Positions 1 through 64,000 of a DNA stretch of 64,000 nt are shown piece by piece. Location: NCBI GenBank assembly GCA_028866895.1, contig JAGWHF010000001.1:62001-126000 (forward strand). The letters run 5' to 3'. The stretch's first letter is position 1. Every line of letters starts with the position of its first letter. Source of the stretch: Nitrososphaerota archaeon. Lineage in GTDB: Archaea; Thermoproteota; Nitrososphaeria; Nitrososphaerales; Nitrosopumilaceae. Below the pieces are notes generated by a model, which had not been told where the DNA came from, searched no databases, and saw only the letters and a program-made list of their open reading frames with translations. The position numbers and the translations under genes were made by a program.

Positions 1-780
1 GCCTCCCAGATTGGAGGTTCGCATGTGCAGGTGATAAGCATCGTATCAGATCCCAACGCAGATCCGCATGAGTATGAGACCAGCACTGCCGACGCCCAGG
101 CAGTTGCGGACGCAAACTATGTGATTGTAAATGGGGCAGGCTATGACAACTGGGCGATAAAAATTATCAATGCGGAGGGCAATCCAAACCAAAAGATCCT
201 CGACGTGGCAAGCCTTCTGGGAAAGAAGGAGGGGGACAACCCCCACTTTTGGTACGACCCGGCATACGTGAACCAGACGGTACGGCAGATGTATTCGGAT
301 CTTGTCTCCATGGATCCCCCTGACAGGGAATATTACGGGCGGCAGTATGCCGACCTGAATTCATCACTGGGGCAGTATGATACTCGCATCGGCGAGATCA
401 AAAGGCAGTTTTCGGGAGCGCATGTTGCCGCAACCGAGGACATTTTCGTTTATCTGGCAAATGCTACAGGCCTTGACCTGATATCACCCCCGGAATTTAT
501 GGGGGCCGTTGCGGAAGGAAACGAGCCGCCTGCGCGAAGCGTAGTAGAATTCCAGAAACAGCTCCAGGACAGGGGCGAAAATGTTTCAGTCCTGGTGTAC
601 AACAAGCAGACCGTGACGCCGCTTACCCAGGTAATCAAGTCCATGGCGGTGCGGCAAGGCATCCCCGTTGTCGGCCTGACCGAAACTATACAGCCACCTG
701 GCCTGCCGTTTCAGGACTGGATGAATGCCGAGATTGTCTCCCTGCAGGACGCGCTCAATTCAAAGGCCCAGGTTCGTTGA
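1..780 (+). CDS. znuA: Zinc/manganese-type ABC transporter substrate-binding protein (5' truncated)
   Basis: This is the C-terminal part (about 259 codons visible) of an extracytoplasmic metal-binding protein of the ZnuA/TroA cluster A-I family. The reading frame is open from the first base, so the signal peptide and start lie outside the window. Visible family marks are DPHEYE near nt 61-78, whose His is a usual metal ligand, NPHFWYDP near nt 238-260, which holds a second His ligand, and the FMGAVAEGNEP segment typical of the C-terminal lobe. A long His-rich loop is not seen. The ATPase gene starts 7 bp after the stop and the permease follows, so the three form one importer operon. Zinc is the likeliest substrate, but manganese cannot be excluded. 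Confidence 0.88.
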   Translation, partial: ASQIGGSHVQVISIVSDPNADPHEYETSTADAQAVADANYVIVNGAGYDNWAIKIINAEGNPNQKILDVASLLGKKEGDNPHFWYDPAYVNQTVRQMYSDLVSMDPPDREYYGRQYADLNSSLGQYDTRIGEIKRQFSGAHVAATEDIFVYLANATGLDLISPPEFMGAVAEGNEPPARSVVEFQKQLQDRGENVSVLVYNKQTVTPLTQVIKSMAVRQGIPVVGLTETIQPPGLPFQDWMNAEIVSLQDALNSKAQVR

Positions 781-786
781 TCTGAT

Positions 787-1602
787 ATGGACTACAAAGA
801 TCCCAAGACCAGCAATGCGCCAGATGAGATCCTCAGGGCTGAAAATCTAGCCGCGGGATATCCTGGCAAGATTGTATGGCAGGGCGCCAACTTCAGTTTT
901 GTACGCGGGGAGTTTGTAGCAATCATCGGACCCAACGGGGCCGGAAAGACGCTCCTTATCCGCCTGCTCCTTGGCCTGAAGCAGCCTAGCAAGGGGACTA
1001 TCACAGTCCTAAACCTGCCCCCCCGACGGGGCAACCCGAAGATAGGATACGTACCGCAACGCCACTTGGTCGACAACGATACCAACATAGAATGCGTCGA
1101 ACTTGTAAGGCTGGCATACTCCGGTAACCGGTGGGGCATCGGCATGGAGTCCGGCAAGGAAAGAAAGATCGCACTTGAGGCGCTCGAGGCAGTCGGTGCG
1201 TCCGAGCTTGCACACCAGCCGCTAAATGCCCTGTCTGGAGGCGAACTGCAGCGCATATTTTTGGCGGAGGCGCTAGTTAGCGACCCGGAGATCCTGCTGC
1301 TTGACGAGCCGCTGTCAAACCTTGACATCCGGCGTGCACGGGAGCTTGTACAACTTGTCAACAAGGTCGTCCGCACGCGCAATGTCACCGCCCTGCTTGT
1401 TGCACATGACATAAACCCGCTCCTGCCGTTCCTCGACAAGGTCGTCTACATTGCCAACGGCAAGGCTGCTACCGGGATACCAAAGGACGTCCTTACATCG
1501 GAATCACTTTCCGCCCTGTACGGCGTCCACATCGAGGTCATCAGGGATTCCAGGGGAAACATTGCAATCATAGGAATTGAGGACCATCATGGTGACGAAT
1601 AG
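787..1602 (+). CDS. znuC: Metal ABC transporter ATP-binding protein
   Basis: A 271-residue ABC ATPase that would power metal import from the cytoplasmic side. The Walker A motif GPNGAGKT is at residues 48-55, the LSGGE signature at about 149-153, Walker B ILLLDEP at about 169-175 and the H-loop His at about 207, so the catalytic set is complete. The ATG at 787 follows the znuA stop closely. The 3' end overlaps the start of the permease gene, which suggests translational coupling. The length is usual for ZnuC, and the short C-terminal tail shows no extra domain. Confidence 0.93.
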   Translation: MDYKDPKTSNAPDEILRAENLAAGYPGKIVWQGANFSFVRGEFVAIIGPNGAGKTLLIRLLLGLKQPSKGTITVLNLPPRRGNPKIGYVPQRHLVDNDTNIECVELVRLAYSGNRWGIGMESGKERKIALEALEAVGASELAHQPLNALSGGELQRIFLAEALVSDPEILLLDEPLSNLDIRRARELVQLVNKVVRTRNVTALLVAHDINPLLPFLDKVVYIANGKAATGIPKDVLTSESLSALYGVHIEVIRDSRGNIAIIGIEDHHGDE

Positions 1603-2506
1603 CAACATCTTCAACCCAAACCTCGTGTCTGATCTGCAGCAGATGTTCCAGTACCAGTTCATGCAACATGCGTTTGAGGCCGGGACCATAGTTGCAATAA
1701 TCGCCGGGATCGTGGGCTACTTTGTAGTCCTCCGCCGTTCCGCATTTGCCTCCCATGCCCTCTCGCACATAGGTTTTGCGGGGGCCGCAGGTGCCGTCCT
1801 CATGGGAGCAAACCCGATATTCGGCCTGCTCACCTTTACCTGCGGGGGAGGGGTCGGCATGGCTGTCCTTGGACCCCGTGCCGTAAACAGGGACGTGCAG
1901 ATAGGCACGATTCTTGCCTTCATGCTCGGACTCGGAGTCCTGTTCATCAGCCTGTATACGGGCTACGCCACCGAGGCATACTCCATCCTCTTCGGGGAGA
2001 TACTTGGCATAAGCGGTACCGACGTCATCGTTACGCTAGTTGCCAGTCTGGTAATCCTGGCCGCAGTGGGTGCGTCCTACAGGCCGCTCCTCTTTGCGTC
2101 GCTTGACGAGGATGTTGCAGAGGCGAAGGGGATGTCCATGCCGTTGCTTGGCGTCATCTTCATGCTGCTCGTGGCAGTCGCCGTATCGATCTCAGTCCAG
2201 GTGGTGGGGGTCCTCCTCATATTCTCCCTGATGGTCACACCTGCCGCGATGGCCCGCCGTCTTGCCAAACGCCCAAGAAATGCAATAATAATCTCGGTCC
2301 TTATTGCCCTGGCTGCTACGTGGTCAAGCCTCTTCATAGCATTTTATGAACCCTATCCTGTGAGCTTTTTCATTACAACCATGGTCTTTGCCGCATACCT
2401 GTTTGTCCGCTACGTATATCCAAGCAGGATCTGCCTGGAATGCCGAGAAAAGTTCAGCAGCATCTCCTTGGGCAGGCACCTGGAAAAAAAGCATCCTCAG
2501 GGGTGA
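1589..2506 (+). CDS. znuB: Metal ABC transporter permease with C-terminal C2H2-type finger
   Basis: A ZnuB/MntB-type permease (ABC-3 family) of about 305 residues with roughly eight hydrophobic segments, forming the membrane channel of the importer. The family-typical RRSAFASHALSHIGFAGAA segment lies near the N terminus. I prefer the ATG at 1589 over a TTG at 1577; both overlap the znuC 3' end. After the last membrane segment the protein carries a tail with C-x2-C-x11-H-x4-H spacing (nt about 2430-2495), which looks like a single C2H2 zinc finger and is not part of the ordinary fold. That tail could sense cytoplasmic zinc, but this is inference. Confidence 0.9.
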   Translation: MVTNSNIFNPNLVSDLQQMFQYQFMQHAFEAGTIVAIIAGIVGYFVVLRRSAFASHALSHIGFAGAAGAVLMGANPIFGLLTFTCGGGVGMAVLGPRAVNRDVQIGTILAFMLGLGVLFISLYTGYATEAYSILFGEILGISGTDVIVTLVASLVILAAVGASYRPLLFASLDEDVAEAKGMSMPLLGVIFMLLVAVAVSISVQVVGVLLIFSLMVTPAAMARRLAKRPRNAIIISVLIALAATWSSLFIAFYEPYPVSFFITTMVFAAYLFVRYVYPSRICLECREKFSSISLGRHLEKKHPQG

Positions 2507-2552
2507 GGCCCAGGTGCGTGGCTTGCCGGGTTAGGCGGCCCGCATGACCCGC

Positions 2553-3425
2553 TCAGGGTGTCAGCTGCGGGCTTACGGTACTAAGTGATATGGCGTGGTC
2601 GTCAATCAGGGCACCCACGCCGACGTTGATGCTGCTTATCCTCACGATCACCTTCGGAAGTTCGTCGCTTGTAAGGTTGAACTGCCTGGCAAGGACCTGT
2701 TTTACCGTATCCTCGGTGTTGGAGACCTTGCCAAGTGTGGATGGGACTGACACGTCAAGCGCGGTCCTTATCATGCTTTTGGGTATCTTCCCGGTATAGT
2801 CCTGGATTATGTAGAAGGCAATCTTGTCCACTATGACTTCGTGAGGCAGCGTATCAAGCGCATTTGCAGTATAGAATGCCTGGACCACAAGGGGATTGGT
2901 ATCATAGCTTCCGCCCGATATTACCGTCCCACTTGGGGACTGGAGGACGGAATTGAACGGGGAGTTCATTATTACGAATCCCTCCAGAAAGTTATCGCTG
3001 TAATCACTTAGGACCTTTCTTATGTCCTGGCATGTAATCCCGGTCGAGTTTTGCGCTCCCAGATTGATCATGATCGCATCGGAGGTAGGACCGTTATTGA
3101 CCACAGCATTCCACAGCACTGTGGCAGCCGAACCCTCCTTGTTGAATATGCTGATATCGGTATCATAATGGCCCGGCCTGAGGGGGCCTTCTCCCGCGAA
3201 TATGGAGCCGCACTCAAACTTTGTAGTGTACATCACGCCTGAGGGCGCGGAAGAATTGATCTCGCCTGATCCGTTTGCCGTTGTGTTGTACTGCTGACTT
3301 GTATGTCCATTGTAGGTGCTTGACGCAGAGGCAGCTTTTTGTCCCAACGGAAAGCCGGTCGCGACTGCAAGCCCAACTGTTGCCGCAACGAGAATCACAA
3401 CGTAGAAAATTTGCAAATTTTTCAC
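2553..3425 (-). CDS. Membrane-anchored extracytoplasmic protein of unknown function
   Basis: About 290 residues if started at the GTG at 3425; an upstream start at 3530 would add a poorly coding AT-rich stretch and is less likely. The N terminus is short and basic (VKNLQ), followed by one hydrophobic helix and then an Ala/Ser-rich linker, so the protein is probably secreted or anchored by that helix. The rest is a soluble domain with two cysteines and several Asn-x-Ser/Thr sites. I do not recognise the domain. It diverges from the next secreted-protein gene across an AT-rich intergenic region. Confidence 0.75.
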   Translation of the reverse strand: MKNLQIFYVVILVAATVGLAVATGFPLGQKAASASSTYNGHTSQQYNTTANGSGEINSSAPSGVMYTTKFECGSIFAGEGPLRPGHYDTDISIFNKEGSAATVLWNAVVNNGPTSDAIMINLGAQNSTGITCQDIRKVLSDYSDNFLEGFVIMNSPFNSVLQSPSGTVISGGSYDTNPLVVQAFYTANALDTLPHEVIVDKIAFYIIQDYTGKIPKSMIRTALDVSVPSTLGKVSNTEDTVKQVLARQFNLTSDELPKVIVRISSINVGVGALIDDHAISLSTVSPQLTP

Positions 3426-3544
3426 AGATATGGTGAGTCCTCCTAATAATATAATTTTAGTGAGATGATTCCAAACAAAAAATCGTAAGAAGAGAGCTAA
3501 CATTAAATATGAACCTAATCCTTTAGCCAAACAGGAGAGACAAG

Positions 3545-5317
3545 GTGCAGAAGATTTTCAAATTTTCGATATTTGCATTCCTGATTGCCACGATAATCTT
3601 TTCCTCCATACCACGCAATGCCTTCGGCGACGGGTTTGCAATGGAGAACCTTCCTCCCGCATCAGTGGGAAACCGGAAGGTCCAGCTCTTCATCAAGCTC
3701 AATCCCACCATACTTTACTCAAACTCCGGCGTACAGCCTACCATATTTTTCCGGTGGTTTGACGCCAATACCAACCAGACCATCCAGCATGTTTCTTTCT
3801 TCCTGACAATCACAAAGCACCACCAGCTCCTGTTCAGGGAACTCCTTCATACCCATACGGGCATACTCAACATGGATATCACGCCCACCAACAGCACGCA
3901 TTGGACCGTCTACGGGGACAGGGAACCAATCCTAAACGGGTGGGTGCCGGACAATGACGACGATCCACTCGATGTCATAGGACCCATCTTCAACGAGGGC
4001 GGACTTTATCACTTTAACATGCAGATGTTCTCGATAGACACGGACAACAACATATTTGATACCACGGACAACCCGCAGGCAGTCCCTAGCTTTGATGCGT
4101 ATCTAAGCGTGGGAGACGTATCAAACCACGACCTCAACTACAACGGGCAGACCTACAATTCCACCATAATATCCTACTATGACAAGATAAACAACGACTT
4201 TAACTTCGACCCCAAGAACCTGCAGCTTTCCTACTCGATGCCCTTTGACTGGAACATGACAAGGATTTCAAGCCAGCCGATCTTCGTACACGAGGAGATC
4301 CACATGCCAAAGGCGTTCAAGCAGCTGACGAGCACCCCCACCTTTACCGCCACGATGAACGGTTACAAGATAACTGGAAGGAGGCTCATAGTGGATCCAT
4401 ACACCTCGGGAACCTCCGTCATCGCACACATCCTTCTCAACAAGATCGACATACAGCAGATATCAAAATCCATGCCGTCGGGGGCTGACAGCATGAACTT
4501 CACACTCCAGCCCGCAGCTGCAAACGTCAAGACGTCAAACAGCGCGCTAACAGACTTTGGCGGCTGGGGAGTCAACCTGGGATGGAATCCGACGTCACTG
4601 GCTCCAAACTCGCTCAACAAGCTAAAGCTTGACTTCTTTGACGCATTTACCCAGCAGCCTATACCAGGAAACGTCCTTTATGACATGAAGGTGCTGGACA
4701 ATACCGGCAATACTCTGCTCTCCAAGTTCAACCAGACTGCCGTCAACTCCGAACAGGTGCAGGACCTCAATCTCCCAGGTGACGGCGTGTACAGCCTTGT
4801 AATCAACATAAAGGGCGTTACATATCCCAACACGGGGATGTTTGATACCTCGAGGGTCGGCATGGCAAGGGCAAACGTGGTAATCCCGTCAACCGTTACT
4901 GCCGACACCGGCGTCGTTCAAGTGGGGAACCAGGCAACAACAGGCAACCTGCTACAGACGCCAGGCCAGAACAACACAACTACCACTCCAACCCAGACCC
5001 CTACCAACAATACGACCACTACGACTCCGGCTCAAGGAAGCTCGCAGATAGTTATCCCTGTATGGGTGAAAAACAACGCCAAGTGGTGGTCCCAGAACAC
5101 CATAAATGATGCAACGTTCGCATCCGGCATACAGTACCTGATAAAGCAGGGAATAATCCAGATTCCTCCTACCCAGCAGGGCGCCCCGTCCTCCGGAGTG
5201 CAGATACCGCAGTGGGTCAAGACCAATGCGGGCTGGTGGGCAGACGGCCAGATTAACGACCAGACGTTCGTGGCTGGAATACAGTATCTCATAAAGATTG
5301 GAATAATCTCGGTCTAG
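3545..5317 (+). CDS. Secreted protein with two C-terminal IPxWVKxNAxWW domains
   Basis: A 590-residue protein with a clear signal peptide (residues 1 to about 28, ending ...RNAFG) and a GTG start preceded by GGAGAG. The middle part is a large beta-rich extracytoplasmic region with no catalytic motif I can name. A Thr/Pro/Asn-rich linker near residues 475-500 leads to two tandem copies, about 37 residues each, of a module that starts IP(V/Q)WVK(N/T)NA and contains WW, IND.TF and GIQYLIK. This module is frequent at the C-termini of Nitrososphaerota secreted proteins. A cell-surface or S-layer-associated role is likely but unproven. Confidence 0.85.
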   Translation: MQKIFKFSIFAFLIATIIFSSIPRNAFGDGFAMENLPPASVGNRKVQLFIKLNPTILYSNSGVQPTIFFRWFDANTNQTIQHVSFFLTITKHHQLLFRELLHTHTGILNMDITPTNSTHWTVYGDREPILNGWVPDNDDDPLDVIGPIFNEGGLYHFNMQMFSIDTDNNIFDTTDNPQAVPSFDAYLSVGDVSNHDLNYNGQTYNSTIISYYDKINNDFNFDPKNLQLSYSMPFDWNMTRISSQPIFVHEEIHMPKAFKQLTSTPTFTATMNGYKITGRRLIVDPYTSGTSVIAHILLNKIDIQQISKSMPSGADSMNFTLQPAAANVKTSNSALTDFGGWGVNLGWNPTSLAPNSLNKLKLDFFDAFTQQPIPGNVLYDMKVLDNTGNTLLSKFNQTAVNSEQVQDLNLPGDGVYSLVINIKGVTYPNTGMFDTSRVGMARANVVIPSTVTADTGVVQVGNQATTGNLLQTPGQNNTTTTPTQTPTNNTTTTTPAQGSSQIVIPVWVKNNAKWWSQNTINDATFASGIQYLIKQGIIQIPPTQQGAPSSGVQIPQWVKTNAGWWADGQINDQTFVAGIQYLIKIGIISV

Positions 5318-5438
5318 CCCAGGCAGGCGCGTCCCCTTTTACGGTACATGCCATCCCTTGCGGACTGGAGGCCGGTCAGCGGTCATCCATATCTGACAGC
5401 ACTTTGTTTATACAAACCTGCCGCCCTCTCATCGCCGT

Positions 5439-6170
5439 ATGCTTCCAATCAGGGACGAAAACCCAAAACCGCCAGGCTACAAGCCGTATGTGACCTACGC
5501 CCTGATACTTGCCAACGTGCTTGTGTTTGTTTGGGAGATCTCGGTGACAGGCCAATTTTTCGAGCTGACGGACGAGAGGGCGGGCGCCATGATGCTGAAT
5601 TTTGGCATGATTCCAGCCGTGATATCCAGCGGCCTTGCAGAACACCAGTACGGGGTAATTTCCAGCATCTTTACCTCCATGTTCCTGCACGAAGGACTGA
5701 TTCACATAGGGGGCAACATGCTCTTCCTCTACATCTTTGGCGACAACATAGAGTACAGGTTCGGCAGGGCAAAATATCTCGGCCTCTATCTTTTCTGGGG
5801 CCTCGTGGCAGCCTTTACGCACATATTTTCAAATCCCTCAAGCGAGGTACCCGCCATCGGCGCATCAGGCGCGATCTCTGGAGTCCTTGGAGCTTACCTC
5901 ATACTGTATCCCAACGTAAAGGTGGTGACCCTCCTTTTCCTCGGCTTTTTCACCAGATTCGTGAGGATATCTGCAAAGTGGTATCTTCCATTCTGGTTCC
6001 TCTTTCAAAACGTGCTGCCAGCCTTTCTGGGATTCGCCGGCTCTGGCATTGCATTCTTTGCACACATCGGGGGGTTTCTCATAGGACTTTTCTGCGGATA
6101 CCTCTACAAAAAAACACACGGCTCTGAATTCACGTATGGTATGCGGTACGGGTGGAAGGGACGCAGGTAA
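5439..6170 (+). CDS. Rhomboid-family intramembrane serine protease
   Basis: A 243-residue polytopic protein that should cleave membrane proteins within the bilayer. The HIGGNMLFLYIFG segment near residues 88-100 is the rhomboid helix-2 signature, GASGAISG near residues 139-146 carries the nucleophilic Ser, and a later HIGGFLIG near residues 209-216 carries the catalytic His. All catalytic elements are present. The N-terminal PPGYKPYVTYALI stretch enters the first membrane helix, as is usual. It is a stand-alone gene on the plus strand. Confidence 0.92.
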   Translation: MLPIRDENPKPPGYKPYVTYALILANVLVFVWEISVTGQFFELTDERAGAMMLNFGMIPAVISSGLAEHQYGVISSIFTSMFLHEGLIHIGGNMLFLYIFGDNIEYRFGRAKYLGLYLFWGLVAAFTHIFSNPSSEVPAIGASGAISGVLGAYLILYPNVKVVTLLFLGFFTRFVRISAKWYLPFWFLFQNVLPAFLGFAGSGIAFFAHIGGFLIGLFCGYLYKKTHGSEFTYGMRYGWKGRR

Positions 6171-6224
6171 CGCGCCGTAAACATATTCCCAAAAGATAAA
6201 TCCCGCCGGCATTCCAGAACAGCA

Positions 6225-6401
6225 ATGCCCCTGATAACAGTCTCGATGTATCCCGGCAGGACTGAAAAACAAAAAGAGGAATTCGCAAAAGCGATTACAA
6301 AGTCCGCGGTAGACATCCTCAAGACCAAGGAGAGCCATGTGATAGTAGTCTTTGATGAGAACCCAAAAGAAAACTGGTTCATGGCAGGCAATCCCCTCTA
6401 A
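6225..6401 (+). CDS. 4-oxalocrotonate tautomerase family protein
   Basis: A 58-residue protein that starts MPLITVSMYPGRT. After Met removal, Pro at position 1 would be the catalytic base of the tautomerase superfamily. The first strand followed by a basic helix (residues about 14-33) and a second strand with HVIVVFDE fit the small 4-OT fold, and the length is normal for the family. The physiological substrate is unknown. It lies just upstream of the nitrilase-family gene on the same strand. Confidence 0.85.
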   Translation: MPLITVSMYPGRTEKQKEEFAKAITKSAVDILKTKESHVIVVFDENPKENWFMAGNPL

Positions 6402-6435
6402 ACAGGTTTTTATTTTATAAAATATTACGGGCCTT

Positions 6436-7245
6436 GTGGCAAGAGTTGCAGTAGTCCAGATGCGGGCTGACACCGAGAAGGAGAAAAACCTCGGGAGGAT
6501 TCTCCGGTACATAAAGGATGCATCGCGCCGCAAATCAAAGCTTTGTGCCTTTCCTGAATTCATGATGTTTTATACGGGATGCGGCCAGTCGGCAGGGGAT
6601 CTCTCAGCACTTGCCGAAAAAATTTCCGGCGAGTTTGTCACCTCCATATCCGAGGCTGCAAGGGAAAATTCCATCCAGGTGGTCGGGACATTCTACGAGA
6701 AGAGCCCGCGGAGGAACCGGGTTTACGACACCTCCTTCCTTATCGACAAGGACGGCAGGGTGGCCTCAAAATACAGGAAGATCCATCTCTATGACGCGCT
6801 CGGTTTCAAGGAATCACAAAAGCTCCAGCCAGGATCCTCCCTCCCAAGACCCGTCAGGTCCGCGGTGGGCAGGATGGGAATGATGATCTGCTACGACCTG
6901 AGGTTTCCGGAGATGTCCCGGATGCTGGCATCCTCCGGATCGGAGGTCCTAGTCGTCCCCTCCGCGTGGGTCAGGGGACCCATGAAGGAGGAGCACTGGG
7001 TTACAATCAACAAGGCAAGGGCGATTGAGAACGGATGCTACGTGGTCGCCCCGGACCAGGTGGGGAACATCTACTGCGGCCGCAGCCTGGTGGTAGATCC
7101 CTTCGGCAGGGTGCTGCTTGACATGAAGAAGAGGGAGGGAATAGGCATTGCAGACCTCTCGCTTGACCGGGTAAGGAGTGTAAGGCAAAAGCTGCCCCTC
7201 CTCAAGAACCGGCGGACCGACCTCTATGCAGACCTCAGGGCCTGA
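6436..7245 (+). CDS. Carbon-nitrogen hydrolase (nitrilase / omega-amidase family)
   Basis: A 269-residue cytoplasmic hydrolase. The Glu-Lys-Cys triad is visible: Glu in FPEF near residue 41, Lys in YRKIHLYD near residue 114, and Cys in MICYDLRFPE near residue 153. The sequence style is close to omega-amidase/Nit2 or deaminated-glutathione amidase proteins, which hydrolyse small amides. The start is a GTG at 6436. The 3' end overlaps the convergent zinc-ribbon gene by 11 bp. Confidence 0.9.
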   Translation: MARVAVVQMRADTEKEKNLGRILRYIKDASRRKSKLCAFPEFMMFYTGCGQSAGDLSALAEKISGEFVTSISEAARENSIQVVGTFYEKSPRRNRVYDTSFLIDKDGRVASKYRKIHLYDALGFKESQKLQPGSSLPRPVRSAVGRMGMMICYDLRFPEMSRMLASSGSEVLVVPSAWVRGPMKEEHWVTINKARAIENGCYVVAPDQVGNIYCGRSLVVDPFGRVLLDMKKREGIGIADLSLDRVRSVRQKLPLLKNRRTDLYADLRA

Positions 7246-7699
7246 CTGTCCTGCCCGGGCAGCGGATATTCCCGCACTGCCTTGACCATTTCTGCCTCCT
7301 CGAGTACCTGACAAGTACGACCGGCCAGGAGCAGGACTTGCACGGAGTCTTTGTCGCGTAAAGCATGCCCCGCTGGACAAGCGGGGAGGAGGCACTGCAG
7401 CCGTTGTGGTAGTTGGAACATCCAAGGAATCGCTTCCTTGTCTGCCTTGAACGGATCACGAGAATCTTTCCCACCCTGCAATGCGGGCATTCGACGAGGC
7501 CGTTTGAGGGCTGATTCGTGCCTAAAATCACGTATTTTCCGCGCTTTTCTGACCATGAGAGGTAGCCGTTGCTGTCATAGTACTGCCTGATTTCCTCCCT
7601 CATCCTTGATATTGTCCTGTCAGTGACTCGCACCGAATTTCTAGGCCCTCGGCGCCTCAGTATTACCGTCTGGGGGGGGACACCTTTCATGTATGCCAT
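7235..7699 (-). CDS. Topoisomerase-type C4 zinc-ribbon protein
   Basis: A 154-residue protein. The basic N-terminal half looks soluble, and the C-terminal half holds two Cys clusters: CPHCRVGKILVIRSRQ...FLGCSNYHNGC, which is very like the C4 zinc fingers at the C terminus of topoisomerase I, and a second CKSC...CGNIRC set. A nucleic-acid-binding role is inferred. The gene is convergent with the nitrilase-family gene and overlaps its end. Confidence 0.78.
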   Translation of the reverse strand: MAYMKGVPPQTVILRRRGPRNSVRVTDRTISRMREEIRQYYDSNGYLSWSEKRGKYVILGTNQPSNGLVECPHCRVGKILVIRSRQTRKRFLGCSNYHNGCSASSPLVQRGMLYATKTPCKSCSWPVVLVRYSRRQKWSRQCGNIRCPGRTVRP

Positions 7700-7737
7700 G
7701 GTGTGGTCGGAGCTTGTTAAAGAATCGTAGTGAAGAA

Positions 7738-7747
7738 TTTTTATATG
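7738..7747 (+). promoter_or_regulatory. TATA box of the thiolase gene
   Basis: TTTTTATATG sits 21-30 bp upstream of the GTG at 7768. This spacing puts transcription start at or next to the start codon and supports a leaderless mRNA beginning at 7768. Confidence 0.6.
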
Positions 7748-7767
7748 GAAACTGGTCAGCGAGATTT

Positions 7768-8922
7768 GTGGAAAAGGTCTGCGTAATAGGTGCCGGCAGT
7801 ACGAAATATGGAAAACTGGCTGACAGTATAACCGATATCGCCCTTCAGGCCTCGGTAGACGCTATAGAGACCGCGGGAATAGAGCCGAAGGAAATCCAGG
7901 CGGGATACATATCAAATGTTTTCGGAGTTGCAGACAAGCAGGTCCATCTCGGGCCGGTGATTATGAGCAACCTTGGAATACCGGAGGTGCCATCACTCTC
8001 AATCGAGTCTGCATGTGGGAGCGGTTCGATATCATTCAGGGAGGCATTTGCCAATGTGGCTGCAGGATTTTATGACGTGGTGCTGGCAACAGGGGTGGAG
8101 AAGGTAACCCATACGGGCACCGAATGGACAACGACCTACTTTTCATACTGCTCTGATTTCTTTTATGAGGGGGGATCCGGCGCGTCGTTCCCGGGACTCT
8201 TCGCTTCCATGGCAAGGGCATACCTTGCAGAATTCAAGGCAACAGAGGAGGACCTCGCAATGGTTGCAGTAAAGAACCATGACAACGGGCTTCTCAACCC
8301 AAAGGCCCACCTCAGGAAAAAAATCACGCTTGACGACGTCCTAAAATCGGCTGTCGTTGCAAGCCCGCTAAAGTTGTATGACTGCTGCCCGTTCTCCGAC
8401 GGCGCAAGCGCCGTAATTCTGTGCAGCGAAAAATTTGCAAAGGCACACTCAAAAAACTACATCGAAGTCATAGGGTCAGGCAGGGGCGGATCCCCTGCTG
8501 CACTTCAGGGTAGGGCCCATATCACCGAAATCCCAAGCACCAAGATTGCTGCGCAGGCAGCATACAAGATGGCGGGAATAACCCCGAAGGATGTTGATTT
8601 TGCCGAGGTTCACGACTGCTTTACAATTGCCGAACTGGTCGATTCCGAGGACCTCGGCTTCTTTGAAAAAGGAAAGGCCGCGCAGGCCGTCCGGGAGGGG
8701 AGGACAAGGCTCAACGGCGACATTCCAATCAATCCATCTGGAGGACTCAAGTCCAAGGGCCACCCCATAGGTGCTACCGGCATAGGGCAGGTTGCGGAGG
8801 TGTTCGACCAGTTGACCGGCAGGGCAGGCGAGAGGACAGTAAAGGATGCCAAGATAGGCCTGACACACAACTTCGGTGCAACTGGAGCCAGCTGCGCCGT
8901 GCATATCTTCAAAAGTGTATAG
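7768..8922 (+). CDS. Thiolase-family acyl-CoA acetyltransferase
   Basis: About 384 residues from the GTG at 7768, which the TATA position supports; a longer upstream reading frame adds non-family sequence. The nucleophilic Cys is in ESACGSGS near residue 84, and SKGHPIGATG and GATGASCAVHIF give the C-terminal His and Cys motifs of thiolases. The sequence is of the archaeal SCP2-thiolase-like type that pairs with a DUF35 protein, and that partner is the next gene, 2 bp downstream. Likely acetoacetyl-CoA forming or cleaving, serving the mevalonate pathway or a carbon-fixation cycle; which one cannot be told from sequence. Confidence 0.88.
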   Translation: MEKVCVIGAGSTKYGKLADSITDIALQASVDAIETAGIEPKEIQAGYISNVFGVADKQVHLGPVIMSNLGIPEVPSLSIESACGSGSISFREAFANVAAGFYDVVLATGVEKVTHTGTEWTTTYFSYCSDFFYEGGSGASFPGLFASMARAYLAEFKATEEDLAMVAVKNHDNGLLNPKAHLRKKITLDDVLKSAVVASPLKLYDCCPFSDGASAVILCSEKFAKAHSKNYIEVIGSGRGGSPAALQGRAHITEIPSTKIAAQAAYKMAGITPKDVDFAEVHDCFTIAELVDSEDLGFFEKGKAAQAVREGRTRLNGDIPINPSGGLKSKGHPIGATGIGQVAEVFDQLTGRAGERTVKDAKIGLTHNFGATGASCAVHIFKSV

Positions 8923-8924
8923 CC

Positions 8925-9290
8925 TTGCTCTCAAAAGAGGAATTTATCAATAACACAAAGCTAGGAAAGATACTTGCAAGAAAGTGTCTCAAGTGCGGTC
9001 ATTTGCACCTGGTGACGACATATTTCTGCCAGAACTGCGGAAATAAGAGCTTCGAGAACGTAATTATCGACGGCAAGGGAACCATCGTGACCTATACCAT
9101 CATAACCGTACCTCCCGAGGGCTTTGAGAAATATGTACCGTATGCGTGGGTCGTGATGAAGGTGGACAACTCGGAACTTAGCATCTCGGGATTCATGGCC
9201 GGAATCGGATCCCCGGCCGATCTCCCCCTGGGAACGAGGGTGAAGATCACGGGCCACGACGAGCGCGGAATAATAATCGAGAAGCAGTAA
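8925..9290 (+). CDS. DUF35 OB-fold / zinc-ribbon protein, thiolase partner
   Basis: A 121-residue protein with a TTG start 2 bp after the thiolase stop. An N-terminal rubredoxin-like ribbon (CLKCGHLHLVTTYFCQNCG, residues about 22-40) is followed by an OB-fold. Proteins of this family bind acyl-CoA and bridge thiolase with HMG-CoA synthase in archaea, passing the intermediate between them. The tight pairing supports that role here, although no HMG-CoA synthase gene lies in the window. Confidence 0.88.
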   Translation: MLSKEEFINNTKLGKILARKCLKCGHLHLVTTYFCQNCGNKSFENVIIDGKGTIVTYTIITVPPEGFEKYVPYAWVVMKVDNSELSISGFMAGIGSPADLPLGTRVKITGHDERGIIIEKQ

Positions 9291-9361
9291 ACCAAATTTT
9301 GTAAGTTAATTAAAAAAAACTAGGATACTTCTTTTATAGCGATATCATGAAACCAATTCTG

Positions 9362-9523
9362 ATGTCAGTAGACGTCGTGTGCGACAAATGCGGATCAAAA
9401 ATTGCAAGCATGCGCATGCTCAAATCGATCAAGGAGGTCATGAGGCCATATAATAACAAATGTCCGTCATGCGGCCACACGCTGTCATCCTCGGATTTCG
9501 GCGTTGATGTACAGCGGAACTGA
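9362..9523 (+). CDS. Small double-CxxC zinc-ribbon protein
   Basis: A 53-residue protein with CDKCG near its start and CPSCG about 27 residues later, joined by a basic helix-like segment. An in-frame ATG at 9347 would add five residues, but the TATA-like CTTTTATAG at 9331-9339 is spaced for transcription start at about 9361, which favours the ATG at 9362. It could be a nucleic-acid or protein adaptor. I cannot assign a function. Confidence 0.6.
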   Translation: MSVDVVCDKCGSKIASMRMLKSIKEVMRPYNNKCPSCGHTLSSSDFGVDVQRN

Positions 9524-9568
9524 TCTAAAAAGTTTGCGCATCAAATAGGTCATAATTCTTATTTACTG

Positions 9569-11683
9569 ATGCCTGTTAGACTTCCTATGGAACTTAGCGA
9601 GGACTTTGGGGAGCAGAAGCGAGGAGGCATTTTACAGTCAGCATCAAAACGCGTAAGAATGATCTTTTCTGTCATGGCAAGCCCCAACAGAATAGACATC
9701 CTGAGGATCTTAAATTCAAAAGGACCGCTCACCTATTCGGAGCTAAAGTCCCTTGCCGGATTCAAGTCAAAAAAAGAGAGCGGCAAGTTTGCATATCACC
9801 TCAGAAAACTGCTGCGCCAGTCGCTCGTCGCGCTTAACAAGTCCGAACGCAGGTATACGATAACCAACCTTGGAAAACTGGTCCTCAGCCTTGCAAGGCA
9901 GATTGAGGAGCGCTCAATAATTGAGAGCGGCAAGATGTATGTGCGGACTTCGCACGAATCAATCGAAGAATTCAACTCACACAAGATAATCCAATCCCTG
10001 GTAAGGGAGGGCAGCCTTCCACTGGAGCTGGCCCAAAAGATAACGGAGGAGGTGGAAAACAGGATCTACAAGTTCCAGACCTCCTACCTGACCTCGTCCC
10101 TGATACGCGAGATGGTAAATTCCGTCCTTCTGGAACAGGGGCACGAGGATTACAGGCACAAACTTGCCAGGTTCGGCCTGCCGGGATATGACATTCACGA
10201 GATGCTGACCAACGTGGACGGCATCCATAACGGCGTCGAGGGCCTTCTATTTAAGACGGGAAAGAGCGTTTTTGGGGAGTATCTGGTACTAAACACGCTC
10301 CCAAAGGACGTGGCTGACTCTCACCTCTCAGGAGACATCCATATAACAAACACGGGGTTATGGTCCCTTCTTCCAGATACCCTCTTTGTGAACATTAAGG
10401 AGCTGGTGGAGGAGGGCATAGACCTGCGGGGCAAGTTCCTCGGCGTGACTAGGATTCCTCCTCCAAACTCCCTTGAAGGTGTCGGCACGGCGCTCTCCAT
10501 TGCGGTCTCCCTGCTGGTAAAGGAGGCCTCACAGGAGGTGGTCCTTGACGGGCTAGTCGGCCTGCTTCAAAAATACTCGAAGAATATTTCAGAGATCGAG
10601 GATAAAATTGCAGATTCCTTTGCCAAAATGTCCGTGGCTTCCAAATTAAGCAAGGACTCGACCCTGGCATCATTTAGGATTTCGCTTGCCTCCGACCCCA
10701 AAATTGCCAATGCCATATTTAGCGCGTATAAAAACTATGTAAAGGCCACGCCGCTGCCGACCATCGGGATAATTGTGGACTATGAAAAGTCCAAGATTGG
10801 GGACTTTTCGGCCATACTTTCAGAGATAGTCTCGCTTGGCGGGCACGTGATGTTCTCAAAGGGGATCTCCTCCAACAAGGGCCTCTCAAAGGCGGACGGA
10901 AAGAACCTGGCTGCAACATCGATCAGCCTCCAGTCACTGTCCATCAACATGCCCAGGCTTGCGTTTGAGTCAAACAAGGACGAGACATACTTTAGGGCAA
11001 GGCTCGCCCTGCTGATGAAGCCTGCACTTGCCGCCATGTCTATACGAAAGAAGGAAATCTCCGATCTTACCCGCAGGGGGCTGAACCCGATCCTTGCAAA
11101 CAACACCCAGTACATGCAAAAGGGATCGGTCTCACTGGTAGTCAACCTGATAGGGCTCAGGGAAGCCGTCTATGGCATTCTGGGATACGAGAACAACAAA
11201 GCCGGCCAGGAAATACTTGCCAAGGTAGTGACAACAGCCACCGAGGTTGCCTCCAAGAAGGGCAAGGAGATGGGGGACAATGTCACGGTCTCCATCACGG
11301 AGAGCGATGCCGCGTCGAGATTCTCGTCGCTTGACGGAGAAAAGTACGGTAAAATGTCAATCCACCCGCACGTGGAGGGAGAATCCTACTCGGAGGGAGT
11401 CGTTATCGACGCGTCGGAGATGGACTCTATGAACGCAAAGAGCGAGAAGATATTGGAGTCGAACCATCTCCTGAAGATGCTCAACGGAGGGCTGCTGGTC
11501 CAACTCAGGATTCCTGAAACCATGGATACCGCGGGGATCAGGAAGGCCCTTGAGAAGGCGGGCGATCTATTAAGCTCCTTCAGGCCGTATAGGAAAGTGC
11601 CCATATGCAGCAACTGCGGACTCAAGGAAGAAAAGATTTCAGAAAAATGTCCTGTATGTAAGTCCCCTTACATACTGGCCTAA
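9569..11683 (+). CDS. Helix-turn-helix / ATP-cone / NrdD-like protein, putative ribonucleotide reductase regulator
   Basis: A 704-residue multidomain protein. Residues about 30-112 form a winged helix (ASPNRIDILRIL...YHLRKLL...YTITNLGK). Residues about 125-215 resemble the ATP-cone that senses dATP/ATP in ribonucleotide reductases. The rest follows the anaerobic class III reductase NrdD, ending in a Cys4 site (C680, C683, C694, C697) like the NrdD zinc site. The glycyl-radical loop expected after that site is absent because the chain stops seven residues later, so catalysis is unlikely. It lies directly upstream of nrdJ. A nucleotide-sensing transcription factor for nrdJ, analogous to bacterial NrdR, is my inference. 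Confidence 0.75.
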   Translation: MPVRLPMELSEDFGEQKRGGILQSASKRVRMIFSVMASPNRIDILRILNSKGPLTYSELKSLAGFKSKKESGKFAYHLRKLLRQSLVALNKSERRYTITNLGKLVLSLARQIEERSIIESGKMYVRTSHESIEEFNSHKIIQSLVREGSLPLELAQKITEEVENRIYKFQTSYLTSSLIREMVNSVLLEQGHEDYRHKLARFGLPGYDIHEMLTNVDGIHNGVEGLLFKTGKSVFGEYLVLNTLPKDVADSHLSGDIHITNTGLWSLLPDTLFVNIKELVEEGIDLRGKFLGVTRIPPPNSLEGVGTALSIAVSLLVKEASQEVVLDGLVGLLQKYSKNISEIEDKIADSFAKMSVASKLSKDSTLASFRISLASDPKIANAIFSAYKNYVKATPLPTIGIIVDYEKSKIGDFSAILSEIVSLGGHVMFSKGISSNKGLSKADGKNLAATSISLQSLSINMPRLAFESNKDETYFRARLALLMKPALAAMSIRKKEISDLTRRGLNPILANNTQYMQKGSVSLVVNLIGLREAVYGILGYENNKAGQEILAKVVTTATEVASKKGKEMGDNVTVSITESDAASRFSSLDGEKYGKMSIHPHVEGESYSEGVVIDASEMDSMNAKSEKILESNHLLKMLNGGLLVQLRIPETMDTAGIRKALEKAGDLLSSFRPYRKVPICSNCGLKEEKISEKCPVCKSPYILA

Positions 11684-11867
11684 ACCCTTCTTAGAGCAGG
11701 CGATCAGAAAGTTAAATTTTTTAAAATTACGCCCAAACTATTGGCAATTTCCTTCGTAATTTTCTTAGGAATATATTTGATTGAATAGATCTATTATCAT
11801 GAAAATTGGAATGGTGTCAACAAAATTGACGCAAAGCTCAGCAATGGAAAAAAAAATTTCGCCGCAG

Positions 11868-11905
11868 ACTTTATTTAACTCCCGTTTGTTTAAGAGGCGG
11901 GGAGT
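11868..11905 (+). promoter_or_regulatory. nrdJ promoter with inverted repeat over the start region
   Basis: A TATA-like ACTTTATTTAAC (about 11868-11879) runs into an interrupted inverted repeat, ACTCCCG (11878-11884) and CGGGGAGT (11898-11905), which differ by one extra G. The right arm contains the purine-rich GGGGAG just before the ATG at 11911. It could be an operator for the upstream HTH/ATP-cone protein or a hairpin that hides the ribosome-binding site. Confidence 0.45.
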
Positions 11906-11910
11906 GTAAA

Positions 11911-14568
11911 ATGACAGATTTTTCACAAATAGAGAATTCGATCATTGAGGTTAAGAAACGTGATGGTCGGGTATCATCGTTCCAAAAAGAAAAGATTTCA
12001 AACGCTATCTATAAAGCGCTGGTAGCGTGCGGCAGGCCTGACCATGGTCTTGCAGACAAGCTTGCAAACCGGGTCACGGAGAAGCTCGTGAACCACGGCT
12101 ATTCTTCAGCGGAGGCTCCAAGCGTTGAGGACATTCAGGACATGGTGGAGTCGACCCTCATCGACGAGGGCGAGGGAGAGATTGCCAAAACATACATCCT
12201 GTACAGGCATGAGCGCAGGAGGCTGAGGGAGGAGAAGATGAAGGTGCTTGAATCAAGGTTGCTTGATCCAGTGGCCAAGAAGTTCGACCTCAACTGCCTC
12301 CGCGTGCTGGCGTCCAGATACCTGCTCAGGAACAACAAGGGGCAGATTAGGGAGACGCCGGGCGAGATGTTTGAACGGGTTGCAACATTGGTCGGCATAT
12401 CGGACGTGCTCAAAGACCCGGTCGTATTCAACGTCGAAGGAGGGCAGCCAAGGGACATAGAGGAGGCCACACGATACATGGAAAAGCTGGATGACTTTGA
12501 TAACAAGTTCAAGATCGGCAGGTACTACCTCAACAAGTATCACTTCAGGTCGCTGATACAGCATTACATCGACCTTGCACAGAAAGGCCAGATGAGAGTG
12601 AGCATCAAGGAATTCCTCACAATGCTGGCGGCAAACAGCTTCGAGCAGTACGGGGAGAGAATAAATGAATACTATGAGATGATGGCCTCGCAGGACTACC
12701 TGCCAAATTCGCCCACCATGATGAACGCGGGTGCACGGCTGGGACAGCTCTCTGCATGCTTTGTGCTTGCCATGCCAGACGACATGGAGAAGATAATGAA
12801 GTCGTCATCCGACGCCGCGCTGATATTCAAGTCCGGAGGAGGCGTGGGGATAAACTATTCTGATCTCAGGCCGGAAGGGGATGTGGTCGCATCCACCTCA
12901 GGGGTGGCATCAGGGCCGGTCTCCTTCATGAATATCATCAACACCGTGACGGAAGTTGTCAAGCAGGGCGGCAAGAGGAGGGGGGCCAACATGGGAATAA
13001 TCGAGGCCTGGCATCCGGATGTGGAGAAATTCATTACGGCAAAGACCAAGCCCGGCGTACTTGAAAACTTCAACGTAAGCGTCGGTGTATGGGAGGACTT
13101 TTGGGAGGCGCTTGTAAACTCGACTGACGGCAAGTACACCCTGCGGAGCCCGATAGACAAGTCTCCGGCAAGGGAGGTAAACGCCCACCACATCATAGAC
13201 CTCATTGCGCTCTCTGCATGGAAGAGTGCTGAGCCCGGGCTGATCTTCTTTGATATAATAAACAAGTACAACGTGTTTGCAAAGGCAAGGGGGGTGCCGC
13301 TGCGTGCCACCAACCCGTGCGGCGAGCAGAGCCTGTACCCATACGAGTCATGCAACCTTGGCTCGATCAATCTTGCCAACTTTGTGAAGAGGAAGGCAGA
13401 CGGGCAGTACGAGTTTGACTGGCAGAGGTACGAGGAAACGATAAGGAAGACCACTAGGTTCCTCGACAACGTAATCGATGTAAACAATTATCCGATAGCG
13501 GAGATTGACAAGGCATCCAAGGATTCCAGAAGGATAGGGCTCGGGGTTATGGGCGTGGCAGACCTGCTGTTCAAGCTGCGCATCCCATACAACTCGCAGG
13601 AAGGGTACGAGTTTCAGGAAAAGCTGGCAGAAGCCCTGACATATTACTCCATGGAGGAGAGCGTGGCCCTCGCAAAGACGAGGGGGCCGTTCCCGCTGTG
13701 CTCGAAAACGGAATATCCGGAGGGAAAGATCCCGATTGCGGGATACTATGAAAAGCCCAAGAATGCCCGCACATACGACTGGGACGCCCTCATTGCCAAG
13801 ATCCAGAAGCACGGGATAAGGAACGTCCTTACCACCACCGTGGCGCCTACGGGAACCCTGTCGATGATTGCTGACTGCTCCAACGGCATGGAGCCCATGT
13901 TCGCACTCGTGTTTGAGAAGCGAGTCACGGTGGGCAGGTTCTTCTACACCAACAAGATATTTGAGGCCGTCCTCAAGGAGCACGGGCTTTACAACGACCA
14001 GATCCTAGAAAAGATTGCCAACAACTACGGGTCGATAAAGGGAATTCCTGAGATACCGGAGTGGATGCAGAAGATCTTTGTGACTGCCATGGACATTCAC
14101 TGGGCTGACCACCTGATGGCGCAGGCCGTCTGGCAGAGGTGGATAGGTAACGCCATTGCAAAGACGATCAACATGCCAAACGACGTCTCTTCCGACGACG
14201 TAAAGGCGACATATCTCCTGGCCCACGAGCTCGGGCTCAAGGGAATCACCGTCTTCAGGGACGGCTCGAGGCACGAGCAGGTCCTTCACATGACGGGGGA
14301 CAACGTGCAGAAGACGTTCAACGTTACACCGAGCATCTACGTGACCGACTACATCTCAAAGAACATCACTAACGCCTACCTCAAGGGCCAGGTCGAGCGC
14401 GCGCTTGCAATCAGGATCCCGGACCTCGAGGTCCAGCAGCAACAGCCGAAGCTTACGACCGAGCAGCTGGAGGAGAGGCTGTGCCCCACATGCAAGAATG
14501 CGCTTGTGTTTGCGGAAGGATGCAACATCTGCATAGAATGCGGGTACAGCGGATGCACGTCCGGATAG
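11911..14568 (+). CDS. nrdJ: Adenosylcobalamin-dependent (class II) ribonucleoside-diphosphate reductase
   Basis: An 885-residue enzyme that reduces ribonucleotides to deoxyribonucleotides using a radical generated from adenosylcobalamin. An ATP-cone occupies residues about 12-105. LPNSPTMMNAG is followed by SACFVLAMPDD with Cys 283, one of the redox cysteines, and NPCGEQ with Cys 470 is the radical-site motif with its flanking Asn and Glu. The C-terminal tail has CPTC...CNIC.ECG...C, the type that re-reduces the active site. No class I small subunit is nearby, which agrees with B12 dependence. The late cobalamin genes at 41687-45887 supply part of the cofactor pathway. Confidence 0.95.
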   Translation: MTDFSQIENSIIEVKKRDGRVSSFQKEKISNAIYKALVACGRPDHGLADKLANRVTEKLVNHGYSSAEAPSVEDIQDMVESTLIDEGEGEIAKTYILYRHERRRLREEKMKVLESRLLDPVAKKFDLNCLRVLASRYLLRNNKGQIRETPGEMFERVATLVGISDVLKDPVVFNVEGGQPRDIEEATRYMEKLDDFDNKFKIGRYYLNKYHFRSLIQHYIDLAQKGQMRVSIKEFLTMLAANSFEQYGERINEYYEMMASQDYLPNSPTMMNAGARLGQLSACFVLAMPDDMEKIMKSSSDAALIFKSGGGVGINYSDLRPEGDVVASTSGVASGPVSFMNIINTVTEVVKQGGKRRGANMGIIEAWHPDVEKFITAKTKPGVLENFNVSVGVWEDFWEALVNSTDGKYTLRSPIDKSPAREVNAHHIIDLIALSAWKSAEPGLIFFDIINKYNVFAKARGVPLRATNPCGEQSLYPYESCNLGSINLANFVKRKADGQYEFDWQRYEETIRKTTRFLDNVIDVNNYPIAEIDKASKDSRRIGLGVMGVADLLFKLRIPYNSQEGYEFQEKLAEALTYYSMEESVALAKTRGPFPLCSKTEYPEGKIPIAGYYEKPKNARTYDWDALIAKIQKHGIRNVLTTTVAPTGTLSMIADCSNGMEPMFALVFEKRVTVGRFFYTNKIFEAVLKEHGLYNDQILEKIANNYGSIKGIPEIPEWMQKIFVTAMDIHWADHLMAQAVWQRWIGNAIAKTINMPNDVSSDDVKATYLLAHELGLKGITVFRDGSRHEQVLHMTGDNVQKTFNVTPSIYVTDYISKNITNAYLKGQVERALAIRIPDLEVQQQQPKLTTEQLEERLCPTCKNALVFAEGCNICIECGYSGCTSG

Positions 14569-14611
14569 GCGCTGCACCCACAAATCAAAACTCTTTTACT
14601 ATCATCAAATA

Positions 14612-15805
14612 TTGAGGATAGCGTTGAAGAGAAGACCAAAGGAATCGGCCGGCAAGACAAACAACAACAAGCCGGATCCGGCGCCCCCCAAGGCCTCAAG
14701 AAGAAAGAACCTTGTTGTGGCTGCCGGGATTGCCGCCGCAGTAGTCATTGCGGTGGCCTACCTCCTGTCACAACAATCGGGGCCATTGACTGCGCCGGAG
14801 GCAAAGCCAAACCCCAAGCTGGGGCTTGTGATAATGCCGCCCTCCGAGAGGTCCACCTTTGGCGAGGTGCACAACGCCTACATAAGTGCCGCATCCACGG
14901 GAATAGGACGAAGCAACGTCTACATGCTGTGGCCGACCATAGAACCGCAGGAGGGAAACTTCAACTGGAGGCCTTATGACATTCTCATGGGCCTCAACAG
15001 GGAGCAGCACCTCAACGTAACGCTGTACTTTTCAATAATAAACAACGAGGAGTTCGGCCCGTTCCCGAGCTGGATAGGGCAGAACCCCAGCCTTGACGAG
15101 AAGCTTGCCAACGAGACGGCAACCGCACTCAATGCCATACTTTCAAGATACTACATAGTGGATTATGTGATGGTGGGAGGAGACCTGAACGTCTACTTCA
15201 GGACCCATCCGGGCGAGATTCCGAAATATGTGAGTTTTTTCAATTCGGTATATGAGAAGGTGAAGGCAAGCCATCCGGACGTCAAGATGGGCAACTGGTT
15301 CTCACTCAACGATCTGATAAACCATTCCGAGGGTGACATGGTAAAAAAGCTGGACCAGGGTGATTTTGTGGCCTACTCATTCTCACCGGTTGACCTTGTG
15401 TTCTACCAACCGCACGGGCCTGGTGAAGAGGCAGCCCAACTGCAAAAGATGTTCGACTTTTCCGGCGGCAAAAATGTCGCACTGATGGAGATAGGGTGGG
15501 CAACCGACAAGTCTGTCAACGGGACGGAGGCCAATCAGGTAAAATTCATGAAGGACACATTTGACTTTTTCAGGGAGAACGAGCCGAGGATTGACTTTAT
15601 GACTTGGTACAGGCAGTACGACAGGCCGTTTTCAACCTGTTACGACAGCCTCAACATGAACGTGCCCACGGGCTTTGGCAACAAGATACTCTTAAACAAC
15701 ACCGCAGCGTACCTTTGCAGCACCGGGCTTGTCGGTGACAACAACCAGACAAAACCCTCATGGGACGAGTTCAAAAGCGAGATCAGGTCGACCCCGATAT
15801 CCTGA
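14612..15805 (+). CDS. Membrane-anchored TIM-barrel protein resembling glycoside hydrolases
   Basis: About 397 residues from TTG 14612, or 393 from TTG 14624; the TATA-like CTCTTTTACT at 14591 fits either. The N terminus is strongly basic and Pro/Asn-rich, followed by one membrane helix near residues 33-53, so the catalytic part should face outside. Segments such as YMLWPTIEPQEGNFNW, LYFSIIN, DYVMVGGDLNVYF and VALMEIGWATD follow the strand order of a beta/alpha-barrel glycoside hydrolase of the GH10/GH53 type. The Glu in LMEIGW could be the nucleophile, but GGDLN has Asp/Asn where a Glu acid is often found, so activity is uncertain. Confidence 0.65.
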   Translation: MRIALKRRPKESAGKTNNNKPDPAPPKASRRKNLVVAAGIAAAVVIAVAYLLSQQSGPLTAPEAKPNPKLGLVIMPPSERSTFGEVHNAYISAASTGIGRSNVYMLWPTIEPQEGNFNWRPYDILMGLNREQHLNVTLYFSIINNEEFGPFPSWIGQNPSLDEKLANETATALNAILSRYYIVDYVMVGGDLNVYFRTHPGEIPKYVSFFNSVYEKVKASHPDVKMGNWFSLNDLINHSEGDMVKKLDQGDFVAYSFSPVDLVFYQPHGPGEEAAQLQKMFDFSGGKNVALMEIGWATDKSVNGTEANQVKFMKDTFDFFRENEPRIDFMTWYRQYDRPFSTCYDSLNMNVPTGFGNKILLNNTAAYLCSTGLVGDNNQTKPSWDEFKSEIRSTPIS

Positions 15806-15825
15806 GTAAAAGTGGATTTCGAGCC

Positions 15826-16968
15826 TTGCAAAACCGGTTTCTTGTGATCATCTCGCTCCTCCTCATAACAATCATGCCCGCGTCAGCCCTCTACGAACCG
15901 CCAACGAGCAGGGAGAGGGACCTCTTTTCCCAGCTGCTGGGCAAGTTCGAAAAGACCGACGTTCCAAAGGAGGACGTAACCGACGTGGTAAGGACGTTTG
16001 ACAGGCCTCTCATCGTAAGCTTCCAGTGCAATTCCAACGACACGAACGACTTTGTCGTGGTGGTAATCACAACCAGGCTTGCAAGGTTTGAGCAGACTCC
16101 GGTGCATGAGGATCAGGTTACGGGGGGAAGCTACACGTGGGACTGTCTTGCAACAACAGAGGATGCGAAGGTGACGCTCCAGTGCAACAATGATCTCAGG
16201 CTCAATACTGAGGTCCTGCTCAATTCTACGGGGGTAAACCCCGAGGTCCACCAAGTGGAAAACGAGATGGTTCTATACCACGAGCTGCTGCACGGGCAGT
16301 TGATGATAAATGCCATAAAGTCATCTGCCGCCTGGAGGCAGGAAATATGCAACAGGATTCCGGGACAGACTATCGACTTCTCCTATGCAGACCCGGACCA
16401 CAAGATCATCAACCCACTGCAGTCCCAGTTTGCCTCCGAACTGATGAGGGAGGACGGCGGAGAGATGATAACCCGGTATCTGCTGCCAAACGAGACGCAG
16501 GATGGAATGTTCAGCACGACTATTTTTAGGATCAGCGATTTTCCGCAGTTCAGGGAGGGGGGAGAGGTCACACTGCGCGCGGTGAATATTGATGACACCA
16601 CCTTTGAGGCTGCAAATAACGTGCTAATCCTCAACGGCACGCTTGTCAACAAGACGGAGCCAGGAATCGCCTGGTTTTACATCTTGAATGGAACTGGGGG
16701 GCAGGGCCAAGGCAGGATGTCGCTTGTCGCCCAGGAAAAGCGGACGGCGGGCCTTTGGGCAAACGGGAATGTCAGTGACCTTAGTTTCTACGGGGTGCTG
16801 CAGAACATGACTGGGGCACAAGGCCACGAGGGGGGTGACATCCCGCAGCCCTTAAGGATCCCGTTGTGGCTGAGGAACGCGGCAAACTGGTGGTACGAGG
16901 GAAGGATAGACGACAATACATTCATCAACCTCGTACGGTATCTTGCCTCCCAGCAGATAATCTCCTAA
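15826..16968 (+). CDS. Secreted HExxH-containing protein with C-terminal WW domain
   Basis: I prefer the TTG at 15826, which gives a standard signal peptide (MQNRFLVIISLLLITIMPASA) and 380 residues; upstream extension overlaps the preceding gene. YHELLHGQ near residues 149-156 has the HExxH zinc-protease motif. A third ligand is not obvious. Four to five cysteines could form disulfides. The last 38 residues (IPLWLRNAANWW...IDDNTF...LVRYLASQQIIS) are the same module seen twice in the secreted protein at 3545-5317. A surface metalloprotease is plausible but not shown. The preceding gene ends about 20 bp upstream. Confidence 0.72.
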   Translation: MQNRFLVIISLLLITIMPASALYEPPTSRERDLFSQLLGKFEKTDVPKEDVTDVVRTFDRPLIVSFQCNSNDTNDFVVVVITTRLARFEQTPVHEDQVTGGSYTWDCLATTEDAKVTLQCNNDLRLNTEVLLNSTGVNPEVHQVENEMVLYHELLHGQLMINAIKSSAAWRQEICNRIPGQTIDFSYADPDHKIINPLQSQFASELMREDGGEMITRYLLPNETQDGMFSTTIFRISDFPQFREGGEVTLRAVNIDDTTFEAANNVLILNGTLVNKTEPGIAWFYILNGTGGQGQGRMSLVAQEKRTAGLWANGNVSDLSFYGVLQNMTGAQGHEGGDIPQPLRIPLWLRNAANWWYEGRIDDNTFINLVRYLASQQIIS

Positions 16969-16973
16969 TTGTA

Positions 16974-18272
16974 TCAATCTAGATCAACCTGCCACAGGCA
17001 GCCCCCTCTGGAATCCGCGCTGATCTCATGTTTTGGGCCAAGCTCAAACCGGCCAAAATCGAGGACGTAGAGCATGCCGTCAACGGTGTTGAACCGTACG
17101 TCTATCGGCCTTGCGAGTCCTTCCAGGGCCAGATTGTGGACAGTCCAGTCGGTTGGATCTATTCTGGATACTGTCCTTGCTGCATTCGGTCCCGCCGGTG
17201 CTGCCATCGGCCGAATGTCACCGTAAAGTGCAACAAAGATCTGGCCTGCCCACCGCGACTTGGAGGGGGCAACATCGAACTTGACAGGGGTGGAATGCGT
17301 CGGAAATCTGACCAGAGGAGGTTCTGGGGGTGGAAGGCTACCATGATTTTCCAAGAGAAAGGCAGGCTGATTGCCTCGGCTGGGCATGAACTTGGGGTGG
17401 GTAACCGGCTCTCCACCTATAAAATCAGGCCAGCCATACCAACAGCCCTTTCGCACCTCAAAGAGCAGATCCGGGGCATTCCCAACAGGCCGGCTCCCGC
17501 GGTCATCCGGGGATTGCTCTGTTGCAAGCAGGCGTCCATCGGGCATAAAACCAAGACCGTATGCGTTTCGAAATCCCCACGCAAATAATTCTAGATTGCC
17601 TCCGTCAAGATCGCACCTCATCACAGCCGCGGTACAGGGGATACGGGACGGTACCGTCTGGTTTGGAAGGGTCTTGGTTCCAAAAGGAACGAAGGCGCCT
17701 GTCAGTACCTTGCCGCCCTTCTCGCCCAACGGATTGCTGGATTCTGCATTGATACCGGACAACACCACGTCATATCCAGGTATGTCGTGAGGATGAAGGC
17801 GGCGCAACCAGCTAAGCGAATAGGAATCAGGTCCTATTATGCCGCTGTTTGTCATGGCGCCCTGGCTGAAATAGATCTTCGAATCAGGTCCTATTGCCAT
17901 CATGTTTGTCTGGTAGTTGCCAGGGCCTGGCAGGCCGTCAAGTATGGTGACAAGGCTGCCGTCAGCATCGAGGCGGCTGAGGCGTCCTGGATGGCCGCCC
18001 TCGGATATGTAGAGGGCTCCCTTGTAGAAGACAAGGCCGTTGACTGGCTGCCTCAGGCTATCCTTTAACACCTCGCATCCGCCATCATGGAGGATCTTCA
18101 GAATCCTTCCACCGGCCATTTTTTCATCCGATTCCATTCCAAAATCAAGTCCCGACTCGGCAACATATGCCGTCCCCTTGTCATCAAAGGTCAAGCTGGT
18201 GGGAAAAGAAAGCTTTGCCGCCGCAAGGCGCTGCGGGTATTTATGGTCTGAGAATGTGTGTGGCATGCTCAT
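16974..18272 (-). CDS. Sorbosone/glucose dehydrogenase-like beta-propeller protein
   Basis: About 432 residues from the ATG at 18272 (another ATG is at 18266); a longer start at 18353 adds basic non-family sequence. The pattern LTFDDKGTAYVAESG, then KIYFSQGAMTNSG, GFRNAYGLGFMPDGRLLATEQS and WYGWPDF is typical of PQQ-dependent sugar dehydrogenase/sorbosone dehydrogenase propellers. No signal peptide is apparent, so unlike many relatives it looks cytoplasmic. Cofactor and substrate cannot be read from the sequence; archaeal members often lack clear PQQ use. It converges with the upstream secreted-protein gene with a 5-bp gap. Confidence 0.75.
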   Translation of the reverse strand: MSMPHTFSDHKYPQRLAAAKLSFPTSLTFDDKGTAYVAESGLDFGMESDEKMAGGRILKILHDGGCEVLKDSLRQPVNGLVFYKGALYISEGGHPGRLSRLDADGSLVTILDGLPGPGNYQTNMMAIGPDSKIYFSQGAMTNSGIIGPDSYSLSWLRRLHPHDIPGYDVVLSGINAESSNPLGEKGGKVLTGAFVPFGTKTLPNQTVPSRIPCTAAVMRCDLDGGNLELFAWGFRNAYGLGFMPDGRLLATEQSPDDRGSRPVGNAPDLLFEVRKGCWYGWPDFIGGEPVTHPKFMPSRGNQPAFLLENHGSLPPPEPPLVRFPTHSTPVKFDVAPSKSRWAGQIFVALYGDIRPMAAPAGPNAARTVSRIDPTDWTVHNLALEGLARPIDVRFNTVDGMLYVLDFGRFELGPKHEISADSRGGCLWQVDLD

Positions 18273-18560
18273 TTTCTTAATTTGAAACGGCCGGAAGGGG
18301 TTGGCACGAGCCAGCAGACGAGCTGGTGCGTACTTCCATCTCTTTGATGTCAAAATTCCAGGAAAATATTTTACAGAAACTGCTTGTTATCCAGGATTCC
18401 TTGACACGGTTTGTAAGCGTCATGAAATCTTAACCGAGGGCTATTATTTTTAGGCTCAGTAATTATATTATGGAATATTTATCTCCAACATTTTTTCATA
18501 TCATGTATTGTAATTTTTTTACAGGACCGTCTAGGCATAGTGAGATAAGGACCAGACAGG

Positions 18561-19748
18561 ATGATTTTCCAAATGAAAAAACTCGGACTCATTCTAGGGA
18601 CAGCAATGATGATGCTTGTCCTGCTGATGCCGATGGGAATAGAGCCTGCACGCGCGCTGACAATATCCGCGCCAAGCCCCATTCCGGGTAACCTCATACC
18701 GACAGGAGGATTGGGAGTTTCAATCCCGATAACCCTGCCAAACCTTGGGACAGTCTCAATACTGCCACTCTCGGTATACTCCATTACCGAGACACACTCT
18801 GGTATTGTTGCGTCCGACTCTCTGACAAACGAAACAGAATCGCAACAACAGCTTCAGGCAAACAAGGGATACTGGACCTATGGGGGTGACGCACCCGGGG
18901 AGGGAGCTCCGTATGCGGTCTGGAGGGATACTCAAGGCCTGCACGTTGGGGCACAGGCACCATCGAACGGGACTTGGGCGGGCTACTATGCCGTCACGCC
19001 TAATACTCCGGCAATGGTATTCCACTCGATAGTCACTACACCAGAACAGACAATCCCGTCAAACTACAACTGGTACGAGAATGGGATGTACGTCCAAAAC
19101 GGACCGTATAATGTGAGCTATATCACATGTACATCAAATACCAGTATAGTCGGGACCCAGTGGGTGGTTTCATCCGCTATAGGGAACGCCTACGGGGCAA
19201 CAAGCGAGAAGGTATTGTGGGCCTCGCCTATGAGCCTGACAGAGCCTCGCACGGCAGACTGCACCATCATCACCAACGGGACCAACTTCCTCGAGGTGAT
19301 ACTGAACAATGCCATCGTATTCCAGAGCAACACCATGAACCTGGGATATACCAATCCGCTAGTGGCGTTCCTCGAGCCTCAGTCAAACTATGCGGGACAG
19401 ATGCTAAACGGCACATTCACCGACTTCTTTGCCGCGTCTGACGTAAACGTCAAGGTGACAAACAACCCGGCACTTGCATCCACCGTGGATTTGGTAGTGC
19501 CAACCTCTTCCAGTACGGGCCAGGTAGTTGCCTCCGCACCCGTGGACTCGTCGGGTACTGCAACACTAAACATCGGAAACTATCCTATGCCGCTTGACGC
19601 GTACATCAAGGTGTACTCATCTACAGGTGTAGAGCTTGCATCAACATCACAGCCAGTCAATATCTTCGGAGGGGATTCCTACTCGGTTCAACTTCTGGGC
19701 GGGATCCTCGGTGGTTCCGGTGGAATTCTGGGAACCGGCCTCGGTTAG
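18561..19748 (+). CDS. Secreted protein of unknown function
   Basis: A 395-residue protein with a signal peptide (MIFQMKKLGLILG... cleaved after about ARA, residue 32). A second ATG at residue 5 is an alternative start. The body is rich in Asn-x-Ser/Thr sites and aromatic residues (YWTYGGDAP, WAGYYAV), suggesting an extracytoplasmic beta-sandwich, and the C terminus is a Gly-rich tail. Four cysteines may form disulfides. I do not recognise the family. An AT-rich promoter-like stretch precedes it at 18440-18530. Confidence 0.75.
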   Translation: MIFQMKKLGLILGTAMMMLVLLMPMGIEPARALTISAPSPIPGNLIPTGGLGVSIPITLPNLGTVSILPLSVYSITETHSGIVASDSLTNETESQQQLQANKGYWTYGGDAPGEGAPYAVWRDTQGLHVGAQAPSNGTWAGYYAVTPNTPAMVFHSIVTTPEQTIPSNYNWYENGMYVQNGPYNVSYITCTSNTSIVGTQWVVSSAIGNAYGATSEKVLWASPMSLTEPRTADCTIITNGTNFLEVILNNAIVFQSNTMNLGYTNPLVAFLEPQSNYAGQMLNGTFTDFFAASDVNVKVTNNPALASTVDLVVPTSSSTGQVVASAPVDSSGTATLNIGNYPMPLDAYIKVYSSTGVELASTSQPVNIFGGDSYSVQLLGGILGGSGGILGTGLG

Positions 19749-20326
19749 CCGTGATATTGGCGGCACCATGCATTTTTTTTACAAGCAAACCCTGCCAGCA
19801 GTCCAACCAATTTTTGCCCCTTTGCTACTCAGAACATGATCATGATCTCATTCAGTGCCTGAATTCCGTTAAATTCCTTGGCGAGAAAGATTTGAAGATA
19901 CCTCTCAGGAGCAGAAACTAGTACGGAATGGAGCAACTTTTGTTCATGCTGCAATGGAACAGAACGAGGATGCCGAACGGCTCAAAGTTTAGTATGCGGC
20001 GGCCGCGCAAGGGTACCTACAGTTTTGTTCTCTCCCTCTCGCTTCACGCGTGAGGAAGTTATTTTCTTACATACTCCTACCGAATCGAATAAACGTTTTG
20101 TAACATTGAATCAGGTTGAAAATTTCATTCAAAGCTTAAATTTTGTTTCCTTGGTACGAGTCCGCAGGCATCCGTTCCGCTATCGGTAGCCTAATTGGGA
20201 TCTGTTATCATATCTTGTATTGATTCCAAATGAAAATCCTTTGGTATGATGGTCCCGGGTCTTACAGGAAAGGCCTTGTTTTACAATTTCACTAGAATTT
20301 ATAGCTTGAACCCCATTACGTAGTTT
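19749..20326. other. Intergenic region without a recognisable gene
   Basis: This 578-bp stretch between a plus-strand and a minus-strand gene is AT-richer than its surroundings. One short open stretch around 19880-19990 has no recognisable product and no good start. TTTAGTATGCGG at 19988-19999 also occurs beside the tRNA-Gly gene at 23634-23645, which may be chance. I see no RNA gene or repeat. Confidence 0.5.
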
Positions 20327-22711
20327 TCAGATCGATTTTTTATAGAATCTTCGTAACAGGAAAACCTTTAGGAAATCATTGACAAGAAAAGAGGCGGCAA
20401 ACGAATATGCCAGTATGACAATCAATGGAATGTACCCTAGCGGCCCAAGCTCAAAGAAACCCGACAGGGATATTGCAGATACGATTGAGATCTCGGCAAC
20501 TGTTGTAACCAGCAAGACGTTACTCGGCCTTGACTTCCAGAAATGGTCCCGCTCGCGCAATATCATGAGACTGAACAGCGATTCTATGACAAGATATGCA
20601 AAAGTAAAGGTGTATAGCTTGCTGGTATTCCCAAGGCCAAAGTAGGTCAGGCCCATCAAGGTAAGTATGGTGCCTTCCGCCACTGCAAGTGCTGCAAGCG
20701 GCACTCCAACCTTGAACAGCCACGAGGTGTCAAGCGAGTCCGGCCTCCTCGAGTATCTGACGTTATCAGTAGATATAGACATGGTGGCAAAATCGCCAAA
20801 AAATATCCACAGTACCATGCCAAATATCGAGATCACAAGGCTGTGGGTAAGAAAGAGCATGGTAACAATGTACCCTACAGTGAAGGTCTTTTTGGTTATC
20901 ATGTTGAGCACCCAGCTGAATATTCTCTGATAAATTGTCCTGCCAGTCTTTATCATGGCAAGTATGCCGCCAAGTCCTTCTGTTACAAGTACCGCACCTG
21001 CCGAGTCCTTTGCAATATCCGTGGCATTTTTTACCGCAATTCCAACATCTGCCTGTTTTAGTGCTGGTGCGTCATTGACTCCATCGCCTGTCATACCGAC
21101 CATGTGTCCTCTGCTCTGCAAGCTCTTGACTATTGTATACTTGTCCTCGGGATAAATCTCCGCCATGCCGCTGCTCTCTTCTATCGAGCTTGCCATCTTT
21201 TGATCCTGCACCCCCTTTGTGTCTGGCATCCTGATGATGTTATCTTCAAGACCCATCTGTGGCGCGATATTTCTTGCGATGGGAAGTGCGTCTCCTGTAA
21301 GCATCTTGACTGAAATCCCAAAGTTGCCTAGTTGCATGACTGTCTCGCGAGAGTCCGGCCTAATCCTGTCGGCTACTCCAGCAAGGCCAACCAGTTTAAA
21401 CCCTCCCCTCCTGTCATCTCTTGCAACTGCTATCACCCTCAACCCTTTTGACGAGAGAGCCTCCGCCTCCTTGCCCAAGGATGCCATATTCTCATCTGAT
21501 ATTTTGCAGTAGGAACAGATTGCCTTGAAGGAGCCTTTTCTTACTGCAAACCTCTCACCTGATTTTTCAATCACGGCACCTGTCATCCTGGTCTGTGGGT
21601 CAAACGGGACAAATTCCACCTGCGAGTAACCGTCAAGTGATATTCTAGCCTCTTTTGATGCGGCAAGAAATGCAAGATCTATGGGATCCTGATTTGCCTC
21701 ATTTGAGGCAAGGGCACCGTAAAGAATTACGTCACTTTTTTCAAACGCATTAACCTGATATTCTTCCTCCACGAAGAGCTTGTTCATGGTCATCGTACCT
21801 GTCTTGTCCACACAAAGAACGTCGATTAGAGCAACATCCTCGCTTACACTGAGTCTTGTAACAAGGACCCCCTTCTTTGCAAGCTCCGACGCTCCAAGTG
21901 CCATGTTCAGCGTGAACATGGTTGGCATGGCAGCAGGAACAGCGGTGACAAGCAGCACTGCGGCAAGAGGCAACAGCACGGCAAACTGGAATCCTGTCAC
22001 GAGGGCATATGCAAATGAGATTAGGAGAGAAACTATGATTATCATTGCAAGTTTGCGCGCAACTTTAACCGTAAATCCTTCCATGTGTAGTTTCGGTTTT
22101 GCGAGGCTCACAAGCTCGACCGTCTTGCCAAAATATGTCCTCGTTCCTGTAGCACTTACAGTTCCGGTTGCCTCACCGCGTTTTACGGCGGAGCCGGAAT
22201 AGGCCGCCTCCCCTCCAGCCTTTTCTACTGTTGTAGACTCACCTGTGAGAACTGATTGATCAATTTCCAAGTTTCCGTTGATTAGCTGCGTGTCTGCAGG
22301 CAGTATGTCTCCTGCCCTGACCCTTATGAGGTCGCCAGGCACTATCTCCCTTGCGGATACAACCGACCAGACGCCGTCCCTTTTGACCCTACTTTGAATG
22401 CTCAGCCTCTGCTTGAGAGACTCTAGTGCCATGTTGGCTTTTCTTTGGCGAATCATTGACAGTATTGCATTGAAGCAGAGCAGCGCGATGATGATCAACA
22501 TGTCGGGATACTTGCCCAAGACCCACGTGAAAAATACTGTCGCCTCAAGCATCCACGGAACAATGCCCCAGAAGCATTTTGCCAGCCTTATGAGAAAGTG
22601 GGTCTTTTTTTCTGGAACTTCGTTATATCCGTATTCTGATAGCCTCGTTTTTACCTCCTGTGTTGACAGCCCCGATTCCATCTCGGCCTTGTCATTTGTT
22701 ATTGTGACCAA
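20327..22711 (-). CDS. Plasma-membrane-type proton-translocating P-type ATPase (P3A)
   Basis: A 794-residue ion pump. The phosphorylation site is in CVDKTGTMTMNK, the actuator loop in LTGEST, and the hinge in MTGDGVNDAPALKQADVGIAV, so all catalytic motifs are present. About ten membrane helices are visible. The compact N-domain and short tail match archaeal and fungal proton-pumping P3A ATPases rather than calcium or heavy-metal pumps. It would export protons at the cost of ATP, for instance in acid stress. It follows the FmdE-like gene by 21 bp and is probably co-transcribed. Base composition is somewhat more AT-rich than in neighbouring housekeeping genes. Confidence 0.92.
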   Translation of the reverse strand: MVTITNDKAEMESGLSTQEVKTRLSEYGYNEVPEKKTHFLIRLAKCFWGIVPWMLEATVFFTWVLGKYPDMLIIIALLCFNAILSMIRQRKANMALESLKQRLSIQSRVKRDGVWSVVSAREIVPGDLIRVRAGDILPADTQLINGNLEIDQSVLTGESTTVEKAGGEAAYSGSAVKRGEATGTVSATGTRTYFGKTVELVSLAKPKLHMEGFTVKVARKLAMIIIVSLLISFAYALVTGFQFAVLLPLAAVLLVTAVPAAMPTMFTLNMALGASELAKKGVLVTRLSVSEDVALIDVLCVDKTGTMTMNKLFVEEEYQVNAFEKSDVILYGALASNEANQDPIDLAFLAASKEARISLDGYSQVEFVPFDPQTRMTGAVIEKSGERFAVRKGSFKAICSYCKISDENMASLGKEAEALSSKGLRVIAVARDDRRGGFKLVGLAGVADRIRPDSRETVMQLGNFGISVKMLTGDALPIARNIAPQMGLEDNIIRMPDTKGVQDQKMASSIEESSGMAEIYPEDKYTIVKSLQSRGHMVGMTGDGVNDAPALKQADVGIAVKNATDIAKDSAGAVLVTEGLGGILAMIKTGRTIYQRIFSWVLNMITKKTFTVGYIVTMLFLTHSLVISIFGMVLWIFFGDFATMSISTDNVRYSRRPDSLDTSWLFKVGVPLAALAVAEGTILTLMGLTYFGLGNTSKLYTFTFAYLVIESLFSLMILRERDHFWKSRPSNVLLVTTVAEISIVSAISLSGFFELGPLGYIPLIVILAYSFAASFLVNDFLKVFLLRRFYKKSI

Positions 22712-22732
22712 GTCACTTTCACCCTTTATGAC

Positions 22733-23353
22733 CTATAGTTTCGAGCATGGAATGCAGTAGTGTTTTCCATTTGCCACCCTCAGACCGGTAGAAAACACAA
22801 TCTCGCCGCACATTGCACATCTCTCCCACTCATAGGTTCCCTTTACTGGCTTGAAACCAAAATCTGCTACCTCTCCTATTTTTAATATCTCATCATCCCC
22901 TACGGTTGTGACCTTTGCTACAGCCGGGTCTACAACTTCCGGTCCGATGTCCTTTGGCTCTACTCCTTTCTTTCTTTGATTTACAAATTCTGAAGAAAGT
23001 GACTTGGCTTGAAAATCGGGGTTCAAGCAAACCCTGACAGCCCTCTTATTTTTTACATCTACCAGAGTAAACGCATTTTTTCCATAGTTTAATTTCTCGA
23101 TGTTTCCCTTGCCAAAGGTGCACCCGGTTGCTACCTGAATCCCATCTGCAAAACACGCCTGGGCATGGGAAGGGCCTGTCTCACAATAGCAGTACAGTTC
23201 CTTGTTGCTTGCCCTTTCTACGCCTAGTTTTTTTAATGCCGCAAGTCCTGCTCTCATCCCCAACGGCATTGCAGGACATTTGTGGCCGTGAAACCTTATT
23301 CCTGCTTTTAGCAAGTCCTGATCAATCTTCACGGCAAAGATGGACTTTGCCAA
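22733..23353 (-). CDS. FmdE-family protein with C-terminal zinc ribbon
   Basis: A 206-residue protein (TTG at 23353). A GTG at 23332 is an alternative and fits better the TATA-like CTTTAATAA at about 23355-23363 for a leaderless mRNA. The N-terminal domain has FHGHKCPAMPLGMRAGLAAL and the CYCETGPSHAQACF...ATGCTFGKGN pattern of the FmdE (formylmethanofuran dehydrogenase subunit E) family. The C terminus has CAMCGE...CIPC, a treble-clef zinc site. No other formylmethanofuran dehydrogenase genes are present, so a metal-binding or redox role unrelated to methanogenesis is likely. It is first in a probable two-gene operon with the P-type ATPase. Confidence 0.8.
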   Translation of the reverse strand: MAKSIFAVKIDQDLLKAGIRFHGHKCPAMPLGMRAGLAALKKLGVERASNKELYCYCETGPSHAQACFADGIQVATGCTFGKGNIEKLNYGKNAFTLVDVKNKRAVRVCLNPDFQAKSLSSEFVNQRKKGVEPKDIGPEVVDPAVAKVTTVGDDEILKIGEVADFGFKPVKGTYEWERCAMCGEIVFSTGLRVANGKHYCIPCSKL

Positions 23354-23388
23354 TTATTAAAGAGGTTAGCAGATTATCGACAATGGGT

Positions 23389-23590
23389 TTACTTGACTAT
23401 CAATACTGGAACCTTTGAGCCGTGTAACACTGCGGTTGATACGCTGGCAAGCAACATTAGTTTTGTCGGACCATGACCCCTGCCGCCGATCACAATTAAA
23501 TCGAACCCTTCCCATCGCTCAAAATCGATTATCCTTTCCCTCATGCCCAAACAGGATTTTCTTATATTTGACAGAGTTTTTTGCGTTCAT
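23389..23590 (-). pseudogene. Universal stress protein (UspA) remnant
   Basis: Codons 23544-23389 read MRERIIDFERWEGFDLIVIG, then GRGHG...ASVSTAVLHGSKVPVLIVK and stop. This is the C-terminal third of a UspA-type nucleotide-binding domain with the GxRGxG...SV signature (a Gly of the motif is Ala). In another frame, at 23590-23550, YKKILFGHEGK resembles the first beta strand of the same family. The middle of the domain is missing, so this looks like an internally deleted and frameshifted gene. It lies between the tRNA-Gly and the FmdE operon. Confidence 0.6.
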
Positions 23591-23639
23591 GTTTCAAAAT
23601 TTTGGCACCGCATCAATATCCACGGTGTAGTATTTAGTA

Positions 23640-23713
23640 TGCGGTCGCCGGGATTTGAACCCGGGTAACGGGCTTGGAAGGCCAGTGTACTAACCAAACT
23701 ATACTACGACCGC
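23640..23713 (-). tRNA. tRNA-Gly (anticodon TCC)
   Basis: On the minus strand, GCGGTCG at the 5' end pairs with CGACCGC at the 3' end (7-bp acceptor stem), followed by discriminator A. The D arm (GTAT/GTAC), a 7-nt anticodon loop CTTCCAA with TCC at 23678-23676, and the T arm (CCGGG, TTCAAAT, CCCGG) are all present. No intron is seen and CCA is not encoded. The anticodon stem CTGGC/GCCCG has one T-C mismatch at pair 28:42. Confidence 0.95.
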
Positions 23714-23804
23714 TCACTGTGCGAATCAAGCGACTATGTAATAATTCTTTTTTCCATTCTGTCCATCTACCGCCAATCGCACAACAAAAACCGGTCACGG
23801 GCCG

Positions 23805-24476
23805 TCAAGACGGCAGAATCCTCTTTTCACACTCGTACAACGCTCTTGAAATAATTATGTGGGCCTCAAGAGGTCTCCTGTCGACTGATAACATCGCATC
23901 AAAATGCTGTGAGACATTTTCGGAAAAATGCCCCTTTGCAAACCCGCCTACTATTATGCAGGCGTCCCTGCCAGCCATCTCGCCCAGATTTTGGTAGGAT
24001 GACGGCATCCCGCTTGTTGAAAGCCCGATTACCTGCTTTGGCCTGATGGTTTCAACCAGCTCCCCAAAATCCATCCTCTTCAACTCTATGAGCCTCCTTC
24101 CCCCCTCCTCGATCTTTCCCTCGGAAAATAGTTTCTCCATGAGCCCTGCAAACCTGTGGTAGGACTTGGGCAGTCTTACCGACCTGTCAAAAAATATCGT
24201 ACTGTTGTCGGCAGTGTGAACAAAGACATCAAGGTTGTTTTCAAAAAAGAGGGGAATACTGCAAGCCTCAAGGAGGCAAAAGTGCACCAAATCGGGCCTT
24301 CCCATCTTCAGCTCGTTTTTCATTCCCTTCATCGCGGCATAATGCCATGACACGTCAAGCAGGATTTCGGAAGGCCGCTTGTTGAACCTCCTGGCCGAGG
24401 CGGTAACCGAGTTGTGATTCTGGAGCTCCTTGGGGACAAGCCCAAGGGCAGATTCAGCAATCACAAGTGAGAGCAA
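23805..24476 (-). CDS. nep1: Nep1/Emg1 rRNA pseudouridine N1-methyltransferase
   Basis: A 223-residue SPOUT-family methyltransferase that N1-methylates a pseudouridine in helix 35 of 16S rRNA during small-subunit assembly. The family marks GRPDLVHFCLLEA, VFVHTADN and the knot segment QVIGLSTSG with VGGFAKGHF are present. The length is usual. It diverges from the RNase P subunit gene, and both belong to RNA maturation. Confidence 0.92.
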   Translation of the reverse strand: MLSLVIAESALGLVPKELQNHNSVTASARRFNKRPSEILLDVSWHYAAMKGMKNELKMGRPDLVHFCLLEACSIPLFFENNLDVFVHTADNSTIFFDRSVRLPKSYHRFAGLMEKLFSEGKIEEGGRRLIELKRMDFGELVETIRPKQVIGLSTSGMPSSYQNLGEMAGRDACIIVGGFAKGHFSENVSQHFDAMLSVDRRPLEAHIIISRALYECEKRILPS

Positions 24477-24511
24477 GATTGTATTTTAAGGGCGGTCATT
24501 AATTAATCCAC

Positions 24512-24832
24512 ATGAAGCCGGGTACAAGAGACCTCGTAATGGAGAGGATGCAAATCTTGGTTCGGAACGCCATCGAAAATGCAAGGAAAAATCCAACCAT
24601 TGCCGAAAGGCAGGCAGCCCTGGCAAAGAGGCTGAGTACCAAGTACAGGATACGCATGCCGTATGAGCTTAGGATGAATTACTGCAAAAAGTGCAAGAAA
24701 TTCATTGTGCCCGGTTTTACGTCAAGGATTCGCGTGGGCAGGTCTAACGTGAGATCAATTCGCATCACATGCCAATTTTGCAACCATACCTACAGGAAAA
24801 TAATAAAAAAACCGCCAAGACAAAGTCTATGA
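24512..24832 (+). CDS. rnp4: RNase P protein component 4 (Rpp21/Rpr2)
   Basis: A 106-residue zinc-ribbon protein of archaeal RNase P, which processes tRNA 5' ends. Two N-terminal helices (NAIENARKNP...AERQAALAKRLSTKYRIRMP) precede CKKCKKFIVPG and, 24 residues on, CQFCNHTYRK, the four zinc ligands. The ATG at 24512 is 35 bp from the divergent nep1 start. The S19e gene follows 31 bp downstream. Confidence 0.92.
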   Translation: MKPGTRDLVMERMQILVRNAIENARKNPTIAERQAALAKRLSTKYRIRMPYELRMNYCKKCKKFIVPGFTSRIRVGRSNVRSIRITCQFCNHTYRKIIKKPPRQSL

Positions 24833-24863
24833 TTTATAAGGCCAAGTTTGAACTTTGAAATTC

Positions 24864-25316
24864 ATGGCCAAGGCTTACGACGTACCGGCGGACATGCTGA
24901 TAAACAAGTTATCTGAGATTCTAAAGGGCGAGGGTGTCAATGCGCCCGCCTGGATACCGTTTGTCAAGACAGGCTCCCACGCAGACAAGCCGCCCCACCA
25001 GAACGACTGGTATTTTACCAGGTGCGCCTCCCTTCTGAGGAAGATCTACCTCCATGGCCCAATCAGCGTACAAGACCTCAGGTCCGTGTACGGGGGCACA
25101 AAGGCGGTAGGATACGGCGGAGCTCACCACAGGGATGCCGGCGGGGCGATAATCAGGACCGCGATTCACAACCTCGAAAAACTGGGATACCTCGACAAGG
25201 TCGAGGGAAAGGGAAGGACCATCTCCCACGACGGAATGAAAAAAATCGACCGCCTGTCGACCGAGATACTGAACGAGCTTGTAGCCAAGAACCCCAACCT
25301 GAAAAGATACTCCTAG
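24864..25316 (+). CDS. rps19e: 30S ribosomal protein S19e
   Basis: About 150 residues from the ATG at 24864 (a TTG at 24855 would add three residues). The family is recognised from MAKAYDVPADMLI at the start, APAWIPFVKTG, DWYFTRCASLLRKIY and GGTKAVGYGGAHHRDAGGAI. It is needed for small-subunit maturation in archaea and eukaryotes. The PDCD5-like gene follows by 9 bp. Confidence 0.95.
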   Translation: MAKAYDVPADMLINKLSEILKGEGVNAPAWIPFVKTGSHADKPPHQNDWYFTRCASLLRKIYLHGPISVQDLRSVYGGTKAVGYGGAHHRDAGGAIIRTAIHNLEKLGYLDKVEGKGRTISHDGMKKIDRLSTEILNELVAKNPNLKRYS

Positions 25317-25325
25317 TGATTTCAT

Positions 25326-25604
25326 ATGAGCAACCGAGGCCCGAGTGAAGAGAAAAGTCCCAACGACGCCGAAGTCAACGCAATGAAGGAGCAGGCAATG
25401 CGGACGCTGCTCTCGCCCGAGGCAAGGCTGAGGCTTAACAACGTCCGGCTCGTCAAGCCCGATCTTGCTGCCATGGTGGAGAACTATCTCCTAGGCATGG
25501 CATCCCAGGGAAGGCTTCACAGCCAGATCTCGGACGACCAGCTGAAACAGATCCTGCTCTCCATCCAGCAACCAAAACGGGATTTCAAGATAAACAGAAG
25601 ATAG
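25326..25604 (+). CDS. PDCD5-family DNA-binding protein
   Basis: A 92-residue member of the PDCD5/TFAR19 family, a small helical protein that binds double-stranded DNA in archaea. LLSPEARLRLNNVRLVKPDLA followed by VENYLLGMASQG is the family core, and the basic C-terminal tail (KRDFKINRR) is typical. The N-terminal 15 residues look disordered. It follows rps19e directly, a common archaeal arrangement. Confidence 0.92.
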   Translation: MSNRGPSEEKSPNDAEVNAMKEQAMRTLLSPEARLRLNNVRLVKPDLAAMVENYLLGMASQGRLHSQISDDQLKQILLSIQQPKRDFKINRR

Positions 25605-25648
25605 CTTCCTGCGAAAATATATTAGGGGTAAAACAGTCGAAACAAATT

Positions 25649-26698
25649 ATGAAGGCAGTTGTATATGAAAAATACGCTCCAAACGATGATTACAAGTCAA
25701 TTTTACAGGTAAAAGAAGTACCTGATCCAAAACCGAAACCCAACGAGGTCGTCTTTAAGGTAAAGGCGGCAGCTCTGAACTATAATGATATTTGGGGAAT
25801 GCGGGGCCAGCCGGTGCCCGTCCCACTGCCGCACATATCGGGTTCCGACGCAGCAGGCGAGGTAATAGCAGTAGGCGAGGATGTAACAAGTTTCAAGGTG
25901 GGCGACAAGGTCGTTTCACACTCCAACATGTCCTGCAGGGTATGCCAGGCATGCACTGACGGGCGGGAATATGACTGCACAAAGAGGACCATCTGGGGCT
26001 TCCAGACAGGCCCGCTCTGGGGCGCGTTCTCCGAAATAACACACCTGCCCGAGGTAAACGTGGCCAAGATCCCGGAGGGAGTGAGCTTTGACGAGGCCGC
26101 GGCAGCATCAATGACAATACTGACCGCATGGCACATGCTGGTAGGAAGGGCCAAGATAAGGCCGGGACAGACGGTCCTCATAATGGGAGGAGGTTCAGGC
26201 GTTGGCAGCTTTGGAATCCAGATAGCAAAACTCTACAACTGTACGGTAATCTCGACTGCAAGCGGGGACAAGCTTGACAAGCTAAAGCAGCTGGGTGCTG
26301 ATTACGCCGTGGATCACAGAAAGGAGGACTGGAGCAAGGAGGTAAGAGAGATTGCAAAGAAGCATGGAGGCATCGACATCTCGTTTGATCATATAGGCCA
26401 GACCCACTGGAACCAGCAGCTAACGCTGCTAAAGTATGGCGCAACCCTGGTCACGTGCGGAGCCACAACAGGCTACGACGCCAAGACCGATCTCAGGCAC
26501 ATCTTCTTCAAGGGGACCAACATACTAGGGTCCACCCAGGGCACCAAGGCGGAACTGGAAGAGGGTCTCTACTGGATGGGCAAGAAGAAGATAAAATCCA
26601 TAATAGATTCTACGTACAGCTTCGAAAATGCCGCGGAGGCACACACGAAGATGCTGACAGGCAAGGGGCTTTTCGGCAAAATCTTAATGAAGCCATAG
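25649..26698 (+). CDS. Zinc-binding alcohol dehydrogenase / quinone oxidoreductase family (MDR)
   Basis: A 349-residue medium-chain dehydrogenase. The GroES-like N-terminal half includes a structural-zinc Cys set (CRVCQACTDGREYDC, residues about 93-107), and GGGSGVGSFGIQIA near residue 180 is the NAD(P)-binding loop. A TATA-like AAAATATATT at 25613-25622 fits transcription start close to the ATG at 25649. The substrate cannot be read. An acyl-CoA or aldehyde reductase role is possible in this superfamily. The CitE-like gene follows by 14 bp. Confidence 0.88.
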   Translation: MKAVVYEKYAPNDDYKSILQVKEVPDPKPKPNEVVFKVKAAALNYNDIWGMRGQPVPVPLPHISGSDAAGEVIAVGEDVTSFKVGDKVVSHSNMSCRVCQACTDGREYDCTKRTIWGFQTGPLWGAFSEITHLPEVNVAKIPEGVSFDEAAAASMTILTAWHMLVGRAKIRPGQTVLIMGGGSGVGSFGIQIAKLYNCTVISTASGDKLDKLKQLGADYAVDHRKEDWSKEVREIAKKHGGIDISFDHIGQTHWNQQLTLLKYGATLVTCGATTGYDAKTDLRHIFFKGTNILGSTQGTKAELEEGLYWMGKKKIKSIIDSTYSFENAAEAHTKMLTGKGLFGKILMKP

Positions 26699-26712
26699 GC
26701 CAACCAACCTTC

Positions 26713-27573
26713 ATGTCAAGGCTGCTGCGTAGTCTTTTGTTTGTTCCGGGTAACAACCCTAGGTTTTTGGAGAAGGCAAGGACGCTTGCCGCAGACATCG
26801 TCTGTTTTGATCTTGAGGATTCAGTACCATTGGAGGAAAAAAACGCTGCAAGGAAGCTGGTAATGGAGGCCCTGGGGATGCGGCCATCCTACCGCTCCGA
26901 GATCTACGTGAGGACAAACTCGCCCGCATCTGGAATGATAGGCGATGATCTCAGGGCAATAGTCCGCAGGGGGATTGACGGTATCGTCATACCAAAGGTA
27001 AACAGCGCGGCCGAAATAAAAAAAATCGAGAAAGCCCTTGCATTGTTGGAAAAAAAGCGCAAGGTAAAACCGATTGAACTGATGGCATCGATAGAATCGT
27101 CAGAAGGGGTTGTCAATGCCTACCAGATCGCATCCTCGAGCAGGCGCATCTCCGCGCTTGTCTTCGGCGTCTTTGACCTGCTAAACGACCTCGGTGTGGA
27201 ATACTCGAAGGAACCGGAGGGTGCAAGATATGCCAGGGCAAAGGTCCCAATAGATGCCCGTGCGGCCGGAAAGTATTCCCTGGATGCAATATGGCAGGAC
27301 CTGGGCGATAGTGCCGGCCTTGAGAAGGACTGTGCCACGGCAAAAAGCCTGGGATATGCGGGCAAGACGATAATACATCCCGACCAGATAAGCGCGGTGC
27401 ACGGGGCATTTTATCCTGCCAGCAGTGAGATAGAGTGGGCAAGGAAGGTCATCAGCGGATACGAGTCGGCAAAGGGCATGAGGAAGGGGGCAACCAAAGT
27501 GGAAGGAAAGATGATAGACGAGGTACACTACAAGAGGGCAAAGTCGTTGCTTGCCTCCGTTGCCGGGCCGTAG
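26713..27573 (+). CDS. CitE-like CoA-ester lyase (HpcH/HpaI aldolase family)
   Basis: About 286 residues from the ATG at 26713; a far longer upstream frame overlaps the dehydrogenase and is rejected. SLLFVPGNNPRFLEKA at the start, FDLEDSVPLEEKN (Mg-binding acidic residues), IVIPKVNSAAEI and GYAGKTIIHPDQI are diagnostic of citrate-lyase-beta / malyl-CoA-lyase proteins. No citrate lyase alpha or gamma genes are near, so it probably acts as a stand-alone malyl- or citramalyl-CoA lyase. Confidence 0.88.
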   Translation: MSRLLRSLLFVPGNNPRFLEKARTLAADIVCFDLEDSVPLEEKNAARKLVMEALGMRPSYRSEIYVRTNSPASGMIGDDLRAIVRRGIDGIVIPKVNSAAEIKKIEKALALLEKKRKVKPIELMASIESSEGVVNAYQIASSSRRISALVFGVFDLLNDLGVEYSKEPEGARYARAKVPIDARAAGKYSLDAIWQDLGDSAGLEKDCATAKSLGYAGKTIIHPDQISAVHGAFYPASSEIEWARKVISGYESAKGMRKGATKVEGKMIDEVHYKRAKSLLASVAGP

Positions 27574-27635
27574 CCGCACCGTCTTCAAAAATGAGCCCGA
27601 TTGACATAAATCAAGAACGCAAATAATCCCGCATT

Positions 27636-28223
27636 ATGTTTACGGGTATAGTCGAGGGTCTGGGGACCGTAGTGAGGCTGGAGAGGAGGACGAAAACCAG
27701 AAGCGAAGCCCGGATGGGGGTGGATCTCGGCGGGCTTGCCCGGGGCCTGAAGATCGGGGACAGCGTTTCAATAAACGGCGTCTGCCTGACTGCCATAAAC
27801 ATTGCAAACGGCATTGCCGACTTTGAGATGGTGGGGGAGACGATAAAGATGACCAACCTGGGCTCCCTTGGAATCGGAGGCAAGGTAAACATCGAACGGA
27901 GCCTCAGGGTTGGCGACCGGCTGGAAGGCCACTTTGTCCTGGGGCACGTGGATGGCTCTGGAAAGATCCTGCGCATCGACAGGCAGCCAAATCAGGTTCA
28001 ACTCTGGGTGGATCTGCCGCGCGAGCTTGCAAGGTACGTTGCAAGGAAAGGCTCCATAACGGTTGACGGGATAAGCCTTACAGTGGTCGACAAGATGAAA
28101 AACAAATTTTCGGTCTCCATAATACCGCACACGATGGAGGTGACAAATCTGGGACTGAAGAAGGTTGGAGACAAAGTTAATATTGAAACCGACGTCCTTT
28201 GCAAGTACATCCGGTCCAAATAG
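27636..28223 (+). CDS. ribE: Riboflavin synthase, alpha-subunit type
   Basis: A 195-residue protein of two homologous lumazine-binding barrels. It begins MFTGIVEGLG, has NGVCLTA in the first barrel and GISLTVVDK in the second, and GHFVLGHVDG between them. It dismutates two 6,7-dimethyl-8-ribityllumazine molecules into riboflavin. This bacterial/eukaryotic type contrasts with the lumazine-synthase-like RibC of many Euryarchaeota. It is the first gene of the riboflavin cluster. Confidence 0.94.
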   Translation: MFTGIVEGLGTVVRLERRTKTRSEARMGVDLGGLARGLKIGDSVSINGVCLTAINIANGIADFEMVGETIKMTNLGSLGIGGKVNIERSLRVGDRLEGHFVLGHVDGSGKILRIDRQPNQVQLWVDLPRELARYVARKGSITVDGISLTVVDKMKNKFSVSIIPHTMEVTNLGLKKVGDKVNIETDVLCKYIRSK

Positions 28224-28298
28224 CGGGCAATTACTAATTTCTTGGTAACAACAATTTTTCTAGTAAAGTTTATAATCATAACACCAAGCTTGTTCATC

Positions 28299-28979
28299 AT
28301 GTCCTTGGATGAGGCCCTGTCGTCGCTGAGAAAGGGGGACTTTGTACTGCTTCACGACGGGGACGAGCGGGAAAACGAGGTGGACATGGTGGCCGCGGCG
28401 GAGTTTGTCACGCCGGCCCATATTGCAAGAATGCGGCAGGATGCAGGCGGTCTCATCTGCCTTTCAATTAACCATGATTTTTCTAAAACCCTGGGGCTGA
28501 GCTACATGCACGACATACTGTCGTCATCCCAGAGGATCGATGCGGAGTCTCGTGATATGATTATGGGAAGGGCCCCTTACGGCGACCGCCCATCGTTCTC
28601 AATCACCATCAACCACAAGAATACCTACACCGGTGTAACCGACACCGACAGGGCGTTGACCGTGTCTGAGATGGCCAGGCTTTACCAAAGCCGGGAGGCA
28701 AATCCGAGGGAATCCTTCATTTCAAGTTTTAGGACGCCGGGGCACGTGCCCCTCCTTATCGCATCGGAGGGCCTGCTATCAAGCAGGCTCGGCCACACCG
28801 AGATGTCGGTATACCTTGCAACCCTTGCAGGACTCTCCCCCGTGACGGTAATCTGCGAAATGCTGGATTCTGAGACATACGGGGCACTCTCCCAGGAAAA
28901 GGCAAAAAAGTATGCGCTGCAGAACGCTATACCGTACTTTGACGGAAGCAAGCTTGTGGAATACGCCAGGAGGCATTGA
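28299..28979 (+). CDS. ribB: 3,4-dihydroxy-2-butanone-4-phosphate synthase
   Basis: About 226 residues from the ATG at 28299; the TATA-like TTTATAATC near 28268 supports this start over one at 28242. DGDERENEVDM is the metal-binding loop, MRQDAGGLICLS and GVTDTDRALT follow, and FRTPGHVPLL matches the family. It makes the four-carbon unit for lumazine from ribulose 5-phosphate. The stop overlaps the TTG start of ribH. Confidence 0.94.
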   Translation: MSLDEALSSLRKGDFVLLHDGDERENEVDMVAAAEFVTPAHIARMRQDAGGLICLSINHDFSKTLGLSYMHDILSSSQRIDAESRDMIMGRAPYGDRPSFSITINHKNTYTGVTDTDRALTVSEMARLYQSREANPRESFISSFRTPGHVPLLIASEGLLSSRLGHTEMSVYLATLAGLSPVTVICEMLDSETYGALSQEKAKKYALQNAIPYFDGSKLVEYARRH

Positions 28980-29392
28980 TCCTGAACATAGCAATCGTAG
29001 TATCAGAGTTCAACCATGAAATAACATCGCGCATGCTGGAGGTGGCGCTTGAGAAGGCAAGGCTTCTGAAGATGAAGGTCGCACAAACATGCAGTGTACC
29101 AGGCGTTTACGACATGCCGATTGTGGTTGACGCCCTCCTGAGAAAGGAGACGGTGGACGGTGTGGTAACCCTTGGCGCGGTCATAAAGGGGCAGACAAGG
29201 CATGATGAGCTGATAGCAAACGTGGCGGCAAGGGCGCTATCTGAGCTTTCGGTGAGGTACCAAAAGCCAGTCTCGCTTGGGATAACGGGCCCCGGCATGA
29301 GCGAGAGGCAGGCACACCAACGGATAAGGCCAGTATCGGAAAGGGCGGTCGAAGCAGTACAGAAAATAGCAGAGGAGCTCAAAAAGGTCTGA
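28976..29392 (+). CDS. ribH: 6,7-dimethyl-8-ribityllumazine synthase
   Basis: A 138-residue lumazine synthase. IAIVVSEFNHEIT at the N terminus, CSVPGVYDMPIVV, LGAVIKGQTRHDELIA with the catalytic His, and ITGPGMSERQAHQR are all family marks. The TTG at 28976 overlaps the ribB stop, which indicates translational coupling. It joins the ribB product with the pyrimidine made by the downstream genes. Confidence 0.94.
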   Translation: MILNIAIVVSEFNHEITSRMLEVALEKARLLKMKVAQTCSVPGVYDMPIVVDALLRKETVDGVVTLGAVIKGQTRHDELIANVAARALSELSVRYQKPVSLGITGPGMSERQAHQRIRPVSERAVEAVQKIAEELKKV

Positions 29393-29393
29393 T

Positions 29394-30146
29394 ATGATCC
29401 AGATTACAATCATCAAGATTACCGGATACGGCCCGTGGACGCTCACCCTGGGCGGCGACAGGGAACACAAGCTGCAGATGCTTCAGGCATCTCTCTACCG
29501 TGAGATCCAAAGCCTCTTTTCCGAAAAAAGATGCCTTGCCTTTCCCAACCGTTTTGACGAAATCTTTGTCATCTCCAACGGCCTCTCGGTCGGGGATCAT
29601 GCGGAGATCCAGGAAGCCCTCTCAAAGGTGTTTGATCTGGGACTGACCATGACCATCGGCCAGGGCAAGACGCCGCTTGAGGCAAACATGAGGGCCGACG
29701 ACGCAAGAAGGATGGGGCTGTTCCTTGATGAGAAGCACGGAATCTACGGACACCCATTGAAGGCAGGCGACGAGGCAGCACGGATAATACACATGGACGT
29801 GGACGGTTCGACCTCCATATCATCAAAAAAATCGCCCTACGAGGTCTCGTCGCTTATAGTCAGGCTCTATGCGGCAATGTCGGAATTTTTCTTGGGAAGG
29901 GACTCGCTTGCATTCTTCATGGGCGGGGACAATTTTATGATAATCGCAGCAGCTGCGGAAAAAGAGGAGATCGCAAAGTTTCTAGAGCTGGTAAGGGGGC
30001 AGTACGGAATTTCTTTCAACTGCGGCATAGGTACTGCAAGGACGGGACGGGATGCCGCCATGATGGCAACAAAATCCCTTGACAGGATACGCGAGCTTCG
30101 CGACGCGGGCAGGGACGAGCAGAGAATTCTTGAGCTCACATGTTGA
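29394..30146 (+). CDS. arfA: GTP cyclohydrolase III (FAPy-forming)
   Basis: A 250-residue archaeal ArfA, which opens the GTP imidazole ring to 2-amino-5-formylamino-6-ribosylamino-4(3H)-pyrimidinone 5'-phosphate. Two tandem cyclase-like halves are visible, with MIQITIIKITGYGPWT at the start, MDVDGSTS as a metal/NTP-binding loop, and FFMGGDNFM in the second half. It starts 1 bp after the ribH stop and overlaps the next gene by 7 bp. Confidence 0.93.
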   Translation: MIQITIIKITGYGPWTLTLGGDREHKLQMLQASLYREIQSLFSEKRCLAFPNRFDEIFVISNGLSVGDHAEIQEALSKVFDLGLTMTIGQGKTPLEANMRADDARRMGLFLDEKHGIYGHPLKAGDEAARIIHMDVDGSTSISSKKSPYEVSSLIVRLYAAMSEFFLGRDSLAFFMGGDNFMIIAAAAEKEEIAKFLELVRGQYGISFNCGIGTARTGRDAAMMATKSLDRIRELRDAGRDEQRILELTC

Positions 30147-31330
30147 TACGCAACGTCAGCCTACTTCACGGAAAAAAGCTTGAATTCCTCCCAAGGACCA
30201 GCGTAAGGATCTCGGGCAAGCGGATAGTGAAGGTCTCAAAAGATCTGGCCCCCGGCCCGGGGGAGCGGGTGCTTGACTGCGAGGGCCTTCTCATGATGCC
30301 AGGTCTTGTGAACTCGCACACCCACATAGGGGATTCCATCGGAAAGGACGTGGGAATAGACCTGAGCGTGGACTCGAAGATCCATCCTGTGGGCGGATTT
30401 AAGCAGAAAATATTGAAGAATTCCGAGGCCTCCCACCTGGTGAATTTCATGCGGAACTCCTGCCTCTCCATGATAAGGAAGGGGATTACCACGTTCATAG
30501 ACTTCAGGGAGGGCGGGCTGGAGGGGATTGGCCTGCTGAAAGATGCCGTCCGGGGCCTGCCCATCCGGCCGGTAATCCTTGGCAGGCCGAATTACTATCA
30601 GGACCTCCGCCTTGTAAGGAAAAACCTTGCCCTGCCGGGAGCACAAAGGCAGGAACTCTTGGATGTTATAAGGGCCTGCGACGGACTGGGGATTAGCGGG
30701 CCCAACGAGTTCAGCGATTCTGCCCTCAAGTTTTTTGCGGGCCTGAAGGCCTTCCGCGCAATCCACTCGGCTGAGACCTCCTCATCCGACGCGATCTCAC
30801 AGAAGGCCACGGAAAGGACGGAGACTCGGAGGGCGATGCTTTCACGGCCCAACCTCCTTGTGCACATGACGTTTGCCTCTAGGTCTGACCTCCTTCTTGC
30901 AGCAAGGAACAAGGTGGGAATAGTGGTCTGCCCCAGGGCAAACGGCGCGCTTGCCGAGGGGATACCGGATGTGGCTGCGATGACAGGCATGGGATGTACC
31001 GTTACGATTGGCACAGACAACGTGATGGTAAACCATCCTGACATGTTCAGGGAGATGGACTACCTGTGGAAGGTTTCAATGGGGATGAGCAAGGCAAGAA
31101 TCCCCCCGCGGCAAGTCCTTCAGATGGCGACGTCCAACGCAGGCGCGTCACTTGGCGGCAGGATAGGGATGATTCAAAGGGACAGCCTTGCCGACTGCAT
31201 ATTCATGGAAAAGCACTCTATAGACCTAGAACCCATGCACAATCCGCATGCGGCGATTGTGCACAGGGCATCCGAGAGCACGATCAGGGCTGTGATGTTC
31301 GAGGGGGAAGTGGTTCATGGCAAGATCTAA
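30140..31330 (+). CDS. Metal-dependent amidohydrolase in the riboflavin operon, possible FAPy deformylase
   Basis: A 396-residue TIM-barrel hydrolase of the cytosine/guanine/SAH-deaminase group. The metal site is complete: HTH in VNSHTHIGD (residues about 59-61), HSAE near residue 214, His in LLVHMTF near 248 and Asp in GTDN near 298. It overlaps arfA by 7 bp and arfC by 14 bp, so it is embedded in the riboflavin operon. ArfA leaves a formyl group that a formamide hydrolase must remove; the known archaeal ArfB is a creatininase-type enzyme and none lies here. I infer that this protein may do that step, but a nucleoside deaminase is an alternative. Confidence 0.72.
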   Translation: MLIRNVSLLHGKKLEFLPRTSVRISGKRIVKVSKDLAPGPGERVLDCEGLLMMPGLVNSHTHIGDSIGKDVGIDLSVDSKIHPVGGFKQKILKNSEASHLVNFMRNSCLSMIRKGITTFIDFREGGLEGIGLLKDAVRGLPIRPVILGRPNYYQDLRLVRKNLALPGAQRQELLDVIRACDGLGISGPNEFSDSALKFFAGLKAFRAIHSAETSSSDAISQKATERTETRRAMLSRPNLLVHMTFASRSDLLLAARNKVGIVVCPRANGALAEGIPDVAAMTGMGCTVTIGTDNVMVNHPDMFREMDYLWKVSMGMSKARIPPRQVLQMATSNAGASLGGRIGMIQRDSLADCIFMEKHSIDLEPMHNPHAAIVHRASESTIRAVMFEGEVVHGKI

Positions 31331-31964
31331 GCCATACGTGATCCTAAGTGCGGCCACAAGCATCGATGGCAAGATAGCTACCCGCACGGGAAAGTCCAAG
31401 CTCTCGTCGCAAAGGGACCTTGAGCGGCTGCACAGGCTCCGCAGCAGGGTGGACGCCGTGCTGGTCGGGAAAAAAACGATCTCGATGGACAATCCCTTGC
31501 TGACGGTACGGCACGTCAGGGGCAAAAATCCGGCAAGGATAGTGCTGGACCCCCGTGCCAGCATGCCCGCGAATTCAAGGGTTGTAATGACGGCGGGGGA
31601 CGTGCCCACGATTGCAGCTGTTTCAGAGATGGCACCTGCAAGAAGGATCGCCAATCTTGAGAAAAGGGGCGTCGAGGTTATAATGTGCGGCAGGAAGGAG
31701 ATTGACCTCAAAAAACTGCTGGCCATACTTGCGGGCCGCGGGATGAAAAGAGTCCTGGTCGAGGGCGGGGGGGAAACCAACTGGCATTTTCTCAGGGATG
31801 GCCTCGTTGACGAGATTGTCGTCACGATAACCCCGTATGTCATCGGAGGAAACGGCGCGGTCTCGCTGGTCGGAGGAGAAGGGTTTGCCGGCGTGATCTG
31901 CTCATTCAGGCTGAAGGAAATTACAAGGATGGGCAGCGAGCTGCTCCTGCGCTACGTCCCCTAG
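31317..31964 (+). CDS. arfC: Diaminohydroxyphosphoribosylamino-pyrimidine reductase (RibD C-terminal type)
   Basis: A 215-residue reductase with the dihydrofolate-reductase-like RibD_C fold. SAATSIDGKIATRTG, VDAVLVGKKTI...DNPLLTVR and VLVEGGGETNWHFL are diagnostic. It reduces the ribosyl side chain to ribityl in the archaeal route. It overlaps the amidohydrolase by 14 bp and converges with tfe by 4 bp. It closes the riboflavin cluster. Confidence 0.92.
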   Translation: MARSKPYVILSAATSIDGKIATRTGKSKLSSQRDLERLHRLRSRVDAVLVGKKTISMDNPLLTVRHVRGKNPARIVLDPRASMPANSRVVMTAGDVPTIAAVSEMAPARRIANLEKRGVEVIMCGRKEIDLKKLLAILAGRGMKRVLVEGGGETNWHFLRDGLVDEIVVTITPYVIGGNGAVSLVGGEGFAGVICSFRLKEITRMGSELLLRYVP

Positions 31965-32470
31965 TGCCTGAGGTCTTCACGCAGCTGGTCTATCTTTGCC
32001 TGCAGGGCTTTTTTCAGCTTGTCGTTTTTTGAAAGGTTTACGAGCTTTCCGCAAGTAGGGCACTTGAAGGAGAGGTCAAGCGCCTTTTCGAAAGTCAGCT
32101 TCTGGCAGTCGGCGTTCCCGCAGTGGTAAAAGTCCGCAGAATTTTCATAGTCCAGCCTCTGCTGCAGCCTTTCGACTATCTTCTTCTTTTGATTCTCGAT
32201 GAAGTTGTCCACCTCGTCCTTCCTTGCCCTCCACCTGTACACGAACCACCCCTTCTTCTCGTCCTTTACGCGTATTCCAGTTATCAGGGCCTTGCCAAAA
32301 AGGTCGTAGAGCACCTTCCTTACTATGTTGATTCTAAGGCCGGTGGAACTTGCTATCTCCTCGTCGGTCGCGTCCTCGGTATTTAAGAGGGATCTTGCGA
32401 CCTTGAGGTACTCATCCCCTCCAATGAGGGCTGCTATCTTTACAAAAGGATCCTCATGCTCTACATTCAT
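31961..32470 (-). CDS. tfe: Transcription initiation factor E alpha subunit
   Basis: A 169-residue archaeal TFE. The N-terminal winged helix (residues about 8-90, with ATDEEIASSTGLRINIVRKVLYDL) is followed by a zinc ribbon, YHCGNADCQK...FKCPTCGKLV, and a charged C-terminal helix. It helps RNA polymerase open promoters together with TBP and TFB. It is the last gene of a minus-strand operon starting at 35212. Confidence 0.95.
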   Translation of the reverse strand: MNVEHEDPFVKIAALIGGDEYLKVARSLLNTEDATDEEIASSTGLRINIVRKVLYDLFGKALITGIRVKDEKKGWFVYRWRARKDEVDNFIENQKKKIVERLQQRLDYENSADFYHCGNADCQKLTFEKALDLSFKCPTCGKLVNLSKNDKLKKALQAKIDQLREDLRH

Positions 32471-32495
32471 TCAAAATTACCTCCCATATCCATAT

Positions 32496-33026
32496 TTAGG
32501 CAGTGGATTTATCCATTACTCTCTTTCCTTTCCCCGTCGGGATTATCTCGCGCTGCGCACGCTTGAATTTTTTTTGGAACTGCCTTCCCTCAAACAGCCT
32601 GTCAAGCAGGACCGCAAGGGCTGCTATCTCGGAATGCGGCTGGCTCCCTATTGCCACGTTGTAGTCTGCCATGTCGTAGACCTCCCTTGGCACCTTTTCG
32701 GCACCTATCACTGCAAGGATCTTGTCCTCCTTCCTTATTTTCTCCTCGACATCGTTGATACTCTCGCCGTACATGGTGAGGTGGACAATCCTGTATGATT
32801 CCGACTTTTTTGAGCGCAGCATCCTCCTCCAGTTGTCGATTATCTCCACCTCAAAGTCCCCGCCCCACGTCCTGTTGACCTTCGAGAGGGTGTCTTTTAT
32901 CTCCGGATTTGCGTCGTACATCAGGATTTTCGAGGCCCCAAACGCCCTTGAGATGAGTGCCACATGGGTGGTTACCCTGTCATCCCTGACCAGCCTCTGG
33001 CCTATCCGAAGGACCTCAATCCTCAT
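32496..33026 (-). CDS. trm56: tRNA (cytidine-56-2'-O)-methyltransferase aTrm56
   Basis: About 176 residues from the ATG at 33026, which overlaps the hflX end by 11 bp; longer upstream frames read into hfl[32 protein letters not shown] and the SPOUT knot with [36 protein letters not shown] are characteristic of archaeal aTrm56, which methylates C56 in the T loop. Confidence 0.93.
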
Positions 33027-34161
33027 TGTTGACCTCGATCTCCTGCACCCCCGGGGATTCCCCGCCGCCTGCCATGGGCCTGTCCTCCAGGATGTGAAAT
33101 ACCAGGTCCTTGAGGGAGGAGACATTACTGCCAGTCGCGGCTGACAGCGCAAGCCACTTCCTTTTTTCCTTCAGGCCTAGCTGGGATGCCTTCTCAAGGA
33201 TTTCTTCCTCTGTGACGAGGTCTGATTTGTTCAGGACGAAAATTATCCTGTCATGGCTTACGCCGATCTCATCAAGGGTGGATACGCAGCTTCTGAATTT
33301 TTTCTTCAGTTCTGGAAGCGGGTCCCCGGAATCTATCACGACCATTACAAGGTCGGTGTAGACCAGCTCCTCCAGGGTGGACTTGAATGCTTCAATCATG
33401 TATGCCGGGAGCTTGCTTATGAAGCCGACCGTGTCTGATATCAGTATCTCCAGGCCGTGCAGCCTTATCTTTCTTGTAGTGGTTGAGAGGGTGGTAAAGA
33501 GATTCGGGCTTTCCTCCTTCTGCTCCCCGGTAAGGACGTTGAAGAGCGTCGTCTTGCCGGCAGACGTGTATCCTGCAAGCGAGACTGTCTTAAATCCCAG
33601 CCTCCTTCTGCCCTGCCTGTGAAGCTCACGCTGCCTTGAAGCCTTGACAAGCTTGGATTTGATGCCGTTCATCCTGTTCCTGATGTCGTTGTAATAGACA
33701 TCCACCTCGAACTTGCCTATGCCCATGAATCCTGGCTGCTCGCCCATCTTTGCAAGCCTGACCCTCTCCTTGGCCCTCGACATCTCGTATCTCAGCTGGG
33801 CAAGCTTTACCTGCAGCATGGATTCGGAACTCCTGGCACGCCGCTCGAATATCTCCAAGATGAGCATCTCCCTGTCCAGTATCTTTATCTTCAAGGTAGA
33901 TGCAAGGTTGTAGTTCTGGCTGGGCCTGAGAATCTCGTCATAAATTATTACGTCCGGCCTGAGGGACTCCACCAATTCCTTGAGTTCCTCGACCTTCCCC
34001 TCGCCCAGGCCGAACTTTGATCTGTTTAGGAACTTTTGCAGCAGGGTCTTTTTCAGGTCGTAACCTGCCGCATCGCACAGGGCAAGGGCCTCCTTCAGTA
34101 CGTCCTTTTTGTCGTATGTGACAAGTATTGCAGAGCCTCTCAACGTATGTGGTTGAACCAT
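33016..34161 (-). CDS. hflX: HflX-family GTPase
   Basis: A 381-residue ribosome-associated GTPase. The N-terminal HflX domain has EGKVEEL and the [13 protein letters not shown] segment, then a coiled region ([16 protein letters not shown]), followed by the G domain with G1 [12 protein letters not shown]3 DTVGF and G4 NKSD. HflX proteins split or rescue stalled ribosomes in bacteria, and the archaeal role is less known. It sits 7 bp after the PhoU gene and overlaps trm56. Confidence 0.93.
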
Positions 34162-34168
34162 TCGTGTC

Positions 34169-35212
34169 TTATTGCTTTCGCAGGGTCTTCTCTACCGTCA
34201 TGTTGATTACTATCTCGGCAATATCGCTGGAGTATTCCGCAATCCTCCGTATGTTCTCATTGATTCGCCTGACGCGGTACACCTCCTCGTCGTCCCTGAT
34301 GGATTTTATGCTGTCAAGTATGCGCTTCTCGTACCTTGAGATATCGCCGCTTTTTTCTACGGTAAGCTCCGCCTGGTTGTAGTCCTTCTTGAAGAGCGAG
34401 AGGCAGGATTCGTCCAGCAGGCCGAGTGCAAAGGAGTTGAGCTCCTGCAGGGGCGCAAGGACTGATTTCCTGATGGGCTTTTTGAATTCCAGCAGGTCCT
34501 TGGCAAGCTCGGTCGCATGGTCGCCTACGCGCTCTATGTTTTTTACGATCAGCCTGTACCCGAGGCAGTGGTGGGAAAACTCGATCCCCATCTCTTTTAG
34601 CATGTGCTCGTTCTGGATGGCGATTTTCAACTGGCGGACTATGTAAAAGCTGAACCTGTCCACCTCGTCATCACTTGCAATCACCTCTTTTGCAAGGTCG
34701 TAGTTTGCCTCCCCGAGGGCAAGGAGCGCGTCGTTTTGCATGGATTTTGCTATTATCAGCATCCTCTTGAGCGCGCCATCCACCGAAAGCTCGAAGAGGT
34801 TTATCAGTACCTGTATCGTGAGGCCCTCGGTAGAATCGCCGATGATCTCGGTCCCCATCAGGATTCCCTTTACGGCATCCTTTACGGCATTCCTTTGATC
34901 AGGCTTGAGCCTGCCGAGCTTTGGCTTGACATTGATGACGTTAAAGCCAAGGAGGTAAAGCGAGATTAGCTTTCTGATAATTACCGGCCCTCCGTCTTCA
35001 GGCTTTATCTCGACAGTAGCGTCCTCCGTTGACACCGGCTTGTTGTGAAGTTTCAGCGGGACAATCTGGAGGGCGGAGACGCCCTGGCGGACGACGGCCA
35101 CCTGGTCGCCCTGCCTCAGTCCCATGTCTGCAATCCATTGCTTTGGCAGCGAGACGATATAGGAGGACTTGCCGGTGAACTGGATTTTTCTCATCTCCTC
35201 CGAATTTCCCAT
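34169..35212 (-). CDS. AbrB-like / PhoU domain regulator
   Basis: A 347-residue protein with an N-terminal swapped-hairpin AbrB-type DNA-binding domain (residues about 8-55, with [25 protein letters not shown]) and two PhoU helical repeats (about 115-340, with [13 protein letters not shown] and ...[15 protein letters not shown]). Such fusions are common in archaea and are annotated as phosphate-uptake regulators. No phosphate transporter lies nearby. It heads the minus-strand operon phoU-hflX-trm56-tfe. The CTATATAG box at 35235-35242 is correctly spaced for its promoter. Confidence 0.88.
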
Positions 35213-35234
35213 GATATCCAGTCTTTCTTCATTT

Positions 35235-35262
35235 CTATATAGTTTTCCTTTCCACTATATAG
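35235..35262. promoter_or_regulatory. Divergent promoter with twin CTATATAG boxes
   Basis: Two identical self-complementary CTATATAG boxes lie at 35235-35242 and 35255-35262, 20 bp apart. The left one is 23-30 bp from the minus-strand PhoU gene start and fits its TATA box. The right one fits a plus-strand transcript toward the PUA gene, with about a 25-nt leader. Confidence 0.5.
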
Positions 35263-35310
35263 TCGGGCATCCCTCGTAGGAATAATTAGGGGAATGTCAC
35301 ATGGCATGCA

Positions 35311-35790
35311 GTGGACTCGACACTGAAGATCAAGCACACAATGGATGCCCTCTTCGGGACGGGAGTTTCAAGATGCCTCCCAAAGAACGTCCGGTTTTCC
35401 TACTCAAAGAAGACTGGCAGGATACAGCACGTTTACCAAGGCGAGACGCTGCTCTGTACCTTGAGAATCGACGGAGGGCTTGCAATCACTCCTAGGTTTG
35501 CCCAGATGCTCCTCAAGAGCAGGAAATTCAGGGAAAACTGCGTGGAGGTTGACGATGATTCAAAGCCGTTTGTCGAGAACGGCAGCTCGGTATTCTGCAA
35601 ACACGTCAAGTGGTGCGGCAAGAACATCCTCATAGGCTCCGACGTTCCGGTATTGTATAAAAACAAGGTCATTGCGGTGGGGAAGGCCATCGTGTCGTCG
35701 AGGATGATGGGCTCGCTTGGCAGGGGAGTCGCCGTAAAAATCAGGGATAGTTTAAAAAGTCCTGACGAGGAAAGTAGTGATAGGAAATGA
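35311..35790 (+). CDS. PUA domain protein
   Basis: A 159-residue protein with a GTG start. The C-terminal half (residues about 78-150, KHVKWCGKNILIGSDVPVLYKNKVIAVGKA...GRGVAVKIRD) is a PUA RNA-binding domain, and the N-terminal half is a family-specific extension. It overlaps the NAC gene by 4 bp (ATGA), a neighbourhood often seen in archaea, so it probably acts on RNA in translation or tRNA/rRNA modification. Confidence 0.85.
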   Translation: MDSTLKIKHTMDALFGTGVSRCLPKNVRFSYSKKTGRIQHVYQGETLLCTLRIDGGLAITPRFAQMLLKSRKFRENCVEVDDDSKPFVENGSSVFCKHVKWCGKNILIGSDVPVLYKNKVIAVGKAIVSSRMMGSLGRGVAVKIRDSLKSPDEESSDRK

Positions 35791-36128
35791 TGCGCGGGGG
35801 AAACCGGGAAATGAGGAGGATGCTAGACAGGATGGGGCTCGAGATGAAGGAGCTTTCCAATGTCCAAGAAGTGGTGATAAAGACTGATACGAAGGAGATC
35901 ATCATCGCAAAACCCGCAGTAACTGAAATGAAGGCAAAAGACAACTCCATATTTCAGGTGATTGCTGAAAGCTATGAGGAGAGGGAGCTTGAGGTACCTA
36001 TTTTCAGCCATGAAGACATAGCGCTCGTTGCGCAGCAGGCCAATGTTTCTGCGGAGGAGGCTACAAAGGCGCTGACCGAGGCAAAGGGCGACCTGGCAAG
36101 GGCAATCCTCCTGTTGACAACTAAATGA
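35787..36128 (+). CDS. nac: Nascent polypeptide-associated complex protein
   Basis: A 113-residue archaeal NAC (alpha-type). MMRGGNREMRRMLDRMGLEM is the usual N terminus, the beta-barrel NAC region spans about residues 20-65, and the C terminus is a UBA domain (SHEDIALVAQQANVSAEEATKALTEA...DLARAILLL). It binds nascent chains at the ribosome exit. It is translationally coupled to the PUA gene. Confidence 0.95.
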   Translation: MMRGGNREMRRMLDRMGLEMKELSNVQEVVIKTDTKEIIIAKPAVTEMKAKDNSIFQVIAESYEERELEVPIFSHEDIALVAQQANVSAEEATKALTEAKGDLARAILLLTTK

Positions 36129-36217
36129 TCGCCTTTGATCAACATTAGGGAACAAAAAAACTTTAAATTTTCAAGGAAGAGATTCTGGGTATAGCGTACC
36201 AAAACCAAAACAACATT

Positions 36218-36847
36218 GTGGTTGCTACGGTCTACGGGAGATCTTATTTTAAATTCGTAAACGTCTTGAAGAACCTGCATCTGAGATATGATTCTGTACT
36301 GCCCGAGGAAATTACGGGCTCGGATAGAAGGCTGGTCCTGACAACTGCCGGGGAATCATACAAGATTCCTATCACTAGCCCGGTCCTACTTGATGACGAG
36401 TTTGATCACGATCCCACGATAGTCAGGGGAAAGATAGTGAAGAAGCTGGAATCGGGATTTCACCGCGACACCCTGGTCATAGGGATAGACCCTGGCAATA
36501 GGATAGGCCTTTCCGTGTTTTATTATGAAAAGGAGATAGAAAGCTCGATCTATACATCGGTTGAAGAACTCATCTCGCACATTGTGAAAATCCTGGTTGG
36601 ATTGGCCGCCGACCGCAAGGTCGTCAAGGTTGGGAACGGCAACATGGAGATTGCAAGACGGATAACAGACATGCTGAACCTGAAGTTCTGTTCCCACTTT
36701 GAGTTGGAATTTGTTGATGAGCGCAAGACCTCGCTCAAGGTAAAGAACTACAACAAGCGCGGGGCAAGAGACAAACTGTCGGCAAGGTACATCACCCAGC
36801 GGGAAGGATACAGGCACCTTGTCCTCCCGCTTTCCCGGGTGGGTTGA
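36218..36847 (+). CDS. RuvC/RNase H-like fold protein
   Basis: At least 209 residues from the GTG at 36218. Protein-like sequence continues in frame upstream to about 36182 (I/LGIAYQNQNN), so a non-standard start near 36182-36185 is possible; the TATA-like CTTTAAATTT at 36161-36170 allows either. VIGIDPGNRIGLSVFY (residues about 88-103) is the first strand of a RuvC-like nuclease fold with its catalytic Asp. Other acidic residues (EFVDERKTS and RGARDKLSAR) could complete the site. A Holliday-junction-resolvase-like nuclease is possible. I do not know a studied member. Confidence 0.65.
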   Translation: MVATVYGRSYFKFVNVLKNLHLRYDSVLPEEITGSDRRLVLTTAGESYKIPITSPVLLDDEFDHDPTIVRGKIVKKLESGFHRDTLVIGIDPGNRIGLSVFYYEKEIESSIYTSVEELISHIVKILVGLAADRKVVKVGNGNMEIARRITDMLNLKFCSHFELEFVDERKTSLKVKNYNKRGARDKLSARYITQREGYRHLVLPLSRVG

Positions 36848-36899
36848 AAAAATCAAAAAACGATCAAAAATCTTTAAATAATTGGGTATGTTTTTTTCT

Positions 36900-36918
36900 G
36901 GAAATTTGAAAAATTTCC
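36900..36918. promoter_or_regulatory. Perfect inverted repeat downstream of the RuvC-like gene
   Basis: GGAAATTT, a 3-bp spacer and AAATTTCC form a perfect palindrome, followed by a T-rich run. It may be a hairpin terminator for the upstream gene or a binding site for a dimeric regulator of the small genes downstream. Confidence 0.4.
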
Positions 36919-36977
36919 ATTTTTAAAAGTGCATACATATTTATAGAACATTTCGGTGTTTTTCCTGAAAACTGTTG

Positions 36978-37055
36978 ATGCCTCCGTGGAAGACTGTGTG
37001 TAAAATTTGTAAAAAAGAAGACGTAAAAGTACAGAAATTTCTGATCTATGCTTAA
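36978..37055 (+). CDS. Possible 25-residue CxxC micropeptide
   Basis: An ATG-initiated 25-codon frame reads MPPWKTVCKICKKEDVKVQK and five more residues before TAA. It holds one CxxC pair, not two, so it could be a remnant of a zinc-ribbon gene or a real micropeptide. It lies in the AT-rich gap before a related small zinc protein. There is no further support. Confidence 0.25.
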   Translation: MPPWKTVCKICKKEDVKVQKFLIYA

Positions 37056-37103
37056 ATCACACTAATACTACAATATACCACACAGGTAATAAGTGAACAC
37101 AAA

Positions 37104-37340
37104 ATGACATGTAAAGGAATATGCACAAGGTACAAGGCACAGAAGCCAGTAGGTACGGGCCGGTACGCATCAGGACAGAAAAGATGCCAAATTTGTGAAA
37201 TCTTCATCAAATGGGAAGGTCTTTGGTGTCCTTGCTGCGGATACAGACTCAGAACTAAACCACGAAACCTCAAGTACAAAGCAAAACTACGAGCCAGAGT
37301 CGAAGCTGATCAACTAGAAGCGATAGCAATAAAGGCTTAG
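37104..37340 (+). CDS. Small zinc-finger protein
   Basis: A 78-residue basic protein with C3, C7, C28, C31 and CPCCG near residues 42-46, giving a likely zinc site, followed by a highly basic tail (RLRTKPRNLKYKAKLRARV). I recall proteins of this type as common in Nitrososphaerota genomes. A nucleic-acid-binding role fits the charge, but no function is known to me. Confidence 0.75.
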   Translation: MTCKGICTRYKAQKPVGTGRYASGQKRCQICEIFIKWEGLWCPCCGYRLRTKPRNLKYKAKLRARVEADQLEAIAIKA

Positions 37341-37359
37341 AACAGCTGACGTAAGGCTG

Positions 37360-37695
37360 ATGATCTCGCAGGCCGGTTACAGGAAAAAGACCGTTCAGGT
37401 GGATCATCGGGATTTCTTGGTACAATTGGTTCCCTTCGATAATGGAGATTTTATTTCCATAACTGAGGGCAAGGAAAGGATTGGGACACTTGTTGTTTCA
37501 ATCGGTTCTAGCGGTCGTACAAGTACTGCCACAGTAATTCCATCAAGATCCGAGACCACGTTTTTGAAGATGGTCTCGGAAAGGGTGGCGTCAACTGTAA
37601 ACGGCATCTGCATTTTTTCTTTAAACATACAAAAAGAGCTGGATCTTGAAAGCATGAAGGTACTCATGAACGAAATAATGGAGATTATCAGGTAA
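37360..37695 (+). CDS. Proteasome assembly chaperone (PAC3/4)-like protein
   Basis: A 111-residue protein with the strand order of PAC3-type chaperones: a long N-terminal pair of strands (VQVDHRDFLVQLVPFDNGDFISITE), then KERIGTLVVSIG, and a C-terminal FSLNIQKELDLESMKVLMNEIMEII strand-helix. Such proteins help proteasome alpha-ring assembly in eukaryotes and archaea. The match is by pattern only. Its stop overlaps the ubiD start (TAATG). Confidence 0.45.
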   Translation: MISQAGYRKKTVQVDHRDFLVQLVPFDNGDFISITEGKERIGTLVVSIGSSGRTSTATVIPSRSETTFLKMVSERVASTVNGICIFSLNIQKELDLESMKVLMNEIMEIIR

Positions 37696-39035
37696 TGGGA
37701 CAGGACCTGCGCGGATTCCTTGATGCCATTGGACGCAAGGGCGACCTGGCCGTCGTAAAAAAGCGGGTATCGCCAAAATATGAGGTCGCGGCAATAACTG
37801 CAAAACTCGACGGGTCAAAGGCCGTCCTGTTTGAAAATATCAGGGGGAGCAAGTTCCGCGTCGTGTCCAATCTGGTAGGCACAAAATCCCGGTTTGCCAT
37901 TGCCGTGGGTTCAAAGGAGGGCCTTATTCACGAGAAGGTAAGCAGCGCCATCAACCGCGCATCGAGGCCAAAAATCACCGCCAAGGCAAGTTTCAGGGAG
38001 AACCATTCTGGGGACCTTTACGATCTTCCAATGGTAACCCATTTTGAGAAGGAGCCAGGGGCCTTTGTCACATCTTCCATAGTTTACACGATGAATCAGG
38101 AGACCGGAACCCAGAACTCCTCCTTCCACCGGCTGCTAAGAATTGACGAGAGGCACTTCTCCATACGGATGGTGGAGGGAAGGCACTTGCACAGGTCATA
38201 TGTGTACGCCAAGGAGCGCGGGGAGGACCTAAGGGTGGCGATAACAGTGGGTGTGCATCCTGCCATCTCGATTGCGGGTGCGTATCAGGCGGAATGGGGC
38301 AGGGATGAGCTTGAGATTGCAAACGTCCTGCTAAACAGGAAGCTGGAGCTTGCCATGTGCCCCTATTCGGGGATGCTCGTGCCGTCGGATGCGGAGATTG
38401 TAATGGAGGGGCGCATATTGAAGGACAGGACCCACAAGGAATGGATGGTCGAGATGCTGCGTACATACGACTTCAAAAGGGAACAGCCGGTCTTTGAGTT
38501 GGAAAGGATGTACTATAGGGACAATCCAATCTATCATGACATACTGTCAGGATATGGCGAGCACCGGCTGCTGATGGGGATGCCCATCGAGGCGAAGATA
38601 AACAAGAATCTCAGGAAGACAATGCCCCAGGTAAGAAAAGTTGTGCTCAGCGACGGGGGATGCAACTGGCTGCATGCCGTAGTGCAGATCTCAAAGAAAA
38701 AAGAGTCTGATCCTAGGAAGGCCATTGATGCCGCCTTTGGCGCGCACAGGTCGCTAAAGCACGTGGTCGTGGTGGACGATGACATTGACCCATCCAACCC
38801 CGTCGAGGTGGAGTATGCGATAGCTACGAGGTTTCAGGCGGACAAGAACCTGGTTGTAGTGCCAAGGGTGAGGGGCTCAAGTCTTGACCCCTCAAGCGAC
38901 CAGAAAAAACTGCTCACAACGAAGATGGGAATGGATGCAACAAAATCATTCTCAAAAAGGCCGGAGGGGTTCGAGATTGCAAAGATCCCTGGCATTGAAA
39001 GAATATCCGTCAAAAAATTTCTAAAATCATCTTAG
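37695..39035 (+). CDS. ubiD: UbiD-family decarboxylase
   Basis: A 446-residue prenylated-FMN-dependent decarboxylase. The sequence TSSIVYTMNQETGTQNSSFHR, HLHRSYVYAKERGEDL and VGVHPAISIAGA are family marks around the cofactor site, and late Glu/Asp motifs (HVVVVDDDIDPSNPVEVEYA) are present. Besides aromatic acids, archaeal UbiD proteins act as anhydromevalonate-phosphate decarboxylase in the modified mevalonate route, a reasonable candidate role here. It converges with ctaB with a 9-bp overlap. Confidence 0.9.
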   Translation: MGQDLRGFLDAIGRKGDLAVVKKRVSPKYEVAAITAKLDGSKAVLFENIRGSKFRVVSNLVGTKSRFAIAVGSKEGLIHEKVSSAINRASRPKITAKASFRENHSGDLYDLPMVTHFEKEPGAFVTSSIVYTMNQETGTQNSSFHRLLRIDERHFSIRMVEGRHLHRSYVYAKERGEDLRVAITVGVHPAISIAGAYQAEWGRDELEIANVLLNRKLELAMCPYSGMLVPSDAEIVMEGRILKDRTHKEWMVEMLRTYDFKREQPVFELERMYYRDNPIYHDILSGYGEHRLLMGMPIEAKINKNLRKTMPQVRKVVLSDGGCNWLHAVVQISKKKESDPRKAIDAAFGAHRSLKHVVVVDDDIDPSNPVEVEYAIATRFQADKNLVVVPRVRGSSLDPSSDQKKLLTTKMGMDATKSFSKRPEGFEIAKIPGIERISVKKFLKSS

Positions 39036-39935
39036 GAGGGAATCGACCATCAATGCGATGAAGAGGATGGCAAGGTAGGGGCTGGAGAACTTGAAGAGTG
39101 TCCAGGACGCCCTCTCCGAAGGCCTGACAAGCAACCACAAGCTCAGAGCTACCATGACTGCACCGGACGCGATGGCGGTGTAAAGGTAGACGGCGTGGAA
39201 CAGATGCCCGCCGGCGGCGTCGGTCATGAAGAACGGAAGGACGCTAAACAGCACCATCATGAGGGTGGTGCCGGCAATTACCCGCACCGATGTCTTTTCG
39301 GATTCTACAGCGGTAAGCATGGGCACCTTGACCTTGTTGTAGTCGTCCTTGACGTGCAGGGTCAGGCTCCATATGTGCATGGGGATCCAAACAAAGACCA
39401 GGCCTGCCATGACAAGTCCTAGATCCCACAATCCGGTCGTTGTTACCGCCACATATCCTATCATTGCCGGCGCTCCGCCGGAGAACCCGCCAAGTATGAT
39501 GTTTGTCCTGCTCCTCCTCTTCAGCAGCTTGCTGTAGACAAGAATGTTGTCTGCAAGTCCGAATGCCATGAAGATGCCGGCCCAGGTATTGATTGCAAAA
39601 GCGCACACGAGGGATATTCCCGCCAGTATCAGCCCGAAATAAAGGGCCTTTTCCGCAGGGAAGATCCTCCTGCTCGGAATGGGCCTCTCCTTCGTCCTCT
39701 CCATGACGGCGTCTATGTCCCTGTCATTGTAGTTTGTCAGCGTATTGGCTGCGGCGGAGCCTGCCATCACGCCGAAGGTCACAAGCGCCCAGGTAAGGGC
39801 GGAGACTGGAATATGGTAAAGGTTGGATGCCGTATAGGTTGCTCCCATGGCGGTAAATACCAGAAGGTACCAAATCTTGGGCTTGGTTACCTCATAGTAT
39901 ATCTTTATTCGAGAACCCGCCTTTGTTGTTAGCAC
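39027..39935 (-). CDS. ctaB: Protoheme IX farnesyltransferase (heme o synthase)
   Basis: A 302-residue UbiA-superfamily prenyltransferase with about nine membrane helices. NTLTNYNDRDIDAVMERTKERPIPS is the first Asp-rich motif in the form typical of CtaB, and VWIPMHIWSLTLHVKDDYNKVKVPMLT holds the second. It farnesylates heme b for heme-copper terminal oxidases, which fits an aerobic archaeon. The start is an ATG/GTG-type codon at 39935. Confidence 0.92.
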   Translation of the reverse strand: MLTTKAGSRIKIYYEVTKPKIWYLLVFTAMGATYTASNLYHIPVSALTWALVTFGVMAGSAAANTLTNYNDRDIDAVMERTKERPIPSRRIFPAEKALYFGLILAGISLVCAFAINTWAGIFMAFGLADNILVYSKLLKRRSRTNIILGGFSGGAPAMIGYVAVTTTGLWDLGLVMAGLVFVWIPMHIWSLTLHVKDDYNKVKVPMLTAVESEKTSVRVIAGTTLMMVLFSVLPFFMTDAAGGHLFHAVYLYTAIASGAVMVALSLWLLVRPSERASWTLFKFSSPYLAILFIALMVDSLLR

Positions 39936-39985
39936 GCTCGTCCCTTTTTGGGGGTTTTTTGTTATTTATAGGTTGAAAATACCGA

Positions 39986-40444
39986 TTATTTGGAGGGTTT
40001 GTAAGGCATGGGCTTGGTAGTCCTCTTCATCTCTATGAAGCTCTCCGAACGCTGGACACCCTGAATCCTGCCGACACGCTCTGATATGAGCCTGTGCATC
40101 TCGTCAAGATTCCTCGCATACATGGTGGCAATAATGTCAAACCTGCCGGTTACCTCGGAGATCTCCCTTACCTCGGGTATCTTCAGGAGCTCATCAATGA
40201 CATGGTCCCTCATCTTGGAGTCCATGTTTATGCCTGTGAGAGCCTTTACTGTATAGCCAAGTTCCCTGTCGTTTACGACGATGGTGAACCTCTCGATAAG
40301 CTTCCTTTTGATAAGCCTCTTTATCCTGCTGTAAACGACGGAGGAGTTTACGTTTATCTTCTTTGAGATGCGGGGCACCGAGATATTTGCATCCTGGGAC
40401 AGTTCAGACAAAATTATCATATCCAGATCATCAACTTTTGCCAC
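39986..40444 (-). CDS. Lrp/AsnC family transcriptional regulator
   Basis: A 152-residue feast/famine regulator. The N-terminal helix-turn-helix (DDLDMIILSELSQDANISVPRISKKINVNSSVVYSRIKRL) is followed by a C-terminal RAM ligand-binding domain (residues about 65-140, with VREISEVTGRFDIIATMYARN). A perfect palindrome 10 bp upstream of the start suggests autoregulation. Target genes are not known. Confidence 0.93.
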   Translation of the reverse strand: MAKVDDLDMIILSELSQDANISVPRISKKINVNSSVVYSRIKRLIKRKLIERFTIVVNDRELGYTVKALTGINMDSKMRDHVIDELLKIPEVREISEVTGRFDIIATMYARNLDEMHRLISERVGRIQGVQRSESFIEMKRTTKPMPYKPSK

Positions 40445-40453
40445 TCAAAACAC

Positions 40454-40472
40454 CATTTATTGTGAATAAATG
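40454..40472. promoter_or_regulatory. Operator-like palindrome in front of the Lrp gene
   Basis: CATTTATTGTGAATAAATG is a perfect inverted repeat with 8-bp arms and a 3-bp centre. It lies between the Lrp start codon (40444) and a TATA-like GTTTATTAAG on the minus strand (about 40487-40478), so it covers the expected transcription start. This is the place for an autoregulatory site. Confidence 0.6.
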
Positions 40473-40519
40473 GATCTTAATAAACTTGTTATTATAATTT
40501 TTCCAAAAATTCCGGAAGA

Positions 40520-41599
40520 TCAGACATAACCTTTCTTGTACAGCATCTCGGCCAGCAGCACCGCGCCCTTGGCAGATCCCATCTTCTCATTGTGCGAGAA
40601 CAGCACGTACTTGATGCCGTTGTCAAATACTGTGTCCTCCCTAATCCTTCCGACAACCGTTGTCATGCCTCCGTTAATCTCGCGGTCAAGCCTGGGCTGC
40701 GGCCTTGTAGGATCCTCGTTTACCATGAGGTACTCCTTGGGTGCGGAGGGCAGGCCGGCTACGCTTACCTTGCTTGAAAACTCCTTCATGGCGCTCTTGA
40801 CGCCCTCAGGATCGGTATGCGCCGCAGTCTCTACAAAGACCGTCTCCGTATGGCCGTCTATTACGGGCACCCTGGTACACGTGCAGCTGACTTTGAGTTT
40901 CGCAGGATCTATCTTGCCGTCTACCAGCTTGCCCAGGATCTTCCCAGTCTCAAGCCTGACCTTGTCTTCCTCCTTTGGGATGTAGGGGATGATATTGTCT
41001 GTAATGTCGAGGGCCGAGACGCCGGGGGACCTTCCCGCTCCCGACATTGACTGCATGGAGGTCATGATTATCTTCTGGGCGCCAAACCTGTCCAGCAGGG
41101 GCTTCATCGTGATGGCAAGTCCGGTGGTGGTGCAGTTTGGCAGGGGCGCCACAAAGCCCTTCCAGCCCCTGTTCTTTCTCTGCTGGTCAAGGAGGGCGAT
41201 GTGGTCGTCATTGATGCCTGGGATGAGTATGGGAACGTCAGGCTCGTACCTGTATGCTGCCGAGGTGCTGATTACAGGCACAAACTGCGCAAACCGGGTC
41301 TCAATATCCCTTGCAGCCTCGCTTTCAACTGAGCTGAATATCACGTCTAGATTTTCCGGCTTTATGTCTTCGACCGACTCGACGGTCATCTCCTTAATAT
41401 AATCTGGGATGGGGTCCCTGATGTGCCACTTGAGTATGCCGCTATTCTGGTCCCTTATCGCCTCGACAAACTTTTTCTTCGCGGATCTCTCGGAGGCCGC
41501 TATCTGAGTTACCTCAAACCACGGGTGGTTATTTAGGGCCACTGCGAATTCCTGGCCTACCGCCCCGGTCACGCCTATGATGGCCACTCGCTTCTTCAT
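40520..41599 (-). CDS. asd: Aspartate-semialdehyde dehydrogenase family (possible malonyl-CoA reductase)
   Basis: About 359 residues from the ATG at 41599. IIGVTGAVGQEF is the NADP-binding loop, APLPNCTTTGLA holds the catalytic Cys, and SMSGAGRSPGV and CTRVPVIDGHTE the substrate and His motifs. It reduces aspartyl phosphate in threonine/methionine synthesis. The archaeal form is homologous to the malonyl-CoA/succinyl-CoA reductase of Sulfolobales, so a role in the 3-hydroxypropionate/4-hydroxybutyrate cycle cannot be excluded. Confidence 0.88.
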   Translation of the reverse strand: MKKRVAIIGVTGAVGQEFAVALNNHPWFEVTQIAASERSAKKKFVEAIRDQNSGILKWHIRDPIPDYIKEMTVESVEDIKPENLDVIFSSVESEAARDIETRFAQFVPVISTSAAYRYEPDVPILIPGINDDHIALLDQQRKNRGWKGFVAPLPNCTTTGLAITMKPLLDRFGAQKIIMTSMQSMSGAGRSPGVSALDITDNIIPYIPKEEDKVRLETGKILGKLVDGKIDPAKLKVSCTCTRVPVIDGHTETVFVETAAHTDPEGVKSAMKEFSSKVSVAGLPSAPKEYLMVNEDPTRPQPRLDREINGGMTTVVGRIREDTVFDNGIKYVLFSHNEKMGSAKGAVLLAEMLYKKGYV

Positions 41600-41686
41600 A
41601 CGAAAAAATTTCGCTTGTACAATTAATAATCCTTTAGCAGGGAGGACCAAAACACAACTAAATACCCAGAATCATGTCAGGAAGGT

Positions 41687-42766
41687 ATGAGGCTCCGTAT
41701 ATCGGGCCCTGTTGCAAACCACAGGGCAGTGGTGCATGGTGGGATACAATCGTCCGGCAGAAAGACCGGCCCGGCAACAATCGACTTTAGTTCAAACGTC
41801 AACCCGCTAGGCTGCCCGCCTGCGGCGCGCAACATTCTGAAAAAAAGTACGGGCCTGATTTCCCAATACCCGGATTCCAACTCGGCACTACTGAGGAAAA
41901 GTCTGGCAAAATACACGGGAGTGCAAGTGGGGAGGATTACCGTAGGAAATGGGGCCACCGAGATAATTTACAATTTCTGCCGGGCCTTTCTTGAGGGCCG
42001 CAAGGTGCTGATGCCAGTGCCTACATTTGGGGAGTACGAGGCGGCATCCCGCCTGTACGGTGCAAGGATGTCCTACTTCAAGACCATGGACCTGAACAAG
42101 GATATTGACGGCTTTCTTGACGAGATGCAAAAAAACCAGTGCGTCTTTGTCTGCAACCCGAACAACCCGACGGGCGCGCTTACAAGAAAGAAAAACCTTG
42201 GGAGAATCCTGGATGTGGCGCGCAGGAATTCGGCGCTTGTCTTCATCGACGAATGTTTCATCGAACTTGCGTCAAACCCTGGCGAGTCCGTGGTTCCGGC
42301 ACTGGGGAGTTATGACAATCTTTTCGTCCTGAGGTCCATGACAAAGTCATTTGGCCTTGCGGGGCTGAGGGTCGGCTACGGCCTTGGGAGCGAAAAAATG
42401 ATCACGGTGTTGAACACCATAAAGATCCCATGGAACCTGGGCGGTGTTGCACAGAACGTGGCGACGAAAACCCTTCCTGGGAGGTCATATCTTGGGAGGA
42501 CGAGAAGCCTGATTGAAAGGGAGCGGGAATTTCTGAAAAACTCGATTTCTAAAATTAGGGGTTTTCAATGTTATGATTCTGACGCAAATTTCATGCTGGT
42601 AAGATCAAAGGTCAGGTCAGGACTGGTCCAGAGAAGGCTGCTTGAAAGGGGCATCCTGGTGAGGGACTGCAGCTCGTTTAGGGGGCTTGATGACAGTTTC
42701 ATACGGATAGCTGTCCGGACCCGCCGTGAAAACCGCAGGCTCGTGGAGGCATTGGGAAAAATTTGA
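41687..42766 (+). CDS. cobD: L-threonine-O-3-phosphate decarboxylase-type PLP enzyme
   Basis: A 359-residue fold-type I PLP enzyme of the histidinol-phosphate aminotransferase/CobD group. The start FSSNVNPLGCPP is characteristic of cobalamin CobD (CobC in the Pseudomonas naming). CNPNNPTGAL and SMTKSFGLAGLRVGY with the PLP lysine complete the site. It provides the aminopropanol phosphate arm of B12. It is first in a tight operon, overlapping cbiP by 4 bp. Confidence 0.9.
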   Translation: MRLRISGPVANHRAVVHGGIQSSGRKTGPATIDFSSNVNPLGCPPAARNILKKSTGLISQYPDSNSALLRKSLAKYTGVQVGRITVGNGATEIIYNFCRAFLEGRKVLMPVPTFGEYEAASRLYGARMSYFKTMDLNKDIDGFLDEMQKNQCVFVCNPNNPTGALTRKKNLGRILDVARRNSALVFIDECFIELASNPGESVVPALGSYDNLFVLRSMTKSFGLAGLRVGYGLGSEKMITVLNTIKIPWNLGGVAQNVATKTLPGRSYLGRTRSLIEREREFLKNSISKIRGFQCYDSDANFMLVRSKVRSGLVQRRLLERGILVRDCSSFRGLDDSFIRIAVRTRRENRRLVEALGKI

Positions 42767-43602
42767 AAAAAGCTCTGATGGTCCAGGGCACATCCTCGGG
42801 TGCGGGCAAGACGACACTTGTCACTGCCCTCTGCAGGATCTTTGCAGGGGAGGGTTTCAGGGTGGCTCCATTCAAGTCGCAGAACATGTCGGCATACTCC
42901 TACAGGGGGGACGGCTTTGAGATCTCGCGGGCGCAGGCAATCCAGGCGATTGCGGCCAGGGCCGACATGCTGCCTGAGATGAATCCAATCTTGCTCAAAC
43001 CACTTGGCGAGTACCGAAGCGAGGTTTTTGTCATGGGAAGAAGCTACAAAAAAATGCATGCAGACGAGTATTACAAAAAGTTCGCATTGGGGACGGGACT
43101 TGAAACGGCAACCAAGGCGCTTGATACCCTGCTTTCGGCGTACGACCTGGTCATCCTGGAGGGAGCGGGGTCCCCGTCCGAGGTAAACATGCAGAGGTAC
43201 GATATTGCCAACATGCGGATGGCAAGGCATTGTTCGTCACCGGTGCTTCTGGTCTCAGATATTGACAGGGGGGGCACCTTTGCGAGCATTCTTGGGACCA
43301 TGGAGCTGCTTGGAAGGGACAAGAGCTTGGTGGCAGGTTACGTGATAAACAAGTTCAGGGGAGATGCGGGGATTTTGCATCCGGGATTCAGGTTCCTTAA
43401 AAGGAGGACGGGGAGGCCGGTGCTTGGCACAATTCCCCTACTCAATCTCAAGATACCGGAGGAAGATTCGTTGCATGCAAACCCGCGGCATGTCACATTC
43501 GGGCGGGGATACCTCAGATCCCTTGAGAAAGAGATAGAGCAATTAAGTCGGGTCGTTAGATCCAGCCTTGACATGAAGGCAATAGGAGGCATCTTGAAGT
43601 GA
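42763..43602 (+). CDS. cbiP: Cobyric acid synthase, P-loop domain only
   Basis: A 279-residue protein from the TTG at 42763. QGTSSGAGKTTL (P-loop), FKSQNMSAY, MNPILLKP, LEGAGSPSEVNM..DI.NM, SDIDRGGTFA and INKFRGD are all CbiP/CobQ marks. The usual enzyme is about 480-500 residues with a C-terminal glutamine amidotransferase domain. Here the chain ends about 50 residues after the PEEDSL segment, with no triad Cys or His. Overlaps with cobD and cbiB show that the short form is built into the operon. It may use ammonia or a separate glutaminase. Confidence 0.85.
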   Translation: MKKALMVQGTSSGAGKTTLVTALCRIFAGEGFRVAPFKSQNMSAYSYRGDGFEISRAQAIQAIAARADMLPEMNPILLKPLGEYRSEVFVMGRSYKKMHADEYYKKFALGTGLETATKALDTLLSAYDLVILEGAGSPSEVNMQRYDIANMRMARHCSSPVLLVSDIDRGGTFASILGTMELLGRDKSLVAGYVINKFRGDAGILHPGFRFLKRRTGRPVLGTIPLLNLKIPEEDSLHANPRHVTFGRGYLRSLEKEIEQLSRVVRSSLDMKAIGGILK

Positions 43603-44588
43603 TCCTCGTGCCCGTCATTTCAGTACTTGTCGCACTTGCACTTGACCTGTCATTTGGAGATCCCAAAAACAAGTACCACCCCACGGCCTGGGTGGGGGCG
43701 CTTGTGGGAAGGTTGGCACCCATGGCAAGGTCGTCGGACCCTGGGCTCGAAAGGGCCGGCGGAATGGCGCTGGTTGCCTTGATAGCACTGCTTGTGGGCG
43801 TGCCGATGTACTTTGCGGGCAGCACCCTTGGGAACGCGTTAGGCTGGACTGGTGGGACTGCGGGGATAATTGCCATTGCGGCTTCAATCCTTGCAATGGG
43901 GCTCTTGCTCAAGACTACTATTGCCATAAGGGGTATGGAAAGACACGCGGAAAAAATAATGGGAGCCATATCGCGGGGCGATCTTGAAATGGCAAGGGCG
44001 AGTCTTTCAATGATAGTGAAGCGAAGCACCAAGGATCTTGACAGGTCGCATGTAATCTCGGCCACGCTTGAGAGTGTGAGCGAGAACATTGTGGACGGCA
44101 TAACGGGGCCGATGTTCTATTTTGCATTTTTTGGCCTGTCTGGGGCATTTGTATACAGGGTGGTAAATACAGCGGACTCGATGGTGGGGTACAGGACGGA
44201 CCTTTTCAGGAATCTGGGATGGTTCGCGGCAAACTGCGACAAGGTCCTAAATTATGTACCGTCAAGGCTGACAAGCCTGGTAATGGTGCTTGCTTGCCTG
44301 GCAGTGGGATCGGACTGGAAAGCCTCGGCCAGAATAATGAGGAGGGACGGGCCAAAAACGGAGAGTCCCAATGCAGGATATCCGATGGCAACTATGGCGG
44401 GGGCCCTTGGGGTGAGGTTTGAAAAGATCAATCACTACGTCCTGGGGGACGGCGGCGCTGAATTTACAGATGCGCACTTTAGGACCGCGATATCCGTGAT
44501 GAAGGTTACCGCGCTGCTTTTTGCAGGTCTCTTTACGATACCGGTGATCCTTCTGATGTCATACCTGGGTTGGTGGCTTCTTGCTTAA
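43599..44588 (+). CDS. cbiB: Adenosylcobinamide-phosphate synthase
   Basis: A 329-residue membrane protein of the CbiB/CobD family, which attaches aminopropanol phosphate to adenosylcobyric acid. LALDLSFGDPKNKYHPTAWVGALVG is the family N terminus, and DGITGPMFYFAFFGLSGAFVYRVVNTADSMVGY the core. The GTG start overlaps the cbiP stop by 4 bp. About five membrane helices are seen. Confidence 0.94.
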   Translation: MILVPVISVLVALALDLSFGDPKNKYHPTAWVGALVGRLAPMARSSDPGLERAGGMALVALIALLVGVPMYFAGSTLGNALGWTGGTAGIIAIAASILAMGLLLKTTIAIRGMERHAEKIMGAISRGDLEMARASLSMIVKRSTKDLDRSHVISATLESVSENIVDGITGPMFYFAFFGLSGAFVYRVVNTADSMVGYRTDLFRNLGWFAANCDKVLNYVPSRLTSLVMVLACLAVGSDWKASARIMRRDGPKTESPNAGYPMATMAGALGVRFEKINHYVLGDGGAEFTDAHFRTAISVMKVTALLFAGLFTIPVILLMSYLGWWLLA

Positions 44589-45306
44589 GGGCCTGTCCTC
44601 AGCTGTCTCCTTTCTGACAATCATACCATCCAAAGGAGGGGATCTTGATCTCGTTGCAAAAAACATGTACCTGTTTCCGGTAGTCGGGGCCCTAATCGGC
44701 CTGGTAATTGGTGGTGCGGGGTATGGGCTTTCCATGTACGTCCAGCCGCTCATCGTGGGACTCGTACTTACCGGGGGTCTTGTCATAATCACGGGCGTCC
44801 ATCACACCGACGCGTTGTGCGACTTTGCGGATGGCATGATGGCAAAGGGGACAAAGGAGAAGAAGTTCAAAGCCATGCGGGACCCAGCCGTGGGTTCCGC
44901 CGGGGTAGTCACCGTGGTCCTCTACGTGGCAGGCATGATTGCGTCCATTTCCATGATGAGGGGTTTTGCCCTCCTTGAGGCGATCATTGTAAGCGAGCTT
45001 ATGGCAAAGTTTTCAATGGTGCTTCAGGCAAACAGGGGCTCATCTGCATGGGAAGGGCTCAGCTCGCCGTTTACACTGCATATGAAAAACCCCGCAAAGC
45101 TGGCCGCCGCCGCTGGGATGGCGGTGGTGCCTGCAATAGTGCTTGGGGGAATTACCGGGATTATGGTGGTCGCCGCTACCGCACTCATCTCATTTTTGCT
45201 TCTTGGCGCCTCAAACAGGAGTTTTGGCGGCATATCAGGGGATGTATTTGGGGCAAGCAATGAGCTTGTAAGGCTTGCCTCGCTGATAATTTTTGCATCA
45301 AGATGA
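44581..45306 (+). CDS. cobS: Adenosylcobinamide-GDP ribazoletransferase (cobalamin synthase)
   Basis: A 241-residue membrane enzyme that joins the nucleotide loop to adenosylcobinamide-GDP. It begins with SAVSFLTIIP, and the GVHHTDALCDFADGMMAKG segment holds the acidic metal-binding residues of the family. RDPAVGSAGV follows. The TTG start overlaps cbiB by 8 bp. Confidence 0.94.
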   Translation: MLKGLSSAVSFLTIIPSKGGDLDLVAKNMYLFPVVGALIGLVIGGAGYGLSMYVQPLIVGLVLTGGLVIITGVHHTDALCDFADGMMAKGTKEKKFKAMRDPAVGSAGVVTVVLYVAGMIASISMMRGFALLEAIIVSELMAKFSMVLQANRGSSAWEGLSSPFTLHMKNPAKLAAAAGMAVVPAIVLGGITGIMVVAATALISFLLLGASNRSFGGISGDVFGASNELVRLASLIIFASR

Positions 45307-45887
45307 TTGCTCTCATCATGTGCGGAGGCAGGGGGACAAGGATGGGAGGGGGGCAGGAAAAACTGCTTCTAAGGTACAAGAAACCCATCATACAGCACGT
45401 CATCTCTGCACTTGAGGAATCGGGGTGTTTCTCAAGGACGGTCTGCGCTACGAGCCCGAACGGCCCAAGAACAGCCGCATTTGTCAAGGATCTAGGCATT
45501 GAGGTTGTGGAGACGCCGGGGGTTGGATATGTGGAGGATCTTGCAGGGGCATTGAAAAGTTTCAAGGAACCCGTCTTTGTAGTCTCGGGAGATCTCGCAC
45601 TGCTTGACGCCGAGGTTGTAAAAACTATAGTCGCACTTTATGACGGGCGTAGGCCTTGGACCAGCATCCTTGTAAGCAGGAAATTCCTCGGCATGGCGGG
45701 AATCAGGCCCGAATACGTTGTGAGGTACGGAAACGAAGAATGCGGGTATACTGGCATATCGATTGTAAATCCAATGGAGGTGGAGGAAATGAGGCATGTG
45801 CAAGAGTCATACGTGGTTATCAATGACAGGCGCGTTGCTGTCAACCTGAACACGAGAAAGGACTGGGAGCTACTCGGCACTGCCTAG
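45303..45887 (+). CDS. cobY: Adenosylcobinamide-phosphate guanylyltransferase
   Basis: A 194-residue archaeal CobY nucleotidyltransferase. MIALIMCGGRGTRMGGGQEKLLL is the GTP-binding signature, and VSGDLALLD the metal-binding Asp region. It replaces the bacterial bifunctional CobU. The ATG overlaps the cobS stop, and the 3' end overlaps the convergent S27e gene by 18 bp. Confidence 0.93.
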   Translation: MIALIMCGGRGTRMGGGQEKLLLRYKKPIIQHVISALEESGCFSRTVCATSPNGPRTAAFVKDLGIEVVETPGVGYVEDLAGALKSFKEPVFVVSGDLALLDAEVVKTIVALYDGRRPWTSILVSRKFLGMAGIRPEYVVRYGNEECGYTGISIVNPMEVEEMRHVQESYVVINDRRVAVNLNTRKDWELLGTA

Positions 45888-46067
45888 TACTTTGCCGTTG
45901 ATAATGGCAACAGAACCTGTGGGTTCCGCCAAGGTGTTTCCACACGCCTTGCATGTGACTGTTGTGGATACGTGGGAATAGACGACGCTCTCCTCCCCGC
46001 ATTCCTTGCACTGTACTCTCTGGAACTTGCTCCTTGGCTTTGGAATGAGGACTTGGGCCTTTTTCAT
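45870..46067 (-). CDS. rps27e: 30S ribosomal protein S27e
   Basis: A 65-residue zinc-binding ribosomal protein. CKECGEESVVYSHVSTTVTC.ACG gives the Cys4 zinc site, and the basic N terminus (LIPKPRSKFQ) is typical. It overlaps the L44e gene upstream by 4 bp, forming a two-gene ribosomal operon. Confidence 0.95.
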   Translation of the reverse strand: MKKAQVLIPKPRSKFQRVQCKECGEESVVYSHVSTTVTCKACGNTLAEPTGSVAIINGKVLGSAE

Positions 46068-46345
46068 TGTGCTACCAGCTCCAACTTCCTTAGTCTTATG
46101 CCTGCGACATTAAATTTCTTTTTACACTCGGGACACAGCAGGATGGGAGTCATCTTCTTGGTGGTCTTTGCAGGCTTTGCAAGCTTGGGGAACTTTTGTC
46201 CTCCATACCCCTTCTTGTCTTCTGCGTGCCGTCGCTCCCCTATTGCAGAGCCCCGCCTCTTTCCCGCCTTGTAAAGGGAGACCTTCTGTAAGGTATGCTT
46301 TTTGCACTTGGGACAGTACCTCCTGATCTCCTTGGGCATGTTCAT
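46064..46345 (-). CDS. rpl44e: 50S ribosomal protein L44e
   Basis: A 93-residue protein (or 91 from the second ATG at 46339). MPKEIRRYCPKCKKHT, RRGSAIGERRH and LLCPECKKKF mark the family and its Cys4 zinc site. The TATA box at 46367-46378 puts transcription start at the ATG. Confidence 0.95.
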   Translation of the reverse strand: MNMPKEIRRYCPKCKKHTLQKVSLYKAGKRRGSAIGERRHAEDKKGYGGQKFPKLAKPAKTTKKMTPILLCPECKKKFNVAGIRLRKLELVAQ

Positions 46346-46366
46346 AGGGACTTTGGACCCCCGACC

Positions 46367-46378
46367 GTAATTTAAAGG
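46367..46378 (-). promoter_or_regulatory. TATA box of the L44e-S27e operon
   Basis: CCTTTAAATTAC on the minus strand is 22-33 bp upstream of the L44e ATG, so the mRNA is probably leaderless. Confidence 0.55.
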
Positions 46379-46405
46379 TGCCAGAAAACTTGGGCTGTGA
46401 AATCC

Positions 46406-46618
46406 TCATCCCGCATAGCGGACAATAATTTCCGTCTGCTTGGAGCCGCAGGCATGGCAGGCACGTCGCATCCTTGCAGGCCTAGTAAGAAACATGACAA
46501 ACGGGGCGAAGACTGTGGGCAGGAAGAAAAAGTGTGTCCCGAACTGGAACGGCAGGACAGAGGTTCCGACAGAGGCGGCTGTGAGTAGCGGCGTTAGCCT
46601 GGGTCCTCCAAGTATCAT
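46406..46618 (-). CDS. Possible small membrane protein with CxxC
   Basis: A 70-residue frame with two hydrophobic stretches (residues about 8-25 and 28-45) and a tail RMRRACHACGSKQTEIIVRY. Codon choice (AGG, GTC, TTC) is like that of real genes, and it lies 28 bp upstream of the L44e promoter on the same strand. An overlapping plus-strand frame exists and looks less protein-like. The evidence is weak. Confidence 0.35.
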   Translation of the reverse strand: MILGGPRLTPLLTAASVGTSVLPFQFGTHFFFLPTVFAPFVMFLTRPARMRRACHACGSKQTEIIVRYAG

Positions 46619-46709
46619 GGGCGTGCCCGGCAGTCTGCAAAAATTGATTTTTAGAATTGCCGCCTGGCTGCGGACATCGCTTTAATAATGTATCAGTGGG
46701 GATGATATC

Positions 46710-48503
46710 ATGAAGGCAAGCTCGCTTGCAGCCATGGCAGTCGGACTGAACCGCGTAGCCATGGGGGAGGAGGCGGCCGACGTTGTATTGAAGAACTGCA
46801 GGCTTGTCAATGTGTATTCGAGGGAGGTGATACCGCAGGCCCAGGTCTCCATCCTCAAGGATAGAATAGCATATGTAGGAATGGATGCAGGCCACACGGT
46901 GGGCAAGGGGACAGCGGTGGTGGATCTGGAGGGCAAGTACGTGACACCGGGATTTGCCGACCCGCACATACACATGGACCAGTACGTTCTTCCGTCCGAA
47001 TTTGCAAAACAATCGCTCCTGTGCGGTACCACGTCATTATTTTCAGATCCTATAGATATAGTCAGTGTTTGCGGGTTTAGGGGATTCAGGGAATTTGCGA
47101 GGCTTACGGATTCCCTCCCAATCAGGATTTTTCATATGGTGCCGGGAGGCCTCCCGGTGGACCGGATGTTCAGCCATGCAAGGAACCTCTCAAAGGCGGA
47201 GAGGGAAAAAGCGCTCAAGATGGACCGCGTCCTTGGGTTGGGGGAGGTATTTTCGTGGACAAAGGTCACGGGCCGTGATCCTGCCACGATGCAAAGCATC
47301 AGGCATGTGATAGGGAATGGGGGCATTGTAAACGGGCACACCGCAGGGGCAAGCGACAAGAAACTCAACGCGTACATCGCCTCGGGGATCTTCTCGTGCC
47401 ACGAGCCCATAGATTATGACCAGACGGTGGAGAGGTTGAGGCTGGGCATGTGGGTGATGATGAGGGAGGGCTCGATACGTCGGGACCTGGAAAGGATAGT
47501 GCCGGAAATAATCTCCCGGGGAACGGGCCTTGACAGGCTGATGTTTTGCAGCGACGGGGTGACCCCAAACGACCTTTTGGAATTCGGCCTGATTGATAAT
47601 TGCGTCAGGAAGGCAGTCTCCCTGGGAATGGGCCTTGTAGATGCTATAACTATCGCATCAAGAAACTGCTTCGAATACTATAACATGGGCAGGGATCTTG
47701 GGGGCATTGCTCCTGGAAAGCTCGCAGATATCCTGGTCTTCGACAATGTGGAGGAGCTAAGGCCCGACAAGGTCTTTGTGGGGGGACGACTGGTGGTGGC
47801 CCACAAGAGGATTGTATCTGCGGTAGGGAAAAAATCCCCTGCGGTGTGGATTGGAAGGACCGTAAAGGCAAGGGGCAGGTTCATTGGGGGAGACTTTGCC
47901 GTAAAGGGAAGGGGAGACAAGGCGGCAGTCAACCTGATGCGCCTTGAGACTGAGATCATAACCAAAAAGGATTGGGGCGAGCTCCATGTAAGGGAGGGCA
48001 ATATCAGGGCCTCGCGCGATGATGATGTCTGGAAGGTGGCTGCGATCGACAGGACGTTTGGATCAAAAAGAAGATGCGTGGGTTTTTTGAAGAACTTCGG
48101 CGCGGACATAGGGGCATTTGGGACTACGCAGAGCTTTCATGAGAACGACATGATCGTGATAGGCTCCGATGAGGAGGAGATGGCGCTTGTAGCAAACGAA
48201 CTGGTCAGGATGCAGGGGGGCATGGCAGTATCACGGGGCGGCAAAATAATTTCAAGGTTTGAGATGCCCGTCGCGGGGCTTATCTCGCGTGATCCTCTTG
48301 AGGAGGCAGCCAGGAAGTTTGGCACCGTGGATGAGGCGCTGATTGAATCGGGATGCAGGCACGCGCAGCCGCACCTGATACCGCTCTTTCTGCCCTTCCT
48401 TGCCCTGCCGGAGGTCAGGATTTTGTATAGTGGAGTGATCGATGTAAAAAGCAGGGCCTTCCTGCCCGTTCTGGCGGATAAAGATATTAAAAGGGGAAAT
48501 TAA
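46710..48503 (+). CDS. ade: Adenine deaminase
   Basis: A 597-residue amidohydrolase that converts adenine to hypoxanthine for purine salvage. ADPHIHMDQY holds the first metal His pair, GHTAGASDK and CHEPIDYDQ follow, and CSDGVTPNDLL the catalytic Asp. The C-terminal domain (residues about 410-597, with ARKFGTVDEALIESGC and PHLIPLFLPFLALPEVRI) matches the Ade family. A TATA-like GCTTTAATAAT lies about 30 bp upstream of the ATG. The link to purine metabolism fits guaA/guaB further down. Confidence 0.93.
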   Translation: MKASSLAAMAVGLNRVAMGEEAADVVLKNCRLVNVYSREVIPQAQVSILKDRIAYVGMDAGHTVGKGTAVVDLEGKYVTPGFADPHIHMDQYVLPSEFAKQSLLCGTTSLFSDPIDIVSVCGFRGFREFARLTDSLPIRIFHMVPGGLPVDRMFSHARNLSKAEREKALKMDRVLGLGEVFSWTKVTGRDPATMQSIRHVIGNGGIVNGHTAGASDKKLNAYIASGIFSCHEPIDYDQTVERLRLGMWVMMREGSIRRDLERIVPEIISRGTGLDRLMFCSDGVTPNDLLEFGLIDNCVRKAVSLGMGLVDAITIASRNCFEYYNMGRDLGGIAPGKLADILVFDNVEELRPDKVFVGGRLVVAHKRIVSAVGKKSPAVWIGRTVKARGRFIGGDFAVKGRGDKAAVNLMRLETEIITKKDWGELHVREGNIRASRDDDVWKVAAIDRTFGSKRRCVGFLKNFGADIGAFGTTQSFHENDMIVIGSDEEEMALVANELVRMQGGMAVSRGGKIISRFEMPVAGLISRDPLEEAARKFGTVDEALIESGCRHAQPHLIPLFLPFLALPEVRILYSGVIDVKSRAFLPVLADKDIKRGN

Positions 48504-48525
48504 ACAACGGGATAAGGGAGAAATT

Positions 48526-50157
48526 TTGGCTTCAATTCAACAGACTCCACAGGGTCCAGTCCTTGTACTAAAGGAGAGCGCGCTCCAACAAAAGGGACGT
48601 GACGCACAGAAAAATAATATTGCAGCCGCCAAGCTTGTGGCCGAACTGGTTCGGACAAGCCTCGGGCCGAGGGGAATGGACAAGATGCTTGTGGACTCTT
48701 TGGGCGATGTTACGATTACAAACGACGGGGCTACCATACTGAAGGAGATAGACGTGCAGCATCCGGCGGCAAAGATGATGGTGGAGATCTCAAAGACAGT
48801 GGACACGGAGGTTGGGGACGGAACCACCTCCTCTGTAGTTTTCGGAGGATCGCTTCTTGCAAAGGCGGAGGAGCTGCTAGAAAAGGACGTTCATGCCACG
48901 GTCATCATTGAGGGCTTTCAGGCGGCATCAGAAAAGGCGCTGTCTCTGCTCCAGGAGCTTGCCAAGTCAGTGAGCCCCAATGAGAGGGAGGTGCTCCTGA
49001 AGGTGGCAAAGACGAGCATGGAATCAAAGCTGATCTCGGAGGACAGTGACATGCTATCAAAGCTGGTAGTTGACGCGATACTGCAGATTGTGGAAAAGGA
49101 GGAGTCGGGCAACAAGGTGGATCTTGACAACATAAAGGTGGAGAAAAAGGCGGGCGGCTCGATTCGGAACACTCACCTTGTCAAGGGCATAGTGCTGGAC
49201 AAGGAGGTCGTACATAGCGGCATGCCTACAAAGATGGAAAAGGCCAAGATAGCACTGTTAAACTCCGCGCTTGAGATTGAGAAGACAGAGATGAGTGCCG
49301 AGATAAGGATTACCGATCCCACCCAGATGCAGATGTTCCTGGAGGAGGAAAACAGGATGCTAAAGTCTATGGTGGACAAGATACATGAGATAGGTGCCAA
49401 CGTGCTGATATGCCAGAAGGGAATTGATGATATTGCACAACATTATCTTGCAAAGCATGGAATTCTGTCGGTGAGGCGAGTAAAGGAAAGCGACATGACA
49501 AAACTTGCAAAGGCGACGGGAGGGAGGATAAGCAGCAACATTGACGACATGACCTCAAAGGATCTTGGCACGGCTGATACGGTAGAACAAAGGAAGGTGG
49601 AGACGGAAAAATGGGTCTTCGTTGAGGGATGCAAGAATCCGCGCGCAATTACGATTCTCATAAGAGGCGGCTCGCAAAGGGTCGTGGACGAGGTTGACAG
49701 GTCCCTTCATGACGCATTGATGGTGGTAAAGGATGTTATAGAAAAGCCTGCAGTTGTGGCAGGCGGCGGAGCCCCTGAGGAATTCCTTGCCTCCAGTCTC
49801 AAGGACTGGGCTGACCGGTTCGAGGGGAAGGAGCAGCTTGCAATCAAAAAGTATGCCGAGGCGTTGGAGGTCATCCCACTGACAATTGCGGAGAACGCCG
49901 GAATGGATCCCATCAATACCATGGTTACTCTCCGTGCAAAGCACAGCCAGAGCAAGAAGTGGACGGGAATAGACGCGCGGAACACAAGGGTTGCCGACAT
50001 GTACTCTCTTGATATCATAGAGCCGGTTGCGGTAAAGGAGCAGATAATAAAGTCTGCCACAGAGGCGGCGTGCATGATTTTGAGGATCGATGATGTGATT
50101 GCGTCGTCGGGCAAGGGTGGCGGAAAAGGCGGGCCTCCGATGCCACCAATGGGCTAG
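48526..50157 (+). CDS. thsA: Thermosome subunit (group II chaperonin)
   Basis: A 543-residue chaperonin subunit with a TTG start. [37 protein letters not shown] and the ATPase-site AGGGAPE region near residue 410 are diagnostic, and the C terminus has the Gly/Pro/Met-rich tail ([13 protein letters not shown]). It folds cytosolic proteins in a double ring. It stands 22 bp after ade and 9 bp before the kinase gene. Confidence 0.97.
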
Positions 50158-50166
50158 AGCCCCTTC

Positions 50167-51207
50167 ATGCTGAAAAAACTGCGGACGGCTGACCTGGGAA
50201 CTGTTGTTGTATTAAATGATTTTTTCCTTGACAGGATAATCTCCATATCTGACGTCGGGAGTTTTTACAGCAAGATTATGGAGAAGATTAACTTTGGCGG
50301 CAGCATACGGAACATATCGCAGAGGGATCTCAAGGGCGGAAATGCCACAAACGTGGCATTTGCCCTTGCCCGGCTGGGCTGCAGCGTCTCCCTGATTACT
50401 ATAGCGGACGGGCCAGGTTCAGCCATTCTTAAAGAAGCATTCTCCGGTTTCGATAACGCAACGTTGTACGTGATTGACGGCAAGCCGGGGAGGACCACCG
50501 CCCTAGAATTCGAGAACGGGAATAATATGGTAAACATAATGTTTTCCGATCTTGGAGACAATGAGGATTTTGGGCCCGAAAAACTTGGGAGCAAGGAACG
50601 GGCGGCTTTGAAAAAAGCCGACGCCGTGGTCTTTACAAACTGGGCAAGCAACCTGAAAGGGACTGAGCTTGCAGGATTCGTCTTTGAGAACTCTGGCAAG
50701 GCTCTCCATATTTTGGATCCCGCTGATGTGCAGACAAGGGCAAAGGAGTTCAAGGAGGCCCTGGGAAATTTTGGCGGCACTTTGGACTCTTTGTGCATAA
50801 ATGAGAACGAATGCAACATACTTCTTTCCCAGTACGGTCTTGGAAGGATGTCTGGTACGGAAGAGAGCCGGGGGCTGTTAATGGAGCTTTCGAGAAATTC
50901 GTCGGTACCCATAGATCTTCATACTGCGGCCGGTTCGTACTGGACCGATGGAAGGGAGTTGGAATTTGCAAGGTCGTTTCCCGTCAAGCCCTGCCTTGTT
51001 ACTGGGGCGGGTGACGTGTGGGATGCGGCAAACACTATGGGTTATCTGGCAAAACTTGACCCTTCGGAGAGACTGCTTTTTGCAAACGCTGCTGCATCAT
51101 TGTATGTTGCGAACCCTGATGGCATTCCACCCACCATGGAAGAGTCGCTAGCACTCGTAGTCCAAAATGAGCATCGCAAAAAGGGCAACGGAAGAGACCG
51201 AGCCTAG
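50167..51207 (+). CDS. PfkB-family carbohydrate kinase
   Basis: A 346-residue ribokinase-fold enzyme. GGSIRNISQRDLKGGNATNVAFALARLG is the first PfkB signature, and VTGAGDVWDAANTMGYL near residue 280 the second, with the catalytic Asp in GAGD. The substrate (a sugar or nucleoside) cannot be told. A 5' segment of about 35 residues precedes the usual core. Confidence 0.85.
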   Translation: MLKKLRTADLGTVVVLNDFFLDRIISISDVGSFYSKIMEKINFGGSIRNISQRDLKGGNATNVAFALARLGCSVSLITIADGPGSAILKEAFSGFDNATLYVIDGKPGRTTALEFENGNNMVNIMFSDLGDNEDFGPEKLGSKERAALKKADAVVFTNWASNLKGTELAGFVFENSGKALHILDPADVQTRAKEFKEALGNFGGTLDSLCINENECNILLSQYGLGRMSGTEESRGLLMELSRNSSVPIDLHTAAGSYWTDGRELEFARSFPVKPCLVTGAGDVWDAANTMGYLAKLDPSERLLFANAAASLYVANPDGIPPTMEESLALVVQNEHRKKGNGRDRA

Positions 51208-51218
51208 GTTCTTGCCGC

Positions 51219-51383
51219 TTATTGTATCTTGAGCGACAGGATTTTCTTGCAGTCAAGGCACTCTATGCGGTCCTCACTCCTTCGTAGGTTCTCAGAACCG
51301 CACCTGAGGCAGATGAGTATGAACCTCCTGGAGGTCTTTACCCCGAAGAAATTCAACAAATTGAGCTTCTTGCTTGATGCCAT
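51219..51383 (-). CDS. Small zinc-ribbon protein
   Basis: A 54-residue protein reading MASSKKLNLLNFFGVKTSRR at the start, with CLRCGSE and CLDCKK pairs 18 residues apart. The Cys4 spacing fits a zinc ribbon, and the N terminus is basic. The gene lies convergent to the kinase gene. No function is assigned. Confidence 0.6.
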   Translation of the reverse strand: MASSKKLNLLNFFGVKTSRRFILICLRCGSENLRRSEDRIECLDCKKILSLKIQ

Positions 51384-51514
51384 TTCGCTACAATCCTGTA
51401 GTATAGCTGAAATTTAATCAGTAGGTATGCATTGAATTGCATTGCAAACACCAATCTGTGCCTGATGCCGGATTTTCGACCCTCCTGCGGGAAGGGAAAG
51501 GCGATTGGCGCCTG

Positions 51515-53002
51515 TTAACCGGTGACGCTTCCTATCTTGGTAGCCCATGTCTGGCCCAAGCCTGAATAGCTGAGGGCCCCAGAGCCATATTCGCCGGCAA
51601 CCCACACCTTGTCGTTCTGGGCAGGGTCAAGGGAGGCACCAAAGTAATCACCGTACCTGCATCCCGTTACGCTCAGGCATCCGAAAAATAATGTGACGGG
51701 GCCTTGTCCTGCTTGAAGCACGGTGGGCGCTTCAACCGAGTCCGGCTTGTCAGTTGCCGCCTGTCCTGTCACATAGATGCCTGGATAGTCCGTAAGCGAT
51801 GAGAGTCCGTAAACAATTACCAGGTTGCCGTCAGGGAGCTCCCTCAATGCTGGATAGAAGAGGTACTTGCCAGCAACGCCATAGTCAAAGTCCTGCTTGA
51901 CGCTCATGGAGTTGGTGTCCAGTTCCACTAGGTGGAGGCATGATCTTGCGATAAAATCGCCTGCAGGCGTGCATGAGTTGTTGTGGGCAAGCCAGAGGGT
52001 CCCGTTGGACCATGCGGCATCCTGTACTCGGTAATCACCGGTGTCAATCTGCCAGAATGATCCCTCCTGCAGCGCGCTGGGTGGGGTGGAGATGGATGAC
52101 ACGGGCAGCTGGGTGGCACTGGAGGTTACTGGGCCGGGAGGGACTCCCACTATGGAAAACACGTTGATGTAGGATCCGGCCTGGGTTTGGGACGTGCTTA
52201 CCATGTACTGGGTAGTTGTACTGGTAAGGGACTGAACCGGGTGGATGGAAAAATAGCTTGCCGAGCTAGAGGTTACAAAGTCAACCGGTTCGCAGTTGAC
52301 CATCTCGCTCTTGTTGAGGACCCAGTACTGGGCGTGGAGGAACTGCTGTGTACTCGAATCAAAAACGTTGGCAGAAACTACGATCTTGTCATTGCTTGTT
52401 CCTGTGATTGGCTGGTCAAGTATTGTGTTGGACGGGCCCTGGACTGTATACAGGCAGAAGCTTCCTGCCGCATCGCTGGAATCAGAAACGGCCAGTACTA
52501 CGGAGCTTGCGGATGCATCCGTAATGGATGCAATCCATCTGCCGCTGTTGGTGTCATACATGACCTTGGGATCTGAGATGAAATCAGTGCCCGTTCCAAA
52601 AAATGAGGCTAGGTCAAAGGGTTCCCCCTGCGGCGTCCCGCCTGTAGTCCATGTCTCTCCCTCCAGATTTACCATCTCCATGATATTTGATGGTCCTGCA
52701 GCTATCTGAACATCTGGCGGGGTTACACTGTCATATCCAATTCCATTAATACTTGGACCGGAAGAGAGACTCTTGCCTGTTGTTACCTCCGCCAGTACCT
52801 GTGGCATGCCATGGGGTAGGTGCTTGCCTTTCAGTTTTTCATGGATCCTGTATAGCGGGATACTCATTTCTTTTACTTTTTTGGATGCATGGGAAAGTTC
52901 CCTGACATTCACCTTGTGTTCTGGCTTTATCTTGCCCTTGTGATCCCAGTGTGTTTCCGCATAGGCGGGGTTGACTTGGAAAAATGGTATTACTTGCGTC
53001 AA
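51515..53002 (-). CDS. Large secreted protein, beta-propeller-like
   Basis: At least 495 residues. A TTG at 53002 leaves too short a signal peptide; in-frame sequence upstream (VLYKKTFSYAKIGILSAILI...) gives a full one, so the real start may be a CTG near 53059. The TATA-like sequence at 53079-53090 fits this. After cleavage near ...NPAYA the protein has repeated segments such as VTPPDVQIAAGPSNIMEMVN, DPKVMYDTNSGRWIAS and GDYFGASLDPAQNDKVWVAGEY. These resemble extracellular propeller or sialidase-like blades. The substrate is unknown. Confidence 0.75.
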   Translation of the reverse strand: MTQVIPFFQVNPAYAETHWDHKGKIKPEHKVNVRELSHASKKVKEMSIPLYRIHEKLKGKHLPHGMPQVLAEVTTGKSLSSGPSINGIGYDSVTPPDVQIAAGPSNIMEMVNLEGETWTTGGTPQGEPFDLASFFGTGTDFISDPKVMYDTNSGRWIASITDASASSVVLAVSDSSDAAGSFCLYTVQGPSNTILDQPITGTSNDKIVVSANVFDSSTQQFLHAQYWVLNKSEMVNCEPVDFVTSSSASYFSIHPVQSLTSTTTQYMVSTSQTQAGSYINVFSIVGVPPGPVTSSATQLPVSSISTPPSALQEGSFWQIDTGDYRVQDAAWSNGTLWLAHNNSCTPAGDFIARSCLHLVELDTNSMSVKQDFDYGVAGKYLFYPALRELPDGNLVIVYGLSSLTDYPGIYVTGQAATDKPDSVEAPTVLQAGQGPVTLFFGCLSVTGCRYGDYFGASLDPAQNDKVWVAGEYGSGALSYSGLGQTWATKIGSVTG

Positions 53003-53192
53003 TATCAGAATGGCGGAGAGGATTCCAATCTTTGCGTAGGAGAAGGTTTTTTTGTACAGGACTGAAATAGGGAACCGGTATTTTTAAGCCTCGCTCACTG
53101 CAGGAGACAGTAAGAATGTTATGGAAAAAAATACCATGACAGCATTCTAGATTTAGTTCAAACTATATGTGGGCCCGCAATGTACCTGATCC

Positions 53193-53450
53193 TTGTCTAG
53201 AAAGTGGCATCCTTCCTCATTCGTTATATCGCAGATGTTGCACTTCTTCGTGGGATCTTCGTTCGTATTGGGCGCGGAGGCTTTGCATCTCCAATGGTAC
53301 GCGGGGGCCATTTTTATTCTGGCCGTTGCAGGCGTGAAGGAGGCCACGTTTGATGTCTGGGTTGAAGGGGGCACCTACCGCGATGGCCTTGTGGACTGGC
53401 TTTTCTACCTTTTGGGATGTCTTGCGAGCGCGGCAGTTATGGTTCTTTAG
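53193..53450 (+). CDS. Small membrane protein
   Basis: Up to 85 residues from the TTG at 53193, or about 71 from the ATG at 53235. Two or three hydrophobic segments flank a conserved-looking VKEATFDVWVE loop, and MLHFFVGSSFVLG and GLVDWLFYLLGCLAS lie either side. The pattern (H near the start, KE..D in the middle, D before the last helix) resembles small holin- or VanZ-like membrane proteins. No function can be given. Confidence 0.55.
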   Translation: MSRKWHPSSFVISQMLHFFVGSSFVLGAEALHLQWYAGAIFILAVAGVKEATFDVWVEGGTYRDGLVDWLFYLLGCLASAAVMVL

Positions 53451-53516
53451 ACTGTTGATCTGGACTAATCTTTATCACATTACGGCAGGAAGACCACCGC
53501 CATGTCCGGTCAAAGG

Positions 53517-54488
53517 TCACTTCAGCGTGCTTCCAACCAGAATTCCGTCTGCAAAGTAATCTCCGGTGGCGGTGTTGGGAAGTAGGTCATAGGTATGTGT
53601 AAAGTTGTAGGGGACAAGGTCTGCGGAAACCACAGTTGAACCGTCGTATCTATCACCAACCTTGAGGTCTTTGATCTCCCTGCCATCATATGTGGGGTGG
53701 CTGGCTGATGCAAAAAGCTCCCTGCCGTCCGCAAGCCGGAGGTCTATTACCTTGTGCGTGTAGCCGACAAAGACACGTCCGGTCTTTATCACTTCTGCCC
53801 TTACTATGGCGCCATTTTGATTTATAGACCAGACGGTCATGCCGTCCTTTACCAACTTGATGCTGGTTCCGCCCGCTGGCGTATCTATCACGGATGCAGC
53901 GGAGAGGCATATGGGGCATCCGCCTACGGGGACCCCTCCTGATATTCCCTTGGACACTGTAATGGAGTCGGGATAATTGATTGCGGTAATTACAAGTGGC
54001 GCGGATCCGTCGCATGTGGGATTGAGGATGTCGTTGACATGCATGGTTGTGAGCACCCCTGGACCTGGACGGGCCAAGGGGTAGGGATTGTTGTAGTAGC
54101 CTGTTACATTATCTTGGTTTATCATGAATATTGTAAAAACTCCCACCTTTTGGCCTACCGTATAGTTGGCAGAGGAGACAAACGTGGATAGATTTTTTCT
54201 TGGTACTATTGCCCCCCAGCCTCGTTCGACAAGTTTTTGCGCAGTTGCAGGGGTGACACAGGCGGGGGACCCGTCGAACGCGCTCGTCATCAGTACCAGG
54301 CCCGGCGAGCAGGTAATGTTATTGATGGATACGCCGTAAACTTCCATTTGTTTCAGGGGAGGCTCAATGGCAGCTGTCTGGTTATGCGGGATAATCTGGC
54401 CTCCCTGGATTGCAAATGATGCATGTGAAAAGAGGATGGAAAGGAAAATGGCTTGAGCTAAAACGAGTGGAAGCCAATGACTTGGCAT
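53517..54488 (-). CDS. Secreted protein with C-terminal Hint (hedgehog/intein) domain
   Basis: A 323-residue protein. Residues 1-26 form a signal peptide. Residues about 55-100 contain a segment with GSPACVTPATAQKLVERGW, which I recall as widespread in Nitrososphaerota surface proteins. Residues 194-323 are a Hint domain: CLSAASVIDTP (C194, block A nucleophile), SASH (H264, block B), YDGREIKDLKVGD and the final DYFADGILVGS. The usual C-terminal His-Asn is replaced by Gly-Ser, so N-terminal thioester cleavage is possible but full splicing is not expected. This matches hedgehog-type or BIL-B processing. The role is unknown. Confidence 0.75.
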   Translation of the reverse strand: MPSHWLPLVLAQAIFLSILFSHASFAIQGGQIIPHNQTAAIEPPLKQMEVYGVSINNITCSPGLVLMTSAFDGSPACVTPATAQKLVERGWGAIVPRKNLSTFVSSANYTVGQKVGVFTIFMINQDNVTGYYNNPYPLARPGPGVLTTMHVNDILNPTCDGSAPLVITAINYPDSITVSKGISGGVPVGGCPICLSAASVIDTPAGGTSIKLVKDGMTVWSINQNGAIVRAEVIKTGRVFVGYTHKVIDLRLADGRELFASASHPTYDGREIKDLKVGDRYDGSTVVSADLVPYNFTHTYDLLPNTATGDYFADGILVGSTLK

Positions 54489-54654
54489 TGGAGGGCATCA
54501 CTCAGTCAAACCTCAAAAACGTTTGGATTAATTTGTTCATTTCGGGGGGTTGATTTCCGATCATGTTGGCAATCAAAGTCTGTTTTTGCTCGTTTTGGAA
54601 AATGGATGAGAACAGAAAATTATTCCAAAACATTGATCTTTAAGCAATGCATTC

Positions 54655-54879
54655 CTAGGTCTCGTGTCCGAGATCATGATAGGTAATGGGCAGACGTCCG
54701 AACTTCAAGTAGGAAGATCGGATGCCGTTGTAACAGCCTGTTTTGTGGTTTGGCAGCTTCTCAAGGCAGAGTTCGCAATACACCTGATTTGTGGGCTTGT
54801 GGCATTTTTGGCAGACCTCTGTCCTGCATCTGGAACAGTATGCAGTCTTGTCATTTCCGCAGATTAGGCAACGCAACAT
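54655..54879 (-). CDS. Small cysteine-rich zinc-binding protein
   Basis: A 74-residue protein with four CxxC-like pairs (CLICGNDKTAYCSRCRTEVCQKC...YCELCLEK), arranged as in B-box/RING-like zinc domains with two metal sites. The remaining 25 residues have no motif. It borders the AT-rich region with inverted repeats. It is probably a protein-binding adaptor. Confidence 0.6.
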   Translation of the reverse strand: MLRCLICGNDKTAYCSRCRTEVCQKCHKPTNQVYCELCLEKLPNHKTGCYNGIRSSYLKFGRLPITYHDLGHET

Positions 54880-55405
54880 GATCGATATCAGTCAGTATTG
54901 GGACATTGCTTCCCTCATATAAGGCTCATATTCGATGGGTTTGCTTGGAAGTTCCTATTCGTAGGCCTTGGGGATAGACACGAAAACATTGGTACAAAAC
55001 AACGAAACTATTGCAATAACTATGAGGATAACAAGAAACGGAATCTCTTCATTAATTTTTTCTAATCAGACTTTCTAAAGGATTGCGACCACTGAAATGT
55101 TTTCAAGCCTGAAACGGGGGAGTTATTTTTCCCGCGGTTCTATAAAAATAGTCCCCCTTCGATTACTCGAAAAAATCTGACGTTTCTCGTAAACCCTTTG
55201 GTCTAGGAAAAGATCATAGTCATTGAGAAAGGAACTTTGGTTATTAGTGATATATCAGGTCTGTGGGCCTTGTTTATTGTCACTGTGCGACAAGCTGATG
55301 CGCATTTCTCAACTTTTTCACAGGAAAATGAATTCAGTTATGATAACTAAAAATCAGGCATGATAATTTCCCATTCCTTTTATTTAGTATAATACTTATG
55401 AAGTC
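54880..55405. other. AT-rich intergenic region with one repeat copy and a gene-end remnant
   Basis: This region holds repeat copy A at 55074-55204. On the minus strand at 55065-54955 an open stretch reads EEIPFLVILIVIAIVSLF and then a short tail and stop. It looks like the hydrophobic C-terminal anchor of a surface protein, cut off at the repeat boundary. A TATA-like CTTTTATTTAG at 55376-55386 serves the next gene. Confidence 0.4.
55074..55204. repeat. Hairpin-forming inverted repeat, copy A
   Basis: The element starts TCTAAAGGATTGCGACC and ends CTCGTAAACCCTTTGGTCT, so its ends are imperfect inverted copies. The centre GGGGGAGTTATTTTT pairs with TATAAAAATAGTCCCCC around the loop CCCGCGGTTC. 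The core at 55124-55143 matches the guaA-end core with a few changes. Copies B, C and D are at 57295, 57802 and 58559. Confidence 0.75.
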
Positions 55406-55906
55406 ATGGAACAAATCGAGAAACTAAAAAGCGACATCAAGATCTGGTTGACAGAAGACGAGATAACGGTGTCTGAGGTTACCCCCAAGTATACCGATTT
55501 TCATTTACTGCTTTCGAATGCGTTTGGATTAGGCTTGGAACTTGACATATCAAAACTAACTAACAAATCCATAATTGTTTTTGGCACCAAGCTTCGCAAC
55601 TCTTTGCCAGTTCAGCAGGCATTTATGGCGCTTACTGAGGAAGAAAAAATAAAGATTCTTGAGGAACTAAAAAGAGATCTAATCAGGCTGGGGGTGGACT
55701 ACAATATTTCAGCCAATTTTTCCGATGTGGTTATTGTCAAGGAGCTTTACATCCAAGATTTGACAAGGACATGTTTTATGGAATCGCTAAAAATGGTTCG
55801 CAATGCTGCGATCTTTGTGATATCTATTTTGTCTGAAAAGCTTGCAATCAAACAGATCGCAACGCCACCACATTCTCATAGTGATTTACCCTCGCCATAC
55901 GGTTAA
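55406..55906 (+). CDS. Hypothetical protein in the AT-rich block
   Basis: A 166-residue cytoplasmic protein, apparently leaderless because a TATA box lies 20-30 bp before the ATG. It alternates helices and strands (IKIWLTEDEITVSEVTPKYTDFHLLL..., SIIVFGTKL, LKRDLIRLGVDYNI) and ends in a His/Pro-rich tail. It resembles DUF2299-type archaeal proteins or small chaperone-like folds, but I cannot confirm this. It is more AT-rich than the housekeeping genes. The permease follows by 17 bp. Confidence 0.65.
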   Translation: MEQIEKLKSDIKIWLTEDEITVSEVTPKYTDFHLLLSNAFGLGLELDISKLTNKSIIVFGTKLRNSLPVQQAFMALTEEEKIKILEELKRDLIRLGVDYNISANFSDVVIVKELYIQDLTRTCFMESLKMVRNAAIFVISILSEKLAIKQIATPPHSHSDLPSPYG

Positions 55907-55923
55907 GAAGTGACCAAGTACCA

Positions 55924-57249
55924 ATGACGGAATCCCCTCCTCAGCTAAAGAGAAATCTGGGCCTCTTGGGTGTGACATCGCTTGGAATTGCCAACATAAT
56001 AGGTGCAGGGATTTTCGTCATAAGTGGCGTGGCGGCAGGGTTAGCAGGACCATCTGTCATATTTTCATTTCTTATTGCTGGAACCATTGCTTTATTGGCG
56101 GCTCTCTCTTATGCAGAACTCTCTTCTTTTGTTCACGAAACAGGCGCATCCTACGCATTTACAAAAAGAGCATTTGGGAGGTTTTGGAGCTTTGTGGTCG
56201 GCTGGTTTAATTACTTTGATTACATCGTGGGTGCTGCCGCAGTATCAATTGGTTTTGCAGCGTATTTCACCGAGCTTTTGGGATTGAACGGAGGTACCGC
56301 GATGATTCTTTCTGCAATAGGGCTTCCCGTGGTCTTGACGGCGTTGAACCTGATTGGTGTGAAAGAGGCAACTCATACTACAATGATAATGGTGTTCATC
56401 AAAATTTTTGCGTTGGTTTTGTTGATAATGCTTGGAGGATTCTATATTTCAACGCACTTGGGAATGACCCACTTTCATCCATTTTTCCCAAACGGTTTTG
56501 GAGGTACGCTCAATGGTGCGGCCATAATCTTCTTCGCTTTTTTGGGATTCAATACTGTTTCCATGATGTCAGAAGAAACAAAAAATCCGCAAAAAACAAT
56601 ACCAAAGGCCCTGCTTCTAGCTTTTTTTGTAAGCTTCATACTTTACATTGCCATTGCTGTAATATTAGTTGGGATACTGGACTGGAAGACCATTGGAAAC
56701 AACCCGTCACCGTTATCAGTGCTAGCCTCCAGCATTTCTAGCAATAGGATTTTCCTAGACATCATATCCTTTTCTGCGGTTGTGGCTACCGGATCGGTCG
56801 TCCTAAGTTCCATAATTGGCGGTACAAGAGCGAGTTTTGTCATGGGTAGAGACAAAGTTTTACCCAGGCAACTAGATCTTATCAGCAGGAGGTTTGGAAC
56901 CCCTTATGTTTCAATCCTAATCGGCGGAACTGCCATTGCTGTTCTTGCGGGGATTTTTTTCAAAAACATTGGCGAGATTGCCTCCATTTACAACTTTGGA
57001 AGTTTATTGACTTACATCTTTGTACACATGTCTCTCATGAAACTAAGGAAAAAGGAACCAATGGCAGACAGGCCTTTCAAGGTACCTCTTTATCCTGTTC
57101 TTCCCATCCTAGGACTGGTATCCTGTGTTGTGTTAATTTACTACCTCAGTAACACTGCAAAGCTTGCCTCGTTGTTGTGGGGGTCAATAGGATTGGCTGT
57201 TTACTTTGCCATTACAAGGATCTACAAAACGAAGATGGCAAAATCGTAA
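55924..57249 (+). CDS. APC-family amino acid permease
   Basis: A 441-residue transporter with 12 predicted membrane helices. The N-terminal LGVTSLGIANIIGAGIFVISG is the APC substrate-site helix with the GxG unwinding, and FFAFLGFNTVSMMSEETKNPQKTIPKA is the helix-6/loop signature. The substrate is probably an amino acid or amine. Codon use is AT-rich compared with genes outside this block, which suggests transfer. Repeat copy B lies 46 bp after its stop. Confidence 0.92.
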   Translation: MTESPPQLKRNLGLLGVTSLGIANIIGAGIFVISGVAAGLAGPSVIFSFLIAGTIALLAALSYAELSSFVHETGASYAFTKRAFGRFWSFVVGWFNYFDYIVGAAAVSIGFAAYFTELLGLNGGTAMILSAIGLPVVLTALNLIGVKEATHTTMIMVFIKIFALVLLIMLGGFYISTHLGMTHFHPFFPNGFGGTLNGAAIIFFAFLGFNTVSMMSEETKNPQKTIPKALLLAFFVSFILYIAIAVILVGILDWKTIGNNPSPLSVLASSISSNRIFLDIISFSAVVATGSVVLSSIIGGTRASFVMGRDKVLPRQLDLISRRFGTPYVSILIGGTAIAVLAGIFFKNIGEIASIYNFGSLLTYIFVHMSLMKLRKKEPMADRPFKVPLYPVLPILGLVSCVVLIYYLSNTAKLASLLWGSIGLAVYFAITRIYKTKMAKS

Positions 57250-57294
57250 GAAGGCAGAAACCTCCAAGTTTCATGGTTATGCATGCTGTATTTT

Positions 57295-57417
57295 GATCTA
57301 AAGGATTGCGACCACTGAAATGTTTTCAAGCCTAAAACGGGGGCTGATATTCTTACTTCGGTTCTATTAAAATAGAATGCCCAGAATTGTGCCTAGAAAC
57401 ATGACGTATGTAGCAAG
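57295..57417. repeat. Hairpin-forming inverted repeat, copy B
   Basis: The left arm (GATCTAAAGGATTGCGACC... to ...AAACGGGGG) is nearly identical to copy A over about 45 bp. The core at 57348-57367 is followed by a more diverged right arm (TGACGTATGTAGCAA against TGACGTTTCTCGTAA). It lies downstream of the permease. Confidence 0.7.
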
Positions 57418-57602
57418 TATTTTGTGTTGTAAGTTACAAAGATAACATGGTTAGAAGAAGAATCTCGTGAAACCGTGCGAAATCACTCATATTCTAAGCT
57501 AAAAATCGTTTATTGTAGTAAATCTGTGCATATGTCACTACACCATTATGCCGTTAATTCCGGAAATCCTTCACTTATATGTGCATGAAAGGTTGCGTAG
57601 AC

Positions 57603-57698
57603 ATGTTAAAAGAAATAATTGCAAAGATAATGTCTTGCTCTTGTAACAAAAAAGCTTCTGATGACATAAACGCAGAAGCCAAAGAATCAAAAAAATAG
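57603..57698 (+). CDS. Possible 31-residue micropeptide
   Basis: A frame from ATG 57603 (or 57585) reads MLKEIIAKIMSCSCNKKASD and ends AKESKK before TAG. A TATA-like CTTATATG near 57571 is spaced for the ATG at 57603. It has a CSC motif and charged ends. The support is thin. Confidence 0.25.
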   Translation: MLKEIIAKIMSCSCNKKASDDINAEAKESKK

Positions 57699-57801
57699 AA
57701 TTTTAGATTCTACACCTTTTTTCTCATCACGCCAATAAAGCTACTTAAATCAAAGTTATCAAAAAGACAATATTCTTCATTGGGTGATTCATTGATATAG
57801 C

Positions 57802-57936
57802 GTTCTAAAGTTTTACGACAACTAGCATATTCCCACGCACAAAGTGGGTGGATTCTATTTTTACTGCGGTTCAATAAAAATAGAACATTCCTCATTTACT
57901 CGTGAAAATCTGACGCTTCTCGTAAAACTTTAGATC
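57802..57936. repeat. Hairpin-forming inverted repeat, copy C
   Basis: The left end TCTAAAGTTTTACGACAACT and right end CTCGTAAAACTTTAGATC are inverted relatives of the ends of copies A and B. The core at 57856-57875 is identical over 20 bp to the guaA 3' end (58611-58630) and in the same orientation. Confidence 0.75.
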
Positions 57937-57943
57937 GATGAAA

Positions 57944-58534
57944 TTAATTCGATATCGATGAATCTTTTCTAGAAATCAACACTGCAACCCCAATCAAAAT
58001 CGTTAACAGCGATAACACAAATGGGAATTCTGGAACGGTTGAATTAGAACCATAATTGGCTATGTAAATGTCATATGCCGTTGTATTTTTTATTATTGTA
58101 TTGTAAGTTGGACATGTCATCCCCGGGCCTCCAGTACACAACATGTTACAATTAAAATTTTGAAGGGTTGGATAATCTGCCTTTACTACTTGGTATGTTG
58201 AAAGGTCTACCATTATTGCGGCACCGGATGGAAAAACACAGCTAAGCGGAGCAGATGCATTTACAGGCAGGCGAAGATGTACAATTGCATACTGCCATCC
58301 AGATGTTGTTGTGCCTGAAAAATCCATCCAGCCATATTGCCATTGATTTGACCATGCTTTCAAACCGGGTACGCTTAGAGCGGCATTAATTACTGCTTGT
58401 TTCTCTGAATCTGATAAGATTGGAGAGTTTGGGAAAGTTGGAACTTTTGATTGTTGTGCACTAGCTTGCAACGGAATCACAAATAACATGATTCCCAAAA
58501 CTAGTATCATCAATAGCCAAAATTCCTTTCTCAA
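57944..58534 (-). CDS. Secreted protein with PEF-type C-terminal sorting signal
   Basis: A 196-residue protein with a TTG start, a signal peptide (MRKEFWLLMILVLGIMLFV...ASA) and a C-terminal VPEFPF followed by a hydrophobic helix and basic RK. This is the layout of PEF-CTERM/archaeosortase-type sorting signals. The domain between has cysteines in NCNMLC and MTC and no known motif. It is the single gene between repeat copies C and D and is AT-rich. Confidence 0.75.
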   Translation of the reverse strand: MRKEFWLLMILVLGIMLFVIPLQASAQQSKVPTFPNSPILSDSEKQAVINAALSVPGLKAWSNQWQYGWMDFSGTTTSGWQYAIVHLRLPVNASAPLSCVFPSGAAIMVDLSTYQVVKADYPTLQNFNCNMLCTGGPGMTCPTYNTIIKNTTAYDIYIANYGSNSTVPEFPFVLSLLTILIGVAVLISRKDSSISN

Positions 58535-58558
58535 TGACTACTTTGATCTTTTACTGAA

Positions 58559-58630
58559 CCAAAAAGATTACGACAAACGTCAGGTTTTCACGAAAAAAGC
58601 GGGGGCATTTTATTTTTACTGCGGTTCAAT
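58559..58630. repeat. Half repeat, copy D, fused to the guaA 3' end
   Basis: Only the left arm and core are present: AAAAAGATTACGACAAACG, then GCGGGGG, then the core at 58611-58630. The core continues into guaA coding sequence instead of the right arm. The guaA stop (58616-58618) lies within the core. Confidence 0.7.
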
Positions 58631-60139
58631 TGTCGCGGGCGGCTTGCTGGATATCACATAGCCCACCCACGCAACATCCTCCACCTCGTTTGTTATCCTG
58701 TTGCTAATCCTTTCAAGTACGTCGTTAGGCAGCCTTGTCCAGTCAGCCGTCATAGCATCAATCGAATCCACTATGCGGACAAGGGCCACGTGCCCATATT
58801 TCCTCTCGTCCCCCACCACGCCCACCGCCCTGTCATCGCCTACGGTTGCAAAGGCCTGCCACACCTTGTCATAGAGGCCTGCATCTTGGAGCTCCTCCTC
58901 CACTATCCTGCTTGCCTGCCTGCATATCTGCAATTTTTCCCTCGTCACATCTCCCATTATCCTGACTGCAAGACCGGGACCTGGAAACGGGTGGCGGAAC
59001 AAAATCTTGTCAGGTACGCCAAGGATCTTCCCAACCCTTCTTACCTCGTCCTTGTAGAGGAATCTCAGCGGCTCCAGTACCTGGAGGTTGAGCCAGGAAG
59101 GTAGTCCTCCCACGTTGTGGTGGGTCTTGATGACTGCCGCCGGGCCTTTTGAGATGCCGCTTTCTATAACATCCGGGTAGAGCGTCCCCTGGGCCAGCCA
59201 CCTGAATGGTCCGCTTGCCTCCGCAAACTCTGTGAATACCTTGACGAATTCCTCTCCTACTATCTTTCGTTTTTGCTCCGGATCTACCACCCCCGTCAAT
59301 CTTGATAGGAACCTTTCCCCTGCGTTGATTGCGACAAAGTCTATCCCGAAATTTTTCTCGAAGATCTCCTTTACCTCAGCCTCCTCTCCTGCCCGCAAGA
59401 GCCCGTTGTCTACGAAGACGCACTTTAACCTCCTGCCGATTGCCTTTTGTATCAGGACGGCTGCGACTGTGGAATCAACCCCGCCGCTTATGCCGCAAAG
59501 GACGTTTCCTTCAATTTTTGAGATCTCATCTACCGTGCTATCGACAAAGTTCTCAAGTGTCCAGTCCTGCTTGGCCTTGCATATGTTGAGGACAAAGTTC
59601 TTGAGTACTTGAATGCCCTGTTCTGTGTGGACAACCTCCGGGTGAAACTGGATGCCGTAAATAAGCTTCTGCCTGTTGGCAATTGCCGCTGCAAAGGAGC
59701 TTTCGGTATGCCCTATCACCTCGAAACCAGCGGGGAGGCTTTCGGCCGCATCGCCGTGGGACATCCATGCCCTTGTAGACTTGCCCATGCCTGCAAGCAG
59801 GTCGGAGCCGTTGTCTATGGTGAGGGTTGATGAGCCATACTCCTTGTTTGCCCTCTTTACCTTTCCCCCAAAATTATTTACTATTATCTGGTGGCCATAG
59901 CAGATTCCAAGGACCGGCAGGCCCATCTCAAAGATCTTGGAAGAGGGCTGGGGGGAATCCTTGTTGTACACGCTTGCAGGCCCGCCGCTAAAGACAATTC
60001 CCTTCGGGTTGAGCCTTTTGAGCTCCTCCAATGATATGTCAAATGGTACAAGCTCCGCATAGACCGAGAATTCCCTTATCCTCCTGCAGATAAGATGGCT
60101 GTACTGGGAGCCGAAATCTAGAACTATTATTTTGTCCAT
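58616..60139 (-). CDS. guaA: GMP synthase (glutamine-hydrolysing)
   Basis: A 507-residue enzyme that aminates XMP to GMP. The N-terminal glutaminase has VLGICYGHQ with the catalytic Cys and GIQFHPEVVHTEQG with His and Glu. The ATP-pyrophosphatase domain has CGISGGVDSTVAAVL, and the dimerisation domain ends KPPATIE. Both halves are in one chain, unlike split euryarchaeal forms. The last two residues are PQ, whereas the family commonly ends in TIEWE. The change coincides with the fused repeat copy D. The coiled-coil protein gene ends 4 bp upstream. Confidence 0.95.
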   Translation of the reverse strand: MDKIIVLDFGSQYSHLICRRIREFSVYAELVPFDISLEELKRLNPKGIVFSGGPASVYNKDSPQPSSKIFEMGLPVLGICYGHQIIVNNFGGKVKRANKEYGSSTLTIDNGSDLLAGMGKSTRAWMSHGDAAESLPAGFEVIGHTESSFAAAIANRQKLIYGIQFHPEVVHTEQGIQVLKNFVLNICKAKQDWTLENFVDSTVDEISKIEGNVLCGISGGVDSTVAAVLIQKAIGRRLKCVFVDNGLLRAGEEAEVKEIFEKNFGIDFVAINAGERFLSRLTGVVDPEQKRKIVGEEFVKVFTEFAEASGPFRWLAQGTLYPDVIESGISKGPAAVIKTHHNVGGLPSWLNLQVLEPLRFLYKDEVRRVGKILGVPDKILFRHPFPGPGLAVRIMGDVTREKLQICRQASRIVEEELQDAGLYDKVWQAFATVGDDRAVGVVGDERKYGHVALVRIVDSIDAMTADWTRLPNDVLERISNRITNEVEDVAWVGYVISSKPPATIEPQ

Positions 60140-60143
60140 CTGT

Positions 60144-60713
60144 TCACTTTCTCGAGTTTTCTATCATCCGCGAGAATGACCACGTGGCAGTATTGATTAT
60201 CTCGTTAACCCTATCCTTCTGTCTGTAATTCTTGATGAGGATCTCCCTTATCCTGTTCCCCTCCCTGTTGACCATGCAGCTAATGGCTGTGTTCTGGGAC
60301 AGCCTGCCGCTCTTTATTTCGGTGTTGTCCTGGCTTTCCATGCCGCCTATTATTCTACCAAGGAAAAATGACTTGAAGGGCTGGACGTCGACATCAAGTG
60401 AGACCTCTTCCGCAGGTATGATGACGAGCTCGTCCGGTGTCACGTGGGCGTTTGCTATTACCTGATTGTCGGGAGCCCTCATGGGAATTACGCTTGCAGT
60501 CTCCTGCACTGCAGGCTCGGGGATTTTTTTCGGAGCGGCAGATGATACAAGATGTGACGCCCTGCTAAAGCTCGACTGTTTTACCATGGAATCCAATATC
60601 CTCAGATTTTGCGTGAGTTTTTCAATCTCTTTCCTGCGCTTCTCTATCTCTTCTGATACCCATTCTCGCAAATCCAGTATCTCGCGAATTTCGTCCTCCG
60701 AATGGGATTCCAT
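60144..60713 (-). CDS. Conserved coiled-coil protein of unknown function
   Basis: About 189 residues from the ATG at 60713; the TATA-like ATATTTATTATCC about 25 bp upstream supports this start and a leaderless mRNA. Residues about 5-45 form a charged coiled coil (EILDLREWVSEEIEKRRKEI...). After a Pro/Ala-rich linker comes a folded C-terminal domain with FLGRIIGGMES and REGNRIREILIKNYRQKDRVNEIINTATWSFSRM. I believe such proteins are conserved in Nitrososphaerota, but no function is known to me. It precedes guaA by 4 bp in a probable operon. Confidence 0.75.
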   Translation of the reverse strand: MESHSEDEIREILDLREWVSEEIEKRRKEIEKLTQNLRILDSMVKQSSFSRASHLVSSAAPKKIPEPAVQETASVIPMRAPDNQVIANAHVTPDELVIIPAEEVSLDVDVQPFKSFFLGRIIGGMESQDNTEIKSGRLSQNTAISCMVNREGNRIREILIKNYRQKDRVNEIINTATWSFSRMIENSRK

Positions 60714-60756
60714 GTTTGTCCTAATTATGAACGGATAATAAATATTCAAACGAGAC

Positions 60757-61497
60757 CTAATTCTTGACCGTCTCATACAGGTCAATGAAACCTATGCGTT
60801 TGAATCCCTTTAGGCGTCCTGAGGTCGTATACATCTCCCCGTCCCATCCGGCCGCCAGCCATTCCAGCAGTGTCTTTGCCTTTGCAAGTTTTTCCAACTT
60901 GACCCCCCTGTCGTGCCTGCCCTCCTTTGAATAGAACCCGACCTTCTTGCCGAAATCCATTCCGAACAGCACTATCTTTTTTGCCTTGAAGTACGCCGCC
61001 AGAAAGACGCATCTGTCCCCGTCAGTAAACCCGCCGAAGTTTCGCACCTTTCCGAAGGGCATCCCTTCTGTGGTGCCGACGCAGTTCTTAAAGAGTGACG
61101 CGATTGGCAGGATCCCAATATTGTCACCATGGGAATGTACAACCATTATGGAATTTCGCTCGGAGGCCTGCCTGAGGGATTCCAAATTACCGTCAAGGTC
61201 AGTTACAACGACATCGGGCCTGATTCCGGCCTCAAGCAGGGCCTTGGTGGCCCCGTCTGCCGCGATCTTTGTGATCCGCCCGAATCTCTTAATCGAGGGA
61301 ATCGCCGCGGCAAGTGAAGGTCCGGCGCCTATGATGAAGACTGTTTTCCCCGCTATTTTTTGTTCCAGCCCCGAAAGGGGCATTTTTTCCCTGAGGAGAG
61401 AGTTGAGGAACCTTGCTGCAGCAAGGTCGTCTTTTCTCCTGTATCCAAACTCCCTGAGGATTTCGCCGTATTTCTTGTCCCATCCCCGTACTCTCAT
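60757..61497 (-). CDS. mptE: 6-hydroxymethyl-7,8-dihydropterin pyrophosphokinase (MptE-like)
   Basis: A 246-residue DUF115-family enzyme. VFIIGAGPSLAAAIP, ADGATKALLEAGIRPDVVVTDLDGN, VVHSHGDN and GFTDGDRCVFLA...FGMDFG match archaeal MptE, which pyrophosphorylates the pterin alcohol for tetrahydropterin synthesis. It diverges from folP, the next enzyme of the pathway, with 37 bp between the starts. Confidence 0.9.
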   Translation of the reverse strand: MRVRGWDKKYGEILREFGYRRKDDLAAARFLNSLLREKMPLSGLEQKIAGKTVFIIGAGPSLAAAIPSIKRFGRITKIAADGATKALLEAGIRPDVVVTDLDGNLESLRQASERNSIMVVHSHGDNIGILPIASLFKNCVGTTEGMPFGKVRNFGGFTDGDRCVFLAAYFKAKKIVLFGMDFGKKVGFYSKEGRHDRGVKLEKLAKAKTLLEWLAAGWDGEMYTTSGRLKGFKRIGFIDLYETVKN

Positions 61498-61534
61498 GCA
61501 AATCTAAATGTGGATGGTGCCAATCATAAATCAT

Positions 61535-62398
61535 ATGGATAGATTGGGAAGCGTATCAGTGGGCGGGTCCAGCCCCGTCAGAATCATGGGCATAATAAAC
61601 GCAAGTCCGGAGTCATTTTATAAAAAATCCGTCCATACCTCCCAGAGGGAGATCTCTAGGATTGCAAAAAAGATGGAGGAGGATGGTGCTGATTTTATCG
61701 ACGTCGGAGGCATGTCCACCGCGCCTTATTTGAGGACGCTTGTGCCTGAGAAGACCGAGATTGAGAGGATTACCGAGGCTATCCGGGCAGTCCGGAAGGC
61801 ATGCAGCCTGCCAATCTCAATAGACACCTGCCGCCCGGCTGCCGCAAGGGCAGCCTTTGACCTAGGCGTGGAAATCCTAAACGACATCACTGGCCTTCAG
61901 CATGACGAGTCCATGAGTGATCTGCTGAAAGAGTACCGGCCTTCCGTAATATTGTGCGCGTATGGCAGCGGTGCACGATCCGGAGGAGCGGGAGAAACAA
62001 AAAAATTCCTGCACAGGAGCATAGGAATGGCAATCAGGGCCGGAATCCACAAAAACCGGATCACCGTAGATCCTGCGATAGGATTCTTCAGGAAGGAAGC
62101 CAGCGGAGTCTTTTACACCAAAATTTATTCGGACTGGTGCAGCAGGGATATCACCACTATAAAAAATCTAAAATCGATCAGCCTGGGGCGTCCTCTCCTT
62201 GTCTCTATTTCGAGAAAGTCGTTCATCGGAAGAATCCTGAACCAAAGCGATCCAGAGAAAAGACTTGCCGGTTCACTCGCGGCAGAAACAATAGCAGTAC
62301 TAAACGGTGCCGACATTATCAGGACTCATAATGTCCGGGAAACCAGTGACGCCGTACAAGTAGCGCAACAGCTGGGAAAATTCAGGAAAGGCTTATAA
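61535..62398 (+). CDS. folP: Dihydropteroate synthase family protein
   Basis: About 287 residues from the ATG at 61535. IMGIINASPESFYK is the pterin-phosphate loop, GADFIDVGGMSTAP the second signature, and SIDTCRP, LNDITG and VSISRKSFIG follow. It condenses the pterin pyrophosphate with an aminobenzoate-type acceptor in folate or archaeal pterin synthesis. Its pairing with mptE supports this. guaB follows about 30 bp downstream. Confidence 0.92.
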   Translation: MDRLGSVSVGGSSPVRIMGIINASPESFYKKSVHTSQREISRIAKKMEEDGADFIDVGGMSTAPYLRTLVPEKTEIERITEAIRAVRKACSLPISIDTCRPAAARAAFDLGVEILNDITGLQHDESMSDLLKEYRPSVILCAYGSGARSGGAGETKKFLHRSIGMAIRAGIHKNRITVDPAIGFFRKEASGVFYTKIYSDWCSRDITTIKNLKSISLGRPLLVSISRKSFIGRILNQSDPEKRLAGSLAAETIAVLNGADIIRTHNVRETSDAVQVAQQLGKFRKGL

Positions 62399-62428
62399 CA
62401 GAATCCGGATCTAATCAAGAAGGTTTCA

Positions 62429-63868
62429 TTGGATATCAGGGAAGGGCTAACTTTCGACGACGTACTCCTTGTTCCCAAACGCTCAAGCATAGTTACGCGA
62501 TCCCAAACTAATCTTCAAACAAAACTCACGCGAAACATATCGCTTAACATTCCAATCATCAGTGCAAATATGGACACCGTCACAGAGTCTGCGATGGCAG
62601 TAGCCATGGCACGGGAGGGCGGGATTGGCATCATTCACAGATTCCTCACGATAGCCGAACAGGTCAATGAGGTCCTCAAGGTAAAGCGATCGGGAAGTGT
62701 CATTATTGAAAATCCGTATACCATAAATCCGACGCAGACAATCCGCGAGGCAACGGAAAGCATGAGGGAGAAGGGAGTCTCGGGCCTTTTGGTCACCGAT
62801 CCCTCGGGCAAGCTGGTGGGGATACTTACGAGGCGGGACATCGTTATGCTGGAATCCTCGGACGAGAAGAAACTGGTAAGCGAGGTAATGACAAGCGACG
62901 TTATCACCGCCAGGGCGGGTGTGAGCATACAGGAAGCGCGCGATCTGATACGCAAGAACTGCATCGAAAAACTTCCTCTTCTGGATGAACGGGGTAACGT
63001 AAAGGGCCTGATAACAAGCAAGGACATCATAAATGCAGGCAACTTTCCGCACGCCTCAAAGGACAAGAAGGGAAGGCCGCTGGTAGGAGCGGCAGTAGGC
63101 GTAAAGGGGGATTTTATGGAGAGGGCCGAAGCACTGCTTGAGGGAGGCGCTGATGTGATCGTGGTCGACATTGCGCACGGACACAGCGATAATGCGATTA
63201 ATACGGTGAGATTGATAAAAAAGGCCTTTCCCAACTGCGACCTGATTGCGGGAAATGTAGCAACCGCGCAGGGGGCGGAGGACCTGATAAAGGCGGGAGT
63301 GGATGCGGTCAAGGTGGGCGTGGGCTCCGGCTCTATTTGCATAACAAGGGTGATTACGGGCTCGGGGGTGCCACAACTTACGGCCGTAATGGACTGTGCG
63401 GAGGTGGGCAAGAAGCACGGTGTCCCTGTAATTTCTGACGGCGGTGTCAGGAACTCGGGTGACGCAACAAAGGCACTTGCAGCGGGGGCATCAACGGTAA
63501 TGGTGGGAAGCCTGCTTGGCGGAACGGACGAGAGCCCAGGCTCGTTTGTGATGAAAAACGGCAAAAGGTTCAAGATCTACAGGGGCATGGCATCATTTTA
63601 TGCTGCCCTCGGAAGGAAGTCAAAGGAAACGGGGTCGGTAGAGATGAGCGAAGACCTAAACGACTATGTGGCTGAAGGGGTGGAGGCGATGGTGCCATAC
63701 AAGGGATCCGTGGTCGACATTGTAAAGCAGCTTACGGGAGGAATACGCTCGGGCCTCAGCTATTGCGGTGCTGACACTATATCACAAATGCAGCAGAACG
63801 CGGAATTCATCAAGATGTCGACCGCAGGATATGCCGAAAGCCAGCCCCACGATGTCGAGCTCATGTGA
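62429..63868 (+). CDS. guaB: Inosine-5'-monophosphate dehydrogenase
   Basis: A 479-residue enzyme with a TTG start. The barrel begins LTFDDVLLVPKRS, two CBS domains occupy residues about 95-205, and GVGSGSICITRVITGSG near residue 300 has the catalytic Cys; the mobile flap region has MGSLLGGTDESPG and YRGMASFYA. It oxidises IMP to XMP, the substrate of GuaA, so both GMP-forming steps are in this window. Confidence 0.97.
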   Translation: MDIREGLTFDDVLLVPKRSSIVTRSQTNLQTKLTRNISLNIPIISANMDTVTESAMAVAMAREGGIGIIHRFLTIAEQVNEVLKVKRSGSVIIENPYTINPTQTIREATESMREKGVSGLLVTDPSGKLVGILTRRDIVMLESSDEKKLVSEVMTSDVITARAGVSIQEARDLIRKNCIEKLPLLDERGNVKGLITSKDIINAGNFPHASKDKKGRPLVGAAVGVKGDFMERAEALLEGGADVIVVDIAHGHSDNAINTVRLIKKAFPNCDLIAGNVATAQGAEDLIKAGVDAVKVGVGSGSICITRVITGSGVPQLTAVMDCAEVGKKHGVPVISDGGVRNSGDATKALAAGASTVMVGSLLGGTDESPGSFVMKNGKRFKIYRGMASFYAALGRKSKETGSVEMSEDLNDYVAEGVEAMVPYKGSVVDIVKQLTGGIRSGLSYCGADTISQMQQNAEFIKMSTAGYAESQPHDVELM

Positions 63869-63905
63869 TTCACTTTTAAATATGGTCTTTATCTAGCTCG
63901 GGTTA

Positions 63906-64000
63906 GTGCTTACAAAAAAGACCGCGGTTGGCATTGGTATAGGCGCACTGGTGATAGGCCTCGGGTCTTTTTTTCTGGTACAGTCCCTGCTGTCAAACGT
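63906..64000 (+). CDS. N-terminus of a membrane or secreted protein (3' truncated)
   Basis: From the GTG at 63906 the frame reads MLTKKTAVGIGIGALVIGLG and remains open to the window end (about 31 residues). The basic start followed by a hydrophobic helix is a signal anchor. The TATA-like TTTTAAATATGG at about 63873-63884 fits a leaderless transcript. The rest lies outside the window. Confidence 0.6.
   Translation, partial: MLTKKTAVGIGIGALVIGLGSFFLVQSLLSN

Follow-up and report, generated by a model that had tools for sequence, protein, structure and literature searches.

Why should an ammonia-oxidising archaeon carry, next to the gene for its class II RNR, a protein that resembles the class III enzyme NrdD and begins with a winged helix? 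The window considered here is a stretch of 64,000 nucleotides from the genome of a Nitrosotalea-like ammonia-oxidising archaeon (assembly of 2.26 Mb in 95 contigs), which falls in family f1, the Nitrosopumilaceae; f1, f25 and similar family names are labels of this analysis. In aerobic archaea, proteins of this kind, referred to below as pseudo-NrdD proteins, are easily taken for anaerobic reductases.

Domain build of the pseudo-NrdD protein

The locus, as far as the end of the pseudo-NrdD gene, contains the following features.

9347..9523, + strand: zinc-ribbon ORF of 58 aa, which precedes the pseudo-NrdD gene in the Nitrosopumilaceae loci aligned
9556..9567, + strand: TATA-like box of the pseudo-NrdD gene, TTCTTATTTACT, kept in the alignment of loci
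9587..11683, + strand: coding sequence of the pseudo-NrdD protein (HTH, ATP-cone, pseudo-NrdD), 698 aa from M7
9662..9886, + strand: winged helix, ArsR-like, residues 32-106 (PF24038, PF12840; ArsR/HlyU structures)
9935..10153, + strand: ATP-cone, residues 123-195 (PF03477), the best-conserved domain of the family
10274..11584, + strand: NrdD barrel lacking the catalytic cysteines (G438/L439 at the radical-loop position, T271 in place of the second cysteine)
11606..11659, + strand: four-cysteine zinc site C680, C683, C694 and C697; the protein stops before any glycyl loop

The open reading frame runs from 9569 to 11683 and encodes 704 aa. Its true start is probably M7, at nucleotide 9587, because the TATA-like box abuts the first ATG and many relatives begin at MELSEDF. 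From the box to 9587 the distance is about 25 nt. Pfam searches with the 704-aa frame give matches above the curated cut-offs for every domain: DUF7347 HTH (residues 32-106, E 2.4e-10), HTH_20 (36-88, E 6.7e-8), ATP-cone (E 9.4e-10) and NRDD (E 9.6e-25). Thus one protein does combine a winged helix and an ATP-cone with an NrdD body that keeps the zinc site, as an earlier note on this DNA described. The recognition helix of the HTH is of typical ArsR type, with a YHL motif kept across the family. The ATP-cone is without the classical KRDG start, as are, in part, the nearest NrdD cones. In many Nitrosopumilus-type members (L052-L069), the winged helix is preceded by roughly 20-30 additional residues, acidic and rich in Asp/Glu.

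Descent from NrdD and loss of catalytic elements

By descent and fold, the protein is an NrdD. A family profile of 37 members aligns with 24 true NrdDs from the ATP-cone onward (hhalign, probability 100, E 1.5e-98, 637 columns); the query was built from pseudo-NrdD family members only. Against the PDB, the same profile finds the NrdD structures 9d3x (6.1e-38), 4coi (4.4e-32) and 1h78 (2.3e-25) and, separately for the N-terminus, ArsR/HlyU structures. An AF2 model with 48 viral NrdDs as extra alignment rows reaches pLDDT 72, and about 85-90 in the barrel. The NrdD-like fold anticipated earlier is seen in this model, for which the 36 best PDB matches in Foldseek are all class III RNRs (best E 1.3e-23), with class I and class II RNRs and other glycyl-radical enzymes far behind. 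Because the extra rows are NrdDs, the model is supporting rather than independent evidence; with 32 close relatives as the sole rows, pLDDT is 43.5. The N-terminus is poorly modelled (pLDDT 27-49), so the winged-helix assignment rests on sequence. Taken together, hhalign and Foldseek place in the protein a 10-stranded barrel homologous to that of NrdD. In a tree of 572 columns, the pseudo-NrdD family forms one clade, split from the true NrdDs with bootstrap 100 and branching beside ATP-cone-bearing archaeal NrdDs; the phylogeny called for by the earlier note therefore keeps the two apart. On the NrdD equivalog model, the protein scores 77.5 bits against a cut-off of 326.

All of the catalytic elements tested, namely the radical cysteine, the second cysteine, the NxN flap and the glycyl loop, are gone. 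The NxN flap, the first-strand cysteine and the CC pair at the tip of the finger loop do not vary among the 27 true archaeal NrdDs compared and are replaced or deleted here; the glycyl-radical glycine, found in 26 of the 27, is lost. The catalytic positions invariant in 48 of 48 viral NrdDs are likewise replaced or deleted, with the CC pair falling in a gap of that alignment and the first cysteine changed to threonine. Hence no thiyl-radical cysteine is found at the finger-loop tip in the alignments with NrdDs. The protein has only four cysteines, all of them zinc ligands, and none in the barrel. Besides these ligands, the residues kept include H252, G255, N460, P462, R463, G529, E532, D589, Y607 and the GG pair at 640-641. 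Since the chain ends at residue 704, at the zinc site, there is no glycyl-radical loop (RVxGY) after it, in agreement with what had been read from the sequence before. Remnants of the loop in relatives, SRVSAKHLP for SRVTGYYQA in f25 and TKVFGKIKP in f5, point to decay from a working enzyme. The activase NrdG has no match above the cut-off (TIGR02491) in 31 genomes, the source genome and those of relatives, and no full NrdD is found in the Nitrosopumilaceae; the pairing of a glycyl-radical motif with an activase gene, which would have spoken for catalysis, is thus seen on neither side. Judged by these lost residues, the protein is not an NrdD by function.

Conservation, gene neighbourhood and the nrdJ promoter

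The family was searched for in one phylum, Thermoproteota. Matches occur in 150 of 200 genomes, the weak ones including bare ATP-cones, and family members come from about 40 family-level groups. Within the order of the source organism, f45, sampled with one genome, is without the gene. Viral contigs and phage records contain no relative, and the sole match on plasmids is to the ATP-cone of a Methanomethylovorans NrdD. Between distant members, pairwise identity is 0.42 in the HTH and 0.47 in the ATP-cone, and 0.18-0.25 in the barrel; true NrdDs, by comparison, have 0.36 in the cone and 0.33-0.42 in the barrel, with no preference for the cone. In the family, the best-kept parts are now the DNA-binding domain and the ATP-cone rather than the barrel, as a change from enzyme to sensor and DNA-binder predicts. 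The zinc site is missing in f10, f15 and f30, and the ATP-cone is degenerate in f30, so sensing may differ there. The f30 members (L094, L095, L106 and L107, with the degenerate cone seen in L094) suggest a further change of function.

Of the 30 Nitrosopumilaceae in the phylum sample, 29 have the gene immediately before nrdJ and in the same orientation; the remaining genome is an assembly of 210 contigs. The same arrangement is found in f42 (17 of 17), f2 (4 of 5), f44 (1 of 1) and f43 (1 of 2, with the two genes on separate contigs in the other genome), all four of which are presumably ammonia oxidisers, from their membership in the same order. It recurs in f16; in f48, the gene is convergent with nrdJ (4 of 4). 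At seven loci in four families (f25, f27, f35 and f39), a true nrdD follows directly after the pseudo-NrdD gene. In other lineages the gene also adjoins pyrB/pyrI, and in many its neighbour is pyrB or a NAC gene, not an RNR gene. NrdR (TIGR00244) is over its cut-off in 13 genomes of f3 only, typically right before a bacterial-type nrdD, and nowhere else in the sample, the source genome included; at the f3 loci examined, the pseudo-NrdD gene stands apart from NrdR, next to pyrB. The ammonia oxidisers tested have neither NrdR nor NrdG. Several families of the phylum encode stand-alone proteins of about 95-115 aa (G016:C8, G069:C67, G131:C9 and others), whose match to the NrdR model is confined to the ATP-cone.

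Downstream of the pseudo-NrdD gene, the window continues with nrdJ, the presumed target, and its promoter.

11792..11831, + strand: conserved element, candidate operator, with the dyad GTCAA-N5-TTGAC at 11816-11830
11870..11878, + strand: TATA box of nrdJ, TTTATTTAA, conserved
11911..14568, + strand: nrdJ, class II adenosylcobalamin-dependent RNR (TIGR02504, E 9e-222, NrdJ_Z), with its own ATP-cone (PF03477)

The gene had been described as standing in front of nrdJ. The adjacency holds, but since nrdJ has its own conserved promoter, a shared operon is not implied. The element lies about 40 bp upstream of the nrdJ TATA box and occurs as a single copy in 1.6 Mb of genome G102. Its dyad, GTCAA-N5-TTGAC in the source genome, reads TATGAA-N-TTCATA in Nitrosopumilus-type genomes; at f2 loci, nrdJ is immediately preceded by another dyad, for instance CTACTCTAGATATGTAGTAG. 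These dyad elements of the Nitrosopumilaceae and f2 are candidate operators. By eye, the element is not recognisable before nrdJ outside the Nitrosopumilaceae, and none like it was seen in front of the pseudo-NrdD gene itself. GATC clusters, considered as an operator in one genus of the Nitrosopumilaceae, were rejected: the motif had been chosen by eye and shows no clear enrichment in the source genus, and the strongest cluster is fixed in position between rfcS and a GINS-like gene. That intergenic stretch (L212:1399-1495, with its equivalents in L213-L235) occurs across the Nitrosopumilaceae, the source genome included, and contains 5-8 GATC sites whose positions hardly vary. It has no Rfam match and might be a replication-linked control region. 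The source assembly also encodes a second NrdJ of 604 aa, without an ATP-cone (G000, contig C76:53608-55269; L338:5513-7327), possibly acquired or a binning contaminant.

A candidate regulator of RNR genes

We consider it likely that the pseudo-NrdD protein arose from a dead NrdD and now regulates RNR genes as a one-component sensor of nucleotides. Linkage to two classes of RNR, the absence of NrdR, and the conservation of the HTH and ATP-cone argue for a nucleotide-responsive regulator, and the same observations support the central proposal of the earlier note, that an NrdD scaffold was reused as a nucleotide-sensing transcription factor; DNA binding, dimerisation, dATP or another nucleotide as the ligand, the operator, the targets and the sign of control (repression or activation) are inferred. 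A mechanism may be outlined from the example of NrdR and of the oligomer changes that dATP drives in NrdD (PMC9110341, PMC11226230). The NrdD of an ancestral archaeon would have been duplicated and fused behind an ArsR-type winged helix, with catalysis then lost. The NrdD body would provide dimerisation, and the ATP-cone would read the ATP/dATP state. This state would rearrange the NrdD-type dimer, so that the paired winged helices either bind or release an operator close to the promoter of nrdJ, or of nrdD in other lineages, and RNR expression would thereby be matched to dNTP supply. Repression by dATP is our default guess for the sign. Against this reading stand the limits of the nrdJ element, recognisable in the Nitrosopumilaceae only and with no like copy seen before the pseudo-NrdD gene, the families with a degenerate cone or no zinc site, the many lineages with pyrB or a NAC gene as neighbour, and the missing KRDG start.

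It is also conceivable, if unlikely, that the protein is a DNA-binding nucleotide sensor whose main targets lie elsewhere, in pyrimidine synthesis, replication genes or its own gene, with linkage to RNR genes reflecting shared ancestry of the locus. Such a role would fit the loci beyond the Nitrosopumilaceae, where pyrB is no more than four genes away in 18 of the 40 examined and is often convergent or divergent with the gene, but the downstream nrdJ, downstream nrdD and convergent nrdJ are hard to derive from one inherited locus. More doubtful again is a role as partner of NrdJ, in which the protein, itself non-catalytic, would adjust the activity of the enzyme through mixed oligomers and use the HTH for protein contact. 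Gene adjacency and kinship with RNR folds would suit a partner of this kind; on the other hand, several families pair the protein with a class III enzyme and not NrdJ, the ArsR-type recognition helix keeps its YHL motif across the family, and NrdJ already bears an ATP-cone of its own.

Two further readings have very little left to recommend them. The complete barrel, the zinc site and N460 could be taken to mean a working anaerobic reductase with unusual chemistry, which is strongly contradicted by the missing barrel cysteine, glycyl loop and NxN flap and by the lack of NrdG over the cut-off in the 31 genomes, and which we regard as highly improbable. Least credible of all is a decaying pseudogene or an assembly fusion: the barrel diverges fast between families, but the gene is intact in nearly every sampled genome of the ammonia-oxidising order, and its closest relatives are 81-88% identical, with a near-invariant N-terminal third, which contradicts this reading.

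In ammonia-oxidising archaea, the protein is probably the nucleotide-sensing switch that has been missing for nrdJ. Somewhat less firmly, we favour the broader view that the family represents a new class of archaeal RNR regulator, universal or almost so in ammonia oxidisers and ancient within their phylum, which takes the place of NrdR and reads dNTPs with the allosteric sites of a reductase. NrdR is rare in archaea (PMC9110341). How dNTP synthesis is controlled in archaea without it appears open, and the pseudo-NrdD family is a concrete candidate, which occurs in cultured, globally important organisms. It would also be a case in which an RNR catalytic subunit apparently turned regulator, keeping its allosteric part and discarding the radical chemistry. 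A description of the family was not found in the open-licence literature searched.

Among known systems, NrdD (class III RNR, PF13597) has a homologous ATP-cone, barrel and zinc site, but the pseudo-NrdD protein adds an HTH, forms a separate clade and has lost the catalytic elements. The archaeal ArsR/DUF7347 winged-helix regulators (PF24038) share its N-terminal domain and recognition-helix pattern; they are usually small, whereas this protein carries an NrdD-derived sensor body, and we know of no other regulator of that type that does, nor do the papers searched describe one. NrdR (TIGR00244) resembles it in joining an ATP-cone to a DNA-binding domain, in being encoded beside RNR genes and, presumably, in its job. 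In build the two differ, as had been proposed: NrdR is a small protein with an N-terminal four-cysteine Zn-ribbon and an ATP-cone, whereas the pseudo-NrdD protein has a winged helix in place of the ribbon and a dead NrdD body of roughly 480 residues, in a genome with no TIGR00244 match. At RNR promoters, NrdR occupies palindromic boxes in pairs, with dATP and ATP; what is seen near nrdJ is only a conserved, dyad-bearing element. By its features, the pseudo-NrdD protein belongs with neither NrdR nor NrdD and would be a one-component regulator of RNR genes with an ATP-cone.
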